A stretch of DNA of 64,000 nt, from NCBI GenBank assembly GCA_001184205.1, contig LBMP01000001.1, forward strand, positions 291,365-355,364, read 5' to 3'. A program made the translations under genes and the position numbers. This document shows positions 1-64,000 of this stretch, in pieces. The notes under the pieces were generated by a model. That model saw only the letters and a list, made by a program, of their open reading frames with translations, had not been told where the DNA came from and searched no databases. Positions within the stretch are counted from its first letter, which is position 1, and each line of letters opens with the position of its first letter. The DNA is from Desulfocarbo indianensis. GTDB lineage: Bacteria > Desulfobacterota > Desulfarculia > Desulfarculales > Desulfarculaceae.

Positions 1-636
1 TCATGGTGGAGAAGATCGTGCAGGCCCTGGGCGGCGAGGCGGCCGGCAAGACCATCGCCTTTTTGGGGCTCACCTTCAAGCCCAACACCGACGACATGCG
101 GGATTCCCCCAGCCTGGTGATCATCCCGGAGCTGGTCAAGGCCGGGGCCCAGGCGCGGGCCTTCGACCCGGCGGGCATGGACATGGCCAAGCCCATGCTG
201 CCCCGGGAACTGACCTACTGCGCCAACGCCTATGAGACCTGCCAGGGGGCGGACGCCCTGGTGCTCATGACCGAGTGGAACCAGTTCCGCAACCTGGACT
301 GGCAGCGGGTGGGCGAGGCGGGATTCCCCCAGCCTGGTGATCATCCCGGAGCTGGTCAAGGCCGGGGCCCAGGCGCGGGCCTTCGACCCGGCGGGCATGG
401 ACATGGCCAAGCCCATGCTGCCCCGGGAACTGACCTACTGCGCCAACGCCTATGAGACCTGCCAGGGGGCGGACGCCCTGGTGCTCATGACCGAGTGGAA
501 CCAGTTCCGCAACCTGGACTGGCAGCGGGTGGGCGAGGCCATGGCCGGCAAGGTGGTGGTGGATTTGCGCAACGTGTACCAGCCCCAGCGCATGCGCGAC
601 CTGGGCCTGGATTACCACTGCGTGGGTAGATTGTAG
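1..636 (+). pseudogene. ugd: UDP-glucose/GDP-mannose dehydrogenase, C-terminal part, frameshifted by internal duplication
   Basis: The visible part is the C-terminal UDP-sugar-binding domain of the UDP-glucose 6-dehydrogenase family, which oxidises a UDP-hexose to the uronate with two NAD+. The stretch GLTFKPNTDDMRDSPS is the family signature, and ALVLMTEWNQF is also typical. The gene enters from before base 1. An exact 220-bp tandem duplication (101-320 copied at 321-540) shifts the frame: the first frame stops at 455, and the proper C-terminus (VVDLRNVYQP to GRL) is only read in the second copy, ending at 636. Removing one copy restores a normal reading frame. The downstream sugar epimerase fits a polysaccharide precursor cluster. 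The break could be real or an assembly artefact. Confidence 0.85.
101..540 (+). repeat. Exact 220-bp tandem direct duplication
   Basis: Bases 101-320 recur at 321-540 with no difference except the last base (g versus c). The unit is not a multiple of three, so it disrupts the dehydrogenase frame. The join carries a short shared gcg microhomology. Confidence 0.97.
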
Positions 637-687
637 ATAAGGGTACGAACCCGTCTGGGGATTGTTTTTTCCGGAAAGGAAAGGCCC

Positions 688-1626
688 ATGAAAATCCTGG
701 TCACCGGAGGCGCGGGCTTTATCGGCTCTCAGGTTGTCGACGCCTATTTGGCGGCGGGGCACCAGGTGGCCGTGTTGGACAACCTTTCCACCGGAAAACG
801 CGAGAACCTGAACCCGGCCGCCCGATTCGTGGAGATGGACCTGAACCATCCGGCCGTGGGCGATTTCCTGGCCCAGGAAAAATTCCAGGTGGTCAACCAT
901 CACGCGGCCCAGGTCTCTGTGCCCTATTCTGTGGCCCATCCGGAGCTGGATATGCAAAGCAACGGCTTGGGCATGCTGAATCTCTTGCAGGCCTCGGTGC
1001 GGAGCGGCGTGGAGCGCTTCATTTTCATTTCCTCCGGCGGCGCCGTATACGGTGAGCAGGAACAAATCCCCACCCAGGAAACCGCCCTGCCCAAGCCCCT
1101 TTCGCCCTACGCCGCCCACAAGCTTCTGGGCGAAAGCTATCTGCACTTCTACGGCAAGCAATACGGCCTTAAGCACGTGGTGCTGCGCTACGCCAACGTG
1201 TACGGCCCCCGGCAGTCCCCCCACGCCGAGGCAGGCGTGGTGGCGATTTTCTGCGAAAGGCTTTTGGCGGGCCAGCCTTGCGTCATCTACCGCCACCAGG
1301 ACATGCCGGCGGGCATGCTGCGGGATTACGTGTACGTGGGGGATATCGTCAGGTCCAACCTGGCGGCGCTGGATGCCGGCTTGGGCGAAACCGTCAACAT
1401 CGGCACCGGCCGGGCCACCTCCACCGCGGAATTATACGACATGATCGCCGAGGCGGCGGGCAGCCATCTCAAGCCTTCTTATGGCCCGCCCCGCTCCGGC
1501 GATATCCGCCGCAGCCTGCTGGATTGCGCCAAGGCCAGGCAGGCGCTGGGCTGGCAGGCCCAGGTCGATCTGGCCGAGGGCTGCCGGCGCACCATGGAAT
1601 GGTACCGCCAGCGCCTGGGTAAATAA
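688..1626 (+). CDS. NAD-dependent sugar epimerase/dehydratase (UDP-glucose 4-epimerase-like)
   Basis: This is an extended short-chain dehydrogenase of 312 residues. The N-terminal Rossmann loop GGAGFIGS (residues 7-14) binds NAD, and the catalytic pair is Tyr141/Lys145 in SPYAAHK. The stretch RYANVYGPRQSP is typical of the UDP-glucose 4-epimerase and UDP-glucuronate epimerase branch. The enzyme probably converts a UDP-hexose or UDP-hexuronate in the cytoplasm for surface polysaccharide synthesis. The ATG at 688 has a GGAAAGGAAAGG ribosome-binding region just upstream. It follows the UDP-sugar dehydrogenase by about 50 bp, so the two were probably one operon. The exact substrate cannot be read from the sequence. 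Confidence 0.85.
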   Translation: MKILVTGGAGFIGSQVVDAYLAAGHQVAVLDNLSTGKRENLNPAARFVEMDLNHPAVGDFLAQEKFQVVNHHAAQVSVPYSVAHPELDMQSNGLGMLNLLQASVRSGVERFIFISSGGAVYGEQEQIPTQETALPKPLSPYAAHKLLGESYLHFYGKQYGLKHVVLRYANVYGPRQSPHAEAGVVAIFCERLLAGQPCVIYRHQDMPAGMLRDYVYVGDIVRSNLAALDAGLGETVNIGTGRATSTAELYDMIAEAAGSHLKPSYGPPRSGDIRRSLLDCAKARQALGWQAQVDLAEGCRRTMEWYRQRLGK

Positions 1627-1657
1627 GCCTACCGCCGTCTGCCGCCAACCCGCGCGG

Positions 1658-3856
1658 TTATCCATCTCCGGCGTGAGAAACGGGCCGCCTTCTTATGGCC
1701 TGCAGAACCATGACCACGCTCAGGCAGGCCAGGGGCAGGAGGTGCACGCTCCAGCGCGGGAAGTAAGCATTCGCCGCCACCGCCAGATAGGGAGCCAGCA
1801 AGCCGGCCAGGCTGAGGCCAAGGGCCAGGGGGTAGCCTTTCAGGGGGCCCCAGCGCGCCGCCAGGGCGGCCAGGCCGAGGACGGCGCCCGGCCAAAGAAT
1901 CCAGGCGGATTTGAGCACGCCCTGTTCGCGGCCGTTGAGCAGGCTCAGCAGGGAGACCAGGTTGGCCCACAGGGGCTGTCCCAGAAAATCACGGTTGGCC
2001 GGATGCAAGAGCACCCATTGCCCGCCCAGCAGCCAGTTGCGCAAAAGCACCGCCGCCGCCGCCAGCAGCAGCAGGCCCCAATACACCGAAAGCGAGCGCC
2101 TGGCCGACCAGGCCCCGGCCGCCAGCCCCTTCCAGGCCTGGAGCAATCCGCCGCCCGGCTCCGCCGCCGCCAACAGTCCCAGCCCCGCCAGCACACCCAA
2201 ATGATCCATGCGCAGCCAAAAGCCCAGGGCGGCCATGACGCCCGCCGCCCAGATGAAGCCCGCTCTTTGCCTGGCCCGGAGAGCGGCCCAGGCGGCGAGC
2301 ATCATGCAGAGCATGGCCGTGTGCTCTTGCAGGCCGAGGCCGATATGCAAGAGGAAGCGGTCGCCCAGCTCGAAGTTCAGGTACAGCCAGGCGTAGAGGA
2401 AAACCCAGACCGTGGCCGCGCCCAGCCGCCGCGCCAAGGCCGCGCCCAGGCCCGCCCCGGCCAGGGCCGACCATACGTCCACCATGTTTTGGGCAAGAGG
2501 CGATTGCCCAAACAAGAAATGCAGGAGCAGCACCAGGTAGCGATAAAGCGGCTGCTCGTAAAACACCGGTTGGCGCTGGCCCATCCAAAAATCACCATGC
2601 ATGGCTATGTCGCGGGCGTGGCGCTGATAGGTGAGCCAGTCGTCATTGAGCGAATACAGGGTGAAGCGACCCGCTTCGGAAAACCACTGCCCTCCGTAGT
2701 GCAGGAGCAGCATGGGCCCCACCGCCAGGAGCACGGCCAGGGCGGGGCTGGGGTTTTCCTTTCCCGCTCCCCCGCCGCGCCAGGTCAGCAGGGTCAAGAG
2801 GCCCAGGGCCGCGAAAGCCGCGCCATGGGGCGTGAACAGGGGATCATGCCCCGCGCGGGGCAACAGCCAAAGCAAGGCCACGCCGCTCAAGGCCGCCGCC
2901 GCCACCGGGGCCGTCAGCACCCCCCGCCTGGCCAGGGCCGCCAGGGCCCAAACCAACCAGGCCGCCAGCCAGAGCGCCAATCCCCATGAGGTGGCCTTGG
3001 CCAGAAAATTCAGGATCGCCCCGCCGGCCCGGCTAAGCTCGGCTCCGCCTTGGTCCCGCCAAATGACGCCCCGCCCCCACACCGGCTCCAGCTTCCCCTC
3101 GGGGCTGACCAGGAAAGGCTCCAGGCTCCAGTTGCCCTCTCGCCAGGGGCCGTAGGCCAGGCGTCCGCTTATGCGGAGCACCCCGCCCGGCAAGGCGCGT
3201 CCGGCCAAGCCTTCGCCTCCCGCTTCCTTCAGCACGGGCAATTCATGCAAGCGGCCGCTTGCGTCGCGGGCGCGCAAGAGGCCGCCCTGGGAGCCCTGGG
3301 CCTGCACCATCAGGCCCCAGCCGGGCGGCGTCACCGCGTATCCCGCCAGTTGGACCAGGGGAGCGGCGTTGGCCCGCGGTTCGGCTTCCAATGCGTTGAG
3401 CCACTCCGCCGGAAAATCGCGGGGTTCGCTGAAGGGGCGGGTGAGCAGGGCGGAGCAGCCCCGCCGCCAGAGGCCTTCCCAGGTGGCCGCGGTGTTTTGC
3501 TCGGCGGCGGCCTGGCCGCTGGGGTAAACCCGCAGGCACCAGCCGGCCTGGGGGGCGTAGAGGGCCAGGATGAGCTTCAGGATGAACAGCGAGGCCAGGA
3601 AATAAAAGGCCGGCTTGTAGCGCAGCCAGCTTCGGTCCAGGAGCAGCAGAAAAGGCAGCGCCGCGCAGATCACCAGGGCTTCGGCGGGATTGGCCCAGGG
3701 CAATCCGTCCAGGGGCGATTCCACCCCCGAGGGCAAGGCCAGGATTCCCGCAAGCCAGGCCAGGGAGCCCGAGACCCAAAGCCAGGCGGGAACCGCCTTA
3801 CCCACGGTTTCCCGCCGGCCGGAATCCTCACGGCTTTTTGTCGCCAAGCTTGCCAT
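1658..3856 (-). CDS. Polytopic membrane protein, probable GT-C type glycosyltransferase
   Basis: This 732-residue protein has about a dozen hydrophobic segments. Around residue 400 the stretch LNDDWLTYQRHARDI, followed by QPVFYEQPLYRY, resembles the acidic first loop and downstream aromatic motif of ArnT/PMT-like GT-C enzymes, which use lipid-linked sugars on the outer face of the membrane. A soluble-looking segment lies near residues 150-260, between N-terminal helices and the main helix bundle. It converges with the epimerase (32-bp gap) and diverges from the membrane protein at 3963. The family assignment is by motif and topology only; a flippase or O-antigen ligase-like role is possible. 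Confidence 0.6.
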   Translation of the reverse strand: MASLATKSREDSGRRETVGKAVPAWLWVSGSLAWLAGILALPSGVESPLDGLPWANPAEALVICAALPFLLLLDRSWLRYKPAFYFLASLFILKLILALYAPQAGWCLRVYPSGQAAAEQNTAATWEGLWRRGCSALLTRPFSEPRDFPAEWLNALEAEPRANAAPLVQLAGYAVTPPGWGLMVQAQGSQGGLLRARDASGRLHELPVLKEAGGEGLAGRALPGGVLRISGRLAYGPWREGNWSLEPFLVSPEGKLEPVWGRGVIWRDQGGAELSRAGGAILNFLAKATSWGLALWLAAWLVWALAALARRGVLTAPVAAAALSGVALLWLLPRAGHDPLFTPHGAAFAALGLLTLLTWRGGGAGKENPSPALAVLLAVGPMLLLHYGGQWFSEAGRFTLYSLNDDWLTYQRHARDIAMHGDFWMGQRQPVFYEQPLYRYLVLLLHFLFGQSPLAQNMVDVWSALAGAGLGAALARRLGAATVWVFLYAWLYLNFELGDRFLLHIGLGLQEHTAMLCMMLAAWAALRARQRAGFIWAAGVMAALGFWLRMDHLGVLAGLGLLAAAEPGGGLLQAWKGLAAGAWSARRSLSVYWGLLLLAAAAVLLRNWLLGGQWVLLHPANRDFLGQPLWANLVSLLSLLNGREQGVLKSAWILWPGAVLGLAALAARWGPLKGYPLALGLSLAGLLAPYLAVAANAYFPRWSVHLLPLACLSVVMVLQAIRRRPVSHAGDG

Positions 3857-3962
3857 GCCGCTCCATCCTTGCCCGGAGCCCTATTATAACCGCGCTTGAT
3901 CCATGTACAGCTTTTCCAAAAGCCGCGCAAGCCAAGAGAGGCTCCCCTTGGGTTGTGTTAAA

Positions 3963-6260
3963 ATGCCGCCCATGCAAACTTCTCATCCCCAGAAGCGCCT
4001 TTGGGGCCGGTTGAGCGGCAAGTTGGCCGCCCTGGCCGGGTGCGCTTTTTTGCTGTGGCTGGCTTGCCGCTGGCTGGATCTGCCCGACCGCCCCCAAGGG
4101 GGGCTGTTGGCCATGGTGTGCGCTCCGCAGGGCTGGCGGCGCTTTTTGTGGCTGTGGGCTCCCCTGGGCCTGGCCATGGGCAGCGCGGCCTGGGCCGTGC
4201 TCAACCTATGGGCGCTGCCCAGCCTGGAGCACGGCGCCGCCCAACACTCCACCCCTCATCGTTCCTGGGATTGGCTGCCGCTCTCGGCCCTGCCCCTCAT
4301 GGGGATTTGCGCCTTCCTGGACGGCCCCTCCGGCCAGTGGGCCCTGGCCGCCGGCGGGGCCTACCTGGCCGGCCTGAGCCTCCAGCTTCTACTGTGCTGC
4401 CGGCTGTTATGGCGTCACGGCCAGGAACCAGCCGCGCCGCGCTTGCTCCAGGGCGGAACCTGTCTGGCCTTTTTCGCCTTTTTCGCAGGTCTGGCCTTCT
4501 GGACCTGCCTGGCGGTATCCACCGCCGGCGACGAAACCCGCTACATCCTGGAGGCGGAACGCCTGTTGCAATCCTTGGGCCTCACCGCAAACCATAGCCC
4601 CCGCCAGGAATACTATTGGGGGTGTTGGAGCGACGCCCTGGCCTGGGGCCTGGCCAACTCACCGCTCATGAAATGGCTGCTTCTGCCCGGCGTGGTCCTG
4701 GGCGGACGCCTGGGGGCCCTGCTCACCCTGTCTTTGGCTTCCGCCCTGTCCCTGGGCCTGCTCGCCTCGGCGGCGCGCCAAATGGGTTTCAGCGCCCGCG
4801 CCGCCTTGTTGGGGGTTTGGGCCCTGGGGGGCTCCGCCCCCCTGGTGCAGGCCAGCCAGCATATTTATCCCTCGGCCCTGGGCGTGCTGGGCGTGTCCTG
4901 GGGGTTATGGCTTTTGTGCCGGCGGACGCCGGACTGGCGGCGCAATCTCCTGGGCGTGGTTTTAGGCGGAGCGGCCATCTCCCTGGTCAAGTACCGGCTG
5001 GCCACGGTGGGGCTGGGGCTCATGGCTTCGGCCCTGGCCCAGTGGCTGCTGAACGCCGGCTGGGGACGCCTGGTCAAATGGGCGGCGCGCCTCATGGCGG
5101 CCGCTCTCGCCGCCTTGCTGGCGCTGATCGTCCTGGAGGCCCTTGCCGGCTGGGATTGGGGCGTGTGGCGTTCTCTCTCGCTTTATCGCTGGAACCGCGC
5201 GCCGGAATGGGACCTGATGCTGGCCTCCCTGCCGGCCATGTTCCTGGACCAGCAATTTGGCCTTCTGCCCCTGGCCCCTTGGCTGGCCATGGGCTTCATC
5301 GGCGTGTTCTTCCTGCGCCGCTGGTCGCGGGAAGCCCTGGGCCACACCCTGTGGCTCTGCGTCTGCCTCTTGCTGCCCCTGGTGTTTTACCGCTGGCTGC
5401 AATGGGACGGCGGCTTCACCCCGCCGGCCCGCTTTCTGTCGCCCTTGCTGCCCGTGCTGGCTCTCTGGGCCCTGCCCGTCTTGGAAAGGCCGGCGGGCAA
5501 AGCCTGGCGGGCGCTTTGCGGCGGGCTGCTGGGGCTCACCTGGCTCGGCAGCCTGGCCTTGGCGCTCTTCCCCCAATGGCGCTATCACCGCATGACCGGC
5601 GTGAACAACCTGCTGGCCTGGCTGGGGGACATCATGCAGGCGCCCCTGTACCGCTTCTTCCCGGCCTTCAGCGAAGGCTTCCCCCCGGACATGCTGGTCG
5701 CGCTTCCCTGGCTGGCGTTGCTGGCCCTGACCGGCTTTTGGTTCTGGCGGCGGGGACGGGCGGAAACCGTTAGCAACGGGACGGCCGCGCTCCTGGACCG
5801 GCGGGATTGGCTAAAGGGCCTGGCCTGCCTGGCGTTGGGCCTGGCGCTTCTGGCCGGCTTGGCCCGTTTCACGCCCAGCGCCGCCCTGGAGGCCGAGTCT
5901 TTCCAGCGCCAGGGTTCCACGGTTTTGCACGGCGATTACTACGTCCAAAACAAGCTGCTGCTTTTGAACCGGCCGGAGGCGCGCGCCTGGACCTGGCTGG
6001 TCTGGCCGGGCGGGCAGAGGGAAGTGGTGCTGGAGGGCTACGCGGTGAGCGGGGGCAAGCCCGCGCCCGACGCTCCGCCGGTGGTGGTGAATATCTCCTT
6101 GCAGGGCGGCGGCGAGGCCCAGCTGGCCCTGCGGCCCCTGACCGATTGGCCGGAGCCCCACGCCTTCAGGCTCTCCGGTCCGGCGGGCTATCGCCAAATC
6201 ACGATCACCTATGTCTCGGGCCGACACCAACTGGCTCTGGACCGCCTGCTGATCCGCTAG
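3963..6260 (+). CDS. Large polytopic membrane protein, possible GT-C glycosyltransferase
   Basis: This protein has about 765 residues, many Trp/Leu-rich transmembrane helices and a C-terminal beta-rich extracytoplasmic tail (roughly residues 640-765). The motif TAGDETRYILEAE near residue 190 looks like the acidic first-loop motif of PMT/ArnT-like enzymes. The start is uncertain: ATG 3963, ATG 3972 and ATG 3903 are all in frame, none with a clear ribosome-binding site, and 3963 best precedes the first helix. It is divergent from the other large membrane protein, sharing a roughly 100-bp promoter gap. Its TAG stop is immediately followed by the fold-back element at 6261. No specific function is assigned. 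Confidence 0.6.
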   Translation: MPPMQTSHPQKRLWGRLSGKLAALAGCAFLLWLACRWLDLPDRPQGGLLAMVCAPQGWRRFLWLWAPLGLAMGSAAWAVLNLWALPSLEHGAAQHSTPHRSWDWLPLSALPLMGICAFLDGPSGQWALAAGGAYLAGLSLQLLLCCRLLWRHGQEPAAPRLLQGGTCLAFFAFFAGLAFWTCLAVSTAGDETRYILEAERLLQSLGLTANHSPRQEYYWGCWSDALAWGLANSPLMKWLLLPGVVLGGRLGALLTLSLASALSLGLLASAARQMGFSARAALLGVWALGGSAPLVQASQHIYPSALGVLGVSWGLWLLCRRTPDWRRNLLGVVLGGAAISLVKYRLATVGLGLMASALAQWLLNAGWGRLVKWAARLMAAALAALLALIVLEALAGWDWGVWRSLSLYRWNRAPEWDLMLASLPAMFLDQQFGLLPLAPWLAMGFIGVFFLRRWSREALGHTLWLCVCLLLPLVFYRWLQWDGGFTPPARFLSPLLPVLALWALPVLERPAGKAWRALCGGLLGLTWLGSLALALFPQWRYHRMTGVNNLLAWLGDIMQAPLYRFFPAFSEGFPPDMLVALPWLALLALTGFWFWRRGRAETVSNGTAALLDRRDWLKGLACLALGLALLAGLARFTPSAALEAESFQRQGSTVLHGDYYVQNKLLLLNRPEARAWTWLVWPGGQREVVLEGYAVSGGKPAPDAPPVVVNISLQGGGEAQLALRPLTDWPEPHAFRLSGPAGYRQITITYVSGRHQLALDRLLIR

Positions 6261-6514
6261 CCCGCATGTTTCACGAGGGGTGGGCGGCATTAAGCGATGA
6301 GTCGGCATTTATGGGATTAATATGAAAAGGCCGCATCATAATCGAAGGACGGTTCGTACTCGGGCCCGGCACAGCCAGCCGCCGGCGGACAAGGCGTCTG
6401 GCAAGCGAGGGCCGCAGGCGTAGCCAAAGCTACGTCAAGGCCCGAGAGCGGCCAGCAACGCAGGGCGCCGCTGGCTGGCGCAGCCGGACGCGCGGCCCTC
6501 GTGAAATATGCGGG
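6261..6514. mobile_element. MITE-like fold-back element, copy 1
   Basis: The ends are 19-bp terminal inverted repeats with one mismatch: CCCGCATGTTTCACGAGGG at 6261-6279 and CCCTCGTGAAATATGCGGG at 6496-6514. Internally the element folds back through AGCCAGC/GCTGGCT, GGCCGC (6410-6415)/GCGGCC (6448-6453), and a central hairpin CGTAGC-caaa-GCTACG (6419-6434). It has no coding capacity. Related copies lie near 21840-22077 and 43361-43622. TA dinucleotides flank both ends (left within the TAG stop codon, right in gTTAg), compatible with a TA target duplication, but this is not proven. Confidence 0.75.
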
Positions 6515-6530
6515 TTAGCCACGCACGCCA

Positions 6531-6570
6531 TAAAAAAGAGGTCAGGCCGCATAGCCTGACCTCTTGATAT
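6531..6570 (-). terminator. Rho-independent terminator of the efflux operon
   Basis: A perfect 12-bp stem, AAGAGGTCAGGC/GCCTGACCTCTT (6536-6547 and 6554-6565), encloses a 6-nt loop. On the minus strand it is followed by a T-run. It lies 33 bp past the end of the outer-membrane factor gene. Confidence 0.85.
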
Positions 6571-6602
6571 CCTAGCGGCGAGCACTCCCGCTGCCGGGTC
6601 TT

Positions 6603-8039
6603 TTAGTTCGATTCTCCTTGCTGTCCCTTTCCGTCGCCCCCCCCGCCCAGTACCGCGTAGAGCCTTACCCGGTTGGCGAGTTTGGACAGGCGCAGCGAAA
6701 CCAGAGACTGCTGCGCCGCAAAGAGGGAGCGATGGGCGTCGAGCACGCCCAGGTAGCTGTCGATTCCCTGATCATAGCGTTGCGAGGATAGGCGGTAGGT
6801 CGCCTCGTAGGCATTGACCAGGAGTTGTTGCGCCGCTACCTGCTGGTCTATGGTGCCCTGCACGGCAAGGGCATCGGCCACTTCCCGGAAGGCGGTCTGG
6901 ATCGTCTTCTCGTACTGGGTCAGGGCGATTTTTTGATCGGCCTTGCTCACCCGCAACGCGGCCCAGGTGCGGGGGTCGAATATCGGCATGGAAATCCGCG
7001 GCACAAAGGCCCAGGTATCCGTGGTGGAGCCGAAGAGTCCGGAAAGCTGGTTGCTGGCGGTACCGATGGAGGTGGTCAGGGAAATGCGGGGGAAGAATGC
7101 CGCCCGCGCCGCGCCGATAAAGGCGTTGGCCCCTTTGAGCCGATGCTCCGCCGCGATGATGTCCGGCCGGAGCAAAAGCGTCTCCGAGGAAAGCCCCGGC
7201 GCGATGTCCTTGGGCGGAGTGCGGCTGCTCAAATCGGCCGGCAGAAGCTTCTCCGGCGTCGGCGAGCCCAGCAGGAGGCTGAGGCCGTTTTGATCCTGCG
7301 CCACCAGTTGCCGATAGCGGGCGATGTCCAGGCGGGCCGTATTCATGGGCACTTCCGCCCGGCGCAGGTCCAGCTCGGTGGCCAGGCCGGCGTCGTAGCG
7401 CTTTTTGACCAGGAGGTACGAATCCCGTTGGGCCGTGAAGGTGGACTGGGCCAGCCACAGGTTTTCCCGGTCCGCGGCCAGGGTGAGGTAGACCCTGGCC
7501 ACCTCGGACACCAGCGTGATCTGCGCGCTGCGGCGGGCCTGCTCGGTGGCCAGATATTCCTGCAAAGCCTGATCCTCCAGGCTGCGGATGCGGCCGAAAA
7601 AGTCTATCTCCCAGGAAGCGATGCCGAGATCCAGGCTGTAGTACTCGCTGGTCCGCGCATCCCCGGGCTTTACCAGGTCGGCCGAGCTGCGCTCCTTGCC
7701 CCCCGAGCCCGCCAGATTGACCGCGGGGAACAGCTCGGCCCGCTGGATGCCGTACAGCGCGCGGGCCCTTTCCACGTTTAGCGCGGCCAGGCGCAGGTCC
7801 CGGTTGTTGTTCAAGGCCAGCTCGATGATCTTGCGGAGCTGCCCGTCGGTGTAGAAGTCCTTCCACTTGAGCTCGGCCACCGGCCTGGCGCCGGGCAGGT
7901 CCCGCGCTTCTTTGTAGGCCTCCCCCTGGGGCCACTGCGCCGGGATGGGAGCCTGAGGCTGCTTGTATTCGGGAGCCAGGGTGCAGCCGCTCAGCAGCGA
8001 GCCGATCACCAGCAAGGGAAGCAAGAGCCGCCTATTCAT
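6603..8039 (-). CDS. RND efflux outer membrane lipoprotein (OprM/NodT family)
   Basis: This is the outer-membrane channel of a tripartite drug efflux pump. A signal peptide ends in a lipobox, LLSGC, with Cys19 as the expected lipidated residue. The rest consists of two homologous outer-membrane efflux repeats; blocks such as ELKWKDFYTD, SWEIDFFGRI and RYDAGLATELDL are typical of OprM. The ATG at 8039 is preferred over the upstream 8069 because it gives the proper signal peptide. The start overlaps the end of the RND gene (stop at 8032-8034), indicating translational coupling. It is the last gene of a minus-strand tetR-MFP-RND-OMF operon that ends at the terminator at 6531-6570. Confidence 0.93.
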   Translation of the reverse strand: MNRRLLLPLLVIGSLLSGCTLAPEYKQPQAPIPAQWPQGEAYKEARDLPGARPVAELKWKDFYTDGQLRKIIELALNNNRDLRLAALNVERARALYGIQRAELFPAVNLAGSGGKERSSADLVKPGDARTSEYYSLDLGIASWEIDFFGRIRSLEDQALQEYLATEQARRSAQITLVSEVARVYLTLAADRENLWLAQSTFTAQRDSYLLVKKRYDAGLATELDLRRAEVPMNTARLDIARYRQLVAQDQNGLSLLLGSPTPEKLLPADLSSRTPPKDIAPGLSSETLLLRPDIIAAEHRLKGANAFIGAARAAFFPRISLTTSIGTASNQLSGLFGSTTDTWAFVPRISMPIFDPRTWAALRVSKADQKIALTQYEKTIQTAFREVADALAVQGTIDQQVAAQQLLVNAYEATYRLSSQRYDQGIDSYLGVLDAHRSLFAAQQSLVSLRLSKLANRVRLYAVLGGGGDGKGQQGESN

Positions 8040-11000
8040 GAGATTGACTCCCGGTCGCCGTCTGATCATTGTGTTTGATCGTCACGCGCTTTTTGTGCTT
8101 GCCCAGCAGCTTGTAAATAATCACGTAAAAGAGCGGGGCGAACAGCGTCACCAAAAAGGTGGAAGTGATCATACCGCCCAGCACCGCCATGCCGATGGCC
8201 TCTTGGGCTCCCGATCCGGCCCCCGTGGCGAAGGCCAGCGGCAGGATGCCGAACCCGAAGGCCATGGAAGTCATGATGATGGGACGCAGCCTAAGTTTCG
8301 ACGCTTCCAGGGTAGCCTCGATCAAATTGGCTCCCTCATCCACCCTGGCCCTGGCGAACTGCACGATCAGGATGGCGTTTTTGGTGGTCAGTCCCAGGGT
8401 GGTCAGGAGACCGATCTGGAAATACACGTCGTTGGGCAGCCCTTGCATGGACGAGGCGATGACGCCTCCGATGACTCCCAGCGGCAGGGTCATCAGAATG
8501 GAGATGGGAATGGGCCAGCTTTCGTACAAGGCCGCCAGGCACAGGAATATCACGAAAATCGAAAACGCGTAGAGCAGGGGCGCCTGGGAACCGGCCATGC
8601 GCTCCTGGTAGGAGAGCCCGGTCCAGTCATAGCCGATTCCTTGCGGCAGTTTCGCGACTATTTCCTCCATGGCCTGCATGGCCTCGCCGGAACTGCGCCC
8701 CGGCGCCGGCTCGCCCCAGATGTTGATGGAGGGGAACGCGTTATAGCGCTCCAGCTTGGGAGAGCCCATGGTCCATCTGCCGGAGGCGAAGGAGGCGAAG
8801 GGAACCATCTTGCCCGCGTTGTTGCGCACGTACAGTTTTTCCAAATCGCCCGGCAGCATGCGATAGGGTGCGTCCGCCTGGATGTAGACCCGCTTGACCC
8901 GCCCGGCCTGGATGAAATCGTTGACATAAGAACTGCCGAAGGAGGCCGCTATGGCGTTGTGGATAGAGGCGATGGGAACCCCCTGGGCGCCGGCCTTGGC
9001 CCAGTCCACGTCGATGCGGTATTCAGTCACGTCCTCCATTCCGTTGGGCCGGACCCGGACCAGGCGCGGGTCCTGGGCCGCCATGCCCAGGAGCTGGTTG
9101 CGGATTTCCATCAGCTTTTCATGGCCCAGGCCGCCGCGGTCCTGCAATTGAAAATCAAACCCGGTGGCGTTGCCCAGTTCGAGGACCGCTGGCGGCGGAA
9201 AAGCGAAGACCATGGCGTCTTTTATCTTCGAGAAGGCTCCCATGGCCCTGCCGGCGATGGCCCAGACCGAGAGGTCCGATCGTTGACGCTGACTCCAGTC
9301 CCTCAGCTTGACGAAACTCAGTCCCACGTTCTGCCCCTGGCCGCCGAAACTGGTGCCGGCGACGACCATGATGGATTCCACGCCTTCTTTCTCATGCTGC
9401 AGAAAATGATCGCGAACCCTATTCATGACCGTCTCGGTCTGCTCCAGGGAAGACCCCGAAGGCAGGATGGCCTGGACCAGCAAGATGCCCTGGTCCTCGT
9501 CCGGGAGATAGGAGGTGGGCATGCGCTGGAACAGATAGGCCATGGCCGCGACGATCAGCACGAACACCACTATATAGCGCAGTTTTTGGGCCAGTACCTT
9601 GCCGACCATTTTAAGGTAGATGTCTCGGGCGCGCAAAAAGTTGCGGTCGAACCATCTGAAGAAAGGCCGCAGGATGGGAATTACGTTATCAGAGGAAACA
9701 TGGCCCTTGGGCACCGGTTTGAGCAGGGTGGCGCAGAGCACCGGGGTCAAGATCAGGGCCACCACCACCGAAAGCAACATGGAAGAGATGACGGTCACGG
9801 AGAACTGCCGGTAAATGACGCCGGTGGAGCCGGGGAAGAAGGCCATGGGGCCGAACACCGCCGAGAGCACCAGGCCGATGCCGATCAGGGCGCTGGTGAT
9901 CTGCTCCATGGATTTGGCCGTGGCTTCACGGGGAGAGAGCCCCTCCTCGTGCATGATCCGCTCCACGTTTTCCACCACCACGATGGCGTCATCCACCAAG
10001 AGGCCGATGGCCAGCACCATGGCGAACATGGTCAGCATGTTGATGGAGAACCCGAACAAGCCAAGCACCGCGAAGGTGCCCAACAGCACCACCGGCACCG
10101 CGATGGTGGGGATCAGGGTGGCCCGGAAGGTCCCCATGAAAAGATACATGATCACGAAAACCAGCAGGACCGCCTCGAACAGGGTCATGACCACCTCGTC
10201 GATGGCCACTTGGGTAAACGGCGTGGTGTCGTAGGGGTAGATCACCTTCATGCCGGGCGGGAAGTAATGGCTCATCTCCTCCATTTTTTTCTTCACCGCG
10301 TTGGCCGTATCCAGGGCGTTGGCCCCGGCGGCCTGCCGGATGGCCATGCCGGCGGAGGGCTTGCCATTGTATTCGGCTATAACGTCATAGCGTTCGGTCC
10401 CCAGTTCCGTGCGGCCGATATCATTGACGCGGACCACGGAGCCGTCCGCATTGGTGCGGATGGGGATGGCGGCGAACTCCTCGGGAGTTTGGAGTAGATG
10501 CTGCACGATGATGGCGGCGTTCAGGCGCTGGCCTTTCACCGCCGGCGCTCCGCCGAATTGCCCGGCGGATACTTCCACGTTGTAGGCCTGGAGCGCCTGG
10601 ATCACGTCTTCAATGGTCAGGCTGTAATTGGTCAGCTTGTCCGGGTCCACCCAGACCCGCATGGCGTACTGGCTTCCGAAATTCTCCACCTCGCCCACGC
10701 CCGGCACCCGCGACAGGATCTTCTCCAGATTGGACTGGGCGTAATCCCGCAGGCCTTCGCCGTCCATGCTGCCGTCTTCGGAGATGAGGCCCACGATCAT
10801 GAGGTAGTTTCTGGTGGATTTGCTGACCTTGACTCCCTGGCGCTGCACCACGTCCGGCAGGCTGGCCATGGCGAGCTGAAGCTTGTTCTGGACCTTGGAC
10901 CAGGCAATGTCCGGATCGGTGCCGGGCGCGAAGGTCAGCTCCACGCGGGAGGCCCCAGAGGAAGAGCTGGTGCCGGCGAGATAAAGCATGTTGTCCAGAC

Positions 11001-11214
11001 CGGTCATCTTCTGCTCGATGATCTGGGTAACGGTGTTTTCCACGGTCTCGCCGGAGGCCCCCGGGAAAAACGCATCGATGGCGATGGAGGGCGGGGCGAT
11101 GGGCGGATATTGCGAAATGGGCTGATTGTAGATGGCGAGCCCGCCGGCCGTCATCATGATGATGGCGATGACCCAGGCGAAGACCGGCCGGTCCAGGAAG
11201 AATTTTGATAGCAT
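8032..11214 (-). CDS. RND multidrug efflux permease (AcrB/MexB, HAE1 family)
   Basis: This proton-driven inner-membrane pump has about 1060 residues, normal for HAE1 transporters. The N-terminus MLSKFFLDRPVFAWVIAI is the classic start. The proton-relay Asp pair is present in GLLVDDAIVVVE (about residues 407-408, as in AcrB), and the transmembrane repeat in the second half is complete. ATG 11214 follows a GGAGGC site; GTG 11217 is also in frame. The gene sits 12 bp after the membrane fusion protein and overlaps the outer membrane factor. Substrates are presumably hydrophobic drugs, bile-like compounds or solvents, which cannot be specified from sequence. Confidence 0.95.
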   Translation of the reverse strand: MLSKFFLDRPVFAWVIAIIMMTAGGLAIYNQPISQYPPIAPPSIAIDAFFPGASGETVENTVTQIIEQKMTGLDNMLYLAGTSSSSGASRVELTFAPGTDPDIAWSKVQNKLQLAMASLPDVVQRQGVKVSKSTRNYLMIVGLISEDGSMDGEGLRDYAQSNLEKILSRVPGVGEVENFGSQYAMRVWVDPDKLTNYSLTIEDVIQALQAYNVEVSAGQFGGAPAVKGQRLNAAIIVQHLLQTPEEFAAIPIRTNADGSVVRVNDIGRTELGTERYDVIAEYNGKPSAGMAIRQAAGANALDTANAVKKKMEEMSHYFPPGMKVIYPYDTTPFTQVAIDEVVMTLFEAVLLVFVIMYLFMGTFRATLIPTIAVPVVLLGTFAVLGLFGFSINMLTMFAMVLAIGLLVDDAIVVVENVERIMHEEGLSPREATAKSMEQITSALIGIGLVLSAVFGPMAFFPGSTGVIYRQFSVTVISSMLLSVVVALILTPVLCATLLKPVPKGHVSSDNVIPILRPFFRWFDRNFLRARDIYLKMVGKVLAQKLRYIVVFVLIVAAMAYLFQRMPTSYLPDEDQGILLVQAILPSGSSLEQTETVMNRVRDHFLQHEKEGVESIMVVAGTSFGGQGQNVGLSFVKLRDWSQRQRSDLSVWAIAGRAMGAFSKIKDAMVFAFPPPAVLELGNATGFDFQLQDRGGLGHEKLMEIRNQLLGMAAQDPRLVRVRPNGMEDVTEYRIDVDWAKAGAQGVPIASIHNAIAASFGSSYVNDFIQAGRVKRVYIQADAPYRMLPGDLEKLYVRNNAGKMVPFASFASGRWTMGSPKLERYNAFPSINIWGEPAPGRSSGEAMQAMEEIVAKLPQGIGYDWTGLSYQERMAGSQAPLLYAFSIFVIFLCLAALYESWPIPISILMTLPLGVIGGVIASSMQGLPNDVYFQIGLLTTLGLTTKNAILIVQFARARVDEGANLIEATLEASKLRLRPIIMTSMAFGFGILPLAFATGAGSGAQEAIGMAVLGGMITSTFLVTLFAPLFYVIIYKLLGKHKKRVTIKHNDQTATGSQSHE

Positions 11215-11226
11215 CACATGCCTCCG

Positions 11227-12429
11227 TTACTTCGACGCGGCGCTGGGCTGGGCCGCGTTTGCCGGCGGCATGGCTGGCTTTTCAAAGGGAACGCTTTTCA
11301 CGACCGCGCCGGGCCGCACTGTTTGCAACCCCTCCACGATCACGCGATCTCCGGGAGCGAGGCCCTCGGAAACCAGCCATTGGTTGCCCACGGCCCGGTC
11401 GATGGAGAGCATGCGCAGGCTGACCTTGTTCTCGGCGTCCACGATCAGGACGTAGGGATCGCCTTTTTGATTGCGGGTCACAGCCTGCTGGGGAACCAGG
11501 ATGGCCCGCTCGTTGACCCCCTCGTTCACCACCGCCCGCGCGAACATCTCCGGCAAGAGAACGCCGTCCGGATTGGGAAAGACCATGCGCAGGATCACGG
11601 AACCGGTGGTCGGGTCCACCGACACTTCGCGAAACTGCACGGTGCCTTCCAAGGGATAGGGCGTGCCGTCTTCCAGGATCAGCTTGGCCTTGTTCTGGTT
11701 CTTGCCGTCCTGGTCGAGACGGCCCGCTTCCAGCTGGCGCTTCAGGCGCAACAGCTCGGTGGTGGCCTGGGGGACATCCACATAAATGGGATCAAGCTGC
11801 TGAATGGTCGCCAGGGCAGCGGGCTGATAGGCGGTGACGATGGCGCCATCGGTCACGCTGGACCTGCCGATGCGTCCGGAAATGGGCGCCGTGACCTTGG
11901 TGTATCCCAGGTTGATGCGGGCCGTCTGCACGCTGGCCTTGTAATACTGAACATCGGCTTCGATCTGGGCAAGGGCGGCGGCCGCGTCGTCGTAATCCTG
12001 CTGGCTCACCGCCTTGTCCGCCAGCAAGGAATTGTAACGCTCGGCTCTGGACTTGATCGAAGGCAGATTGGCCTCGGCCCGGCCAAGGGCGGCTTTGGCG
12101 TTGTCCAGCGCCGCCTGAAAAGGAGCGGCGTCGATCTGATAGAGCACCTGGCCGGCTTTCACGTTGGAGCCTTCCGTGAACAGGCGTTTTTGTATCAAGC
12201 CATTGACTTGGGGCCGGATCTCCGCGACGCGGAAGGGCGAAGTGCGTCCCGGCAGTTCGGTGACCTCCATGATCTTTTGCGCTTGCACCGTCACCACGGA
12301 TACTTGCGGAGCGGGGCGCTGTTGGGCTTGCTGTTGGCTGTCGCAGGCAACCAAGAAAAGGCCCGCCAGCAAAGCCGCCAACACCACGCTCCATTTGGGT
12401 GGGTTATATGCCGTATCCTTGCGTAACAT
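11227..12429 (-). CDS. RND efflux periplasmic adaptor (membrane fusion protein, AcrA/MexA-like)
   Basis: This 400-residue lipoprotein links the RND pump to the outer-membrane channel. The lipobox LVAC gives Cys29 when translation starts at ATG 12429, which has a GGAGAG site upstream; an earlier in-frame ATG at 12450 is less well placed. Domains follow the usual order: barrel-sandwich/biotinyl-lipoyl-like part, coiled-coil hairpin (around ALDNAKAALGRAEANL), lipoyl half with KVTAPISGRIGRSSV, then beta-barrel and membrane-proximal domain. It is the first pump gene after tetR. Confidence 0.93.
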   Translation of the reverse strand: MLRKDTAYNPPKWSVVLAALLAGLFLVACDSQQQAQQRPAPQVSVVTVQAQKIMEVTELPGRTSPFRVAEIRPQVNGLIQKRLFTEGSNVKAGQVLYQIDAAPFQAALDNAKAALGRAEANLPSIKSRAERYNSLLADKAVSQQDYDDAAAALAQIEADVQYYKASVQTARINLGYTKVTAPISGRIGRSSVTDGAIVTAYQPAALATIQQLDPIYVDVPQATTELLRLKRQLEAGRLDQDGKNQNKAKLILEDGTPYPLEGTVQFREVSVDPTTGSVILRMVFPNPDGVLLPEMFARAVVNEGVNERAILVPQQAVTRNQKGDPYVLIVDAENKVSLRMLSIDRAVGNQWLVSEGLAPGDRVIVEGLQTVRPGAVVKSVPFEKPAMPPANAAQPSAASK

Positions 12430-12479
12430 CAGCGCTCTCCAGGTGTTCAAAACGTTAACTACTTAAGGTGTTAGCCTCG

Positions 12480-13118
12480 TTAAGCATTCGGGCTGTCAGC
12501 AAGCAACCCCTTGAAAAGAATGTCAAGAATAGTATTCGGATTTTCTGGATACATATTCTCTTCAGGCTGCTCAAGCCAAAGAAAGAGAAAACCAGTTATA
12601 ATGCTGTTGAGAGTGACGGCCAAAAGGTAAGGCTCAGCGATCTTGTTGAATAGCTTTTTTTGGATTCCGTGTTTAAAAACCACGGCGAGTTTTTGCTGCA
12701 CCTTTTCATATTGTTTACGGATATCATTATGAAGATCATCTTCGAAATTGAAATTTACTCCACGTGTTTCAGCAAGGTAAAGGCGCACTACAGGGGCGTC
12801 TTCCTTGAAGGACGAGCCTTTGGTTCGCACGTAATTTCGCAGTTTTTCAATCTCGTCATCTCCTTCTTCCAGGGCCTTGCTGAGGGCCTGATGCACCCTG
12901 TCGGCGCGTTCACGCATAAGTGATTTATAAAGACTTTCCTTGTTGTCGAAAAATTTGTAAAGCGTGCCAACGGCGAACTCGGCTCTTTCCGCAATCTCGT
13001 TCACGGAGACGTTGTGATAGCCTTTTTCCGCGAAAAGTTCGAGCGCCGCGGCAAAAATCTCCTGACGCTGCCTGAGCTTGTCTCTTTCCCGGCGCGACAG
13101 CTTCTGGCTTTGCTTCAT
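12480..13118 (-). CDS. TetR/AcrR family repressor of the efflux operon
   Basis: This 212-residue regulator has an N-terminal helix-turn-helix (NEIAERAEFAVGTLYKFF, about residues 40-58) and a divergent ligand-binding domain. ATG 13118 is chosen because AGGAG lies just upstream and the helix-turn-helix then begins where TetR proteins expect it. It is the first gene of the operon rather than divergent from it, 50 bp before the adaptor gene, so it probably represses its own operon through the site upstream of 13118. Its base composition is clearly more AT-rich than the pump genes, suggesting a different origin. Confidence 0.88.
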   Translation of the reverse strand: MKQSQKLSRRERDKLRQRQEIFAAALELFAEKGYHNVSVNEIAERAEFAVGTLYKFFDNKESLYKSLMRERADRVHQALSKALEEGDDEIEKLRNYVRTKGSSFKEDAPVVRLYLAETRGVNFNFEDDLHNDIRKQYEKVQQKLAVVFKHGIQKKLFNKIAEPYLLAVTLNSIITGFLFLWLEQPEENMYPENPNTILDILFKGLLADSPNA

Positions 13119-13215
13119 TACTCCTCCGCTGTGGGGCGCACAAAACTTCACGCAAATGACGCAATAATATATTTTTTGAACCAAGCTTATAATATATGAA
13201 CCCAGCTTCACCGTC
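13119..13215 (-). promoter_or_regulatory. Promoter/operator region of the efflux operon
   Basis: This AT-rich stretch upstream of tetR contains two near-identical 12-bp direct repeats, TGAACCAAGCTT and TGAACCCAGCTT, 19 bp apart (about 13178-13208), around an ATAATATAT core. This is a plausible TetR operator overlapping a promoter. The assignment is inferred from position and repeats. Confidence 0.5.
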
Positions 13216-13291
13216 AATAATAGATTGTTAAAAAATACCAAGGCATGATGATTTTCCCGTCTTGCTATGCTTATCGCTATAATATTATTGA

Positions 13292-13474
13292 CTAAGATTT
13301 CTTAAGGCCCTCGGCGGGGTCTTCTGCGGCCATCCCTTCCCGGTTCCAGGCCGGGGCTCGGCGGACCGTGGCGGCCAAGGGCGAACGACTCGCCATCTTC
13401 TTGGTTGGCTGCAAGCCCAACCCTCGAGCGAACCAGCCCTGGTTGACAAAGACGTTGTCCCTAAACCGCAGTTG
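13292..13474 (-). pseudogene. Orphan open fragment, probable C-terminal gene remnant
   Basis: About 60 sense codons without a start codon read to a TAG at 13292. The encoded stretch includes NQGWFARGLGLQPTKK and ends GMAAEDPAEGLKKS. It is preceded by an in-frame stop and lies next to a transposase relic, so it looks like the tail of a decayed, possibly mobile-element gene. I do not recognise the family. Confidence 0.35.
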
Positions 13475-13608
13475 TCAGAAACTTCAGCCGCTAAGATCGA
13501 GTCTCATCCATAGAGCAGCAGGTGAACCACGATCATAAGAATGCCCGAACCGCGGTGTTTCGTCGAGGGGTGAAAGTTTAAAGAATTTGTCAAGAAAGAG
13601 TAAATATC

Positions 13609-13764
13609 TTGAAGGCGGCGCGGCAACTGGGGATCAGCCGGCTCACCGTCTACAAGTGGTTGGCAAGATATAGAGACAACGGTCAGGAGGGATTGCAGGG
13701 CCTGAGCAGTCGGCCCCTTCGCAGCCCCCGCAGAATGCCGGCGGAAGTGGTTCTGGCGTTCTGA
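13609..13764 (+). pseudogene. IS481-family transposase N-terminal remnant
   Basis: Fifty-one codons encode a helix-turn-helix segment, KAARQLGISRLTVYKWLARY, followed by a Gly-Leu/Ser-Arg-Pro linker (GLQGLSSRPLRSP). This is the standard N-terminal arrangement of IS481-type transposases. No start codon is present, the frame ends in TGA at 13762, and the DDE catalytic core is missing. It is a dead fragment in a roughly 600-bp stretch of debris between tetR and the methyltransferase. Confidence 0.7.
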
Positions 13765-13865
13765 TGATGGTTGTTCACTCGGACCTCCAAGGCTAAGACC
13801 GTGACTTTGGCAATCACCAGTCCATACTCTTGGAACCCTGTGAACAAGCTCTTTGGCATCTACAC

Positions 13866-14738
13866 CTAGGCCACGCTGGCCCAAGCGATGCCGTACTCCG
13901 GCATGGGTTTGCGGGGCCCGTGGGCCGGCGTCAGGTATTTATCCAAACACTCTGCCACCGTGAGGTTCACCACATCCTGGAACCCGCGCTGGTTCAGGAA
14001 CCGTTCAACCTGCCGCGGCTCCAACCCGAACCTATACGGCTCGCCGATTTCGGCGCAAAACTCCATCATGCTCTGCATCGCGGGATTCCGGGTGCTGCCG
14101 TCCACAACCTCCGGCCGGACGTAATCAAAAACAATGGAACTGCCGGCGGGCGTATGGGCGGATATATAGTCCAAGGTGTGGTCCACGGCCTGGGCGTCCA
14201 GAAAATAGGTCACTCCCTCCCAGATGAACAGAGTCGACAGGCTGGAATCAAAGCCGGCCTGATTCAGGTTGGCCGCCAGATCGTCCTTTCCGAGATCGAG
14301 GGCCACGAAGGTCACCTGGGTGGGCAGTTGGCCGAACTGAACGGTGAGCTTGGCTTTTTTGTCTTCCTGTGTGCCGGCGGCGTCCACCTCGATTATCTTC
14401 ACGTTTTCTTGCAGTTCAGCCAGGCGGTAGGCCCGCGAGTCATAGCCGGCCCCCAAGATCACCAACTGGCGCAGGCCCTTGGCCAGGCAATCCCGCAAAT
14501 GGCCATCTATGACCTGGGTCCGCAGGGGAATATAGTCCAGTATGCCGAGGACGTAGGGCTTGGCCATTTTGCGGAGAAAAAATTCCCGGCCCTCCGGGGT
14601 CAGGACGAAGGGCTTGACTTCATCCCTGAGCATGTGCACGGCGATGGGGTCGTAACATAGCCTGGCTTCCGGGGGTTTTTGACTTTCCCACGCCCGGCAA
14701 AACGCCACCCGATTGGCCGTTTCCGATGGTTTGTTCAT
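13866..14738 (-). CDS. Class I SAM-dependent methyltransferase (leucine carboxyl methyltransferase-like)
   Basis: This 290-residue enzyme matches the LCM-like/YktD methyltransferase family. Evidence is an N-terminal TANRVAFCRAWES block, the SAM-binding loop LGAGYDSRAYRL (about residues 95-106), and a downstream LFIWEGVTYFLD motif. Members methylate carboxyl groups of small molecules or polyketide-like products; the substrate here is unknown. ATG 14738 gives the standard family N-terminus, and an upstream in-frame extension to 14858 is not family-like. It stands alone between transposon debris and a divergent regulator gene. Confidence 0.82.
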   Translation of the reverse strand: MNKPSETANRVAFCRAWESQKPPEARLCYDPIAVHMLRDEVKPFVLTPEGREFFLRKMAKPYVLGILDYIPLRTQVIDGHLRDCLAKGLRQLVILGAGYDSRAYRLAELQENVKIIEVDAAGTQEDKKAKLTVQFGQLPTQVTFVALDLGKDDLAANLNQAGFDSSLSTLFIWEGVTYFLDAQAVDHTLDYISAHTPAGSSIVFDYVRPEVVDGSTRNPAMQSMMEFCAEIGEPYRFGLEPRQVERFLNQRGFQDVVNLTVAECLDKYLTPAHGPRKPMPEYGIAWASVA

Positions 14739-15015
14739 ATGGTTTGCCCTCCCAAATTTTCGCAGCAATTGCTTTCCCAAAGCTATAAGGATCGATTGCC
14801 ACAAGTAGCTTTTTCCCACTATTTCCCTCCGCGAGCAGAGAACCCTTTTCTCCTGCAAACCAGCCTAGGCGGCAACTGGCGGCCCGGACAAGCGCCCTGT
14901 CGCAGGCGGAGCCTTTCCGTCGCCAACGGGACCCGGCAAGCCCGCCGCCGGGAACCGCTAGATTGGGCAGGGAATATTTTTGTATAATTATTATAAATGT
15001 CTTGGGGGAGATGGA

Positions 15016-16014
15016 GTGGGGAACGCGTCTGCCACCTTATCCAGCTTGGCGCCGGGCCGCGAGTTCGGCGGCCAGCCGGTAATTCCTCACGGCAAGTTCA
15101 TCATTCTGTTCCGGCCCTTCCAATTCATGAAACAGCCCCTGGGGGCCTCTTATGGGCTGCTGCCCAATCGCCTGCTCATTTATCTGCTATGGGCCGCCTG
15201 TATGTTGGGCGGTAGCTTCCTGCTCCTGGGAATAAGCGGCGGCGCCGCCTATATCTTGCGTGACGTTCCCTCGGTCTGCGCATTGGCCCTGTACGTTGCC
15301 GCGCTGTTCACCTTGAGCCTCCTGGTGGCGGACATGGCCGCCAGGTATCTTTGGCCCAGGAGCATGGCTTATGGATGCCGCAGCCTGGGCAGGCAGTGGA
15401 TGGTGTTGGCAAGCGGTCTGGCCCTGGGCTTGAGCGCGCACCAGGTTATCTTTCCCCATATGACCCAGCTTTGCGGCCTGGGACCGCGGAGCCTGCCGCC
15501 CATCGATCCGTGCCTGGTGCCCCTCTGGTGCGCCGCCTTTTATGACTGCCTCTTGGCGGCGCCCTCGGCCCAAGACCAAGCAGGCTCCGCCCTGGCCGCC
15601 GCGCCCGCTCCGTCATCGGCGCCAAGTCCGGCCCTGGCCGGCCGGGGCGTAACCACCTTTCGCGTCGACGGCCGCCGGCTCAACATTCCTCTCAAGGCCA
15701 TTTCGCATGTCCGCCTTGAGGACCACTACTGCCGGGTCTATTACCAAAGCCCCCAGGGAATGCGAAACATCCTGGTCAGGGAGACCCTAAAGGGGCTCAT
15801 CGAACAGATGGGGCCTGATTCGCTCCTGCAAATCCACCGTTCTCACTTGGTCAACAAGAGCCACGTGAGCGCCTACCGGCGTCAGGGACGCAAGCATTGG
15901 CTGCTCTTGGCATCGGGCAGCGAGCCCTTGCCCGTCAGCCGGCGAAGACAGGCGGAGGTAAAGGAAGCCTTGGCCGGCATGTTGCCTGGCTTACTCCCCG
16001 GACCAAAATCCTGA
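15016..16014 (+). CDS. Membrane-anchored LytTR-family transcriptional regulator
   Basis: The N-terminal half has about four hydrophobic helices (for example LLIYLLWAACMLGGSFLLLG). The C-terminal 110 residues form a LytTR DNA-binding domain with characteristic blocks DGRRLNIPLKAISHVRLEDH and LLQIHRSHLVNKSHVSAYRR. A short Ala/Pro/Ser linker joins them. It has no response-regulator receiver, so it probably senses a membrane signal directly. GTG 15016 with GGGGGAG upstream is preferred; TTG 14980 and ATG 15127 are alternatives. It is a single gene divergent from the methyltransferase. Confidence 0.8.
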   Translation: MGNASATLSSLAPGREFGGQPVIPHGKFIILFRPFQFMKQPLGASYGLLPNRLLIYLLWAACMLGGSFLLLGISGGAAYILRDVPSVCALALYVAALFTLSLLVADMAARYLWPRSMAYGCRSLGRQWMVLASGLALGLSAHQVIFPHMTQLCGLGPRSLPPIDPCLVPLWCAAFYDCLLAAPSAQDQAGSALAAAPAPSSAPSPALAGRGVTTFRVDGRRLNIPLKAISHVRLEDHYCRVYYQSPQGMRNILVRETLKGLIEQMGPDSLLQIHRSHLVNKSHVSAYRRQGRKHWLLLASGSEPLPVSRRRQAEVKEALAGMLPGLLPGPKS

Positions 16015-16152
16015 TTTAAACTTCAAACCGATTTAAAGGGGGAGGGGCATTGCTGGTTTGTTCGTGGACCGGGACCGGTATATGAGGCGGCATTGGCCCA
16101 GCCGGCCGCCGCGCCTGGTCCAATCTTTGGATAGGCATTTCCTTGATGGCGA

Positions 16153-17136
16153 TCACTTGGTTTCGGCCCATCTCTCCTTGATAGCCAAGACGTCGTCCAG
16201 GCACGAAATAAAAGCCGGGGACAACTCAGGGTCGAAATGCTTCCCTTGCTCCTCTTGCAATAGCTTGATCGCCTTTTCCACCGGCCAGGCGTCCTTGTAG
16301 GGACGCACTGTGGTCAAGGCGTCGAAAACGTCCGCCACGGCGGTGATCCGGCTGGCAAGGGGTATCTCCTCTCCCTTCAGACCGGCCGGGTAGCCGGACC
16401 CATCCCACTTTTCATGATGGGTCAATGCGATGCTGGCCGCCATGGTGAGAAGCTTCGAGTCGTGACCGCCGATGATGTCGGCCCCCATCTTGGGGTGGCG
16501 CTTCATTATCTTCCATTCGTCGTCGTTTAGCGGGCCGGGCTTCAGCAGCACCTTGTCCGGAACCCCGATTTTTCCCACGTCATGCATGGGCGTGGCCTGG
16601 AAAACCAGGGTGCACCACTCTGGGGGTTGGCTGATTTTTTCGGCCAATATCTTGCAATAATGACTCATCCTGATTACATGCAAGCCGGTTTCATTGTCCT
16701 TGAACTCAGCCGCCCTGCCCAACCGTTGGATAATGATGAGCCGGGTCCTTTTCAGCTCCTCCACGTTGACCAGCGAAAGATGGGTGGCCACCCGGCGCTT
16801 GACCACCGGCGCCTTGATGGGTTTGGTGATGTAATCCACCGCCCCGGCGTCGAAACCCTCGGCCTCATCGCTTACATCACCCATGGCGGTGACGAAAATT
16901 ACCGGAATTTTGGCCAGGTTCGGGTCGGCCTTTAGGTTGCGGCAAGCCTGGTAGCCGTCCACGTTGGGCATCATGACGTCCATCAGGATCAAATCCGGTT
17001 TGTGTTTGACCGCTGCTTCCAGGGCCTTGTCGCCGTCTGTGGCGAAGGAAAGCTGATAATCGCCTCCCAATACCTGCCTCACAAGCTGGAGGTTTTGCGG
17101 CTCATCGTCAACCACCAGGATTTTCGGCTTATCCAT
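16153..17136 (-). CDS. Response regulator with HD-GYP domain (probable c-di-GMP phosphodiesterase)
   Basis: This 327-residue two-domain protein has an N-terminal receiver with phospho-acceptor Asp53 (LILMDVMMP) and a C-terminal HD-GYP hydrolase. The HD motif is MHDVGKIG near residue 184, followed by HHEKWDGSGYPAGL near 240-250, so the GYP signature is intact. The family hydrolyses cyclic di-GMP. The gene lies 11 bp downstream of the large hybrid kinase on the same strand, making it the likely partner and output of that kinase. Confidence 0.92.
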   Translation of the reverse strand: MDKPKILVVDDEPQNLQLVRQVLGGDYQLSFATDGDKALEAAVKHKPDLILMDVMMPNVDGYQACRNLKADPNLAKIPVIFVTAMGDVSDEAEGFDAGAVDYITKPIKAPVVKRRVATHLSLVNVEELKRTRLIIIQRLGRAAEFKDNETGLHVIRMSHYCKILAEKISQPPEWCTLVFQATPMHDVGKIGVPDKVLLKPGPLNDDEWKIMKRHPKMGADIIGGHDSKLLTMAASIALTHHEKWDGSGYPAGLKGEEIPLASRITAVADVFDALTTVRPYKDAWPVEKAIKLLQEEQGKHFDPELSPAFISCLDDVLAIKERWAETK

Positions 17137-17147
17137 GGGTATGCTCC

Positions 17148-20100
17148 CTATATGGACAGGATTTGGTCTCGCAGTTCACGGGCGGCTTGCTTGGCGCCGT
17201 CAAAATCAAACTTGTCCAAGGTTTTTCGCAGGGGTTTCAATTGGCCCCCTGGAATATACTCGGCGAGGCGTTCCAAAAGGGGTTCGGCGGCGCCTGGGTC
17301 GTCCAGTTCCAGGGCGGCCTGCAGTTTCTCAAACAAGCCCGAGGCCTCGTCCCGATCCAGCTCCTTCAAGGGTGTCTCATCCTTTTCGGCTTTCTCCTGC
17401 ATGCCGCTTATGGCCTTCACGGCCTCGGCCAGGGCGGTGGCCAAATTCAGCGTCAGGGCCAGCGCTTCTCCCTCCTGCTTTTTTTTCAAAAAACCGTCGA
17501 TCTCCTTCGCCAGTTCATAAACTCGCGAAATTGCCAAATTGCCGGCAACCCCCTTCAACGCGTGGGCTTGTGAGTAGGCTTTTTGCGCGTCTCCCTCTTC
17601 AATGGCGGCGGCGATTTCCCGGGCCGCGTTGGAGTGGGACTCGACGAACCACCGCAGGGCCTTGTGGTAAGCGGCGTTGTCCTGCCATATTCTCAAGCCC
17701 TTCGCCGTGTCGATGCCGGGCAGATCGGGGAGTTCCTTTGCATCCTCCGGCTTCAAGGGTTGCCAGACGCGGGAGATTGCGGCCCCCTTGCCTTCAGGCA
17801 CCAACTTGTCCAGCTTGGCGAACAGGGTCGGGAAATCAATGGGTTTGCCCACCACCAAGTCCATGCCCGCTTCCGAGCAGCGTTCCTTGTCCTCCTGCAT
17901 GATGCTGGCGGTCAGGGCCATGATCGGCATCCGCCGGCCGGAGCCTGACTCCATCTCACGGATTCTACGGGAGGCATCCAGGCCATCCATGACGGGCATC
18001 TGGACGTCCATTAAAACCAGATCGAACTCGCCGTTGCCAATGGCTGCCAGCGCCTCCGCGCCATTCCAGGCGTGGGTGACCTTATGCCCCTGCTGCTCCA
18101 GCCTTATAATGGCCAGTTCGGCATTCTCCCTGACGTCCTCGGCCAAAAGAATCCGGTAGGCCCGGCCCGGCTTCGGCTTTTGGGCTTCGGGCCTGTCGCC
18201 TTGATAGTTTTCGCAATCGGTGGTGCAGGTGGCCGAGCATTCCGACTCGGGCAGGGCCACCGTGAAATGAAAGGTCGAGCCCTTGCCCAACTCGCTCTCG
18301 ATCCAGATGCGCCCCCCCATCATCTCGATGATTTGACGCGAAATCGTGGTGCCCAAACCGGTGCCCCCGAAACGCCGGGTGGTGGAGACGTCGGCCTGGG
18401 TGAACGGCTCCAGCACGTTGGCTATTTTGTCCTTGGCTATGCCGATGCCGCTGTCTTGCACCGTGAAATGGAGCTCGGAGGCGTCCTCGGAGCGGCGCAG
18501 AGAAAGGGAAACGCCGCCCTTTTCGGTGAACTTGACCGCGTTGCTGAGCAGGTTGACCAAAACCTGGCGCAGGCGGCTGGGATCGCCCAGAAAGCATTGG
18601 GGCAAATCGGGCTGCACCTCCAGGGTGAGAGAAAGGTTTTTCTCGTCGGTCTTGGCCTTGAACATTGCTTCCATATCATTGATCAACTGGCGCGCGTTGA
18701 ATCTGATTTGCTCAAGCTCCATTTTGCCGGCTTCCATTTTGCTGACATCAAGTATGTCGTTGAGAAGCCTGAGCAGGTTTTTGGCCGCGCGGGCGGCGGT
18801 TTCCAGGTGGCTTTTGGTCCGTTCCCGCATGTCGGGGTCCTCAATGGCCAGATCGAGGTAGCCGATCACCGCGTTCATGGGGGTGCGTATTTCATGGCTC
18901 ATGTTGGCCAGGAACCGGCCCTTGGCCTGGCTGGCTTCCTCGGCCTGGATTTTGGCCTCCCTCAGTTCTTGTTCGGCTTTTTTCCGCTCACCGATGTCAT
19001 GAAGCATGCCGGTGAACATCCGACGGCCGGCGTCCAAAAATGAACTCACCGAAAGATCGAGGTCTATGCCGCGGCCGCTTTTGTGCAGGGCCACCACCTC
19101 TCTTTTCAGCCCCTGTTTAAATTTCGGCCCGCGGGTGATGTAGTTTTTTATAAATTGGTCGTGCCGGCTTTTGATCGGCTCGGGCATGAGCATATTCACG
19201 TTCCGGCCCAATACTTCCTCGGCCTGGTAGCCGAACACCCCCTCCGCGGCCGGGTTGAAGGTCTGGACGATGCCGTGCTCGTTTATGGTGACGACGCCCT
19301 CCAGCGCGGTATCGATCAGGGCTTTCAGCCGCGCCTCGTTGTTCCGGATGCGCTCCTCGGCCAGCTTGCGTTCTTCCGCTTCCTCTTCAAGCCGTTGGTT
19401 GGCCTGGGTCAGGCTGGCGGTCCGCTCCCTGACTTCCTGTTCCAGGTTGTCCCGGTATCTTTCCAACTCCTGCTGGGCAAGTCTTCTTGGCGTAATGTCC
19501 AGCGCCGTTCCCACCATTCTTTGGCGGGCGCCGCCGTCGTCCCGAATTACCTCGCCCCGACTCGCCAGCCAGCGTATCTCGCCACCGGGCCGTACAATGC
19601 GGTACTCGGCGTCGAATTCCTCCCCTCTCTCGAAGGCCGCATGCAGCGCCTGCCTGACCCTCTGGCGATCCTCGGCGTGAACCATCTCCATGACGGCCTC
19701 GAAATCGATCTGGCCCGATTCCTTTTCCAGGCCGAATATGCGGCGCATCTCGTCGGAACAGACGACGTTTCCGCTGGCCGGGTCCCAATCCCAACTGCCC
19801 AAATGGGCCACGGCCTGGGCCATGGCCAGGGACTCCTGGTTGCGGCGCAGCTGCCTTTCGGCCTCCTGTCTTTGCTCCTCCTCCCGTTGCTTTTGATCCA
19901 GGGCTTTTTGCAAACCGACCGACAACGCGTTGGTCTTAAGATAGTTTCTCCATATGATCGTTATGAGCAGGCCCGAGGCCATGATGGTAAGAGCCAGCAC
20001 CGACAGGAACAGAGTCCTTATGTGATCCAAAACCTCATACATTTCAGCCTGGTCTATTTCGGTGCACAACACCAGACCCAGCTTCGCATCCCAGGTCCAG

Positions 20101-21023
20101 GTACCCACCACCATCACGCCGCGATAATCCCGATACCCGGCAAGGTTCAGACCATCGCGCATTTTGATGCCTTCGGAGGCCATCAGGGTCAAGGCCTGTT
20201 TTTCCCTGGGCAGGTCGGGCTTGAAGCCCTGGGTCATGTCCCCGCCGGGATCGCGCACCGCGATGTTGCCGGCCGAGCCCTGGCCGGGTTCAAGGAGGCC
20301 GATTTCGCGAAGCTCGGCCTCGAACCGGCTGGGAGTGACCATGACGCCGTTTCTGTCAACGGCATAAGTTTCACCGCTTCGTTCAAACCCGGCCAGAGTG
20401 GTTATCTTGGCCAAACCGCGGGACAGGTCAACGGCCATGGCCAAAACGGCAAGGGTTTTGCCGTCCTGGTCCTTGATGGGGCTCGCGATGAATATGTATA
20501 TATCGCGGGTTCTTTCTGGGGCCCTCTTTTGATTGAGATACGCCTGCGGGATAGCCATGGTTGGCGATGCCAGGTGCCGCCCCTCAAGGGAATTTTGTAT
20601 AAAATCGCCTCGCTCCGTCAAAAAGCGGGCCAATTCCCCGGCGTCCGGCCAGGAGGAGCTGAGAACCTTACGATCGCGGTTGATTACGAGGTAGCCTTCG
20701 TAGACATGCTCCATCATTTGAGGACCCAGGTAGGCCTCGATTGCCTTTGCGGCCGGGTTGGAGCCCGGCGGGGCCGCGGCCTCCTTGTCTGCCTCCATGA
20801 CGAGATTTACAAATGTGGCGCTTCGGGCGATGGCCTCGGCGTCCGCCAGCCTTTCCCCAAGCCAATTGTCCGCCGCCTTGGTGGTGCCCGCCAGGATGGC
20901 TTGCAGGGATTTCCCGGCTTTCTCGCGCACTATCCCAGCCATGTACTCGGCAGTCCACCAGTCCGCCGCACCGATGACAACAACGGCCAGCAACACCAAC
21001 GCCACGTTTTTTTTTAAGTTCAT
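17148..21023 (-). CDS. Hybrid sensor histidine kinase (Cache-PAS-PAS-HisKA-HATPase-REC-HPt)
   Basis: This protein has 1291 residues. An N-terminal helix, a periplasmic Cache-like sensor and a second helix (around LSVLALTIMASGLLITIIW) are followed by PAS domains. Next come HisKA with the phospho-His in MSHEIRTPMN (about residue 709), the ATPase with N-box NLLSNAVKF and G-boxes DSGIGIA and GGTGLGTT, a receiver (Asp near 1006 in LVLMDVQMP) and an HPt domain (His near 1153 in AHALKG). All key phosphorelay residues are present. It probably relays through HPt to the adjacent HD-GYP regulator, linking an external signal to c-di-GMP turnover. The ligand is unknown. Confidence 0.93.
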   Translation of the reverse strand: MNLKKNVALVLLAVVVIGAADWWTAEYMAGIVREKAGKSLQAILAGTTKAADNWLGERLADAEAIARSATFVNLVMEADKEAAAPPGSNPAAKAIEAYLGPQMMEHVYEGYLVINRDRKVLSSSWPDAGELARFLTERGDFIQNSLEGRHLASPTMAIPQAYLNQKRAPERTRDIYIFIASPIKDQDGKTLAVLAMAVDLSRGLAKITTLAGFERSGETYAVDRNGVMVTPSRFEAELREIGLLEPGQGSAGNIAVRDPGGDMTQGFKPDLPREKQALTLMASEGIKMRDGLNLAGYRDYRGVMVVGTWTWDAKLGLVLCTEIDQAEMYEVLDHIRTLFLSVLALTIMASGLLITIIWRNYLKTNALSVGLQKALDQKQREEEQRQEAERQLRRNQESLAMAQAVAHLGSWDWDPASGNVVCSDEMRRIFGLEKESGQIDFEAVMEMVHAEDRQRVRQALHAAFERGEEFDAEYRIVRPGGEIRWLASRGEVIRDDGGARQRMVGTALDITPRRLAQQELERYRDNLEQEVRERTASLTQANQRLEEEAEERKLAEERIRNNEARLKALIDTALEGVVTINEHGIVQTFNPAAEGVFGYQAEEVLGRNVNMLMPEPIKSRHDQFIKNYITRGPKFKQGLKREVVALHKSGRGIDLDLSVSSFLDAGRRMFTGMLHDIGERKKAEQELREAKIQAEEASQAKGRFLANMSHEIRTPMNAVIGYLDLAIEDPDMRERTKSHLETAARAAKNLLRLLNDILDVSKMEAGKMELEQIRFNARQLINDMEAMFKAKTDEKNLSLTLEVQPDLPQCFLGDPSRLRQVLVNLLSNAVKFTEKGGVSLSLRRSEDASELHFTVQDSGIGIAKDKIANVLEPFTQADVSTTRRFGGTGLGTTISRQIIEMMGGRIWIESELGKGSTFHFTVALPESECSATCTTDCENYQGDRPEAQKPKPGRAYRILLAEDVRENAELAIIRLEQQGHKVTHAWNGAEALAAIGNGEFDLVLMDVQMPVMDGLDASRRIREMESGSGRRMPIMALTASIMQEDKERCSEAGMDLVVGKPIDFPTLFAKLDKLVPEGKGAAISRVWQPLKPEDAKELPDLPGIDTAKGLRIWQDNAAYHKALRWFVESHSNAAREIAAAIEEGDAQKAYSQAHALKGVAGNLAISRVYELAKEIDGFLKKKQEGEALALTLNLATALAEAVKAISGMQEKAEKDETPLKELDRDEASGLFEKLQAALELDDPGAAEPLLERLAEYIPGGQLKPLRKTLDKFDFDGAKQAARELRDQILSI

Positions 21024-21180
21024 TTAGCCCTCTTGGTTTAAGGGGGCAGGCGATCTAAAGCCGGTCCGCGCCGATCCCCGGCGGATAACAATCCGCCCGC
21101 TTAACCGACGGGTTGCCGGTTCATACCAGGCCGCCCGGGGCGCTGGACCCACCCGGGAGCCGATTATACAAGGGCCGAAA

Positions 21181-21791
21181 CTAGTTGAGCGGTTTCTCCC
21201 TCAGCATCTTTAGCAAGATGACATGGAGGCCTTGCCCTCGGTAATCAAACCTAAGCTCGGACTACGTTAAATGCAGGTAAAAGCTGGAAGAAGGTAATCC
21301 GTTGAACTTCATGAGCCTGGCCCTGGCAAAGGACCATAAAGATTCAATGCCGTTTATATGGTTTCGCCCTTTGGCAAACTGATCTTGGCCGTGCTGGACC
21401 CGATGATGCTTTTTATAGCCCAAGTCCACCAAGCCACCGCAGCCTCTCCATCCGTCGGAGTGGAGCACGCTCTTGGGGCCCACTCTTCCCCTGATTATGG
21501 CTTACAGAGCGGACTTGGCGCAACTGGGCGCGATCTCGGTGTCGACTCGGCCGCGCCGCCGCAGGATGCCGAAGACCGGAGTTTCGCCGTAGGCGCCGCG
21601 CCCCCTTTTTCCCTTCACCCGCCTCGCTCCGAAACGGGACTCGCCGACCTCGATCTCGCCCTTGAAAGGCGACTCTTGCTCACACAACTCGGCAATGCGC
21701 TGGCGTATCAGAAAACGGCGCACCTACTCGTTTTTCATGCCCATACAACTAATTAAGGCACTTCAATATACTACCAACCAGTCAGGGGCCT
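21181..21791 (-). pseudogene. Degenerate IS1595/ISXO2-type transposase and element end
   Basis: The minus strand encodes recognisable pieces of an IS1595-family transposase: a first piece (21723-21502) with VKGKRGRGAYGETPVFG, then after a frameshift HSDGWRGCGGLVDLGYKKH and NHINGIESLWSFA (21483-21264). Past an in-frame TAG it continues as SELRFDYRGQ to LREKPLN, ending at 21181. The family motif EVDESYFGG reads EVGESRFGA, so the first catalytic Asp is lost. With the frameshift, the internal stop and no N-terminal region, it is inactive. A probable right terminus lies at 21769-21791. Confidence 0.8.
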
Positions 21792-21839
21792 TTATTAAAT
21801 ATAACAAGAAAGGCCGTCTGTTATCTAGTAGTTAACGGC

Positions 21840-22077
21840 ACGGAACAACGACTTGGTATTCGTGGGCTTCACATGAAATGACCTCATTTTTATTGAGGCG
21901 CATCTTGTCTCCAAGTCCTGCATAGCCAGCCTGTGGCAGACAAAGCGCCTGGCCAGCGAGGGCCGCGTGCATGGCCTAAGCCATGTCGAGGTCAGAGCGT
22001 CGCCGTCAATGCGGTATGCAATTATCTGGCGCAGCCAGACGCACTGCCTTAGTGAAATATGCAGGGAGCTAGCATTA
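21840..22077. mobile_element. MITE-like fold-back element, copy 2 (eroded left end)
   Basis: This copy aligns with the copies at 6261 and 43361 through AGCCAGC, the CTGGCCAGCGAGGGCCGC block (about 21948-21966), the CTGGCGCAGCCAGACGC block and the right end (gtgaaatatgcaggg...ctagc). The central hairpin is CATGGC-ctaa-GCCATG (21970-21985). It matches copy 1 in stem and loop length but not in base identity. The left inverted repeat is not recognisable, so the left boundary is approximate. The element lies 50 bp from the IS1595 relic. Confidence 0.6.
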
Positions 22078-22333
22078 CGCCTTAACGGGGGCGAAAAAAT
22101 CAAGCCGACTTGCGAAAATATACTCATAACTGGCGCGCCAGGCCGGGCCGACATTCGATATTATTAGCTAACAAAAAAGCTGTTCGAAGGGTTGCCATGA
22201 CCGAGCAGTGCAAGGTTTTTTATTGACCAACTCGCAGCAAAGGTTCGGCGCCGAGCAGGCTTGCATTGAGTCTTTGTCGGCGCCCCGATGGCCCGATAGT
22301 TAACATGTAGTAGCTGCTACTTGATCTGACAGT

Positions 22334-22825
22334 ATGTCCTGGCGACGGCGGGAAATCACCGACCTGACCTGGGAGCGGGTGGATTTGGAGCATGGCACCG
22401 TGCGCCTGGAGGCTGAGAACAGCAAGAACCAGGAGGCCCGCACCATCTACACCGACGGCGAAATCCTGTCCCTGCTGAAAGACCAGTTCCGGCGGCGTCA
22501 ACTCGGCTGCCGCTTCGTGTTCCACCGCCAGGGCAACCAGATCAAGTCGCTACAAAAGGCGTGGCGGACGGCCTGCCGCAAGACCGGCCTGGAGGGCAAG
22601 CTGTTCCACGACCTGCGCCGGACCGCGGTCCGCAACATGGTCAGGGCGGGAGTGCCTGAGCGGGTGGCCATGAGCATATCCGGCCACAAGACCAGGGCGG
22701 TGTTCGAGCGCTACAACATCGTGAGCCCCCAGGACCTCTTGGAAGCCGCCGCCAAGATCGACGGATATCATAGACGGCAAGACCCCAACCCAGCAGATAG
22801 GGAGAGCAACAAATTTGGCGGGTAG
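22334..22825 (+). pseudogene. Truncated tyrosine recombinase (phage/island integrase), catalytic domain only
   Basis: The 163 residues cover the catalytic half of a tyrosine recombinase: RRREITDLTWERVDL with the first Arg, FHDLRRTAVRNM carrying the HxxR pair, a GHKT box, and the nucleophile Tyr in FERYNIVS. The N-terminal SAM-like/arm-binding half is missing, and the preceding bases contain stops in frame. It points toward selC and lies about 450 bp past the tRNA 3' end, the classic position of an island integrase. It is probably the relic of an excised or degraded island. Confidence 0.8.
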
Positions 22826-22862
22826 TCTTGGCTAGAAAAGGAAATAAAAGATGATCACAGAC

Positions 22863-22970
22863 TTAGGTAAGCAGGGTGGGCAGAGACCCTGCTACAATGC
22901 TAACCCCCATAGCCCACATTGTTTCGATTAGGCAACCAAGGGGTTTTATCGTGAAGGATTTTTTCTTCAT
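22863..22970 (-). CDS. Possible 35-residue hydrophobic small protein
   Basis: A short frame begins at ATG 22970, preceded by a strong AAGGAGG ribosome-binding site at about 5-nt spacing. The product starts MKKKSFTIKPLG and has a hydrophobic second half (WAMGVSIVAGSLP), like a small membrane peptide. An in-frame open stretch continues upstream to 23135 with further hydrophobic sequence, so a longer product is possible. I do not recognise a family. The base composition is more AT-rich than the chromosome around it, fitting the decayed island beside selC. Confidence 0.35.
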   Translation of the reverse strand: MKKKSFTIKPLGCLIETMWAMGVSIVAGSLPTLLT

Positions 22971-23228
22971 AGCATCCTCCTTCTCGTAAGCTAGTGTTGC
23001 TAGCCCCTTGCAGGTCGTCAATAAAAAGACCAAAAGGATAAAGACTATGAAGATCAGCATGCCACTGGAATCGAACCAGCCGCTGCCCACGATACTCTGC
23101 CTTCCTAAGGCTGTGATCTTGAAGAAGTATATCAATGTACGATGAATATTTCAATTTGACCTATGTGAAATTCGCACCCCAGCGGGCACAAAAACGGGCA
23201 CACTTTATAATCCAGCGACCCACAGCGC

Positions 23229-23265
23229 AAAAAAGAAGGGCCAGGCTTCACAGCCTAACCCCTTG
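23229..23265 (-). terminator. Terminator downstream of selC
   Basis: An imperfect stem (AAGGGCCAGGCT with AGCCTAACCCCTT) has a tight loop and is followed on the minus strand by a T-run. It lies about 10 nt past the tRNA 3' end. Confidence 0.75.
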
Positions 23266-23274
23266 TTTTCACTT

Positions 23275-23372
23275 TGGCGGAAGTGCATGGGAATCGAACC
23301 CACCTGCCGCCTTACTCAGACGGCACACCGGATTTGAAGTCCGGGGGCCCCACCAGTGAGCCTTCCACTTCC
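23275..23372 (-). tRNA. selC: tRNA-Sec (anticodon TCA)
   Basis: Read on the minus strand, the acceptor stem GGAAGTG pairs with CACTTCC, followed by discriminator G and an encoded CCA (23275-23277). The anticodon arm reads CCGGACTTCAAATCCGG, giving TCA, which decodes UGA as selenocysteine. The T-arm is GTGGGTTCGATTCCCAT, and the long variable arm and total length (about 98 nt with CCA) are characteristic of tRNA-Sec. The organism therefore makes selenoproteins. selC is a frequent integration site, and an integrase relic lies just downstream. Confidence 0.97.
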
Positions 23373-23443
23373 ACGGCAAAATCTAGCACCCACCTATAGA
23401 TGCGTCAACCGATCGACGGCGACTAACTTATCGGCGGGGGCTA

Positions 23444-24907
23444 TTAATCACCGGATTGTTCATAGCCAATGACGTTCCTGGCCAATGCCAAGGCCTCTTC
23501 CCTGGTCTTGATCTGGCCTTCCAACTGAGCCTCCCGGACCCGCCGCAAAACCTCTCCCACCAGGGGGCCGGATTCAAGGCCCAGGCTGTTCATCACATCG
23601 TGGCCGCTTATGAGCGGCGGCGCGGCCAGGGCGGCGGCCAGCTCCCGATCGCGCAACTCCGCCACTTGGGCGTAGAGCAGGCGCAATTGGTCTTCCACCT
23701 CGGGAGGGCGCTGGGGCCCCCGGCCCGCCATGGTGTCGGCCAGGGCCAGGGCCATGAGTCCCGGCAGATGCTCGCCAGCGGCCACCAGCAGACGCCGCAC
23801 CGCCCGGTTGCTCAGCCTGCCCCGCCGGAAATCCGCCAGAAGAAAAAACGGCCGCATGTGCTCGCGTACCAAGAGGGCCACCAGGCCGGCCTCGTTTTTG
23901 GAGAGCCCCAGGTCCCGGCAGGCGGCGCGCGCCAGATCAGACCCGGCCAAGTCGTGGCGGTAGAAGGTGGCCTCGCCGGGGCCGCGCTCCTCACGAGTGA
24001 CCGGCTTGCCCAGGTCATGCAGCAGGGCGGCGGTCATGACCAGCGCCCGGCGCGAGGGCAGGGCCAGGCAGGCGGATATCTCGGCGCCTTGCGGAGCCTG
24101 CCAATAGGCCGTGGGCTCCGCGCTGATGGCCCCCAGGGCCCGCGCCGCGGCCAGGCTGTGGCCCAGCACGTCCAAATGATGATAGGGGTTTTGTTGAACC
24201 CCCCGCCCCGCTTCCAGGGCAGGCAGCAAAATCCCGAGGGCCCCGGTTTCCTCCAGCCCCATCATGGCCTGGGCCGCCCTCTCCCCGCCCGCCATGAGCA
24301 GCCACTCGTGCCCCACCCTCTCCGGGGCCACCCCGCGCAGGCCCGGCGCGGCCGCGCGCAAACGGTCCGGCATGTCGTGCGTCAGGTTCAAACCATGGGT
24401 GGCCACGAACCTGAAGGCCCGCAACACCCGCAAGGTATCCTCGCGCAAAACGCCCGGCCCCGCCGCCCTGAGCGACCTGTTTTGCAAATCGTTGAGGCCG
24501 CCGGTGGGATCGATCAGGCTGCCCTCGCCCGCCAAGAAAGCGCCCAGCTCCCAGGCCAGGGCGTTAACCGTGAAATCGCGGGCGCGCAAATCCTGTTCCA
24601 GGCTGGGGGCGCGCAGCCCCGCCAGGTCCAGCCACCAGCCTTCCCGCACCAAACGGCAGGTGGCGTTGGCTTCCTTGAGCGCCACGAAGCGGGCTCCGCC
24701 GGCCTCGGCTATGGCGCGGCCCAGGGCCATGGCGTCGCCGTTTACGGCCAGGTCCACGTCCGGCGGCGGCAGGCCCAGAAAGAGGTCGCGCAGGGTGCCG
24801 CCGCAAAGCCACACCTCTTGGCCGCGGCGCGCGGCGGTTGCAAGGGTTGTCTCCAGAATGGGGCGGTAGCGGGCCAGGTCTGCCGGGCGGGGAGAACGCA
24901 AACTCAC
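23444..24907 (-). CDS. tRNA nucleotidyltransferase/poly(A) polymerase family protein with HD domain (CCA-adding type)
   Basis: This is a class II nucleotidyltransferase of 487 residues. The N-terminal head has the VWLCGGTLRDLFLG signature and the metal-binding DVDLAV Asp pair. The second motif RARDFTVNALAWEL is intact, and a C-terminal HD domain (LLHDLGKP) is present. Such enzymes build or repair the CCA end of tRNAs. Some relatives in this lineage add only CC or only A, so the exact specificity is open. GTG 24907 overlaps the stop of the upstream LysM gene (GTGA), indicating coupling; the ATG at 24943 would overlap further. Confidence 0.85.
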   Translation of the reverse strand: MSLRSPRPADLARYRPILETTLATAARRGQEVWLCGGTLRDLFLGLPPPDVDLAVNGDAMALGRAIAEAGGARFVALKEANATCRLVREGWWLDLAGLRAPSLEQDLRARDFTVNALAWELGAFLAGEGSLIDPTGGLNDLQNRSLRAAGPGVLREDTLRVLRAFRFVATHGLNLTHDMPDRLRAAAPGLRGVAPERVGHEWLLMAGGERAAQAMMGLEETGALGILLPALEAGRGVQQNPYHHLDVLGHSLAAARALGAISAEPTAYWQAPQGAEISACLALPSRRALVMTAALLHDLGKPVTREERGPGEATFYRHDLAGSDLARAACRDLGLSKNEAGLVALLVREHMRPFFLLADFRRGRLSNRAVRRLLVAAGEHLPGLMALALADTMAGRGPQRPPEVEDQLRLLYAQVAELRDRELAAALAAPPLISGHDVMNSLGLESGPLVGEVLRRVREAQLEGQIKTREEALALARNVIGYEQSGD

Positions 24908-26388
24908 CTTTCGGTGTAGATGACAAGGTCTTCGTTGACCCACAGGTTTTTCCGGTTGAGCAGTCTGGGATTCCAGCGGCGGATATCATCCACGCTCACC
25001 CCATAACGGCGGGCCAAGCCATACAGGGTCTGGCCCCGGCGCACCTTGTGGGTCAGCATCTTGGCTTTGGGCGGAGGCTTCTCCTCGGGCGCGGAGGCCC
25101 TGGGCGGCGCGGAGGATGGGACCACCCCCTCCTTCATATCGGCCAGATGGCGGCTGGTAATGGCCTGGGCCTTGTCCAGGGCGGCCAGGCGCTTGTCGAT
25201 CTCGCCCAAGCGCTGGTCAAGCTCATTGACGCGCTGGCCCTGTTTGGCGTCGCGATCAGCCACCTGACTCTGCTTTTCCAGGCGCTCCAAGCGGGAATTC
25301 AGCTCCGGATCGGCCACCGGCGCGCGCACCTTGCGCAAGGATTCGCTGGTTTGTTGCAGGGTGGCTTCGAATTTTTGCAGGCGGGTCTCCATGAGAGCCA
25401 GCGAGGCGGCGGCCACCCCGGCCGCGGCTCCGGCCTTGGGCGTGGCGCGCTCCAGGTTTTGCATCCGCGTTTCCAGATCTGCCAGGGTGGCGGCGTTGTG
25501 CGCCTCGGAGGGCTCCACCTTGTCCAGGGTCTTTTCAAGCTTTCGCAGACGGTCGTCCAGGTCTTGCGGCACCGCGGCCTTGGCCGGAGCCTGGCCAGCT
25601 GCCATGGGCCTGGTTTCCAAGGCGCGCAGGCGGTCGTTGATTTCCTTTAATTCAGCGGGAGCCTTGGCCGGGGCATTGGCGGCCCTGGCCACCTTGTCCA
25701 GGTGCTGCTCCACTCCCGCCAGGCGCGAGGTCAGCTTCTCCACCTGCATGGGAGTGGCGGCCGGGGCATTGGCCGCCTTGGCCACCTTGTCCAGCTTCTG
25801 TTCCGCCTCGGCCAGGCGCGTGGTTATTTTGTCCACCTGGCTGGGAGAGGCCGAGGGGGCGTTGGCCGCCCTGGCCACCTGGTCCAGGCGCGTTTCCAGG
25901 CCGGCCAGGCGTTGTTCGAGGCTTTCCTTGGCCGGCTTGTCGCCAATGGTTTTTTCCAAAGACAGTACGCGCGCCTCCAGGGGGGCCAGGTCCGGAGCCG
26001 GCCCGCCCTTGCCCAGGGCCGCGACTTTTTTGTCCAGGGCGTCCAGGCGCTGGTTCAGCCTGGGGTTGGCGCCGGGCTTGGCGTCGCCGGTCTTTTGGGA
26101 GGCTATTTCATCCATGCGGTCGTCGAGCGCGGCCAGCTTTTTTTCGATGGTGAGCATCCTGGCCTGCGCCCTTTCCGTGGCGGCCAGGGCCCTGTCCAGG
26201 AGCTGGGCGGGGGCCGCCGCCGGGGTGGCCTGGCGGGCGGGCTCGAAAGCGCCGGTAATCCAGAGAGATATGAGATAGAACACCACCACCGCGATCAGCC
26301 CCAGGATCAGCATCTCCAGAGGGGACAGTTTGAAGCTGCGGCGGCTGCCGTTATTGGTTATCAATCTGGAGATTATCGACATTATCAT
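24904..26388 (-). CDS. Membrane-anchored coiled-coil protein with C-terminal LysM domain
   Basis: This 494-residue protein has one N-terminal membrane segment (LILGLIAVVVFYLISLWI, about residues 28-45). A long heptad-rich coiled coil with repeated RLDQVARAANAPS/KLDKVAKAANAPA units follows. It ends in a LysM module, VRRGQTLYGLARRYGVSVDDIRRWN, which normally binds peptidoglycan. It may tether envelope layers or sense cell-wall state. The internal repeats (three to four copies of about 35 residues, near 170-290) look like recent duplication. It is translationally coupled to the tRNA nucleotidyltransferase. Confidence 0.75.
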   Translation of the reverse strand: MIMSIISRLITNNGSRRSFKLSPLEMLILGLIAVVVFYLISLWITGAFEPARQATPAAAPAQLLDRALAATERAQARMLTIEKKLAALDDRMDEIASQKTGDAKPGANPRLNQRLDALDKKVAALGKGGPAPDLAPLEARVLSLEKTIGDKPAKESLEQRLAGLETRLDQVARAANAPSASPSQVDKITTRLAEAEQKLDKVAKAANAPAATPMQVEKLTSRLAGVEQHLDKVARAANAPAKAPAELKEINDRLRALETRPMAAGQAPAKAAVPQDLDDRLRKLEKTLDKVEPSEAHNAATLADLETRMQNLERATPKAGAAAGVAAASLALMETRLQKFEATLQQTSESLRKVRAPVADPELNSRLERLEKQSQVADRDAKQGQRVNELDQRLGEIDKRLAALDKAQAITSRHLADMKEGVVPSSAPPRASAPEEKPPPKAKMLTHKVRRGQTLYGLARRYGVSVDDIRRWNPRLLNRKNLWVNEDLVIYTER

Positions 26389-26520
26389 CTCGCCTAAGTT
26401 GCGGACGGCTCACAGTAACAGAGCGCCAGCGCTGGGTCAAGACGCCGTGCCGTCCGGCAAGGGAGCCGGCCGAAAGCGCTTTAGGCATGTGGCCCGGGAA
26501 AAAACTTTTCCCGCTTCCTC

Positions 26521-26549
26521 TTGACACTAATTTTGGCCATTTCTATACT
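26521..26549 (+). promoter_or_regulatory. Near-consensus sigma-70 promoter
   Basis: TTGACA (26521-26526) and TATACT (26544-26549) are separated by exactly 17 bp. The expected start of transcription is near 26556. No gene begins for another 300 bp. Confidence 0.8.
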
Positions 26550-26861
26550 GCCAATCATGATTCCGGGCCCCGAGAAACTTCGAGCGGGCCGGGGTTCACA
26601 AGGGGGGAAAATGGGGGGAACCGCGAGGGGACGGGCCGTCGTTCTCTCGTATCGCAAGTTAGCAACGTGGTAGCCTTACCGATCCCTGCCAGCGGGCAGG
26701 GAGCAGGATAATTTCGTTCCGCATATCGCCGCAGCCTGTCCCGGCCGCTCCCGCCAGCGCGCTATAATGTCAGCACGCGCGGCACACCCGCGCTTGCCGA
26801 CAGTTACGCGCCGCCCGCCTCCTCTTAGGCCAAGTCTGCCCGGTTTAAAAGTGAGGAAGCC
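26550..26861 (+). other. Untranslated transcript or leader with hairpin; unclassified
   Basis: Downstream of the consensus promoter lies GC-rich sequence without a convincing coding frame. It includes two G-rich purine tracts (about 26600-26620) and a perfect hairpin CCCTGCC-agc-GGGCAGG (about 26686-26702). It could be a small RNA or a long leader of the operon starting at 26862. It does not match the diagnostic parts I know of 6S RNA, SRP RNA, RNase P RNA or tmRNA. Confidence 0.3.
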
Positions 26862-27011
26862 ATGCCCCATTCAGATGCCCGCCGCCGCGATGACAAAGCG
26901 AGCCGCCCGGCTCCACGCGGAATCGGCGATAAAAACCTCCCCGCCTTCCGTTCCCTGTCCGGCGATCCCGCAAAGCGCGACCGGGCCCACGCGGCCGGAG
27001 AAGCCCGATGA
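26862..27011 (+). CDS. Small basic protein (49 residues), coupled to metallo-hydrolase
   Basis: ATG 26862 follows GAGGAAG. The frame encodes 49 residues rich in Arg, Lys and Asp (MPHSDARRRDDKASRPAPRG to AHAAGEAR) and ends in a TGA that overlaps the ATG of the next gene. The ATGA overlap and ribosome-binding site support real translation, either as a functional small protein or as a leader that couples expression of the downstream hydrolase. I do not recognise a family. Confidence 0.5.
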   Translation: MPHSDARRRDDKASRPAPRGIGDKNLPAFRSLSGDPAKRDRAHAAGEAR

Positions 27012-27916
27012 CGCGGTCTCCGGTCAAGCCGCGGCCCCTCAGCCCCAGGGTTTGGCGCCTGGGCGCTTATCACGTGCCTTGCTATCTGGTGCGGGGCGCC
27101 AAAGCCAGCGCCATTTTCGAGGCCGGCCTCAGCGCCACCGCGCCCCTGGTGCTGGCCCAGCTCGACGAGCTGGGCGTAAGCCCCCAGGAAGTGCGCTACG
27201 TGGTGGTCAGCCACGCCCACTCGGACCATGCCTGCGGCCAGGCCGCGCTCATGGCCGGCCTGCCCCAGGCCACGCTTCTGATGACCGCGGGCTCCCGCAA
27301 GATATTGGCCAAGCCGAGGGTGGCCGAGCATTTCACCATGGAGGACGACTACGCCTCGCGCCAGGTGAGCCAGCGGGAAGGCCTGGCCGGGCTGGGTCCG
27401 CCCCCCTTCCGCCTGCCGCTGCTGCCCGATCCCCTGGAGCTGGTCAGCCCCGGCGATGAGCTTGATCTGGGCGGCGTGAGCTTGCGCTTCCTCTCCGCCG
27501 ATGGCCACGCGCCCCATGGAATCCTGGGCCTGGTGCCCCAGGAGAGGGTCGTCTTCGCCTCTGACTCGGCGGGTTACGCCACCGCCCAGGGACCGGCCTA
27601 TCCCATGTTTTTCGTTTCCTACGGCATGTATCTGGAGACCATGGCCGGCCTGGCCCGGCTCGATCCCAGGGTTCTGGGCCTGGGCCATCAGCTCTGCCTG
27701 TCCGGCGAGGAGGTGGGCCCCTACCTGGATTTGACCGCCAGACGCCTGGCCGCCGACCGCGAGGAAATACGCCGGTGGCGCGCCCAGGGCCTGGAGCCGG
27801 AGCAACTGGCCCGGCGGCTGTGCCGCAAGTATTACCACGGCGAACTCACCATATTCCTCTTGGAATCGGCCCTGAACGGCTGCCGGCTCCTGGTGCGGCG
27901 CTGCCTGGAGGATTGA
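27008..27916 (+). CDS. Metallo-beta-lactamase fold hydrolase
   Basis: This 302-residue protein has the zinc-binding HxHxDH motif in VVVSHAHSDHACG (about residues 72-84). Later metal ligands occur in the FLSADGHAPHGILGL and VFASDSAGY blocks and in GLGHQLCLSG. The family includes glyoxalase II-like thioesterases, lactonases and flavodiiron-like hydrolases. The C-terminal helical part (about residues 240-302) resembles the extra helices of lactonase/glyoxalase-like members. The specific substrate is unknown. It is translationally coupled to the small gene at 26862, with a crotonase 100 bp downstream. Confidence 0.82.
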   Translation: MTRSPVKPRPLSPRVWRLGAYHVPCYLVRGAKASAIFEAGLSATAPLVLAQLDELGVSPQEVRYVVVSHAHSDHACGQAALMAGLPQATLLMTAGSRKILAKPRVAEHFTMEDDYASRQVSQREGLAGLGPPPFRLPLLPDPLELVSPGDELDLGGVSLRFLSADGHAPHGILGLVPQERVVFASDSAGYATAQGPAYPMFFVSYGMYLETMAGLARLDPRVLGLGHQLCLSGEEVGPYLDLTARRLAADREEIRRWRAQGLEPEQLARRLCRKYYHGELTIFLLESALNGCRLLVRRCLED

Positions 27917-27962
27917 GGCTGAAGGCCTCCACCCGTGCCGGCCGGCCTTGACCTGACAACGG

Positions 27963-28002
27963 ATTAGGGCCTATGCTGGGCTGGCCCGCATGCAGCCCTA
28001 AT
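27963..28002 (+). promoter_or_regulatory. Inverted repeat upstream of the crotonase gene
   Basis: An 8-bp inverted repeat ATTAGGGC/GCCCTAAT (27963-27970 and 27995-28002) ends about 18 bp before the crotonase ATG. It may be an operator or a leader hairpin. Confidence 0.35.
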
Positions 28003-28020
28003 TAGCGCCAGGAGAGCCCA

Positions 28021-28815
28021 ATGAGCGATTATCAGACCCTGTTGCTGGAAGACCGGGGGCCGGTGCGGATCATAACCTTGAACCGGCCCGGCATATTCAA
28101 TCCCCTGGACATCGTGAGCGGCCCCGAACTGGTGGACGCCCTGGAGCGCGCCGACCGCGAGGCCTCGGTGCGGGCCCTGGTGCTCACCGGCGCGGGCAAG
28201 GCCTTCGCCGCCGGCGGCAACGTGCGGGAAATGGGCGAGGGCCTGGCCCGGGGCGACGACCCGGCCGAGTTTTTCTGCGAGGTGGCCGCGGTGCTGAACC
28301 GCTCCATAATCACCCTGCGCCGCCATTCCAAGCCCATCGTCTGCGCCATGAACGGGGTGGCCTCCGGCGGCGGCCTGGGCTGGGCCCTGAGCTGCGACCT
28401 CATCGTCATGGCCCAGAGCGCCCGCTTCGATCCCGGCTATATCCGCATCGCGGTGAACCCCGACGGCGGGTCCAGCGTCCTGGTCTCCCGTCTGCTGGGC
28501 TCCAAGCGGGCGGCCGCCTTTTTCATGCTGGGCCAGCCCATAGACAGCCAAACCGCCCTGCAATGGGGCATGGTCAACCAGGTGGCGCCGGACGGGGAAG
28601 TGCTGGAGGCGGCCCTGGCCCTGGCCGGCAAACTGGCCAAGGGCCCGGCCCAGGCCATGGCCGCCACCAAGGCCCTGTTGAACCAGGCCCTGTTCGGCGA
28701 TCTGGAATCCATCCTGGAAAACGAGCGGCGCACCATTCTGGAGCTGTGCCGCCAGCCCGATTTCGCCGAGGGCATCAGGGCCTTTTTCGAAAAGCGCAAG
28801 CCCGACTTCGCCTGA
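28021..28815 (+). CDS. Enoyl-CoA hydratase/isomerase (crotonase) family protein
   Basis: This 264-residue protein has both oxyanion-hole segments (AFAAGGNVREM and NGVASGGGLGWALSCDLIVMA). The hydratase Glu pair is not evident. Instead an Asp occurs in VNPDGGSSVLVSRLLG, as in PaaG-like isomerases, so isomerisation or ring opening of an acyl-CoA seems more likely than hydration. It probably acts in aromatic or fatty acid degradation. The ATG at 28021 follows AGGAGAG. The Yip1-like gene begins 15 bp later, suggesting co-transcription. Confidence 0.85.
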   Translation: MSDYQTLLLEDRGPVRIITLNRPGIFNPLDIVSGPELVDALERADREASVRALVLTGAGKAFAAGGNVREMGEGLARGDDPAEFFCEVAAVLNRSIITLRRHSKPIVCAMNGVASGGGLGWALSCDLIVMAQSARFDPGYIRIAVNPDGGSSVLVSRLLGSKRAAAFFMLGQPIDSQTALQWGMVNQVAPDGEVLEAALALAGKLAKGPAQAMAATKALLNQALFGDLESILENERRTILELCRQPDFAEGIRAFFEKRKPDFA

Positions 28816-28830
28816 GGCTCGGAGAAAGCC

Positions 28831-29436
28831 ATGGCCCTCAACCAGCCTCCCAAGCAATACGGCCTGCCCTGGGAACAGGGCCGCTTGAGCCTGGCCGCCC
28901 TGGGGCAGACCTGGGCGCGGGTCCTGTTCCGCCCCGGCGAGGCCTTCAGCCTGCCCCTGGGCGGCGATTGGAAGCGCTGGCTCCTGTTCGCGGTGATCAT
29001 GAACGGCGTGGTCATGGCGGGCACCTGGGCCATCGTCAGCGGACGCCTGGCCGCCGGCGCCAAGATCAGCGCGCCGGCCCTGGGCGGGGGGCTATCGCCG
29101 GGGGCGGGCCTGGGTCTGGTGCTTTTGATCAGCCTGGTCTACATGGTGTTCCAGGCCGGGCTAATAAACGTGCTCTTGAAATTCATCACCCGCACGTCCT
29201 ATGGCTTCCCGGAGGCGCTCAGGGTGGCCTGCTACGCCCAGGCCCCCCACTTGTTCAGCCTCATGACCCCCCTGGTGGGGCCGGTGATGGAGCTGGTTTA
29301 TTTCGTCTGGAACCTGGTGATAATGACCATCGGCATCCAGCGCACCTACCAGGTGAGCCTGGCGCGCTCGGTGGCGGTGAACCTGATCTACGCGGTGCTG
29401 ACCATTTATCTATCGGTGGTGATGAAACCGGCCTGA
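28831..29436 (+). CDS. Yip1-family integral membrane protein
   Basis: This 201-residue protein has about five transmembrane helices. An amphipathic N-terminus carrying RPGEAFSLPLGGDWKRWLLF matches the start of the bacterial Yip1 domain, and the family-typical SYGFPEALRVACYAQAPHLF segment follows. The function of bacterial members is not established. It lies 15 bp after the crotonase gene and is probably expressed with it. Confidence 0.75.
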   Translation: MALNQPPKQYGLPWEQGRLSLAALGQTWARVLFRPGEAFSLPLGGDWKRWLLFAVIMNGVVMAGTWAIVSGRLAAGAKISAPALGGGLSPGAGLGLVLLISLVYMVFQAGLINVLLKFITRTSYGFPEALRVACYAQAPHLFSLMTPLVGPVMELVYFVWNLVIMTIGIQRTYQVSLARSVAVNLIYAVLTIYLSVVMKPA

Positions 29437-29540
29437 ACCTGGGCGGTTGGGGCAGGCGCGGGGGAGGGCGCATTTCGGTCAACCGGCCGCTGGTTGATGA
29501 AGCGCCTCCCGGCGGGCGCGAAGGCGGGCGGATTTTCAGC

Positions 29541-29568
29541 TTGACCTGGTGATATTTAAGTGTATATG
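29541..29568 (+). promoter_or_regulatory. Promoter of the MarR gene
   Basis: TTGACC (29541-29546) and TATATG (29563-29568) are spaced by 16 bp, only 8 bp before the MarR ATG at 29577. Transcripts would be nearly leaderless. Confidence 0.5.
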
Positions 29569-29576
29569 CTCTTATC

Positions 29577-30044
29577 ATGAGCGACGAAAACAAATGCTGC
29601 CTGTTCAGCCCGGAAGACTGCGCCAGGATTTCCCGCGCTTGCGTGGCCTTTCAATTGCGCCGCGCCGCGCGCAAGGTCACCAAGGCCTTTGACGAGGCCT
29701 TAAGGCCCTCTGGCCTCAAGATCACCCAATTCTCGTTGCTCACTGCATCATTTCTGCAAGAAAACCAAAATGTTGGGCGCTTAGCCGAATTGTTGGGCAT
29801 GGACCGCACCACCCTTAGCCGCAACCTCAAGCTCTTGGAGAACCGGGGATTGGTCAAGCTGGAGGAGGGCGAGGACCGCAGGGAGGTAAGGGTCTCGCTC
29901 ACCGAGGAGGGGCTGGAGGCCATGGAGAAGGCGGCGCCCTTGTGGCATCAGATGCAAAAGCAGATAGTATCCGGCCTGGGCGAGTTCCGCTGGGAAGCCA
30001 TGATGTCCGAGCTGCGCCTGCTGGGCAAGGCTCTGAAAAAATAG
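29577..30044 (+). CDS. MarR-family transcriptional regulator
   Basis: This 155-residue winged helix-turn-helix protein has a recognition region GRLAELLGMDRTTLSRNLKLLENRGLV (about residues 61-87) and a wing EGEDRREVRVSLTEEG. An N-terminal Cys-containing segment (NKCCLFSPEDCARI) might sense redox state or metals; this is inference. Palindromic sites downstream (30061-30118), ahead of the small gene at 30138, may be its operators. Confidence 0.88.
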   Translation: MSDENKCCLFSPEDCARISRACVAFQLRRAARKVTKAFDEALRPSGLKITQFSLLTASFLQENQNVGRLAELLGMDRTTLSRNLKLLENRGLVKLEEGEDRREVRVSLTEEGLEAMEKAAPLWHQMQKQIVSGLGEFRWEAMMSELRLLGKALKK

Positions 30045-30060
30045 GCTTTTTTTTAAGCCA

Positions 30061-30118
30061 AAACGTGTAGTTGCACGTTATTCATATATTTTTTAAGCTA
30101 ATGCGTGCATTTACACCT
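30061..30118. promoter_or_regulatory. Two palindromic operator candidates between marR and the small gene
   Basis: One site is AACGTG-N6-CACGTT (about 30061-30079). A second, AATGC-gt-GCATT, lies about 30 bp downstream. AT-rich sequence between them could hold a promoter. The size and symmetry fit MarR-type operators; binding is inferred. Confidence 0.45.
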
Positions 30119-30137
30119 AAGCCGGGAGGGGGTAACG

Positions 30138-30359
30138 ATGCGATTGGCGCTAGTAAAAAGCGAGCCCAGGGAGCAATGGGAAGCCAGGCGGAGCCTAGCC
30201 GAATTGCCTGGAGCCGAAAGCTTGAGCCGGGAGGAATTGGCGCGGGTCAAGACCGTGCTGGAGGAATACGCCAGGGGCGATCTGCCCTCCAGGCTCAGCC
30301 TGTTCTTGAATCACCGGGACTTGCGCGCGGCCTTCATGAAGCTGGACCGCATTGAATGA
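30138..30359 (+). CDS. Conserved-looking small protein of unknown function (73 residues)
   Basis: ATG 30138 follows a GGAGGGGG ribosome-binding region. The product MRLALVKSEPREQWEARRSL continues with helical, charged sequence (ELARVKTVLEEYARGDLPSRLSLF) and no Cys or membrane segment. Codon use matches neighbouring genes. It follows two palindromic operator-like sites and the marR gene, so it may be a target of that regulator. I do not recognise the family. Confidence 0.55.
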   Translation: MRLALVKSEPREQWEARRSLAELPGAESLSREELARVKTVLEEYARGDLPSRLSLFLNHRDLRAAFMKLDRIE

Positions 30360-30474
30360 GCGGGGCGTTGGGGAGGAAGCGCCGGCGACCCGCTGGGGCG
30401 GCCGGCGCTTCTCGATAAAAGCTCGTGAGTGGCGTTTCTTGGGCGGCGGACCGCCGCCCTGGGCCTTAGCCGGC

Positions 30475-30687
30475 TCAGGAAAAGCCGGAGCCTCCGCAAC
30501 CGGCGGAGGAATCAGCCAGGCCGGCGAAGGGGCTCTTGTCGCCGCTGGTGGAAAAGGCCGACATCTGCCGCCGGCACTTCTTGGCTCCGCAGTGGGGGCA
30601 GGCTATCCGGCCCTCGTCGTCGCCGGCGAAGAACAGGCGCTCGAAATCCTTGCCGCAAGCCTGGCATTGGTATTCATAGATGGGCAT
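30475..30687 (-). CDS. FmdB-type zinc ribbon protein
   Basis: This 70-residue protein begins MPIYEYQCQACGKDFE, the hallmark of the FmdB/CxxC_CXXC_SSSS family. It has a second CPHCG knuckle and a Gly/Ser-rich tail (SSAGCGGSGFS). The two CxxC pairs should bind one zinc. FmdB proteins are presumed regulators, and their direct function is uncertain. ATG 30687 is chosen because the family always starts MPxYEY. Confidence 0.85.
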   Translation of the reverse strand: MPIYEYQCQACGKDFERLFFAGDDEGRIACPHCGAKKCRRQMSAFSTSGDKSPFAGLADSSAGCGGSGFS

Positions 30688-30870
30688 GGCGCAACCCTTT
30701 CGCATATAGTTTATTCCAATAAAACATGGTCATTGCGAAAGGTTTTGTCAAGGCTGCCGGGCGGAGGGAAGCGGCTATTGCGACAAAGCTCCATCACGCC
30801 TTCAGGCCGCGGCGCAGGGCCGGGCGGCCTGGGAGGGGATCCGCCCCAGCCGACTTAGGGGTGGGCCATT

Positions 30871-30905
30871 AAAAAACCCCGGCTTAATCGCCGAGGCTGT
30901 TTTAG
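30871..30905. terminator. Possible bidirectional terminator hairpin
   Basis: CCCCGGC-ttaatc-GCCGAGG (one mismatch) is flanked by an A-run on the left and a T-run on the right. It lies between fmdB and tatA. Confidence 0.45.
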
Positions 30906-31003
30906 TTTCACCGCCTGGGGCCGCTTTCTTTTGATGGCCGGGGTTGCTCTCGTTTAATCGCCGGGGTTGCCTGTCGTTCGATGGCCGGGGGCCGGGGCTG
31001 GCT
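30884..31003. repeat. Short degenerate repeat array
   Basis: Four imperfect units start near 30884, 30931, 30954 and 30977. They alternate TTAATCGCCGGGGTTG-like and TTGATGGCCGGGGTTG-like forms. No gene overlaps them in this roughly 320-bp gap. The first unit forms part of the terminator hairpin. Confidence 0.5.
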
Positions 31004-31023
31004 GGTGAGAGAGTCGCCGGGGG

Positions 31024-31233
31024 CTAGACCTTGGTTTTGTCCTCGGCCTTTTGGTTTTCGATCTGCTCCTTGGGCGTCGCGCCCTCCACTTCTTCTTCCT
31101 TGACCCCGGATTTGAAGTTCTTGATGGCCTTGCCGATGTTGCCGCCGATCTGGGGCAGTTTGCCGGCTCCGAAGATGACCAAGACGATCACCAGGATGAT
31201 AAGGAGTTCAGGTATGCCTATGCCCCCTAACAT
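31024..31233 (-). CDS. tatA: Twin-arginine translocase subunit TatA/TatE
   Basis: This 69-residue protein starts MLGGIGIPELLIILVIVLVI with the FGAGKLPQIGGNIGKAIKNF hinge and amphipathic helix, followed by an acidic tail. This is the canonical TatA layout: one helix, a Gly hinge and an amphipathic helix. It forms the pore of the Tat export system for folded proteins. The FAD oxidoreductase at 50373 carries a Tat-type signal and is a likely substrate in this genome. ATG 31233 is the family start; tatB and tatC are not in the window. Confidence 0.9.
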   Translation of the reverse strand: MLGGIGIPELLIILVIVLVIFGAGKLPQIGGNIGKAIKNFKSGVKEEEVEGATPKEQIENQKAEDKTKV

Positions 31234-31279
31234 GTCAATCCTCCTTGGCGGACGGGCCGGGACCATGGCCTGGCGGCGG

Positions 31280-31657
31280 CTAGTCCTGGTTCTCCTGCAT
31301 TAGCCTTAAAAATTCGGCCGAGGCGCGGAAAGCGTCCGCGGCCCGCATGTGATCCAACCAATGACGCCACATATCGGCCCAGGCCGCGGTGTGCCAATAG
31401 GCCTCCGGCTCGCGCAGGCCCTCTTCCCATCTTTTGTAAGCCCGGTATTCCTCCTGGCAGGGTTGGCAGAAGGGATAAGGCGCCGACAAGTCGGGCAGCG
31501 GCGGCCCCTCGATGGGCATGCCGCAATGAGCGCAGCGCCGGGGGCACAAGCCGCATGAGAGCGCGCTGGCCACCGCCTGGGCCCTGCGGCGGGCCCGGCC
31601 TTGGCGAATCCTGCGTTCCTTGGCCTGGCGTTTGTTTAGATCAATGACCTCGGCCAT
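31280..31657 (-). CDS. Cys-rich protein of unknown function (125 residues)
   Basis: A basic N-terminus (DLNKRQAKERRIRQGRARRR) precedes a zinc-ribbon-like Cys cluster: SCGLCPRRCAHCGMP around residues 34-47 and FCQPCQEEY around residue 64. A Trp-rich helical C-terminus follows. It probably binds zinc. I recognise no named family. It is on the same strand as tatA, about 45 bp upstream, so they may be co-transcribed. Confidence 0.6.
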   Translation of the reverse strand: MAEVIDLNKRQAKERRIRQGRARRRAQAVASALSCGLCPRRCAHCGMPIEGPPLPDLSAPYPFCQPCQEEYRAYKRWEEGLREPEAYWHTAAWADMWRHWLDHMRAADAFRASAEFLRLMQENQD

Positions 31658-31755
31658 GGGCTTTCCTGGTTACTAAGTCATCAAAACTCTACCAGGGGGC
31701 TTGTGGGCAGTCAAGATGGGGACTTACAGCCTTGGGCCCCTCCCCGGCCCGGAAG

Positions 31756-32469
31756 TTACGCCTCCATGCCCTTGCTCAGGCTTTCCACCACGGCCCGGGC
31801 CGCGGCCAGGGGGTCCCGCGCGGTGCGGATGGGCCGGCCCACCACTATGTGGCTGGCCCCGTTTCGTATGGCCATCTCCGGGGTGACGATGCGCTTCTGG
31901 TCGTCCGCGCCGGGGCCTATCTCGGCCGGGCGGATGCCGGGGCACACCACCAGGGCCTCCGGCCCCAGGGCGGCCCGCACCTGGGCCGCCTCCAGGCCGG
32001 AACAGACCACGCCCTGGCAGCCCGCCTGCATGGCCAGGCGGGCCCGGCGGGTGACCAGGGCCGCGGGATCGCAAAGCTCTTCCGGATAGCCCATGGCGGC
32101 CAGGTCCTCGGGCCCCAGGCTGGTGAGCACGGTTATGCCCAAAAGCCTGGTGCGTCCCAGGTCCAAGCCAGCGAAGATGTCCGCCTGGTCGCAATGGCAG
32201 GTCAACAGTTCCACCCCATGCTTCACCGCCGCCTTGGCCGCCGCGCGCATGGTGGCCGGGATATCGTGCAGCTTGAGATCCAGGAACAGGGCCGCGGCCC
32301 CGGCCCGGCGCAGGCGTTCCAGCACCTCGGGCCCCTGGGCCACGAAAAGCTCCAGCCCCACCTTGAAAACCCCCACCTCGGAAGCCAGAAGGCGGACCAG
32401 GCTTTCGGCCTGGTCGGCGGTGTCCACGTCCAGGGCGAATATCAGGCGCTGACGGGCTCTTTGCAGCAT
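31756..32469 (-). CDS. pyrF: Orotidine 5'-phosphate decarboxylase
   Basis: This 237-residue TIM barrel catalyses the last step of UMP synthesis. The N-terminal LIFALDVDTADQAESLV strand, the catalytic FLDLKLHDIPATM motif with the Asp-Lys-Asp set, and VCPGIRPAE near the phosphate site are all present. It is last in a minus-strand cluster amrS-radC-pyrF, 7 bp after radC, an unusual grouping that suggests one transcript. Confidence 0.95.
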   Translation of the reverse strand: MLQRARQRLIFALDVDTADQAESLVRLLASEVGVFKVGLELFVAQGPEVLERLRRAGAAALFLDLKLHDIPATMRAAAKAAVKHGVELLTCHCDQADIFAGLDLGRTRLLGITVLTSLGPEDLAAMGYPEELCDPAALVTRRARLAMQAGCQGVVCSGLEAAQVRAALGPEALVVCPGIRPAEIGPGADDQKRIVTPEMAIRNGASHIVVGRPIRTARDPLAAARAVVESLSKGMEA

Positions 32470-32476
32470 GTACTCC

Positions 32477-33199
32477 TCACAGGTTCAGGTTGCGGTGCTC
32501 GTTGGCGAAGGCGGCCAGCTCGCCGCTGGCGGCGAAACTGTAGAGCTTCCCCCCGCCCACGATGACGTGATCCATGAGTTCCACCCCCACCCCGGCGCAG
32601 GCGTGATACAGCCGCCGGGTGAGCTCGCGGTCGGCCCGGCTGGGCGCGGCGTCGCCCGAGGGATGGTTGTGGGCGCAGACGATGGCCGCCGCGCCGCCGG
32701 CGAGGGCCTTGGCCACCACCTCGCGGGGATAGACCACCGCCTCGGTGAGGGTGCCGGCCGCCAGGTCCTCCACCCCGCGCACCTGGCGCTGGGCGTCCAG
32801 AAGCATGACCCGAAACACCTCCCTGGTCAAGGGACGCATGGTGAGCTCCAGGTATTCGGCGGCCTGGGCCGCGTCCTGGAAAACCCCGCCGTGCAAGAGG
32901 CGGTCCTCCAGATAGCGCCGGGCCACCGCCGGCACCAGCTTGAGGCCCAGGATGTTCTTGGGGCCGATGCCCTTGATCCGGGCCAGCTCAGCGGGCGCGG
33001 CGTCCAACACCGCCTGCAGGTTGCCGAAAGCGGCCATCAACTGGCGGGCCTGCTGCTTGCAGTCCCTACGGGGAGTGGCCAGGGTGAGCAGCAGCTCCAG
33101 CACCTCCTCGTCGGTGAACTTGGCCAGGCCGTGGGCCAGGAACTTTTCCCGCAGGCGCTCCCGGTGCCCCTGGCCGGGGTGACCCTCCCCAGGGCTCAT
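32477..33199 (-). CDS. radC: RadC-family JAB-domain protein
   Basis: This 240-residue protein has helix-hairpin-helix sequence (AELARIKGIGPKNILGLKLV) followed by the JAMM/MPN+ metal site IVCAHNHPSGDAAPSRAD. Despite the historical name, the repair role of RadC is not firmly established. ATG 33199 overlaps the stop of the upstream radical SAM gene (ATGA), so the two are translationally coupled. Confidence 0.92.
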   Translation of the reverse strand: MSPGEGHPGQGHRERLREKFLAHGLAKFTDEEVLELLLTLATPRRDCKQQARQLMAAFGNLQAVLDAAPAELARIKGIGPKNILGLKLVPAVARRYLEDRLLHGGVFQDAAQAAEYLELTMRPLTREVFRVMLLDAQRQVRGVEDLAAGTLTEAVVYPREVVAKALAGGAAAIVCAHNHPSGDAAPSRADRELTRRLYHACAGVGVELMDHVIVGGGKLYSFAASGELAAFANEHRNLNL

Positions 33200-34239
33200 C
33201 GCCAAACCCCGGGCACGGCGGTCTGGCATTCGGGGCATTTGCCGTCGGCCAGCCGGTTGCCGCCCACCGAGAACAAGCGGCGCGTGATCAAGGTGGCTCC
33301 GCAAGACGGGCATTTGGTGCTCTCCGAGTCGTGCCCGGCCAAATTGCCGGCGTAGACGTAGGCCAGGCCCGCCTCCTTGCCGATGGCCAGGGCCCGCTCT
33401 ATGGACGAGGCCGGGGTGGGGCCGGGGCCTTCCTTGCGGTATTTATAGCGGGGCGTGTAGGCGCTCACGTGCCAGGGCACTTGCGGCGATAGTTCGCCGA
33501 CCAAGAAAGCGGTCAGCTCCCGCAATTCGGCCGGGTCGTCGTTCTTGCCGGGGATCAAGAGGGTGGTGACCTCCAGCCAGATGCCGGCGGCGTGCATGCG
33601 CTTTAAAGTATCCAGGACCGGTTGCAGCTTGGCCTTGCACTCGGTTCTGTAGAATTTATCGTTCATGGCCTTCAAATCCACGTTGGCCGCGTCCAAAAGC
33701 CCCCGGCAGGTTTCCACGCAATCGGCCGACTCATAGCCGTTGGTGACGAACACGTTCTTGAGCCCTTTTTCATGGGCCAATTTCATACAGTCGTAGGCGT
33801 ATTCAAAAAAAATGGTGGGCTCGGTGTAGGTGTAGCTGATGGAGGCGCAGGCCCCGCGCAGGGCCTCGCCGATGATATAGGCTGGCTCGACCTCGCTGCC
33901 GCCGGGGCCGCCGCCGGGAATGCCGTCGCCCTCCCCGGCTTCGCGGGGCTGCTGGCTGATGTTCCAATTCTGGCAAAAGGCGCATTGGAAATTGCAGCCC
34001 ATGGTGGCGATGGAATAGCTGTAGGTGCCTGGCAGAAAATGAAAAAGCGGTTTCTTTTCGATGGGGTCCACGCTGCCGGTGATGGGCTTGCCGTAAACCA
34101 GCGAATACAGGACGCCGCCCTGGTTTTGGCGCACCATGCAGACGCCGCGTTTGCCTTCATCTATCAAACAGGCATGGGCGCACAACCGGCAGCGGACCTT
34201 GTTTTCGCCCAGCTTGTCGTAAAGCATGGCCTGGTGCAT
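33196..34239 (-). CDS. amrS: AmmeMemoRadiSam-type radical SAM enzyme
   Basis: This 347-residue protein has the radical SAM cluster motif CNFQCAFC (CX3CX2C, about residues 81-88) in the context ATMGCNFQCAFCQNW. An N-terminal Cys-containing region (CRLCAHACLIDEGKRGVC) and a C-terminal zinc ribbon (CPSCGATL and GKCPECQTA) flank the barrel. This is the AmrS/PflA-like architecture. The protein is linked to a protein modification system; partners (AMMECR1, Memo) are not within this window. It is the first gene of the amrS-radC-pyrF run. Confidence 0.88.
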   Translation of the reverse strand: MHQAMLYDKLGENKVRCRLCAHACLIDEGKRGVCMVRQNQGGVLYSLVYGKPITGSVDPIEKKPLFHFLPGTYSYSIATMGCNFQCAFCQNWNISQQPREAGEGDGIPGGGPGGSEVEPAYIIGEALRGACASISYTYTEPTIFFEYAYDCMKLAHEKGLKNVFVTNGYESADCVETCRGLLDAANVDLKAMNDKFYRTECKAKLQPVLDTLKRMHAAGIWLEVTTLLIPGKNDDPAELRELTAFLVGELSPQVPWHVSAYTPRYKYRKEGPGPTPASSIERALAIGKEAGLAYVYAGNLAGHDSESTKCPSCGATLITRRLFSVGGNRLADGKCPECQTAVPGVWR

Positions 34240-34357
34240 GTCGGATCCTCCTCCCTAGACCCAGAATATATCCAGGCCGGGCGGCGGCACAAGCTCCAGG
34301 CGCTGCTCGGGGAAGGTTTTACTCGTGGTGGAGGCGGTATCAGCGCAGGCGGTCAGC

Positions 34358-34567
34358 CTAACGCGGTTCCACCGGCGTTACGATTCCTCCCATTATGGCC
34401 AGTTTTTGGGCGGCCTCCTCCCGCGAGACTCCGCAGGCTTGGCAATGCAGTTCAAAAGGGGGGGCGACCCATAGCCAGAAACCGCATGTGACCACTGCCA
34501 ATACCAGTCTCCACGGGGACAGGCGCCACACCCAACAAGCGGGTTGGCCGCAGACCGGACAATGCAT
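34358..34567 (-). CDS. Small LITAF-like zinc ribbon protein
   Basis: This 69-residue protein has an N-terminal CPVCGQPAC knuckle, a central hydrophobic stretch (LVLAVVTCGFWLWVAPPF) and a C-terminal HCQACG knuckle. Two CxxC pairs separated by a membrane-inserting hydrophobic loop match the LITAF-like zinc-ribbon layout. The function is unknown. It is on the minus strand upstream of amrS but separated by about 120 bp. Confidence 0.55.
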   Translation of the reverse strand: MHCPVCGQPACWVWRLSPWRLVLAVVTCGFWLWVAPPFELHCQACGVSREEAAQKLAIMGGIVTPVEPR

Positions 34568-34768
34568 GACCCCTTACCTTTCCAGGCTTTCCATGCCTCC
34601 AAAATTCACGATGGTAATTACGCGCCTTGTAGACGTTGGATTACCCCAGGTACCCCCAAATAGGATCAAAAAATACTATAACACACGCCGGTTGCGTTTG
34701 TGAAGAGAATCGTACCGCACGATTGGGCGACAACTAGGCGACATATCTGGAACAATCGTTCAGGGCTG

Positions 34769-34796
34769 TTGACACAATATGTTGTATGGCTATAAT
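34769..34796 (+). promoter_or_regulatory. Consensus promoter with palindromic spacer
   Basis: TTGACA (34769-34774), a 16-bp spacer and TATAAT (34791-34796) form a perfect-consensus sigma-70 promoter. The spacer contains ACAA-tatg-TTGT, a small palindrome that could be an operator. It drives the Cys-rich gene at 34834. Confidence 0.85.
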
Positions 34797-34833
34797 CAGG
34801 TAGCTCTATTTGATGGGGCAAGGAGGTAAAACC

Positions 34834-35001
34834 ATGCGCGCATGGCAAAGCAAGGTTTGCAAGACCTGCTGCCACTGGTCAGAGGCTGGCAAGGGGCTTT
34901 GCACCCTCAGCGAAAGGGCCTGCGGACAATTTTACCGTTGCGATTTCTGGCAGGCGCCGGGAATGTCCGCGCAGGAGCAGGAAGCGCTGGCCAGGGCCTG
35001 A
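34834..35001 (+). CDS. Small Cys-rich protein (55 residues), strongly expressed unit
   Basis: ATG 34834 follows AAGGAGGT at good spacing. The product has a dense Cys pattern: KVCKTCCHWSEAGKGLC, then RACGQFYRCDFW. Six Cys residues in about 30 positions suggest a metal site or small iron-sulfur or zinc module. It forms a stand-alone unit with a consensus promoter upstream and a 17-bp terminator downstream, so it is probably highly expressed. I do not recognise a named family. Confidence 0.7.
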   Translation: MRAWQSKVCKTCCHWSEAGKGLCTLSERACGQFYRCDFWQAPGMSAQEQEALARA

Positions 35002-35031
35002 GCGGAACGCCCGCTCCGGGCCCAAAAACAA

Positions 35032-35067
35032 AACGGGCGTCTCCTTTTGAAAAAGGAGACGCCCGTT
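35032..35067. terminator. Bidirectional 17-bp terminator hairpin
   Basis: A perfect 17-bp stem (35032-35048 with 35051-35067) ends in TTTT on one side and AAAA on the other, with a tiny loop. It separates the convergent genes at 34834 and 35108. Confidence 0.9.
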
Positions 35068-35107
35068 GGCAACCTGTCTCAACCAGGCCCGAGGGCCTGG
35101 CGAGCCC

Positions 35108-35428
35108 TTATTGAGCGGGCTCTTCCTTTTTCTCCTCGGGCTTGTCCTCGGGTTCCATGGAAGCCAGCTTGGCCTTCAACTCGGCCACTTCCTGCTTGTA
35201 CTTTTCCACGTCCTCGCCTTGGGGCTGGAAAGGCTCCTGAGCCTGCTCCAATTCGGCCCGCCGCTTGTCCTTCATCTCCTCGGCCCCCAGATAGGTGGCC
35301 AAGGCGCCGCCCAACAGCAGAACCAAGGGAATGATGCCCTTGAGGAGCCAAAGGAACTCATCCCACCAGCCAATGAGTCCGATCACACCCAAAACCAATG
35401 CGGCCAGTCCGCCGATCAGAGCCACCAT
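35108..35428 (-). CDS. Small membrane protein with acidic coiled-coil tail
   Basis: This 106-residue protein has two hydrophobic helices (LIGGLAALVLGVIGLIGWW and GIIPLVLLLGGALATYLGA). A Lys/Glu-rich coiled coil (DVEKYKQEVAELKAKLASME) and a charged tail (DKPEEKKEEPAQ) follow. The start ATG 35428 has AGGAGG upstream. It is probably an inner-membrane protein with a cytoplasmic tail. The function is unknown. Confidence 0.65.
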   Translation of the reverse strand: MVALIGGLAALVLGVIGLIGWWDEFLWLLKGIIPLVLLLGGALATYLGAEEMKDKRRAELEQAQEPFQPQGEDVEKYKQEVAELKAKLASMEPEDKPEEKKEEPAQ

Positions 35429-35585
35429 CTTGCAAACCTCCTTGGGGGATGCTCTCGCGCGCTAACATTGCTGCGCGCCCCCGGCCCATTGCCTGACACC
35501 GGGAGCCATCGGCCTTTGCGGGGCGCGCTGTTGGATATCTGCTTAATGCTATTAATTAACGTGTAGCACGGCCTTTAAAGGCCTG

Positions 35586-35846
35586 TCAATCTTCAAGGCC
35601 CTTTTTAAAGGGACGAAAACGCCATACGGCGTTTTCGTCGGAATTTTCCAAAAAATAATACGACCCGCCGCAGCGCAGAACAAAGCGCCGCCGGCGTCCG
35701 CCGGTCGCCTGGGGCCCCTGCCTGAGCTCCTCGCCCAAAAGCTCCACCGGCCGCCAGGCGCCTTCCAGGAAAAGCGCCAGCGGGGTTTGTTCCGCCTTGG
35801 ACCCCTCCAGCCAGCGTACTAAAGCTTTTCGCCAGGCCTGGTCCAC
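35586..35846 (-). CDS. Hypothetical protein (86 residues)
   Basis: GTG 35846 follows the stop of the PH-domain gene by 5 nt, with AGAGG as the likely ribosome-binding site. The product has a charged C-terminal half (GRRRRFVLRCGGSYYFLENSDEN) and no membrane segment. Tight spacing suggests co-transcription with the upstream gene. No family was recognised. Confidence 0.5.
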   Translation of the reverse strand: MDQAWRKALVRWLEGSKAEQTPLALFLEGAWRPVELLGEELRQGPQATGGRRRRFVLRCGGSYYFLENSDENAVWRFRPFKKGLED

Positions 35847-35851
35847 GGCCT

Positions 35852-36316
35852 CTAACGCCGCCAGGCCCCGGTGATCCTTTCGTCCTGCGCGCCCAGCTCC
35901 ATCAGAATCCCCTTGAACTTATCCGGCTCGGCCACCCCGAAGATCTTGATGGCCGGGTCTTCCCTGCCCTGCACGTACACGTGCACGTGGGCCACGCCCA
36001 GGGCCCTCTGGGTGAGGCCCCGCCGCAGGTCGATGCGGCGGATGTCCTCGAGGGCCACCTCCCGCAGGGCGTGCTTGGGAAAGCTGGTTTCGTGGGTCAG
36101 CTTGTCCGCGCTCAGCCGGTAGATATTGGTGAAGCGCTTGATGATGATGAAGACCACGAAGCAGGTGCCGATCAGCTCCGCCAGGGCCGGGCGGATGGGG
36201 GCGTCGGGATTGATCAGGGGGCCGATGAAAAAAATCAAGGCGCCGAACACATAAACCGAGAAGGATTTCCAGGCGGGGCGGAACTCCAGGTAGCGGGCCA
36301 GTTTTTGGGCGTCCAT
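35852..36316 (-). CDS. Membrane protein with bacterial PH-like domain
   Basis: This 154-residue protein has two N-terminal helices (SFSVYVFGALIFFIGPLI and ALAELIGTCFVVFIIIKRF). A beta-rich domain follows with NIYRLSADKLTHETSFPKH and ALEDIRRIDLRRG, typical of the bacterial PH (YdbS/DUF304-like) fold. ATG 36316 fits the membrane topology. Members are membrane-associated with unclear biochemical roles. Confidence 0.65.
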   Translation of the reverse strand: MDAQKLARYLEFRPAWKSFSVYVFGALIFFIGPLINPDAPIRPALAELIGTCFVVFIIIKRFTNIYRLSADKLTHETSFPKHALREVALEDIRRIDLRRGLTQRALGVAHVHVYVQGREDPAIKIFGVAEPDKFKGILMELGAQDERITGAWRR

Positions 36317-36430
36317 GGGCTTGTCACCTCCCACTTGGTTTCTACCTCGCGCCCGCGGCCATGGCAAGCGGTAAGGAAGCCCGCGACGCGCTCCGGCGTC
36401 CCTCCCGGCCGGCGCGTTCCGGGCCCGTAT

Positions 36431-36464
36431 CAAAAACGGGCCGGAGCCTTGCGGCCCCGGCCCG
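36431..36464 (-). terminator. Terminator of groESL
   Basis: A GC-rich stem (CGGGCCGG/CCGGCCCG plus inner pairs) is followed on the minus strand by a T-run, about 50 bp past the groL stop. Confidence 0.7.
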
Positions 36465-36513
36465 GTCTTGCCTATTCACGTAGGGGCGACGCCCCTAGCG
36501 GCCCATGGCCGGC

Positions 36514-38154
<1,641 letters not shown>

Positions 38155-38221
38155 TTATATTCCCTCCAAAAAAATTCGGGTGCTTATACAGGAAGCGCTT
38201 GTTCCCGGCAGAGGATGCTGG

Positions 38222-38515
38222 TTACTTCTTTTTGATAATGCCCAGGATGTCGTCCTCGCGCATGATGAGGAGTTCCTCACCGTCCATCTTGACCTCGCTG
38301 CCGGAATACTTGCCGAAGAGCACCAGGTCGCCCTCCTTCACGGTCATATCGACCCGGGTGCCGCCCTCCAGCACCTTGCCGGGGCCCGCGGCGATGATCT
38401 TGCCCTGTTGGGGTTTCTCCTTGGCGGAGTCGGGGATGATGATGCCGCCAGCGGTTTTGTTGTCTTCCTCGACCCGCTTGACGATCACGCGGTCCTGCAG
38501 AGGCTGAATTTTCAT
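38222..38515 (-). CDS. groS: Co-chaperonin GroES
   Basis: This 97-residue protein is the lid of the GroEL chamber. The family signature [20 protein letters not shown] and the mobile loop [14 protein letters not shown] are intact. It is the first gene of the groESL operon, with the CIRCE operator about 90 bp upstream of its ATG. Confidence 0.97.
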
Positions 38516-38607
38516 CCTTGCACCTCTCCTATTTTGGTTTAGCGTTATTGATTAGCTGCTTATTCCCTATGTTAAGAGACCCCGGGGGATTCCCAGGGGC
38601 CTGGTTG

Positions 38608-38634
38608 TTAGCACTCGGCTCGATAGAGTGCTAA
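38608..38634. promoter_or_regulatory. CIRCE operator (HrcA binding site)
   Basis: TTAGCACTC and GAGTGCTAA are separated by 9 bp, a perfect CIRCE inverted repeat. It lies upstream of groS and implies HrcA-mediated heat-shock repression. The hrcA gene is not in the window. Confidence 0.97.
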
Positions 38635-39456
38635 CAGGCTGAAGAAACAATAAGGCCACCCCGCCGGCTTTGCAAGGGGAGCGGGCAATTTTTTGCGTTG
38701 TTTTTTTGCGGCAATGCCCAGGCTCCCGGCCGAAGCGGGGCCGTCCCCCCTCCCCCACGCCCAAGATATGCCGCTTTCAGCCGGGCGGGGGCCATAACTT
38801 GTGCTTCGGCGCTTGAAAAGCGCCCGCCTAAAAAAATCAGCCGTTTCCGGCCCCATCCGCTTCCCGCCGCAACGCCGAGGCCGCCATGCCTGGCCCGGTC
38901 CTCCGCCCAGTTCCGCGCCGCGCCTGATCAGGCGCAGCCACTCCCGGCGGATAAGGCCGCTGAAGGGGCGGATCATGAGCCAATAGCGGCGGAAGCCCCG
39001 CCTGGCCTCCCGGCCCAGGCAGAAGATTCTGGTCGCGGTGCTCAGCCGGCACAGCCCCGGCCCCAGGGGCTCCACCAAAAAATTAGCGCCCACCTTGGCG
39101 AACCCCGGCTTGGCAAACGCCAGGAACCCCTCCGGCGTCAAGGTTTGCAGGTCCAGGTACAGGGTCCAAAACCGCCCGGCCAGGCCCAGCGCCAGCTCGC
39201 GGGGCGACTCCTCGGCCAGGATAACGAAGCCCAGTTTCAGCAAGTCGTCCAGGGTGGAGCCGAAGCCCGGGCTCCTGAAATCGCGCAGGCGCAGCCGCCA
39301 AGGCAACTACCGCAGGCGCAGGAGGGGCCCCACCAGGGGCGAGCGCCCGGCGTCCAGCTCGCGCATGGCCTGGTAGACCGCCTCCGGGCCGGCGGCCACC
39401 AAGGTCTCATGGTATTCGTGGAAATGCCAGGCCGGCGGACAAGGATCCAAGAGCAT
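38608..39456 (-). pseudogene. SRPBCC-like protein with in-frame amber codon
   Basis: From ATG 39456 the frame reads FHEYHETLVAAGPEAVYQAM and GPLLRLR, meets TAG at 39307-39309, and then continues in the same frame with LPWRLRLRDF, DDLLKLGFVILAEESP, GRFWTLYLDLQ and YWLMIRPFSGLIRREWLRLI. These are blocks of one START/SRPBCC-like family on both sides of the stop. Beyond about base 38830 the frame runs on into the groES promoter without family similarity, so the natural end is also lost. It is probably decaying; a sequencing error or amber readthrough are the alternatives. Confidence 0.6.
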
Positions 39457-39565
39457 GCCCGTCCCGCCCCTCCAGCCAATTGAGGGTTAGCGACTCCAAA
39501 GGCCGCCCTCTTCTTGAAACACTGGCAAGCCCCCATCCCCTGCCCCAACCAGCCGCGGGCCGGGG

Positions 39566-40048
39566 TCAGCGGCAGGCCCCCAGGCTTTGCATCATGTGGG
39601 GCACCAGGCGCTGAGCGCCAGCGGAAAGATCGCCCTGGGAGGCTATGAGCAGCTCTTCCCGGTCCGCGGCCTGCAAGGCCAGGCGGCGGGCCGCCAACTC
39701 GGCGATCAGGCGTTTGACCCCCACGTAGCCTTTGGCGTGCTGCTCATGGAAAAACGATATGTCGCCCTCCATGAAGCCCAGGTGCTGGTTGAAGCCGGCG
39801 CCGCCGATCAGGCCCAATCCCCTGACAATGGCCTTTACGTCATCGCGCGAAAGCTTGGCGTCACGGCAGTAGCGCATCCAGAGCCTTTGGGCCAAGGGCT
39901 CCACCGCCCTGGCGTCGCCGGGGGTCACCCGCAGCGCCTTGCCCGAGATTATTATGGTGCCCTGCGCTTGGGCGGCGGCAGGGACCAGGACCAGAACCGC
40001 CAGCCAACTGGCCAAGGCCCAGGCCAAGGGCCGCAGTGACTTTTTCAT
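39566..40048 (-). CDS. Exported protein of unknown function
   Basis: This 160-residue protein has a clear signal peptide (KKSLRPLAWALASWLAVLVLV, then PAAAQA as the cleavage region). The mature part is mostly helical, with one Cys near each end (RYCRDAKL and LGACR). GTG 40054 overlapping the upstream stop (TAGTG) is an alternative start. It is coupled to the membrane protein upstream. No family was recognised. Confidence 0.6.
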   Translation of the reverse strand: MKKSLRPLAWALASWLAVLVLVPAAAQAQGTIIISGKALRVTPGDARAVEPLAQRLWMRYCRDAKLSRDDVKAIVRGLGLIGGAGFNQHLGFMEGDISFFHEQHAKGYVGVKRLIAELAARRLALQAADREELLIASQGDLSAGAQRLVPHMMQSLGACR

Positions 40049-40053
40049 GTTCA

Positions 40054-40668
40054 CTAATCCTTTGGGTTGGAAGCCCGCTGGGGGCCGTTGTTTTCGGGTT
40101 GGTTGAGCGGCTCCAGGAGCGCGAACACCGCGCGCAGCTTATGGTCCAGGCTGGGCATGCAGCGGGCCACGCCAGGCAGCATCTCGCACAGGCTGCGCAG
40201 GTCCGGGCCGTGGGTTTGCTTGAGGATGGACTCTTCGGCGAACTTCTGGCCGCAGAGCACGGAGACGTGAATAAAGGGCTGCAAGACCTGGTTAAGGTCC
40301 TGGGCCAACATGCGCCCGCGCAGACTGGGATCGGTATCCAAATAGACCTGGCTCAAGACCCGCTGGCACTGTTCCGGGCCGATCTCGGTTTCCTGGACCA
40401 GGGCTTCCTCCATCAGGCCGTGGCTGACCTCGGAGACACGCTGAAAAGCGTGCAGGAACTCGGGCTCCTGGGTGAACTCGAAGGCTTTCACCGTGAAGTT
40501 CTTGGCCTGCTCTTTCGCGAACTGATCTATCTGGACCTTGGCGAACCACAAGCCGCCCACCACCGCCGCCAGGGTGAGCAGGTTGATGGCCACGCCGAAC
40601 CATTCCGGGGTGAACCAGCCTCGCCCTCCCTGGGGGGGCCGGCGCTTGATTATGGTCTTCCTTGCCAT
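40054..40668 (-). CDS. Single-pass membrane protein of unknown function
   Basis: This 204-residue protein has a basic N-terminus (MARKTIIKRRPPQGGRG), one membrane helix (GVAINLLTLAAVVGGLWFA) and a helical cytoplasmic or periplasmic domain with KVQIDQFAKEQAKNF. It resembles uncharacterised proteins with one N-terminal helix and an alpha-helical domain. It is immediately upstream of, and overlaps with, the exported protein gene at 39566, so the two probably work together. Confidence 0.6.
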   Translation of the reverse strand: MARKTIIKRRPPQGGRGWFTPEWFGVAINLLTLAAVVGGLWFAKVQIDQFAKEQAKNFTVKAFEFTQEPEFLHAFQRVSEVSHGLMEEALVQETEIGPEQCQRVLSQVYLDTDPSLRGRMLAQDLNQVLQPFIHVSVLCGQKFAEESILKQTHGPDLRSLCEMLPGVARCMPSLDHKLRAVFALLEPLNQPENNGPQRASNPKD

Positions 40669-40833
40669 GCCTCCCCCCAATCTGCGCCATGGTCAACAGA
40701 AGCGGAATCACGCCGTCGGTTTTTTCTATTTATTAATCTAGATTAACTCATCCTCCCCTATTAATGAACCCCCCGTGACATATCATCGCCCAAACGATCT
40801 TTACGGCTTGCCGCCCCACGGCGGGCGCGCCGC

Positions 40834-41742
40834 CTAATCCACCGCTTGCACCCCCAGCTCGCCGGGGTCCATATCCCGCGCCTGGTTTTGCAGCCGGTTG
40901 TACAGGTCCCAGGCTTCCTTGCTTTCCAGCTTGTCGGGCGCAAGGGGCTGGCCTGCGGCCGCCGAGGGCATAAGGGCCGAGGCCCCGGCCGCGTATTCAT
41001 CCCAGTTCACCGTGGTGCGGGCGTAGCGCACGTCCTTGAAAGCGACATCGCTGTAGCTGGTGTCGAAACCTCCCCTGGCGCCCGCCGGCAGGGTGGTGCC
41101 GGTGCTGGTTCCATTGGGAGCGGTGCCTTGCAGGCCGTCGACGTAGGTCCAGCCATTGCCCAGGTAACAATAATTATCTTCCTGGTGGCCCAGCTCCTGG
41201 TCCTTGAAGCTGAAAAGATCGCAATGGACCTTGACGAAATAAGCGGTGACCTGGCCTTGGTTCTCCACCAGGCCCAGGCCTTTCCATTCTCCCAGGTAGT
41301 TTTTAGCCTGGGTGAGCTCGGTCACCACCGGATTGGCCCTGGTCTCGGGATGGGTGTTATAGACGTCGTATTGGACCCGGATGTCGCGGTGCTCGGTATC
41401 GTGGTAATCCTGATCGGAAAACAATATATCGAAGGTGACCCATTGCCCGGGCGCCACCGTGGTGTCCACCGACCAGCCGCTTCTGGTGAGCGCCGTGCTG
41501 CCATTGACATAGCCGTATTCGGTTTTAAGGAACTCGCCGGTGGCGCGGCTGTAAAGATCCACGTAAATCTTTACGAAATAAGCGCGTTGCTCCCCCACGT
41601 TCTTGAGAATCCCCCGCGCGCGCCACTCCGGAGCGTAGCCGCCCTGGTAGGGAGTGAATTGTTTCAGTTCGAAAACGGGCCCGGCCCAGGCCGAAGCGGA
41701 GCAGAAAAGCAGCAACGCCGCCGCCAGCAATAGCTTGCGCAT
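40834..41742 (-). CDS. Secreted protein with two FxLYD-like beta domains
   Basis: This 302-residue protein has a signal peptide (MRKLLLAAALLLFCSASAWA). Two related beta-sandwich blocks follow: the first with RGILKNVGEQRAYFVKIYVDLYS (about residues 44-66), the second with LGLVENQGQVTAYFVKVHCDLFS (about 160-182). These are FxLYD-like modules duplicated in tandem. Such domains occur in cell-surface and periplasmic proteins. The helical C-terminus is distinct. The specific role is unknown. Confidence 0.6.
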   Translation of the reverse strand: MRKLLLAAALLLFCSASAWAGPVFELKQFTPYQGGYAPEWRARGILKNVGEQRAYFVKIYVDLYSRATGEFLKTEYGYVNGSTALTRSGWSVDTTVAPGQWVTFDILFSDQDYHDTEHRDIRVQYDVYNTHPETRANPVVTELTQAKNYLGEWKGLGLVENQGQVTAYFVKVHCDLFSFKDQELGHQEDNYCYLGNGWTYVDGLQGTAPNGTSTGTTLPAGARGGFDTSYSDVAFKDVRYARTTVNWDEYAAGASALMPSAAAGQPLAPDKLESKEAWDLYNRLQNQARDMDPGELGVQAVD

Positions 41743-41896
41743 GATATGCCCCCATGTGTGTTTTGTTGAAACTATAAATTTCATAATATGTCAACCGAAC
41801 GCAAAACTCAACTAATGTTTAGATTTTTGGGGCCGCATCGCCCGCCGAGCGCGGACGCTTGCTCCAATACAGCGGTTGTGCTAGATTTTTGCAGCC

Positions 41897-42493
41897 ATGG
41901 CCCGCCAAGGACAAGAAGACGCCTTTTACCACAAAGCCAAAAAGGAGGGCTATGCCGCGCGATCGGTCTATAAGCTCAAGGAGATAGACCAGCGCTACCG
42001 GCTCTTCAGGCAGGGGCAGAAGGTGCTGGATTTGGGCTGCCATCCCGGCTCCTGGCTGCAATACGCGGCCCACAAGGTGGGGCCGGGCGGGTTGGTGGTG
42101 GGGGTGGACCTGGAGCAGCCCGCGGTGGAGCTGCCGCCGCAGGTGCGCTTTTTACAAGGCGATATATTGACCCTGCCGCCCGAGGCGCTGGCCCGTTTCG
42201 CCCCGGCCTATGACCTGGCGCTTTCCGACGCCGCGCCCAAGACCACCGGCGTGAAAGGCGCCGACGTGGCCAAGAGCCTGGAGCTGACCGCCAGGGCGGT
42301 GGAACTGGGCCTTAGCCTGTTGAAGCCCGGCGGCGCCCTCTTGGCCAAGGTTTTTTACGGAAAAGACGTGGACCAGCTCATTCACCGGATTAAAAGGGCC
42401 TTCAAGTTGGGCAAAGCTTACAAACCCAAGGTCACCACCGCCGGCTCCAAGGAGATATACCTTCTGGGGCAGGGCTACAAGGGCGGGGAGTAA
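41897..42493 (+). CDS. rlmE: 23S rRNA 2'-O-methyltransferase RlmE (FtsJ/RrmJ)
   Basis: This 198-residue SAM-dependent enzyme methylates U2552 in the ribosomal A-loop in model bacteria. The stretches GYAARSVYKLKEIDQRY and LDLGCHPGSWLQYAA (SAM-binding), the LALSDAAPKTTG motif with the catalytic Asp, and LLAKVFYGKD with the catalytic Lys are all present. It is heat-inducible in other bacteria, fitting the surrounding proteostasis genes, although no heat-shock promoter was identified here. Confidence 0.93.
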   Translation: MARQGQEDAFYHKAKKEGYAARSVYKLKEIDQRYRLFRQGQKVLDLGCHPGSWLQYAAHKVGPGGLVVGVDLEQPAVELPPQVRFLQGDILTLPPEALARFAPAYDLALSDAAPKTTGVKGADVAKSLELTARAVELGLSLLKPGGALLAKVFYGKDVDQLIHRIKRAFKLGKAYKPKVTTAGSKEIYLLGQGYKGGE

Positions 42494-42611
42494 ACCACCT
42501 GGCGGCAAGCGCCCGGGCGCCGGGGCCGCGAAGCATTAAGATCAAGTTAGCCGGACCAGGCGGTTTTCGCCGGGGGCTATAGCCTTTTACAAGCAGGGAG
42601 AGAGAGGGCCT

Positions 42612-43364
42612 ATGTCGGGTCATTCCAAGTGGAGCACCATCAAGCGTAAAAAAGGCGCGGCCGACGCCAAGCGGGGCCAGATATTCACCCGCCTCATGCG
42701 GGAGATCACCGTGGCCGCCAAGGCCGGCGGCGGCGACATTGACGGCAACCCCAGGCTGAGGACCGCGGTGGACGCGGCCAAGGGCCAGAACATGCCCAAG
42801 GACAACATCGAACGGGCCATCAAGAAGGGCACCGGCGAGCTGGAGGGCGTGTCCTATGATGAGGTTATCTACGAGGGTTACGGCACCGGCGGGGTGGCCT
42901 TTTTGGTGGAATGCCTCACCGACAACAAGAACCGTGCCGCCTCCGAGGTGCGCCACGTATTCACCAAGCGCGGCGGCTCCCTGGCCAAGGCCGGAGCCGT
43001 GGCCTACATGTTCGAGGCCAAGGGCTACATCGCCTTTGACAAAGAGGGCCTGGACGAGGACAAGATCATGGAAGCGGCCCTGGAGGCCGGGGCCGACGAC
43101 GTGAAAGACGGCGACGACGTATGGGAGGTCTACACCGAGCCCGGCGACTTCACCGCCGTGGTGGAGGCCTTCAAGGCCCAGGGCATGGAGCCCGCCGACG
43201 CCGAGTTCATCAAGGTCGCCGGCACCCTGGTGGAAATAAGCGACGAGAACGAGGCCCGCAAGGCCATGGCCATGGCCGAGGCCTTGGACGAGTTGGACGA
43301 CGTGCAGAACGTCTATAACAACTTCGACATTCCCGAGGAAATCCTGGCCAAGCTGGAGGATTAG
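42612..43364 (+). CDS. yebC: YebC/PmpR family protein
   Basis: This 250-residue protein starts MSGHSKWSTIKRKKGAADAK, the invariant YebC beginning, and keeps GTGGVAFLVECLTDNKNR in the middle. Family members are reported as transcription regulators and as translation factors that relieve ribosome stalling. It sits upstream of ruvC-ruvA, a commonly conserved order. A fold-back repeat begins at its stop codon and separates it from ruvC. Confidence 0.95.
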   Translation: MSGHSKWSTIKRKKGAADAKRGQIFTRLMREITVAAKAGGGDIDGNPRLRTAVDAAKGQNMPKDNIERAIKKGTGELEGVSYDEVIYEGYGTGGVAFLVECLTDNKNRAASEVRHVFTKRGGSLAKAGAVAYMFEAKGYIAFDKEGLDEDKIMEAALEAGADDVKDGDDVWEVYTEPGDFTAVVEAFKAQGMEPADAEFIKVAGTLVEISDENEARKAMAMAEALDELDDVQNVYNNFDIPEEILAKLED

Positions 43365-43622
43365 CCCGCTTATTTTCTTAAGGGCCGGGCGGCGTCGGGC
43401 AACTAGTTGGCACAGGGGACCCATATGAAAAAAGCCGCGGCACCAGCGAGGCACGGTTCGCGCCCAGGCCCGGCACAGCCGGTTGGCCGCCGCCAAGGCG
43501 ACCGGCCAGCCAAGGAGGCAGGTGTGGTTTCAACTACATCGACGACTTGGCGCGGCCGGCAACGCGGGCGGCGGGCATCTGGCGCGGCCGGACGCGCGGC
43601 CTGCGGGAAATATGCGGGCTAG
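43361..43622. mobile_element. MITE-like fold-back element, copy 3
   Basis: The left end TTAGCCCGCTTATTTTC (starting in the yebC stop codon) is a degenerate inverted repeat of the right end (gaaatatgcgggctagc). Internal blocks GGCCCGGCACAGCC and GGACGCGCGGCCTGC match copy 1. The central hairpin is TGTGGT-ttca-ACTACA (43523-43538, with one G-U pair), and an outer stem is GCCAAG (43509-43514)/CTTGGC (43546-43551). Copies 1 and 2 have different but equally pairing stems at the same place. The element fills the yebC-ruvC gap and reaches the start of ruvC. Confidence 0.72.
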
Positions 43623-44130
43623 CGTGTCCTCCGGCGGTCGGCCGGCGGCCCGGGTGCTGGGGCTGGACCCCGGTTCCCGGGTTTGCGGTTACGGGGTGGT
43701 GGAGGAAAAGGGGCAGGCACTGGTCCTCATCGCCGCCGGGGCCCTGCGGCCCGCGCCGGAAGACCCCTTCGAGCAAAGGCTGGCCGCCATTCACGCGGGC
43801 CTGAGCCAAGTCATAGAGCAACACCATCCCCAGGAGGCGGCGGTGGAAGGCGTTTTCCAGGCCAAGAACCCGCGCAGCGCCCTGCTCCTGGGCCACGCCC
43901 GGGGGGTGGCGCTTTTGGCGGCGGCCCAGGCCGGGCTCAAGGTCCATGAATACCCCCCGGCCTCGGTGAAAAAGGCCCTGGTGGGCGGCGGCCGCGCGGC
44001 CAAGGAGCAGGTGCGGGCCATGGTTTCCGCCATCCTGAACGCCAAGGACCGGCTCTCCCTGGACGCCTCCGACGCTTTAGCCGTGGCCATCGCCCATCTG
44101 CACTCCCGCCGCTTGCGAGGCCTGTCATGA
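43612..44130 (+). CDS. ruvC: Holliday junction resolvase RuvC
   Basis: This RNase H-fold endonuclease cuts Holliday junctions. Residues in VLGLDPGSRVCGYGVVE, AAVEGVFQAKN and SLDASDALAVAIAH supply the acidic metal-binding set. ATG 43612 lies inside the right inverted repeat of the fold-back element (aaATATGCGGGC); GTG 43624 just past the element is the alternative. Neither has a strong ribosome-binding site. It overlaps ruvA by ATGA, so the two are coupled; ruvB is not adjacent. Confidence 0.92.
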   Translation: MRASVSSGGRPAARVLGLDPGSRVCGYGVVEEKGQALVLIAAGALRPAPEDPFEQRLAAIHAGLSQVIEQHHPQEAAVEGVFQAKNPRSALLLGHARGVALLAAAQAGLKVHEYPPASVKKALVGGGRAAKEQVRAMVSAILNAKDRLSLDASDALAVAIAHLHSRRLRGLS

Positions 44131-44720
44131 TCGCCCGCCTGCGAGGCCGCCTCCTAAGCCGCCGCCCCGAACAGGTGGTGGTGGACGTGCAAGGGGTGGG
44201 CTACCGCCTCTTCGTGAGCCTCAACACCTTTTACGACCTGCCCGAAACCGGCGGCGAGGTCAACCTGGAAGTCCATACCGTGGTGCGCGAGGACGCCATC
44301 CACCTCTACGGATTCAGCCGCGAAAGCGAAAAAGCCGCTTTCGGCCAGCTCATCGGGGTGAGCGGGGTGGGGCCCAAGCTGGCCTTGAGCGTTTTGTCCG
44401 GCATCAGCCCGGACGATCTCTGGCAGGCGGTGAAAAGCCGCGACACCGATCGTCTGTGCAAGGTGCCCGGCGTGGGCAAAAAGACCGCGGCCCGCCTGGT
44501 GGTGGATCTGGAGGGACGCCTGCCCGCCGGCCAGCCCGCCCCTGCCGGCGCGGCCCCCCCGGCCGCGGGCGGCCTCAAGGGTGACGCGGTGAGCGCGCTC
44601 ACCAACCTGGGCTATGCCGAGCCCAAGGCCGCCCAGGCCGTGGAAAAGGCCCTGGCCGTCCTGGGGTCGGAGCCTTCTCTGGAAGACCTGCTGCGCGAGG
44701 CGCTCAAGCAATTCAAGTAA
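44127..44720 (+). CDS. ruvA: Holliday junction helicase subunit RuvA
   Basis: This 197-residue protein binds four-way junctions and loads RuvB. An OB-fold N-terminus (MIARLRGRLLSRRPEQVVVD) is followed by two helix-hairpin-helix motifs (LIGVSGVGPKLALSVLSG and LCKVPGVGKKTAARLVVDL), a linker and the C-terminal RuvB-binding domain. Start overlap with ruvC (ATGA) indicates coupling. RuvB must be encoded elsewhere, because the next gene is the convergent lon. Confidence 0.95.
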   Translation: MIARLRGRLLSRRPEQVVVDVQGVGYRLFVSLNTFYDLPETGGEVNLEVHTVVREDAIHLYGFSRESEKAAFGQLIGVSGVGPKLALSVLSGISPDDLWQAVKSRDTDRLCKVPGVGKKTAARLVVDLEGRLPAGQPAPAGAAPPAAGGLKGDAVSALTNLGYAEPKAAQAVEKALAVLGSEPSLEDLLREALKQFK

Positions 44721-44825
44721 AGAAGCCGCTCCCGCTACGAGCGCGCCCCCCCGGCCATAGCCGTTTTGCACCGGCTTATCGGGGCGGGACGCGCCAGGCG
44801 GGGCGGCCTTTTGCCAAAAAGGAAA

Positions 44826-44859
44826 CCGCCGGGGCGGACCCAAAGGCCCGCCCCGGCGG
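44826..44859. terminator. Hairpin between convergent ruvA and lon
   Basis: A perfect 12-bp stem, CCGCCGGGGCGG/CCGCCCCGGCGG, with a 10-nt loop, lies between convergent genes. There is no long T-run, so termination may be weak. Confidence 0.5.
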
Positions 44860-44898
44860 CCGGAAGCTTTAATCAACCAACCGTGAGCCCGCGAGCGC

Positions 44899-47370
44899 CT
44901 AGCTCGCCTTTTTGCGGGCGGGCTTGGCTTTCCTGGCGGCGGGCTTGGGCTTTTTCTTGGCCGCCTCCTCCAGGGCCCAGGCCGCCACCTGGTCCATGCG
45001 TTCGGCGAACTTGAAGGCCAGCGCCTTTTTCACGTTGTCCGGCACCTCCTCCAGGTCGCGCTGGTTTTGGGCGGGCATGATAATGGTCTTGATGCCGGCG
45101 CGGTGGGCGGCCAGCACCTTTTCCTTGATGCCGCCCACGGGCAGCACCATGCCCCGCAGGGTGATCTCGCCGGTCATGGCCAGGTCGCTTTTCACCGGGC
45201 GCCCGGTGAGCAGGCTCACCAGGGCGGTGAACATGGTCACCCCGGCCGAGGGGCCGTCCTTGGGTATGGCGCCGGCCGGGATATGGATGTGAAGGTCCTC
45301 CTTGGCGAAGCGCTCGGGGTCCACCTTGAAGTCGTCGGCCTTGGAGCGCACGTAGCTCACCGCCGCCCTGGCGCTCTCCTTCATCACGTCGCCCAGTTGG
45401 CCGGTGAGGTTGAGCTGGCCCCGGCCCGGCATGGCGGTGGCCTCGATGAATAGAATATCACCGCCGGTGGGGGTCCAGGCCAGGCCGGTGGCCACTCCCG
45501 GCACCGCGGTGCGCAGCTTGGTGTCCGGCGTGATGCGCTCCGGGCCCAATATCTTGGCCACCTCCTTGACGCCTATGTTCACGCTATTGGCCTCGCCCTC
45601 GGCCACCTGGCGGGCCACGTTGCGGCACAGGGAGCCGATCTCCCGCTCCAGGTTCCGCAAGCCGGCCTCGCGGGTGTAGGAGCTGATCAGAAGCTTGATG
45701 GCCGCGTCCTGAATCTTGAGCTGCTTGGGGGTGAGGCCGTGCTCCTTGCGCTGGCGCGGCACCAGATAGCGCTTGGCGATCTTGAGCTTGTCCTCGGCGG
45801 TGTAGCCGGGAAGCTCGATTATCTCCATGCGGTCGCGCAGGGGCGGGGGGATGGTGTCCAGCACGTTGGCCGTGGTGATGAACATCACCCTGGAAAGATC
45901 AAAGGGCAAATCCAGGTAATGATCGCTGAAGCTGAAGTTCTGCTCCGGGTCCAGCACCTCCAGGAGGGCCGAGGAGGGATCCCCCCGGAAATCGGCCCCC
46001 ACCTTGTCCACCTCGTCCAGCATGAACACGGGGTTGCATGACCCGGCCCGCCGCAGGCTCTGGATGATGCGGCCGGGCATGGCGCCCACGTAGGTGCGGC
46101 GGTGACCCCTTATCTCGGCCTCGTCGCGCACCCCGCCCAGGGAGATGCGGCTGAACTTGCGCCCCACGCTGCGGGCGATGGAGCGGCCCAGGCTGGTCTT
46201 GCCCACCCCCGGCGGGCCCACGAAGCAGAGGATGGGCCCCTTCATGTCCGGGTTCAGCTTGCGCACCGCCAGGTATTCCAGGATGCGGCGCTTCACCTTG
46301 TCCAGGTCGTAATGGTCCGCCTCCAGGATTTTCCTGGCCTCCTTGATCTCCAGCTGGTCCTCGGTGGCCTCCCGCCAGGGCAGGGCGATGATCCAGTCCA
46401 GATAGGTGGTGATCACGTGATAATCGCTGGCCGAGGGATGCATGCCGGCCAGGCGCTTCAACTCGCGGTCCGCCTCGACCCTGACCTCCTCGGGCAAATC
46501 CTTGGCGGCCAGCTTTTCCTTGAGCTCCTCCACCTCGCTGGAGCCCGGCTCCTCGGATTCGCCCAGCTCCTTCTGGATGGCCTTGAGCTGCTGGCGCAGG
46601 TAGTATTCGCGCTGGGTCTTGTCCAGGCCCTCCTTTACCTGGCTCTGAATCTCGGAGCCCAGCTCCAACACCTGGATTTCCCGGTTCACCAGGTTGGTCA
46701 CCACCCGCAGGCGGTCCTTGACCTGCAGGGATTCCACCACGCTCTGGCGCTCCTCGGGGCTGAGATTGAGCGCGCTGGCCACCATGTCGCACAGCGCGCC
46801 GGGGTCATCCAGGCCGCCGGCGATGGCGCTGAGCTCGTCGGGCAGGTGGGGCGAAAGCTCCAGCACCTTCATGAACAGGGCGCGCAGGTTGGAGAGAAGG
46901 GCCAGGGTCTCCATGTCGCTGGAGGGGATGTCTGAAACCGGCTTGACCCGGGCCTTCAGGTAGGGCTCGGTGCTGACCAACTCGGTTACGATGAAACGGG
47001 TCAAGCCCTGGGCCACCAGGCGCACGCCCTCCTCGCCCTTGGACATCTTGAGGATCAGCGCCGCCACCCCGATCTCATAGAGGTCGTCGGCGCTTTTTAT
47101 CTGGCCGGCGTTGCGCTCGGGCTGCATGGCCACCAGGCCCAGTATCTTCTGGCCGGACAAGGTCTCGTCCACCAGGCGCTGGTGCCGGTCCTCGCCCACC
47201 AGCATGGGCAGCACCATGCGGGGGAACATGCTCATGTCCTTCACCGGCAATATGGGCAGCACCTCCGGCAAGACGGGCTTTTCGGTCTTGGGCCGGGGGT
47301 CGCCGTCCTCGGGAAGGCCGACGCTTATATTCACCGGGCCGGAGGGACTCAGCTTTTCATGCTCGGTCAT
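44899..47370 (-). CDS. lon: ATP-dependent Lon protease
   Basis: This 823-residue protease has the substrate-binding N-domain, an AAA+ module with Walker [10 protein letters not shown] (about residue 383) and the [11 protein letters not shown] sensor segment. The protease domain has catalytic Ser in KDGPSAGVT (about 706) and Lys in [10 protein letters not shown] (about 749). The C-terminus ends in an unusual Lys/Ala/Pro-rich tail ([19 protein letters not shown]) beyond the normal end. It lies 12 bp after the small heat-shock gene, so the two are likely co-expressed. It degrades damaged and regulatory proteins. Confidence 0.97.
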
Positions 47371-47382
47371 CGCATCTATCCT

Positions 47383-47805
47383 TTAACCGCGTTCCACGGT
47401 GATCTTGCGGGTTTGAGGCTCCTGGGCGTCCTTGGGCAGGCGCACGTAGAGGAAACCGTCCTCGGCCTGGGCTTCCACTTCATGGGCCTTGAAGGGAACC
47501 GCGATGCGGAAAGAGCGGGTGAAGGCGCCGGATTCGATCTCCAGGCGGTGGAAGCGGGCGCCCTGCTCCCTACAGGCCGCGCCGCGATGGCCGTAAAGCC
47601 GCACCACGTTGCCGTCCAGGATCACCTTCAGGTCGTCGCGTTTCACCCCGGCCAGCTCGGCCACGATCACCACCGCGTCCTGGGTTTCGTATATATCCAC
47701 CGCCGGCGTCCAGCCGCCGGATTCGCCGGAGCGCGACAGGCGCCCGGCCAACTCGCGGATGCCCGCGTCCAGGGAACTTCCGCCGAGACGTACAAAGGTC
47801 GGCAT
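47383..47805 (-). CDS. Small heat-shock protein, Hsp20/alpha-crystallin family
   Basis: This 140-residue holdase chaperone has an alpha-crystallin domain from about residue 38 to 130. Evidence is VDIYETQDAVVIVAELAGVK, the GAFTRSFRIAVPF strand and the GFLYVRLPK segment before a short tail. It precedes lon in the same direction with a 12-bp gap, pairing holding and degradation. The upstream gap shared with dnaK (47806-48134) probably carries divergent promoters; no CIRCE is visible there. Confidence 0.93.
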   Translation of the reverse strand: MPTFVRLGGSSLDAGIRELAGRLSRSGESGGWTPAVDIYETQDAVVIVAELAGVKRDDLKVILDGNVVRLYGHRGAACREQGARFHRLEIESGAFTRSFRIAVPFKAHEVEAQAEDGFLYVRLPKDAQEPQTRKITVERG

Positions 47806-48134
47806 GCTTCAAAACTCCCTATGGGGTTTTTCCGGTTCCAGGCCAAGGCCGTTAGCGAACCAAGTGGTTTTTCCCTCGCAAAAGGCCCGGCCCCATTAGC
47901 GACGGACCCTTATTAGAGAATATAAGCCTCGGATAGCAGTGTGCAATTCCAATTTGTTTTTTGGGTCGAAACCCTTGCATCCGCCCAAAGCCGACTTAAC
48001 TTAAGCCTGTGGGCGGTCGAGGCGGGAGCCAAGGGATGGCTTCCCGGACCGGCGCTCTGAAAAAGCAAAGAAACGCCGCGCCGGCACGGCAGGTTTCCGG
48101 CGCGGGGAAAAGATTGATAAAGGAGGGAAAAAAC
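47806..48134. other. Divergent intergenic region between hsp20 and dnaK
   Basis: This region has about 329 bp with no gene. The dnaK ribosome-binding site AGGAGGG is at 48121-48127. I looked for CIRCE (TTAGCACTC) and found none. A sigma-32-like pair (CTTGGC, CCCCATA) sits close to the hsp20 start but leaves little room for a leader, so I do not claim it. Confidence 0.5.
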
Positions 48135-50057
<1,923 letters not shown>

Positions 50058-50080
50058 ATAAAAGCCCATCGCCAAGCCAA

Positions 50081-50108
50081 GGGGCCCCCTCGGGGGGCCC
50101 CTTTTTTT
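50081..50108 (+). terminator. Terminator of dnaK
   Basis: GGGGCCCC and GGGGCCCC form an 8-bp-plus GC stem, followed by a run of seven T residues, 24 bp past the dnaK stop. Confidence 0.93.
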
Positions 50109-50372
50109 GCCTTGGTTTTATTGCTCAGCGCCTTTCCTAAAGCGGCCGGCCCCGACCAAACGGACGGCCGCCATGGGCTTCCGCCCCTGAGGGCCGGCGG
50201 CCAAAAAACCTTTTACGGAATACCCAACGAAAAGCTATAATTTTCGGGATTTTTATCTGCGCCAAGGTCCAGCACCAAACCATTTGGGCCGGTTTTCAGG
50301 GATGCAACTGGTTTTTACATAGCCGGTTTTTGAATAACCACCATGAAACCACATACCAAAGAGGAGGCGCCC
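50109..50372. other. Intergenic region before the FAD oxidoreductase
   Basis: About 260 bp with no gene found. A GAGGAGG ribosome-binding site is just upstream of 50373. No convincing promoter was recognised. Confidence 0.4.
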
Positions 50373-52145
50373 ATGGACCATGACCGTCCTGCCCCGAATC
50401 AAGCGAAAACCCTCGATGAACCCCAGCCAACCATCCCCAAGGGTTTCGACCGCCGCAATTTCCTGAGACTCTCCGGCCTGGCCGGTCTGGGCCTCTTGTC
50501 CGGGCCGGGCAAGGCCCGGGCCGGGGAGCGGCCGGGTAAAGCGGCCCCCAGCGCCGGGCCGGGGCAATACGACTGCGTGATCGTGGGCAGCGGCATCAAT
50601 TCATTGGTGGCCGCGGCGGTGCTGGCCAAGGCGGGCTGGCGGGTATGCGTGCTGGAAAGGAACGACCGCCTGGGCGGCTGCATCCGCACCGAGGAATTGA
50701 CCCTGCCCGGCTTCAAGCACGACGTGTTCTCCTCCTGGCATCCCCTCTTCGTCACCTCGCCGGCCTACGCCGAGCTGAAAGACGCGCTGCACGCCAACGG
50801 CCTGGAGTTCGCCAACAACGACTATCCCACCGCGGTCCTGCTGCCCGACGGGCGCAGGCTGATCTTGAAAAGATCGCGCCAGGAGAATATCCAGTCCATG
50901 AACGCCGCGGCCGCCGGCGACGGCGACTCCTACCAAAGGAACCTGGCCGAGCTGGAAAAAAGCGCCTCCCTGACCTTCGGCCTTTTGGGCAAGGACCTGT
51001 GGAGCTACGGCTTTACCAGGATGATGTGCTCCCAGGCCTATGACATGGGCATGCATGAGTTCATGTCATATTTCGGCGAGTCCTTTCAAACCGCCCGGGG
51101 CTGGCTGGAAGAAAATTTCAAGTCCGACCTCTGCCACGCCCTCATGGCGCCCTGGGTGCTGCACACCGGCTTGGGACCGGACAGCGCCCTGTCCGGCTTC
51201 ATGGACCGGCTGATCTTCTTCACCCTGGAGGTGGCGGGCATGCCCGTGGTCAAGGGCGGCAGCGAGGGCTTGCTGAAGGCCTTCGTCAAATACATCGAAT
51301 CCCGCAACGGCCGTTTCGTGGTCAAGGCGGACGTGGACAAAATCCTCACCCAGGGCAAAAAGGCGGTGGGCGTGCGCACGGTTGACGGCCAGACCTACCT
51401 GGCCGCCAAGGCCGTGCTCTGCAGCGTGACGCCGGGCCAGCTTTACCAGCGCCTGTTGAGCCCCGAGCTGATCCCGGCCGAGGTGAAAAGCCAGGCCGGG
51501 CAATACCGCTTCGGCAAGGGCGGCATGCAGATTCATCTCGCCCTGGACCAGCCGCCGCGCTGGCCGGACCCGGAATTGGGCAAGGTGGCCATGGTGCACC
51601 TGACGCCCGGCTTGAACGGCGTCTCCATGGCTGGCAACCAGGCGGAAAACGGCCTGCTGCCCGCCGAGGGCACCATCGTGGTGGGCCAGCCCACGGCGCT
51701 GGACCCCTCGCGCGCCCCTCAGGGCAAGGCCATCCTCTGGCTGCAACTGCAAGAGCTGCCCAGCGAAGGCGGCTTGAAGGGCGACGCCAGGGGCGAGATC
51801 GCCGCGCCCGCCGACGGCAAATGGACCCAGGAAATCGCGGAAAAATACGCCGACCGGATCATAGACCGCCTGGCCGGCCAGATTCCCAACCTGAAAGAGA
51901 GCATCCTGGCCCGCAAGGTGCTTTCGCCGGCCGACCTGGCCAGGGCCAACATCAACCTGGTGGGCGGCGATCCCTACTCGGGGGCCTGTTCCCTGGATCA
52001 GTTTTTTTTCTGGCGGCCCCTGCGCGCCACCAAAAACCATTCCACCCCGCTGGAAGGCCTCTATCACATCGGCGCTTCCACCCATCCCGGCCCCGGCCTG
52101 GGCGGAGTGTCGGGCCTGCTCGCGGCCAAGGAATTGCTCGACTAG
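50373..52145 (+). CDS. Tat-exported FAD-dependent oxidoreductase (phytoene desaturase/retinol saturase-like)
   Basis: This 590-residue protein has a twin-arginine signal (DRRNFLRLSGLAGLGLL) and then a Rossmann FAD site, DCVIVGSGINSL (about residues 67-78). The CrtI-like continuation LERNDRLGGCIRTEELTLPGF follows, with a C-terminal FAD motif around YHIGASTHPGPGLGGVSG. Relatives desaturate or isomerise carotenoids and retinoids, but no carotenoid genes are nearby, so the substrate is open. ATG 50373 follows GAGGAGG. Export of a folded flavoprotein fits the Tat component encoded at 31 kb. Confidence 0.85.
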   Translation: MDHDRPAPNQAKTLDEPQPTIPKGFDRRNFLRLSGLAGLGLLSGPGKARAGERPGKAAPSAGPGQYDCVIVGSGINSLVAAAVLAKAGWRVCVLERNDRLGGCIRTEELTLPGFKHDVFSSWHPLFVTSPAYAELKDALHANGLEFANNDYPTAVLLPDGRRLILKRSRQENIQSMNAAAAGDGDSYQRNLAELEKSASLTFGLLGKDLWSYGFTRMMCSQAYDMGMHEFMSYFGESFQTARGWLEENFKSDLCHALMAPWVLHTGLGPDSALSGFMDRLIFFTLEVAGMPVVKGGSEGLLKAFVKYIESRNGRFVVKADVDKILTQGKKAVGVRTVDGQTYLAAKAVLCSVTPGQLYQRLLSPELIPAEVKSQAGQYRFGKGGMQIHLALDQPPRWPDPELGKVAMVHLTPGLNGVSMAGNQAENGLLPAEGTIVVGQPTALDPSRAPQGKAILWLQLQELPSEGGLKGDARGEIAAPADGKWTQEIAEKYADRIIDRLAGQIPNLKESILARKVLSPADLARANINLVGGDPYSGACSLDQFFFWRPLRATKNHSTPLEGLYHIGASTHPGPGLGGVSGLLAAKELLD

Positions 52146-52215
52146 GTTCGGGTGGCGGACCGCCAAGCGGCCGCTCTGCCGGCGGCGGATTTCTTGGCGA
52201 TAAGACGATGATTCC

Positions 52216-52247
52216 GGGGGGCCTTTTCGTTTTCGAAAAGGCCCCCC
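52216..52247. terminator. Hairpin terminator between convergent genes
   Basis: A perfect 14-bp stem, GGGGGGCCTTTTCG/CGAAAAGGCCCCCC, has a TTTT loop. It is placed between the FAD oxidoreductase (plus) and the ABC transporter operon (minus). Confidence 0.75.
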
Positions 52248-52406
52248 GTAGCCCCTTGCTCGTCACCAGCGGATGGCCATTGCCTGAAATAGTCAGGATA
52301 TCAGCGTGTCGGCTTTATCGCCAGGGTGTTGGGGCGTCCGTCTAAACCCCTGAAGTGAATATGCTGGCTAAAGCCTTTTGGCTTGCCGCCGGCGGGTCGA
52401 AATTTT

Positions 52407-53192
52407 TCAAGCCTTGCCCACGAACATCATGCGGGCCACGTCATCCGGTTTCAGGCCTCGCAACGGCCCCTGCCAAATGGCGCGCCCCTCCTTGAAAACC
52501 GCCGCCCGGTCGGCCACCTGAAACAGCTCCTCCAAGTTGTGGGTAACCATGATTATGGAGCGGCCCCGCTCTTTCAGCCCCCGGACCAGTTCCAGCACCT
52601 TTTGCCTTTCCTTGAGCGCCATGCTGGCGGTGGGTTCATCCAACAGGATCACCCTGGGGTGGAACAGCAAGCAGCGGCAGATGGCCACCGCCTGCTGCTC
52701 GCCGCCGGAGAGATTGCGCACCGGCGCGTTGGCGTCCAGTCGCCTAATGCCCAGGCTGGCCATGGTCTCAACGGTCATCTTGATCATCTTGCGCTTATCA
52801 AGGACCGGGGACGGCATCTTGAAAAAGGATCTGGTTTGATAGCGGCCCAGGAATATGTTTTCCCACACGTTGAGGCTGCCGCACAGCGAGAGATCCTGAT
52901 AAACCATCTCTATGCCCAAGCCGCGGGAATGGACCGGACTGTTTATGCGGACCGCTTGGCCCTCCATTAAAATCTCCCCCGCGTCCTTTTTGAGAACGCC
53001 GGAGATTATCTTCAGCATAGTGGACTTGCCCGCCCCGTTGTCGCCCACCAGGCCCAGTATCTCCCCCCGCCTGAGCGCGAGTTCGGCCCGGTCCAGGGCG
53101 ATCTTGCCGCTGAAATGCTTTTCAATGCCCTTAAGCTGAACCAGTGCGTCCGCCATGAGCGCGCCCGCCGTTTCTCTCGTTTGATTGATCAT
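52407..53192 (-). CDS. Sugar ABC transporter ATP-binding protein (single-domain, FrcA-like)
   Basis: This 261-residue ATPase has Walker A GDNGAGKST, signature NLSGGEQQAVAICRCL, Walker B RVILLDEPTAS and the H-loop TH in IIMVTHNLEELF. Many CUT2 transporters use a tandem-domain RbsA of about 500 residues, but this one is a single domain, as in FrcA-type systems. ATG 53192 is preceded by GGAGGGG; ATG 53156 is an internal alternative. It is third in the operon permease-binding protein-ATPase. Confidence 0.9.
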   Translation of the reverse strand: MINQTRETAGALMADALVQLKGIEKHFSGKIALDRAELALRRGEILGLVGDNGAGKSTMLKIISGVLKKDAGEILMEGQAVRINSPVHSRGLGIEMVYQDLSLCGSLNVWENIFLGRYQTRSFFKMPSPVLDKRKMIKMTVETMASLGIRRLDANAPVRNLSGGEQQAVAICRCLLFHPRVILLDEPTASMALKERQKVLELVRGLKERGRSIIMVTHNLEELFQVADRAAVFKEGRAIWQGPLRGLKPDDVARMMFVGKA

Positions 53193-53266
53193 GCCGCCCC
53201 TCCGGCGCTTTTTCAGCCGCCCGAAGCGGGCCGGTAAAGCGCCGGAGGGGCGTGAGTCCGTCAGGC

Positions 53267-54310
53267 CTATTTCCAGTCCTTGAATTCGGCGATGTTGTCG
53301 CGGGTCACCAGCACCACCGGGATATACAGCTCCTTGGGAACCTTGCCGCCGGCCGCGGCCTTCAAGGCCGCGCGCGCGCAGAGCTCGCCGATAATGAAAG
53401 GCGCTTGGGCCACCGAGGCGGCCAGGCCGCCGTTTTGGATGGCGTCCCTGGACTGGGCGATGAAGTCGATGCCGACCACCATCACCTGTCCCTTTTTGCC
53501 CTTCTCCTCGATGGCCGCCGCGGCGGCCAGGGCCATCACGTCGTTGGCGCACATTATGGCCTTGAGGTCCGGATGGGCCTGCAGCAGGTTGACCGTGATG
53601 TCGTAGGCCTTCTGGCGGTTCCAGTTGCCGGGCTGCATGGAAACCAGCTCGATGGAGGGCTCGGCGTCGAGCATGGCCTTGGCTCCATTGCGCCTGGCCT
53701 CGGATTGGGGAGCGCCGGGCAGGCCCTCGATGATGGCCACCTTGCCGCCGCCCTTCTTCTTGAGCTGCTCCACTATGTAGGCGCCGCCCAACTTGCCCTG
53801 GGCCAGGAAATCCACCATGGCGATGTCAATGGGATTGGCGCCGGCTTCCCTGGCGGCCTTCATGTCCACCCGGATGCTGTCGGTGATGGTGGGGATGCCC
53901 GCCTGGTTGGCCTTGACCAGGCCGGGGATCAAATTATGCCGGGTTATGCTGTGGGCGGCGATGGCGTTGTATTTCTTGGCCACCATGTTTTCCAGGATGT
54001 TCAGCTGGGCCGAGATGCTGTTCTCCTGGGGCGCGGCCTGTACGTCGATCTGCACGCCCAGTTCCTTGCCCGCGCTGAGATAGCCTTCCTTTACCGTCAC
54101 CCAGAAGGGGTTGGCCTCGGTGATGATGATGGCGCCTATGCGGGTGGATTTATCCGCCTCGGGCAACTCTCCCAGCTTGGCGAAGGTCTCCGAGCGCACT
54201 TTCTGCCAGCGGGATTGCTCCGCCTGGGCCAGGCCGACCTGCAGGACGAGACCCGCCAGGAAGACGGCCGCCACTATGATTCTGAACATCAAGTTTTTGC
54301 TGCTGCTCAT
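53267..54310 (-). CDS. Sugar ABC transporter periplasmic binding protein
   Basis: This 347-residue protein has a signal peptide (FRIIVAAVFLAGLVLQVGLAQA) and a Peripla_BP_4 (RbsB-like) body: IGAIIITEANPFWVTVKEGY, the MVAKKYNAIAAHSITR hinge region, and GKVAIIEGLPGAPQSEARR. The ligand is probably a pentose, hexose or related polyol; the pocket residues do not let me choose. It sits between permease and ATPase genes, with gaps of 14 bp and about 75 bp. Confidence 0.9.
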   Translation of the reverse strand: MSSSKNLMFRIIVAAVFLAGLVLQVGLAQAEQSRWQKVRSETFAKLGELPEADKSTRIGAIIITEANPFWVTVKEGYLSAGKELGVQIDVQAAPQENSISAQLNILENMVAKKYNAIAAHSITRHNLIPGLVKANQAGIPTITDSIRVDMKAAREAGANPIDIAMVDFLAQGKLGGAYIVEQLKKKGGGKVAIIEGLPGAPQSEARRNGAKAMLDAEPSIELVSMQPGNWNRQKAYDITVNLLQAHPDLKAIMCANDVMALAAAAAIEEKGKKGQVMVVGIDFIAQSRDAIQNGGLAASVAQAPFIIGELCARAALKAAAGGKVPKELYIPVVLVTRDNIAEFKDWK

Positions 54311-54324
54311 CACTCCGCTCCTTT

Positions 54325-55266
54325 TCAGATGATGTTGCTCTCTCTTCTTTTGATTCTGTCCGCCAGCACCGCCAGGATGAATACGATGCCGATCACCAGC
54401 TGCTGGTAATAGGAAGGCACGTTTATGATGGTGAGCCCGTTGGCCAGGGTGCCGATGATCAAGGCCCCCAAAAGCGTCCCGCTGATGCTGGCCTCTCCGC
54501 CGAAAAAGCTGGTGCCGCCCATGACCACCGCCGCGATGGCTTCCAGCTCCATGCCCAGCCCGGCGATGGCCTCGGCCGTGTTCAGGCGGGCCGTCACGAC
54601 CACCCCGGCCAGGGCCGCTGCCGCGCCCGAAAGGACGTAAACCCAAACCAGGACGCGCCGGATGGGCACGCCCATGCGAAAAGCCCCTTGCGGGTTGTCC
54701 CCCACCGCCCGCAGGTTGACCCCGAAGCGGGTCCAGGCGATGAGCAGGGAAGCGGCCAGCACCACCGCGAAAGCGATCACCGCCGAGACCGGAAACGGCC
54801 CCAGGCTGCCGGTGCCCCAAAAGCGCAAATCCAGCGGCAGGCCGTAGATGGGTCTGGCGTCGGTGAAAATCAAAGCCAGCGCCCGATAGATGCCCGCCGC
54901 GCCCAAAGTCACGATGAAAGGCGATATGCCGAGCCCGGCCACGCCCAGACCGTTGACCAGGCCCATCACGGCACCCGACAGAATCCCCAGGGCCACCCCC
55001 GCGAACAAGCCCGCGCCGGCCTTCAGGGCCGCGGCCATGATTATGCTGCTCAGGGCCAATATGGAGCCGATGGATAGATCGATGCCGGCGGTGGCGATGA
55101 CCAGGGTCACGCCCGCGCCGACGATGATAAGCACCGCTGATTGCACCAGGATGTTGGTGAAGTTTTCCCAGGTGGCGAAATAGGGCGACATGAAGCTGAA
55201 AAACAAACACATCGCCACAAGAAAGATGAAAAGACCAAGGCGTTGAAGCCGCTCGAACCGCTTCAT
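54325..55266 (-). CDS. Sugar ABC transporter permease (RbsC/CUT2 family)
   Basis: This 313-residue inner-membrane protein has about 8-10 helices. It carries the CUT2 permease hallmarks GIDLSIGSILALSSIIMAA and VVMGGTSFFGGEASISGTLLG. It is the first gene of the operon. The ATG at 55266 has GAG-type purines upstream. The 645-bp AT-rich region upstream should hold its promoter. Confidence 0.92.
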   Translation of the reverse strand: MKRFERLQRLGLFIFLVAMCLFFSFMSPYFATWENFTNILVQSAVLIIVGAGVTLVIATAGIDLSIGSILALSSIIMAAALKAGAGLFAGVALGILSGAVMGLVNGLGVAGLGISPFIVTLGAAGIYRALALIFTDARPIYGLPLDLRFWGTGSLGPFPVSAVIAFAVVLAASLLIAWTRFGVNLRAVGDNPQGAFRMGVPIRRVLVWVYVLSGAAAALAGVVVTARLNTAEAIAGLGMELEAIAAVVMGGTSFFGGEASISGTLLGALIIGTLANGLTIINVPSYYQQLVIGIVFILAVLADRIKRRESNII

Positions 55267-55911
55267 TACGTAACTCTTATTGCTGTATTAAAGGGTTGAT
55301 TGGCAGTCGCCGGGCGCTTTACATCTAAGATCATCCTTGAATATCGCAGGCTTGACTGCTTGAAGTGACTGGTTAGCGCGAATAAAGTTGGTTAACATGC
55401 CACCATGCCACGCTGCTTATCGTTGAAAATTTTATGGCGTAGCGGCCAGGCCGATCCGGCGCTTGCATATAATTCATCTGATAAATTAATTTGTTTCAAT
55501 TAATTAATTGGCTGCGGCATTGTCTGATTTAATGCCCGACAAGTCAAATCGTTATTTACGATATAACTTGACTATTTCGATACTATATACAGATAAATCC
55601 ACCCGCCATGAACGGCCGTTTTAGGTCGCGCATAAATATAACTTGCGTTTGTTACCTCTGATACAGAAGGAAAAGGCAGAGATTCCGGGTGGGGACCTTA
55701 AAAAGAAAAGTCATGAGGCCGTGCCGAGGGCGAAAGGGCCTGCGGAAATCCTTCCGTTGCTAAACAGCGCCGGTTAGAATGAGGGCCTTCCGGCGGACCA
55801 TCGCCCGCCGGGAGGAATCCGGAGCTTTTCAAGGGAAGGCCGGAGTCGATCCGCATCGACCATCGCTGATGGAGGCGCGGCCAAAGCCAACCAGCTTCCG
55901 AGGGGGGAAAC
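55267..55911. other. AT-rich intergenic region between the sugar transporter and cas3
   Basis: This is a gap of 645 bp between divergent units. The part from about 55430 to 55640 is far more AT-rich than the rest of the window and contains palindromic AATTAATTAATT sequence and TTGACT near 55567. It probably holds promoters for both the transporter and cas3. No convincing coding frame is visible; the GC-rich last 200 bp is the cas3 leader ending in GAGGGGGG. Confidence 0.5.
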
Positions 55912-58113
55912 ATGGATTTTTACGCCCACAGCCTGCCGGACAAACCGGAAGACCAATGGCAGCCCTTGAGCGCGCACCTGGCCAACGTGGCCGAGCTGGC
56001 CGCGCAAAGGGCCGCCTATTTCAACGCGGAGGATTGGGCCAGGGCCGCCGGCCTGCTGCACGACCTGGGCAAGTACACCCTGCCCTTTCAGGAACGCCTG
56101 CGCGGCGCAAAGCCGGTGGATCACTCCACCGCCGGGGCCCAGTGGGCCGTGGCCAACCTGGATGTCCCTGAGGCCCCTATCGGCAAGCTTCTGGCCTATG
56201 CCATAGCCGGCCACCACGGCGGCCTGCCCGACGGCGTGGCCGAGGGCGCGGGTTCGTTGGAAGCTCGTTTGACTAAGCGCCTGGCCGGGCTGGACGGCGG
56301 GCCCGCCGACCCGCTGCAAGGGGTTTCCCTATCCAATCCGCCGATAAAGCTGGAGAAGCACGGCGCGCAGCTCAGCTTCTTCCTGCGCATGGTGTTTTCC
56401 TGCCTGGTGGACGCGGATTACCTGGACACCGAGGCCTTCATGGACCCGGACCGGGCCCGCTGGCGCGAGGGCAGGCCGGCCCTGGCCGAGCTTTGGCCGC
56501 GCCTGGAGGCGTATCTGGACGGGCTGCGCGGCAAGGTCAAGGATGGCCCCCTGAACCGGCGGCGCAATCAGATACTCGAGGCCTGCCTGCAAGCGGCGGA
56601 AATGCCGCCGGGATTTTTCTCCCTCACCGTGCCCACCGGCGGCGGCAAGACCATCTCCTCGCTGGCTTTCGCCCTGAAGCACGCCCTGGGCCACGGCCTG
56701 CGCAGGGTGATCTACGTGATCCCCTACACCAGCATCATCGAGCAGAACGCCGCCGTGTTCAAAACAATCCTGGGCGACGACGCCGTCCTGGAGCACCACA
56801 GCAACCTGCCCATGCCGGAGCCGGGGCGCGAGGAAGACGATCCGGCCTGGCAACGCAACCGCCTGGCCTCGGAGAATTGGGACAGCCCGGTGGTGGTCAC
56901 CACCAATGTGCAGTTTTTCGAGTCCCTGTTCGCCAACCGCACCTCCCGCTGCCGCAAGCTGCACAACATGGTCAAAAGCGCGATCATCCTGGACGAGGCC
57001 CAGATGCTGCCCAGGGAAACCCTCATCCCCTGCCTGGAAGCCCTGCGGGAGCTGGCGGGCAATTACGGTTGCAGCGTGGTGCTGTGCACCGCCACCCAGC
57101 CGGTGTTGTCCGACGCGGACACCTTCAAGAAGGCCGCCGTTCACCCCCGCGAGATCGCCCCGGACCCGGCGGGCCTCTACCAGGAATTCCGCCGGGTGGA
57201 GGTGAGCAAGCATGACGGCCAATTGGGTAACGACGAATTGGCCCGGCATTTGGCCGCCGAAGAGCGGGTCTTATGCATCGTGAACACCCGGGCCCAGGCC
57301 AGGGAGCTGTTCCTGGAGCTGCGGGGCTTGGCCGGGCCCCAGGGCATTTTTCACCTGAGCGCCCTGATGTATCCCGGCCACCGCGCCCGCAAGCTCAAGC
57401 AAATCAAGGAAGCCCTGGAGCGGGAAGGCGTCTGCCGGGTGGTGAGCACTCAATTGGTGGAAGCAGGAGTCGATCTAAATTTTCCCGTGGTTTGGCGGGC
57501 CTTGGCCGGGGTGGATTCCCTGGCCCAGGCGGCGGGCCGCTGCAACCGGGAGGGAAAGCTGCCCGGCATGGGCCGCCTGCACGTTTTCGAGCCCCAGGGC
57601 AAAATTCGAGATAGCCAAAAGGTCGCGGCCCAGAAGGCCCGGGGCGTCCTGCGCAGGTTCCCTGACCCCCTGTCCCTGGAGGCGGTGCGCCAATACTTTG
57701 AGCATCTATTTTGGCAAGAGAAAGACAAGCTTGATGGGAAAGGCATCATGACCCTCCTGGAAGCAGGCGTGAGCAAGCTGCACTTGCCCTTCGCCACCGT
57801 GGCCGGCCTGTTCAGCTATTTCGACAGCCCCGGCGAAGCGGTTTTGGTCTGCCCGGAAATCGAAAAGCGCGAGGCGATCATAGCGGGCCTGCGTTACAGC
57901 CCCCATCCCGGCCGTTTCGCCCGCCAGGCCCAGCCCTACACCGTGCAGCTGTATCCCCACGAGCTGCGAGGCCTGGTGCAAAGCCACGACGTGGAACTCA
58001 TCGGCGAGGGGCTGTTCCCGGTTTTGGTGAACCAGGAGCTTTATGACGACGACCTGGGCCTCTTGGTGGAGCGGGCCGGGGAGGGCGGTTCACCCCAAGG
58101 GCTTTATGCCTGA
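55912..58113 (+). CDS. cas3: Type I-C CRISPR nuclease-helicase Cas3
   Basis: This 733-residue protein has an N-terminal HD nuclease with LLHDLGKY (about residues 47-54) and HHGGLPDG. An SF2 helicase follows with Walker A PTGGGKT (about 241), DEAQMLP (about 361) and motif VI QAAGRCNREG (about 540). It is recruited by Cascade and degrades target DNA 3'-5'. It is the first cas gene. A terminator-like hairpin follows within 190 bp, so cas3 may be transcribed apart from the Cascade genes. Confidence 0.96.
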   Translation: MDFYAHSLPDKPEDQWQPLSAHLANVAELAAQRAAYFNAEDWARAAGLLHDLGKYTLPFQERLRGAKPVDHSTAGAQWAVANLDVPEAPIGKLLAYAIAGHHGGLPDGVAEGAGSLEARLTKRLAGLDGGPADPLQGVSLSNPPIKLEKHGAQLSFFLRMVFSCLVDADYLDTEAFMDPDRARWREGRPALAELWPRLEAYLDGLRGKVKDGPLNRRRNQILEACLQAAEMPPGFFSLTVPTGGGKTISSLAFALKHALGHGLRRVIYVIPYTSIIEQNAAVFKTILGDDAVLEHHSNLPMPEPGREEDDPAWQRNRLASENWDSPVVVTTNVQFFESLFANRTSRCRKLHNMVKSAIILDEAQMLPRETLIPCLEALRELAGNYGCSVVLCTATQPVLSDADTFKKAAVHPREIAPDPAGLYQEFRRVEVSKHDGQLGNDELARHLAAEERVLCIVNTRAQARELFLELRGLAGPQGIFHLSALMYPGHRARKLKQIKEALEREGVCRVVSTQLVEAGVDLNFPVVWRALAGVDSLAQAAGRCNREGKLPGMGRLHVFEPQGKIRDSQKVAAQKARGVLRRFPDPLSLEAVRQYFEHLFWQEKDKLDGKGIMTLLEAGVSKLHLPFATVAGLFSYFDSPGEAVLVCPEIEKREAIIAGLRYSPHPGRFARQAQPYTVQLYPHELRGLVQSHDVELIGEGLFPVLVNQELYDDDLGLLVERAGEGGSPQGLYA

Positions 58114-58151
58114 GCCCGGCCCGGGCGGGAAGCTTGCGCGCATCGCCATGC

Positions 58152-58206
58152 GGCGTGGCAACGCCTTTGAACCTTGGAATTCACGGTGGGCCGTGCTAGG
58201 TTGAAC
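58152..58206. other. Two hairpin-plus-TTGAAC motifs after cas3
   Basis: GGCGT-ggca-ACGCC (58152-58165) is followed by tTTGAAC (58166-58172). CACGG-tggg-CCGTG (58182-58195) is followed by ctaggTTGAAC (58196-58206). Stem and loop sizes are equal. The layout (stem-loop, then TTGAAC) resembles the 3' half of the I-C CRISPR repeat, which ends ATTGAAAC. The two are too close for a normal spacer, so the function is unknown. Confidence 0.35.
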
Positions 58207-58271
58207 TGGTCACCGGCTGGGGGAGCAGGGTGTGGGTTGCAGCAAGGATAGAAATGACACCGCAACGGTCA

Positions 58272-58303
58272 GCGGCGTTTCCTTTGAGGAACGCCGCTTT
58301 TTT
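58272..58303 (+). terminator. Rho-independent terminator between cas3 and cas5c
   Basis: Stem GCGGCGTT/AACGCCGC (58272-58279 and 58290-58297) is followed by TTTTTT. It lies about 160 bp past the cas3 stop and 174 bp before cas5c. Confidence 0.88.
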
Positions 58304-58415
58304 GTTCCCGCTAATCCCGGACAAGGCCTGGGTCATGGGTCCACAGGGAGAATGAAGGCGTGGCTCTGTTCTTTCACAACATAAATCCCCGGCCGCCGCC
58401 AGGGACCGCCTCGCG

Positions 58416-58434
58416 CCTCCGGCCTGACCGGAGG
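58416..58434 (+). promoter_or_regulatory. Hairpin in the cas5c leader
   Basis: A perfect 7-bp stem CCTCCGG/CCGGAGG with a 5-nt loop (cctga) lies 42 bp upstream of the cas5c ATG. The gene encodes a repeat-hairpin endoribonuclease, so leader cleavage is conceivable but unproven. Confidence 0.5.
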
Positions 58435-58476
58435 AAGCTTTCCATTCCATTATTCACAATCGAGAAGGGGGGAATT

Positions 58477-59133
58477 ATGCCTCGTGGCGTAACGCTCCGC
58501 GTAACCGGCGAATACGCCTGCTTCACCCGGCCGGAGATGAAGGTCGAGCGGGTGTCCTACGACGTGATGACGCCCTCGGCCGCCAGGGGAATCCTGGAGG
58601 CGGTTTATTGGAAGCCGGCCATCCGCTGGGTGGTCAAACGGATTCACGTTTTAAAACCCATAAATTTCACCAATCTGCGACGAAACGAACTGGCCCGCAA
58701 GATTCCCGTGGGCTCCATAAAAAAGGCCATGAAAAGCGGCGGCCCCCTGGAGGTGTTCATCGAGGACGACCGCCAGCAGCGGGCGGCCCTGGTCCTGCGC
58801 GACGTGGATTACCTCATCGAGGCCGAGTTCCAGTTCACCTCCCAGGAGGACCAGAACGAAGGCAAGCACCTGGACGTGTTCAACCGCCGCGCGGCCAAGG
58901 GCCAGTGCTTTCACCGCCCCTACCTGGGCTGCCGCGAGTTCGCCGCCCGCTTCCAGCCCCAGGAGGGCCCCGCGCCCGCCTCGCCGCTGGCGGGGGAGCG
59001 CGACCTGGGCTGGATGCTTTGGGATCTGGACTACCGCAATCCCAACGACATCCAGCCCCGCTTTTTCCACGCCCGGCTGGAAAACGGCGTCATGGCGGTG
59101 CCCCCGCCGGAGAGCCCGGAGGTGCGGCGATGA
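58477..59133 (+). CDS. cas5c: Cas5c (Cas5d), crRNA-processing endoribonuclease
   Basis: This 218-residue RAMP protein takes the place of Cas6 in type I-C: it cuts the repeat hairpin and stays bound to the crRNA 5' handle. Family blocks are GEYACFTRPEMKVERVSYDV, TPSAARGILEAVYWKP, and KGQCFHRPYLGCREFAARF with the expected Lys/His region. ATG 58477 follows AAGGGGGG. It overlaps cas8c by ATGA. No cas6 is present, as expected for I-C. Confidence 0.95.
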   Translation: MPRGVTLRVTGEYACFTRPEMKVERVSYDVMTPSAARGILEAVYWKPAIRWVVKRIHVLKPINFTNLRRNELARKIPVGSIKKAMKSGGPLEVFIEDDRQQRAALVLRDVDYLIEAEFQFTSQEDQNEGKHLDVFNRRAAKGQCFHRPYLGCREFAARFQPQEGPAPASPLAGERDLGWMLWDLDYRNPNDIQPRFFHARLENGVMAVPPPESPEVRR

Positions 59134-60929
59134 TATTGCAATCCCTGGCCGATTATTACCAGAGGCTGGTGGACGACCCGGAGGAGGACATCGCCTTGCC
59201 CGGCTTCAGCGAGGCCAAGATCAGCTTCGCCCTGGAATTGAGCCTTGATGGCGAGTTGGTGGATGTCATAGACCTGCGGACAATAAAAGGGAAAAAAAAC
59301 CTTCGCCGCACAATGAGAGTGCCTGGCGCCGTCGCGGGAAAGACTTCTGGTATCAAGCCAAACTTCCTTTGGGAAAACACTGGTTATGTCTTAGGGGCCG
59401 ATAAAAAAGGCAAGCCTGAAAGGGCTATGAAAACCTTCCTCGCGTTCAGGCAGCTAGCTCATGAAATTGGCGATGGCATCGATGATCCCGGAATGAAGGC
59501 GGTTCTAGCGTTTCTTGATGCCTGGTCGCCGGATAAGGCTCCGGAAATACCCGAATGGGAGGAGATAGCGGGCGAAAACGTCGTCTTTCTGTTGGCGGGG
59601 GAAAAGAAATGGGTACACGAGAGCAAGGAGGTGCGTGAGGCGTGGCTACGTCATTACGGGCAAAGTCAAGATGGCGAAACCGCTCAATGCCTTATTACGG
59701 GAAAAGTGCTCCCCATTGCGCGCATACACACCATGATAGAAAATGTTTGGGGCACCAATCAAAACAGGGGGGCTATAGTTTCCTTCAATAAGGATAAAAC
59801 CGCCTTCACCTCGTTTGGAAAAGACCAGAATTTCAACGCTCCCGTAAGCAGCGAGGCCGCCTTTGCCTACACCACGGCCCTCAACCGGCTTTTGGGCCAG
59901 GAGAGCCGCCAGCGCATCCAGATCGGCGACGCCTCGGTGGTGTTTTGGAGCGAAAAACAATCCCCGGTGGTGAAACTTTTCGGCTCTGCGCTGGGCGGGG
60001 CGGATCAGGCCCAAGACACTTCCCTGAACCAAGAGCTGGCCCTGTTCCTGAAGTCGTTCAAGCAGGGACTTCCTTTTGATGTCAATCCGGAAAATCCCTT
60101 CTTCATCCTGGGGCTCAGCCCCAACGCCAGCCGCATCTCGGTGCGCTTCTGGCTGCAAAGCACCGTGGGCCAGATGGAGAAGCGCCTGGGCGAGCATCTG
60201 GGAGACCTGGAGTTCGGTTTTGGGACGGAAGACACAACGCCAAAATCAGTGAACCAATTAATGTTGGAAACGGTATCAAAACGCATCAAAGAAAATCGCA
60301 CGGGAAAGGTATCTTCTAAACTAAGCGGAGAAGTTACCAGGTCGGTAATGACAGGAAGCCAATATCCCCGAACGTTGCTCACCTGTTTGATTAGTGTCAT
60401 CCGTTCAGACCAAACTATCAATCATGATCGCGCCTCTTTGGTAAAAGCCTATCTCTGCCGACTCTACCGGCTGAGCGATACTTACCGTAACGACCCCACA
60501 AGCATGGAGGTTACCGTGAGCCTTGACATTGAAAGCAAAAACCCGGCCTACCGCCTGGGGCGGCTGTTCGCCGTCCTAGAGGCCATCCAAATCTCGGCTT
60601 TGGGCCGCGGTCTTAACACCACCATCCGCGACAGCTATCTGTCCAGCGCCTCCAGCGCGCCGCGGGCCACCTTCCCCCTCCTTTTGCGCTTGTCGGCCAA
60701 CCACCTCAAAAAAGTCCGGAGCGACAAACCCGGCTGGGCATACAAGCTTGACGAGTCCCAGACCGACATCATCAATGGCATTGAGATAGCCAAATACCCC
60801 GCCACTTTGAACCTGGAGGAGCAGGGCCTGTTTTTCCTGGGCTACTACCATCAGAAGGCCCACGGACCCGCCAAGGACAAGAGCGATCAAGACCAATCCG
60901 ATTCCGCCGCCGAGACCAAGGAGGATTAG
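59130..60929 (+). CDS. cas8c: Cas8c (Csd1), large subunit of type I-C Cascade
   Basis: This 599-residue protein recognises the PAM and recruits Cas3 in I-C. Diagnostic regions are the N-terminal MILQSLADYYQRLVDD, CLITGKVLPIARIH in the middle and FFILGLSPNASRISVRFW. Two stretches (about residues 50-243 and 358-457) are visibly more AT-rich and have different codon use from the flanks, giving a mosaic gene. ATGA overlap with cas5c and 3-bp spacing to cas7c show one operon. Small Cas11-like products from internal starts are known in I-C but were not mapped here. Confidence 0.95.
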   Translation: MILQSLADYYQRLVDDPEEDIALPGFSEAKISFALELSLDGELVDVIDLRTIKGKKNLRRTMRVPGAVAGKTSGIKPNFLWENTGYVLGADKKGKPERAMKTFLAFRQLAHEIGDGIDDPGMKAVLAFLDAWSPDKAPEIPEWEEIAGENVVFLLAGEKKWVHESKEVREAWLRHYGQSQDGETAQCLITGKVLPIARIHTMIENVWGTNQNRGAIVSFNKDKTAFTSFGKDQNFNAPVSSEAAFAYTTALNRLLGQESRQRIQIGDASVVFWSEKQSPVVKLFGSALGGADQAQDTSLNQELALFLKSFKQGLPFDVNPENPFFILGLSPNASRISVRFWLQSTVGQMEKRLGEHLGDLEFGFGTEDTTPKSVNQLMLETVSKRIKENRTGKVSSKLSGEVTRSVMTGSQYPRTLLTCLISVIRSDQTINHDRASLVKAYLCRLYRLSDTYRNDPTSMEVTVSLDIESKNPAYRLGRLFAVLEAIQISALGRGLNTTIRDSYLSSASSAPRATFPLLLRLSANHLKKVRSDKPGWAYKLDESQTDIINGIEIAKYPATLNLEEQGLFFLGYYHQKAHGPAKDKSDQDQSDSAAETKED

Positions 60930-60932
60930 AAA

Positions 60933-61802
60933 ATGCCCGAGCCCATTCAAAACCGTTACGAGTTCGTCTATCTGTTCGACGTGGAAAACGGCAACCCCAA
61001 CGGCGATCCCGACGCGGGCAACCTGCCGCGCCTGGACCCGGAAACCAGCCGCGGCCTGGTCACCGACGTTTGCCTCAAGCGCAAGGTGCGCAACTACGTG
61101 ATGCTGGACAAGGAGGAAGCCGAGGGCTTCAAGATATACGTGAAGGAAAAGGCGGTGCTCAACCGCCAGCACGAGCTGGCCTACGCCGCCCTGGAGCTAA
61201 AGCCCGAACAGAAAAAGCTGCCCAAGGACGAGGCCAAGGCCCGCGAACTCACCTCCTGGATGTGCGCCAATTTCTACGACATCCGCACCTTCGGCGCGGT
61301 GATGACCACCGAGGTCAACTGCGGCCAGGTGCGCGGCCCGGTGCAGCTCAATTTCGCCTCCAGCATCGAGCCCATCGTTCCCTTGGAAATTGGCATTACC
61401 CGCATGGCGGTGACCAATGAGCGCGATCTGGAAAAGGAGCGCACCATCGGCCGCAAGCACATCGTGCCCTATGCCCTCTACCGGGCCGAGGGCTTTATTT
61501 CCGCGCCCCTGGCCGCCAAGACGGGCTTCGGCCAGGAAGACCTGGAGCTGCTCTGGGAGGCCCTGTGCAACATGTTCGAGCACGACCGCTCCGCGGCCCG
61601 GGGCAAGATGGCCGCCCGGCGGCTGTACGTGTTCAAGCACGACTCCAAGCTGGGCAACGCCCCGGCCCAGAAATTGTTCGATCTGATAAAGGTGCGCGCC
61701 GCCCCGGACGGCCAGGGGCCCACGCGGCGCTTCGAGGACTACGTGGTGGATGTGGACCGCGACCAGGTGCCCGCGAACGTGTCGCTGGAAGAAATGTTGT
61801 AG
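60933..61802 (+). CDS. cas7c: Cas7c (Csd2), Cascade backbone
   Basis: This 289-residue Cas7-family protein forms the helical backbone over the crRNA spacer. Typical blocks are [44 protein letters not shown] and the [19 protein letters not shown] thumb region. It is cleanly spaced between cas8c and cas4. Confidence 0.97.
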
Positions 61803-61805
61803 GCC

Positions 61806-62447
61806 ATGCACGACGAGGCGGACTTGATCCCCATCAGCGCCTTGCAGCACTGGGTGTTCTGCCCGCGGCAATGCGGGCTCATCCATCTGGAGGGCTCTTG
61901 GGAGGAAAACCCGCTGACGGCCCAAGGACGTCTTCTGCATGAAAAGGCCCATGAGGCCGGCGTGGAGCAGCGGGGCCCGGTCCGCGTGGAACGCGGACTG
62001 GCCCTGCGCTCCCTGGCCCTGGGCCTCACCGGCAAGGCCGACGTGGTGGAATTCCACCCGGAAGGCGCGGGCTGGCGGCCATACCCGGTGGAATACAAGC
62101 GGGGACGCCCCAAGGACCACGACGCCGACCGCTTGCAGCTCTGCGCCCAGGCCATGTGCCTGGAGGAGATGCTGAATACTCCGGTGCCGGCCGGCGCCTT
62201 GTTCTACGGGGCCAACCGGCGGCGGGAGGAGGTCGTGTTTTCCGGCGGGCTGCGCGAGGCCGTGGAACGGGCGGCCCGGGAGGTGCGCGACATGCTGGCT
62301 TCCGGCCGCCTCCCCCGGCCCAGCCCCGGCCCTTATTGCCGCAGTTGCTCCCTGGTGGAGCTTTGCCTGCCCCGGCAGACCGGCGCCGGGGATTCGGCCA
62401 GCGGCTATCTGCGCAGACAAATGAAAAGCGCCCGGGAGGAATCATGA
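61806..62447 (+). CDS. cas4: Cas4 nuclease of the adaptation module
   Basis: This 213-residue RecB-like nuclease has an iron-sulfur cluster. Cysteines are in FCPRQC near the N-terminus and CRSCSLVELC near the C-terminus. The nuclease core is GKADVVEFH followed by YPVEYKRG. It trims prespacers and enforces PAM selection with Cas1-Cas2. It overlaps cas1 by ATGA. Confidence 0.96.
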   Translation: MHDEADLIPISALQHWVFCPRQCGLIHLEGSWEENPLTAQGRLLHEKAHEAGVEQRGPVRVERGLALRSLALGLTGKADVVEFHPEGAGWRPYPVEYKRGRPKDHDADRLQLCAQAMCLEEMLNTPVPAGALFYGANRRREEVVFSGGLREAVERAAREVRDMLASGRLPRPSPGPYCRSCSLVELCLPRQTGAGDSASGYLRRQMKSAREES

Positions 62448-63478
62448 AACGATTGCTCAACACGCTTTTTCTCACCAGGCCCGAAGCCCAGGTCTATAAG
62501 GACGGCGAGTGCCTCCTGGTTAAGGCGGAAGGGCAGGTCCTCTTGCGCACGCCCATTCATTTGCTGGGCGGCGTGGTGTGCCTGGGCCGCGTGTTCGTCT
62601 CTCCCCAGGCCCTGCACCATTGCGCCCAGCATGACGTGGCCGTGAGCTATTTGAGCGAAAACGGCCGTTTTTGGGGGCGGCTGCAAGGGCCGATCTCCGG
62701 CAACGTACTGCTCCGCAAGGAGCAGTACCGGGCATCCGACGACCTTGGCCGAGCCGGCCTCATCGCCCGCGCGGCGGTGGCCGCCAAAGCCGCCAATTGC
62801 CGCACCGTGTTGCGCCGGGCCGCCCGTTCCGGCCAGCCGGGGGAAACCGCCGGGGAACTGCAACGGGCGGCCGAGGCCTTGGGATCGGTTCTGGAAAGGC
62901 TGGACGCGGAAAAGGACCTGGACCGCGTGCGCGGCTTGGAGGGCGAAGCGGCGGCGGCCTATTTCAGCGTGTTCGATCACTTGATAACCCAACAAAAAGC
63001 GGACTTCTTCTTCCGCGCGCGCAGCCGGCGTCCGCCCCTGGACAAGGTCAACGCGCTTTTGTCATTCACCTACACGCTCCTGGTCCACGATGTCTCGGCG
63101 GCCTGCCAGGCGGTGGGCTTGGACCCCCAGGCCGGCTTTCTGCACCGCGACAGGCCGGGACGGCCCAGCCTGGCGCTTGACTTGATGGAGGAGCTGCGCC
63201 CCCTCCTGGCGGACAGGCTGGTGCTCTCGCTTATCAATCTCCGGCGGATCAAGGCGAACGGCTTTAAAAGCACCGGCAGCGGGGCGGTCAACATGAGCGA
63301 CGATTGCCGCAAGAGCTTGATTGTGGCCTATCAGGAAAGAAAAAAGGACGAGGTGCATCATCCCTTCTTGAACGAAAAAATGCCGTTGGGGCTGGTGCCT
63401 TTCATTCAGGCGCTGCTTTTGGCGCGCCACTTGCGTGGCGATTTGGACGCCTATCCGGCCTATTTCCACAGGACCTGA
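62444..63478 (+). CDS. cas1: Cas1 integrase, type I-C
   Basis: This 344-residue enzyme has an N-terminal beta domain (MKRLLNTLFLTRPEAQVYKD) and a C-terminal helical domain. The metal-binding residues appear as Glu in LEGEAAAAYF, His in GFLHRDRPGRPSLALD and the acidic DLMEELRP. It integrates spacers with Cas2. ATG 62444 is the proper family start. Confidence 0.97.
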   Translation: MKRLLNTLFLTRPEAQVYKDGECLLVKAEGQVLLRTPIHLLGGVVCLGRVFVSPQALHHCAQHDVAVSYLSENGRFWGRLQGPISGNVLLRKEQYRASDDLGRAGLIARAAVAAKAANCRTVLRRAARSGQPGETAGELQRAAEALGSVLERLDAEKDLDRVRGLEGEAAAAYFSVFDHLITQQKADFFFRARSRRPPLDKVNALLSFTYTLLVHDVSAACQAVGLDPQAGFLHRDRPGRPSLALDLMEELRPLLADRLVLSLINLRRIKANGFKSTGSGAVNMSDDCRKSLIVAYQERKKDEVHHPFLNEKMPLGLVPFIQALLLARHLRGDLDAYPAYFHRT

Positions 63479-63489
63479 AGGATGCCGCG

Positions 63490-63780
63490 ATGATGGTATT
63501 GGTTTGCTATGACGTTCGGACCGATTCGCCGGAGGGTCAAAGAAGGCTGCGCCGGGTGGCGCGCGTTTGCACCAATCATGGCCAGCGCGTGCAGAACTCG
63601 GTTTTCGAGTGCCTTCTGGACCCGGCCCAGTGGACCCGTTTGCAGGCGAACCTGCTGAAGGAAGCCGACTTGGAGGAAGACAGTTTGCGGTTTTATTTCC
63701 TCGGCAAAAACTGGCGGCGGCGGGTGGAGCACCACGGCGCCAAACCCACCCTGGACCCGGAAGGGCCCCTGGTGATTTGA
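63490..63780 (+). CDS. cas2: Cas2, type I-C
   Basis: This 96-residue ferredoxin-fold protein has the conserved Asp in VLVCYDVRTDSPEGQRRLRR, followed by NHGQRVQNSVFECLL. It dimerises and bridges Cas1 dimers during spacer acquisition. ATG 63490 is used; a second in-frame ATG follows immediately at 63493. It is 11 bp after cas1 and 180 bp before the first repeat. Confidence 0.96.
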   Translation: MMVLVCYDVRTDSPEGQRRLRRVARVCTNHGQRVQNSVFECLLDPAQWTRLQANLLKEADLEEDSLRFYFLGKNWRRRVEHHGAKPTLDPEGPLVI

Positions 63781-63959
63781 ACGCCGACCTGAAGCTGTCG
63801 TGAAATGCCCAGGAGATCGGCGTTGAGTATAATGGTTTGTAATAACGCGAAAAATTACAGGAAGTCTTCAACGGGCCGGGATTCGCATGCATTGAAAGCG
63901 CTGGGTAGGCGTTTTTGGAACGATAAAACATGATATGTTAACAACTTACACGGGATACC
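63781..63959 (+). promoter_or_regulatory. CRISPR leader
   Basis: This is a 179-bp region between cas2 and the first repeat. An 8-bp inverted repeat AACGCCGA/TCGGCGTT (63780-63787 and 63817-63824) opens it, followed by TATAAT (63828-63833) and AT-rich sequence close to the array. It should contain the array promoter and the integration-directing sequences. Confidence 0.7.
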
Positions 63960-64000
63960 GTCGCCCCCCGCGCGGGGGCGTGGATTGAAACCTTATAGCG
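63960..64000 (+). CRISPR. First repeat and start of first spacer of a type I-C array
   Basis: One 32-nt repeat occupies 63960-63991. It begins GTCGCCCCCC, has an internal CCCCC/GGGGG hairpin and ends GTGGATTGAAAC, as typical I-C repeats do. The first nine bases of the first spacer follow and the window ends. Its identity rests on sequence resemblance and on the adjacent cas operon, because repetition cannot be seen. Confidence 0.9.

Follow-up and report, generated by a model that had tools for sequence, protein, structure and literature searches.

A conserved four-cysteine mini-gene of Desulfocarbo indianensis with a candidate NrdR-type operator in its promoter

Organisation of the locus

The window analysed here, a stretch of 64,000 nt of Desulfocarbo indianensis DNA, contains a short open reading frame on the plus strand (34834-35001; ATG at 34834, TGA at 34999-35001) that encodes a protein of 55 aa (P0001). 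The cysteines of this protein lie at positions 9, 12, 13, 23, 30 and 36, so that six are found within 28 residues. Upstream is a sigma-70-type promoter (34769..34796, plus strand) which matches the consensus at 12 of 12 positions, with TTGACA at 34769-34774 and TATAAT at 34791-34796 separated by a 16-bp spacer. It is the only perfect TTGACA-N16-18-TATAAT arrangement in the 64 kb, compared with a mean of 0.01 across 100 shuffles of the window. A palindrome, ACACAATATGTTGTAT, overlaps the end of the -35 hexamer and most of the spacer (34772..34787, plus strand), and a strong Shine-Dalgarno sequence, AAGGAGGT (34820-34827, plus strand), stands 6 nt ahead of the ATG. A preliminary description of this DNA had listed the consensus promoter, the palindrome in its spacer and the strong ribosome-binding site, and all three were borne out; the strong expression that it also named is conjectural.

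The same description had given the mini-gene a 17-bp terminator. A hairpin of 16 pairs does lie downstream (35032..35067, minus strand), yet a T-tract is present on the minus strand only, as TTGTTTTTGG directly after the stem; the letters after the stem on the plus strand are GGCAACC. Since it would terminate transcription on the minus strand only, the hairpin was assigned to the convergent ORF at 35108-35428 and not to the mini-gene. Three terminator-like sites were found within 34000-36000, all of them on the minus strand. The mini-gene looks monocistronic, because the flanking ORFs taken as genes (34358-34567 and 35108-35428) are both encoded on the minus strand. Its divergent neighbour is a radical SAM enzyme of the AmmeMemoRadiSam system (33196..34239, minus strand; TIGR04337, 342 bits against a cut-off of 220). 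The ORF at 35108-35428 encodes a membrane-type protein of 106 aa with a sub-threshold match to the magnetosome protein MamI (40.9 bits against a cut-off of 80; E 1.4e-10), and that at 34358-34567 encodes a protein of 69 aa that contains CxxC pairs and matches Lar_restr_allev weakly, below the cut-off (E 0.0024).

Conservation of the mini-gene and its protein family

An orthologue is present in a genus-mate, the metagenome-assembled genome Desulfarculaceae bacterium JdFR-95 (contig MTPE01000322.1), in which the leader has a weaker Shine-Dalgarno sequence than the window. There too the mini-gene is divergent from an AmmeMemoRadiSam-like radical-SAM gene (a similar ORF by translation, L002). Over 41 codons compared, 16 were identical, 13 synonymous and 12 non-synonymous, with 8, 9 and 19 differences at codon positions 1, 2 and 3, respectively. 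A single-protein search of 98 relatives (E <= 0.001) found three genomes, namely its own, that of the genus-mate and one of another family. A profile search of 395 phylum genomes gave matches in 80 at E <= 0.1, of which the 16 at E <= 1e-6 (own genome included) were accepted; the matches beyond these were judged to be mostly noise, several having internal stops. A second phylum sample, overlapping the first, gave 17 of 394 genomes at E <= 0.001, the weakest of which (G295, E 1.1e-4) is doubtful. Relatives of the mini-protein are thus present in other families of the phylum. A viral collection contained one homologue (IMGVR_UViG_3300028043_000001; L069:2998-3177, on a contig of 116 kb), which keeps the four family-wide cysteines and has T at K20 and Y at W39.

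Judged from this sequence conservation, the mini-gene is a genuine gene of a patchily distributed family, and the conservation search proposed in the preliminary description did return homologues. A spurious ORF could be suspected from its shortness and from its having no named family; such an origin is scarcely credible given homologues with invariant cysteines in several families and the third-position bias of the differences.

In an alignment of 15 members, K7, C9, C12, K20, G21, C23, G31, C36 and W39 are invariant, and W15 and F33 are conserved at 90 percent or above. The core of the window protein reads C-x2-C-x10-C-x12-C-x2-W. The six cysteines in about 30 residues noted earlier are therefore real for the window protein, but only four of them (C9, C12, C23 and C36) are family-wide among the 15 aligned members; C13 occurs in the window protein only and C30 in the two genus members only. 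The window protein belongs to no family in Pfam, NCBIfam or PHROGs and has no match in plasmid and phage collections. Against PDB sequences it gave chance matches only (E 2 and above), and the 15-member profile found no credible PDB chain (E 2). An NCBIfam scan of the 15 members returned 0 families, and among the 15 members scanned, one had a weak zf-CHY match (E 0.01) and an LRV_FeS match (0.026) was also seen, both at chance level. Structure predictions were poor, with pLDDT values of 59 and 56 from inputs of 2 and 3 sequences.

The fixed Cys, Trp, Lys, Gly and Phe residues would suit a metal or Fe-S site, and a metal or redox role is plausible only. It is moderately likely that C9, C12, C23 and C36, together with W15 and W39, make up a metal site, of which a small [4Fe-4S] cluster or a Zn/Fe(Cys)4 centre would be the likeliest kind. 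A metallothionein-like metal buffer or an oxidative-stress protein, close to what was first proposed, would account for so dense a run of six cysteines; against this, the four that are conserved sit in a fixed framework of Trp, KG and GxF, an arrangement more like a single structural metal site than a Cys-rich buffer. This alternative is regarded as very unlikely, and membership of the metallothioneins was rejected given that four of six cysteines are conserved and other core residues are also fixed.

The spacer palindrome as an NrdR-type operator

NrdR is a repressor of ribonucleotide reductase genes. The spacer palindrome ACACAATATGTTGTAT agrees at 15 of 16 positions with ACACWATATNTWGTGT, which is our own symmetric form of the printed NrdR box, with N at position 10. 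When compared with the printed 15-letter consensus acaCwAtATaTwGtg (PMC4009431), the window site fits at 13 of 15 positions and that of the genus-mate at 14 of 15, with the misfits at lower-case positions. No site within one mismatch of ACACWATATNTWGTGT arose in 100 window shuffles. Even when up to three mismatches were allowed, ACACAATATGTTGTAT was the only site in the 64 kb, the shuffles averaging 0.41 at that looseness. The genus-mate has ACACAATATCTTGTGG at the equivalent place (15/16 to the pattern), the only site within one mismatch found in its 71-percent-complete genome. The 28-bp promoter/operator block is identical to that of the genus-mate (L004) at 24 of 28 positions, compared with 11/50 and 9/50 for two 50-bp upstream stretches, and the best of 500 shuffled pairs came to 20/28. 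Both half sites are kept, including the 9-letter run ACACAATAT and TTGT.

A scoring matrix was built from 10 boxes of this genome and its relatives, at the promoters of nrdD (G000, G001, G003, G004) and nrdJ (G068, whose training gene is partial and nrdJ-like), with no mini-gene box included. The window box scored 24.0 and the genus-mate box 19.6, compared with 12.7-21.8 for the training boxes and 11.3 for the next-best window site. Under leave-one-locus-out, the window box scored 23.2-24.4, and over 452,316 positions of the loci compared, the training loci set aside, 24.0 was reached by copies of the window site only. For second boxes the matrix errs somewhat on the optimistic side, because partners were picked as the best site over a range of distances. 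When 32 offsets were compared at each of the five nrd promoters, the best partner of the first box was 31 or 32 bp away in all five cases, and a separation of 31-32 bp between paired NrdR boxes is given in an earlier study (PMC2892513). A -35 TTGACA that runs into the box is also seen upstream of nrdJ in G068 and of nrdD in G004. Like the NrdR boxes of reductase promoters, the box of the window is a 16-bp palindrome; it overlaps the site of RNA polymerase, an arrangement reported for nrdDG promoters (PMC12051234).

From this agreement the operator appears to be NrdR-type, and as a candidate site it is fairly secure. The earlier suggestion that the gene is regulated is thereby supported, both by the 24/28 block identity in the genus-mate and by the NrdR-box-like palindrome. 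For control by metal or oxidative stress, which had also been suggested, no sign was seen: the operator points to deoxyribonucleotide status and, to our knowledge, resembles no metal-regulator site, which weighs further against a metallothionein-like buffer. Sites for FNR, HcpR and Rex were considered as the operator and dropped, as the letters appeared to fit NrdR better.

The single box and the distribution of NrdR-type sites

The D. indianensis genome encodes NrdR (TIGR00244, 189.5 bits against a cut-off of 124.65), together with NrdD, whose gene adjoins that of an NrdG2-type activase, and three reductases of PF02867. At the latter three loci of this genome no site came within 4 mismatches of the box, and among six PF02867-type genes scanned, only that of G068 had a good box. 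Unlike the boxes of reductase promoters, that of the window is one strong box, and the mini-gene is not a reductase gene. For the NrdR proteins of Streptomyces coelicolor and Escherichia coli, two boxes are reported to be required and a single one to be left unbound, with box spacers of 14-17 or 24-27 bp (PMC12051234). Members of the NrdR regulon are expected to have their two boxes a whole number of helix turns apart. A possible degenerate second box lies at +31 bp in the window (34803..34818, plus strand); it is weak, with 6 mismatches, a matrix score of 0.2 and P 0.026 against random window positions. The genus-mate has a similarly weak second site at +32, with a score of 1.7.

Sites of this type are not confined to the mini-gene. 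The 5.1-Mb D. indianensis genome has seven places with two mismatches or fewer, three of them with one (strand hits 5 + 7 against 2 + 3 for the control pattern), and no reductase gene was recognised at the other six. This frequency, along with the zf-CHY match of one family member, would fit a constitutive strong promoter that contains a palindrome by chance and serves a housekeeping Zn-knuckle protein. The half sites are, however, kept in the genus-mate, where the block identity exceeds the shuffle maximum, and such a promoter is considered improbable.

Two of the sites in G000 are themselves paired. At L074:1470-1516 (G000:C1, site at 1115448), an NrdR-type pair 31 bp apart, with 1 and 3 mismatches, lies approximately 400 bp upstream of a gene that reads as a PAS/histidine kinase; an Rfam search of L073 and L074 returned nothing. 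At L079:1470-1516 (G000:C301, site at 151544), an NrdR-like box and a partner 31 bp off (2 and 5 mismatches) are upstream of a gene that reads as SMC-like.

In 14 other genomes, sites within one mismatch were not commoner than in the reversed control (5 strand hits against 7). Of the five places, three were in or beside unrelated ORFs, as judged by translation. No good box was found at the mini-genes of 17 loci outside the genus, where top matrix scores were 2.7-12.7; one of the 17 (L066) had a 3-mismatch site approximately 3 kb from the mini-gene. As no good box was found at these mini-genes, NrdR control, if real, would be a trait of the genus.

Gene neighbourhoods in relatives

At the 17 relative loci, genes were called crudely and each named cluster was identified from one member, and the neighbourhood counts are consequently lower bounds. 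Thiamine-phosphate kinase is beside the mini-gene at no fewer than 10 of the 17 loci, endonuclease V is present in at least 8, and a flavin reductase of 152-165 aa (one member being PF01613) adjoins the mini-gene in at least 6. A second Cys mini-gene, of the CLNxxxRGxCQxCLWWEWD type, lies near the first in at least 9 of 17. Members of this second, unnamed family were seen at L062:6114-6308 and in eight further loci of L052-L064, in many cases along with flavin reductase or endonuclease V; compared by hhalign, the second and first Cys mini-proteins gave 21 percent. In G099 (L066:5198-6829), a PfkB/cytidylyltransferase (HldE-like) protein carries the Cys4 domain, in frame, as its front part. None of the neighbour genes of the relatives was seen in the window or in the 3.4-kb contig of the genus-mate, where the mini-gene is alone.

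These associations raise the possibility that the mini-protein is a small Zn or Fe-S redox protein that partners a flavin reductase, the palindrome serving another repressor. The adjoining flavin reductase and the second Cys mini-gene both favour this role, as does the fact that the flavin-reductase loci of relatives are without a good NrdR box. Against it, the one match to the flavin reductases of relatives in the D. indianensis genome is 29 percent identical and on a different contig, and the NrdR-type match stands far above the window background. A flavin reductase partnership is thus a serious minority alternative, though not the favoured one.

Proposed role of the mini-gene

The favoured explanation is that, in this genus, the mini-gene stands alone behind a strong-looking sigma-70 promoter whose spacer would be an NrdR box. 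When dNTPs are plentiful, NrdR loaded with ATP/dATP would sit on the box and keep RNA polymerase away; a fall in dATP would derepress the mini-gene together with the ribonucleotide reductase genes. The mini-protein could then act as a small accessory (an electron-transfer, thiol/Fe-S or stabilising subunit) in deoxyribonucleotide synthesis, its partner being NrdD, a class III reductase, or else a class II-like reductase of the PF02867 type. Taken as a whole, this reading, in which NrdR would control a Cys4 metal or Fe-S-type protein that may assist deoxyribonucleotide synthesis, is tentative and carries somewhat less than even confidence. The sequences themselves show the gene, its family, the core of four cysteines, the conserved operator and the genes for NrdR, NrdD and PF02867 reductases in the genome; that NrdR binds, that a metal is present and that the protein is linked to a reductase, we infer.

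NrdD is a glycyl radical enzyme. Other glycyl radical enzymes have tiny subunits of HiPIP fold, such as MASS-gamma, which are reported to carry a [4Fe-4S] cluster on a CX2CXnCXnC motif (PMC12358834). Like MASS-gamma and HPAD-gamma, the mini-protein is tiny, has the CX2CXnCXnC order, an aromatic residue soon after the second cysteine and GxC at the third; unlike them, it has the spacing C-x2-C-x10-C-x12-C. An hhalign comparison with glycyl-radical small subunits gave 19 percent, which is not significant, and no gene for a glycyl radical enzyme large subunit was found among five neighbouring ORFs scanned. Nor did the profile of PF18671 give a convincing match: one of the 15 members matched at E 0.065, no better than the chance-level zf-CHY and LRV_FeS matches, and across the phylum, one of 198 genomes matched, below the cut-off. 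With HiPIP itself (PF01355), the mini-protein shares the order CxxC, C and C-x2-aromatic, as seen in aligned HiPIP sequences, but it differs in having no export region and shorter loops. HiPIP membership was rejected, as neither the window protein nor its 14 relatives matched PF01355 and hhalign gave a non-significant 2.7 percent; in a sample of 148 genomes of the phylum, 0 had a PF01355 match.

By analogy with these HiPIP-fold subunits of other glycyl radical enzymes, and as NrdD is one of these enzymes, our analysis leans towards a reductase accessory with an Fe-S or Fe/Zn(Cys)4 site. That the mini-protein is a ribonucleotide reductase accessory at all is possible but on balance doubtful. 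The narrower proposal of a dedicated NrdR-controlled subunit or electron carrier of a class III (anaerobic) or class II (B12-dependent) reductase in this Desulfarculaceae lineage would be unlikely. The NrdR regulon is known mainly for reductase genes. Links of NrdR to topoisomerase and chemotaxis have also been reported (PMC4898720). Judged by title, no paper was found that describes an NrdR-linked Cys-rich mini-gene or such a reductase accessory, and the candidate NrdR-type link of a Cys4 mini-gene is new and testable.

If NrdR controls the mini-gene, its regulon would gain an uncharacterised Cys4 protein, and the link would provide a cheap handle on function. The promoter would also serve as a test of NrdR action at a single strong box, which is disputed by recent work (PMC12051234). 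Should the protein bind a cluster as well as a reductase, a small Fe-S subunit comparable to those of other glycyl radical enzymes would be added to the class II/III reductases. G068 has the mini-gene and no NrdD match, so NrdD cannot be a universal partner. Among the PF02867 genes, two closely similar loci with similar neighbours (G000 C35:7204-8577 and C290:6449-7822; L081 and L085) would reflect either recent duplication or assembly redundancy.
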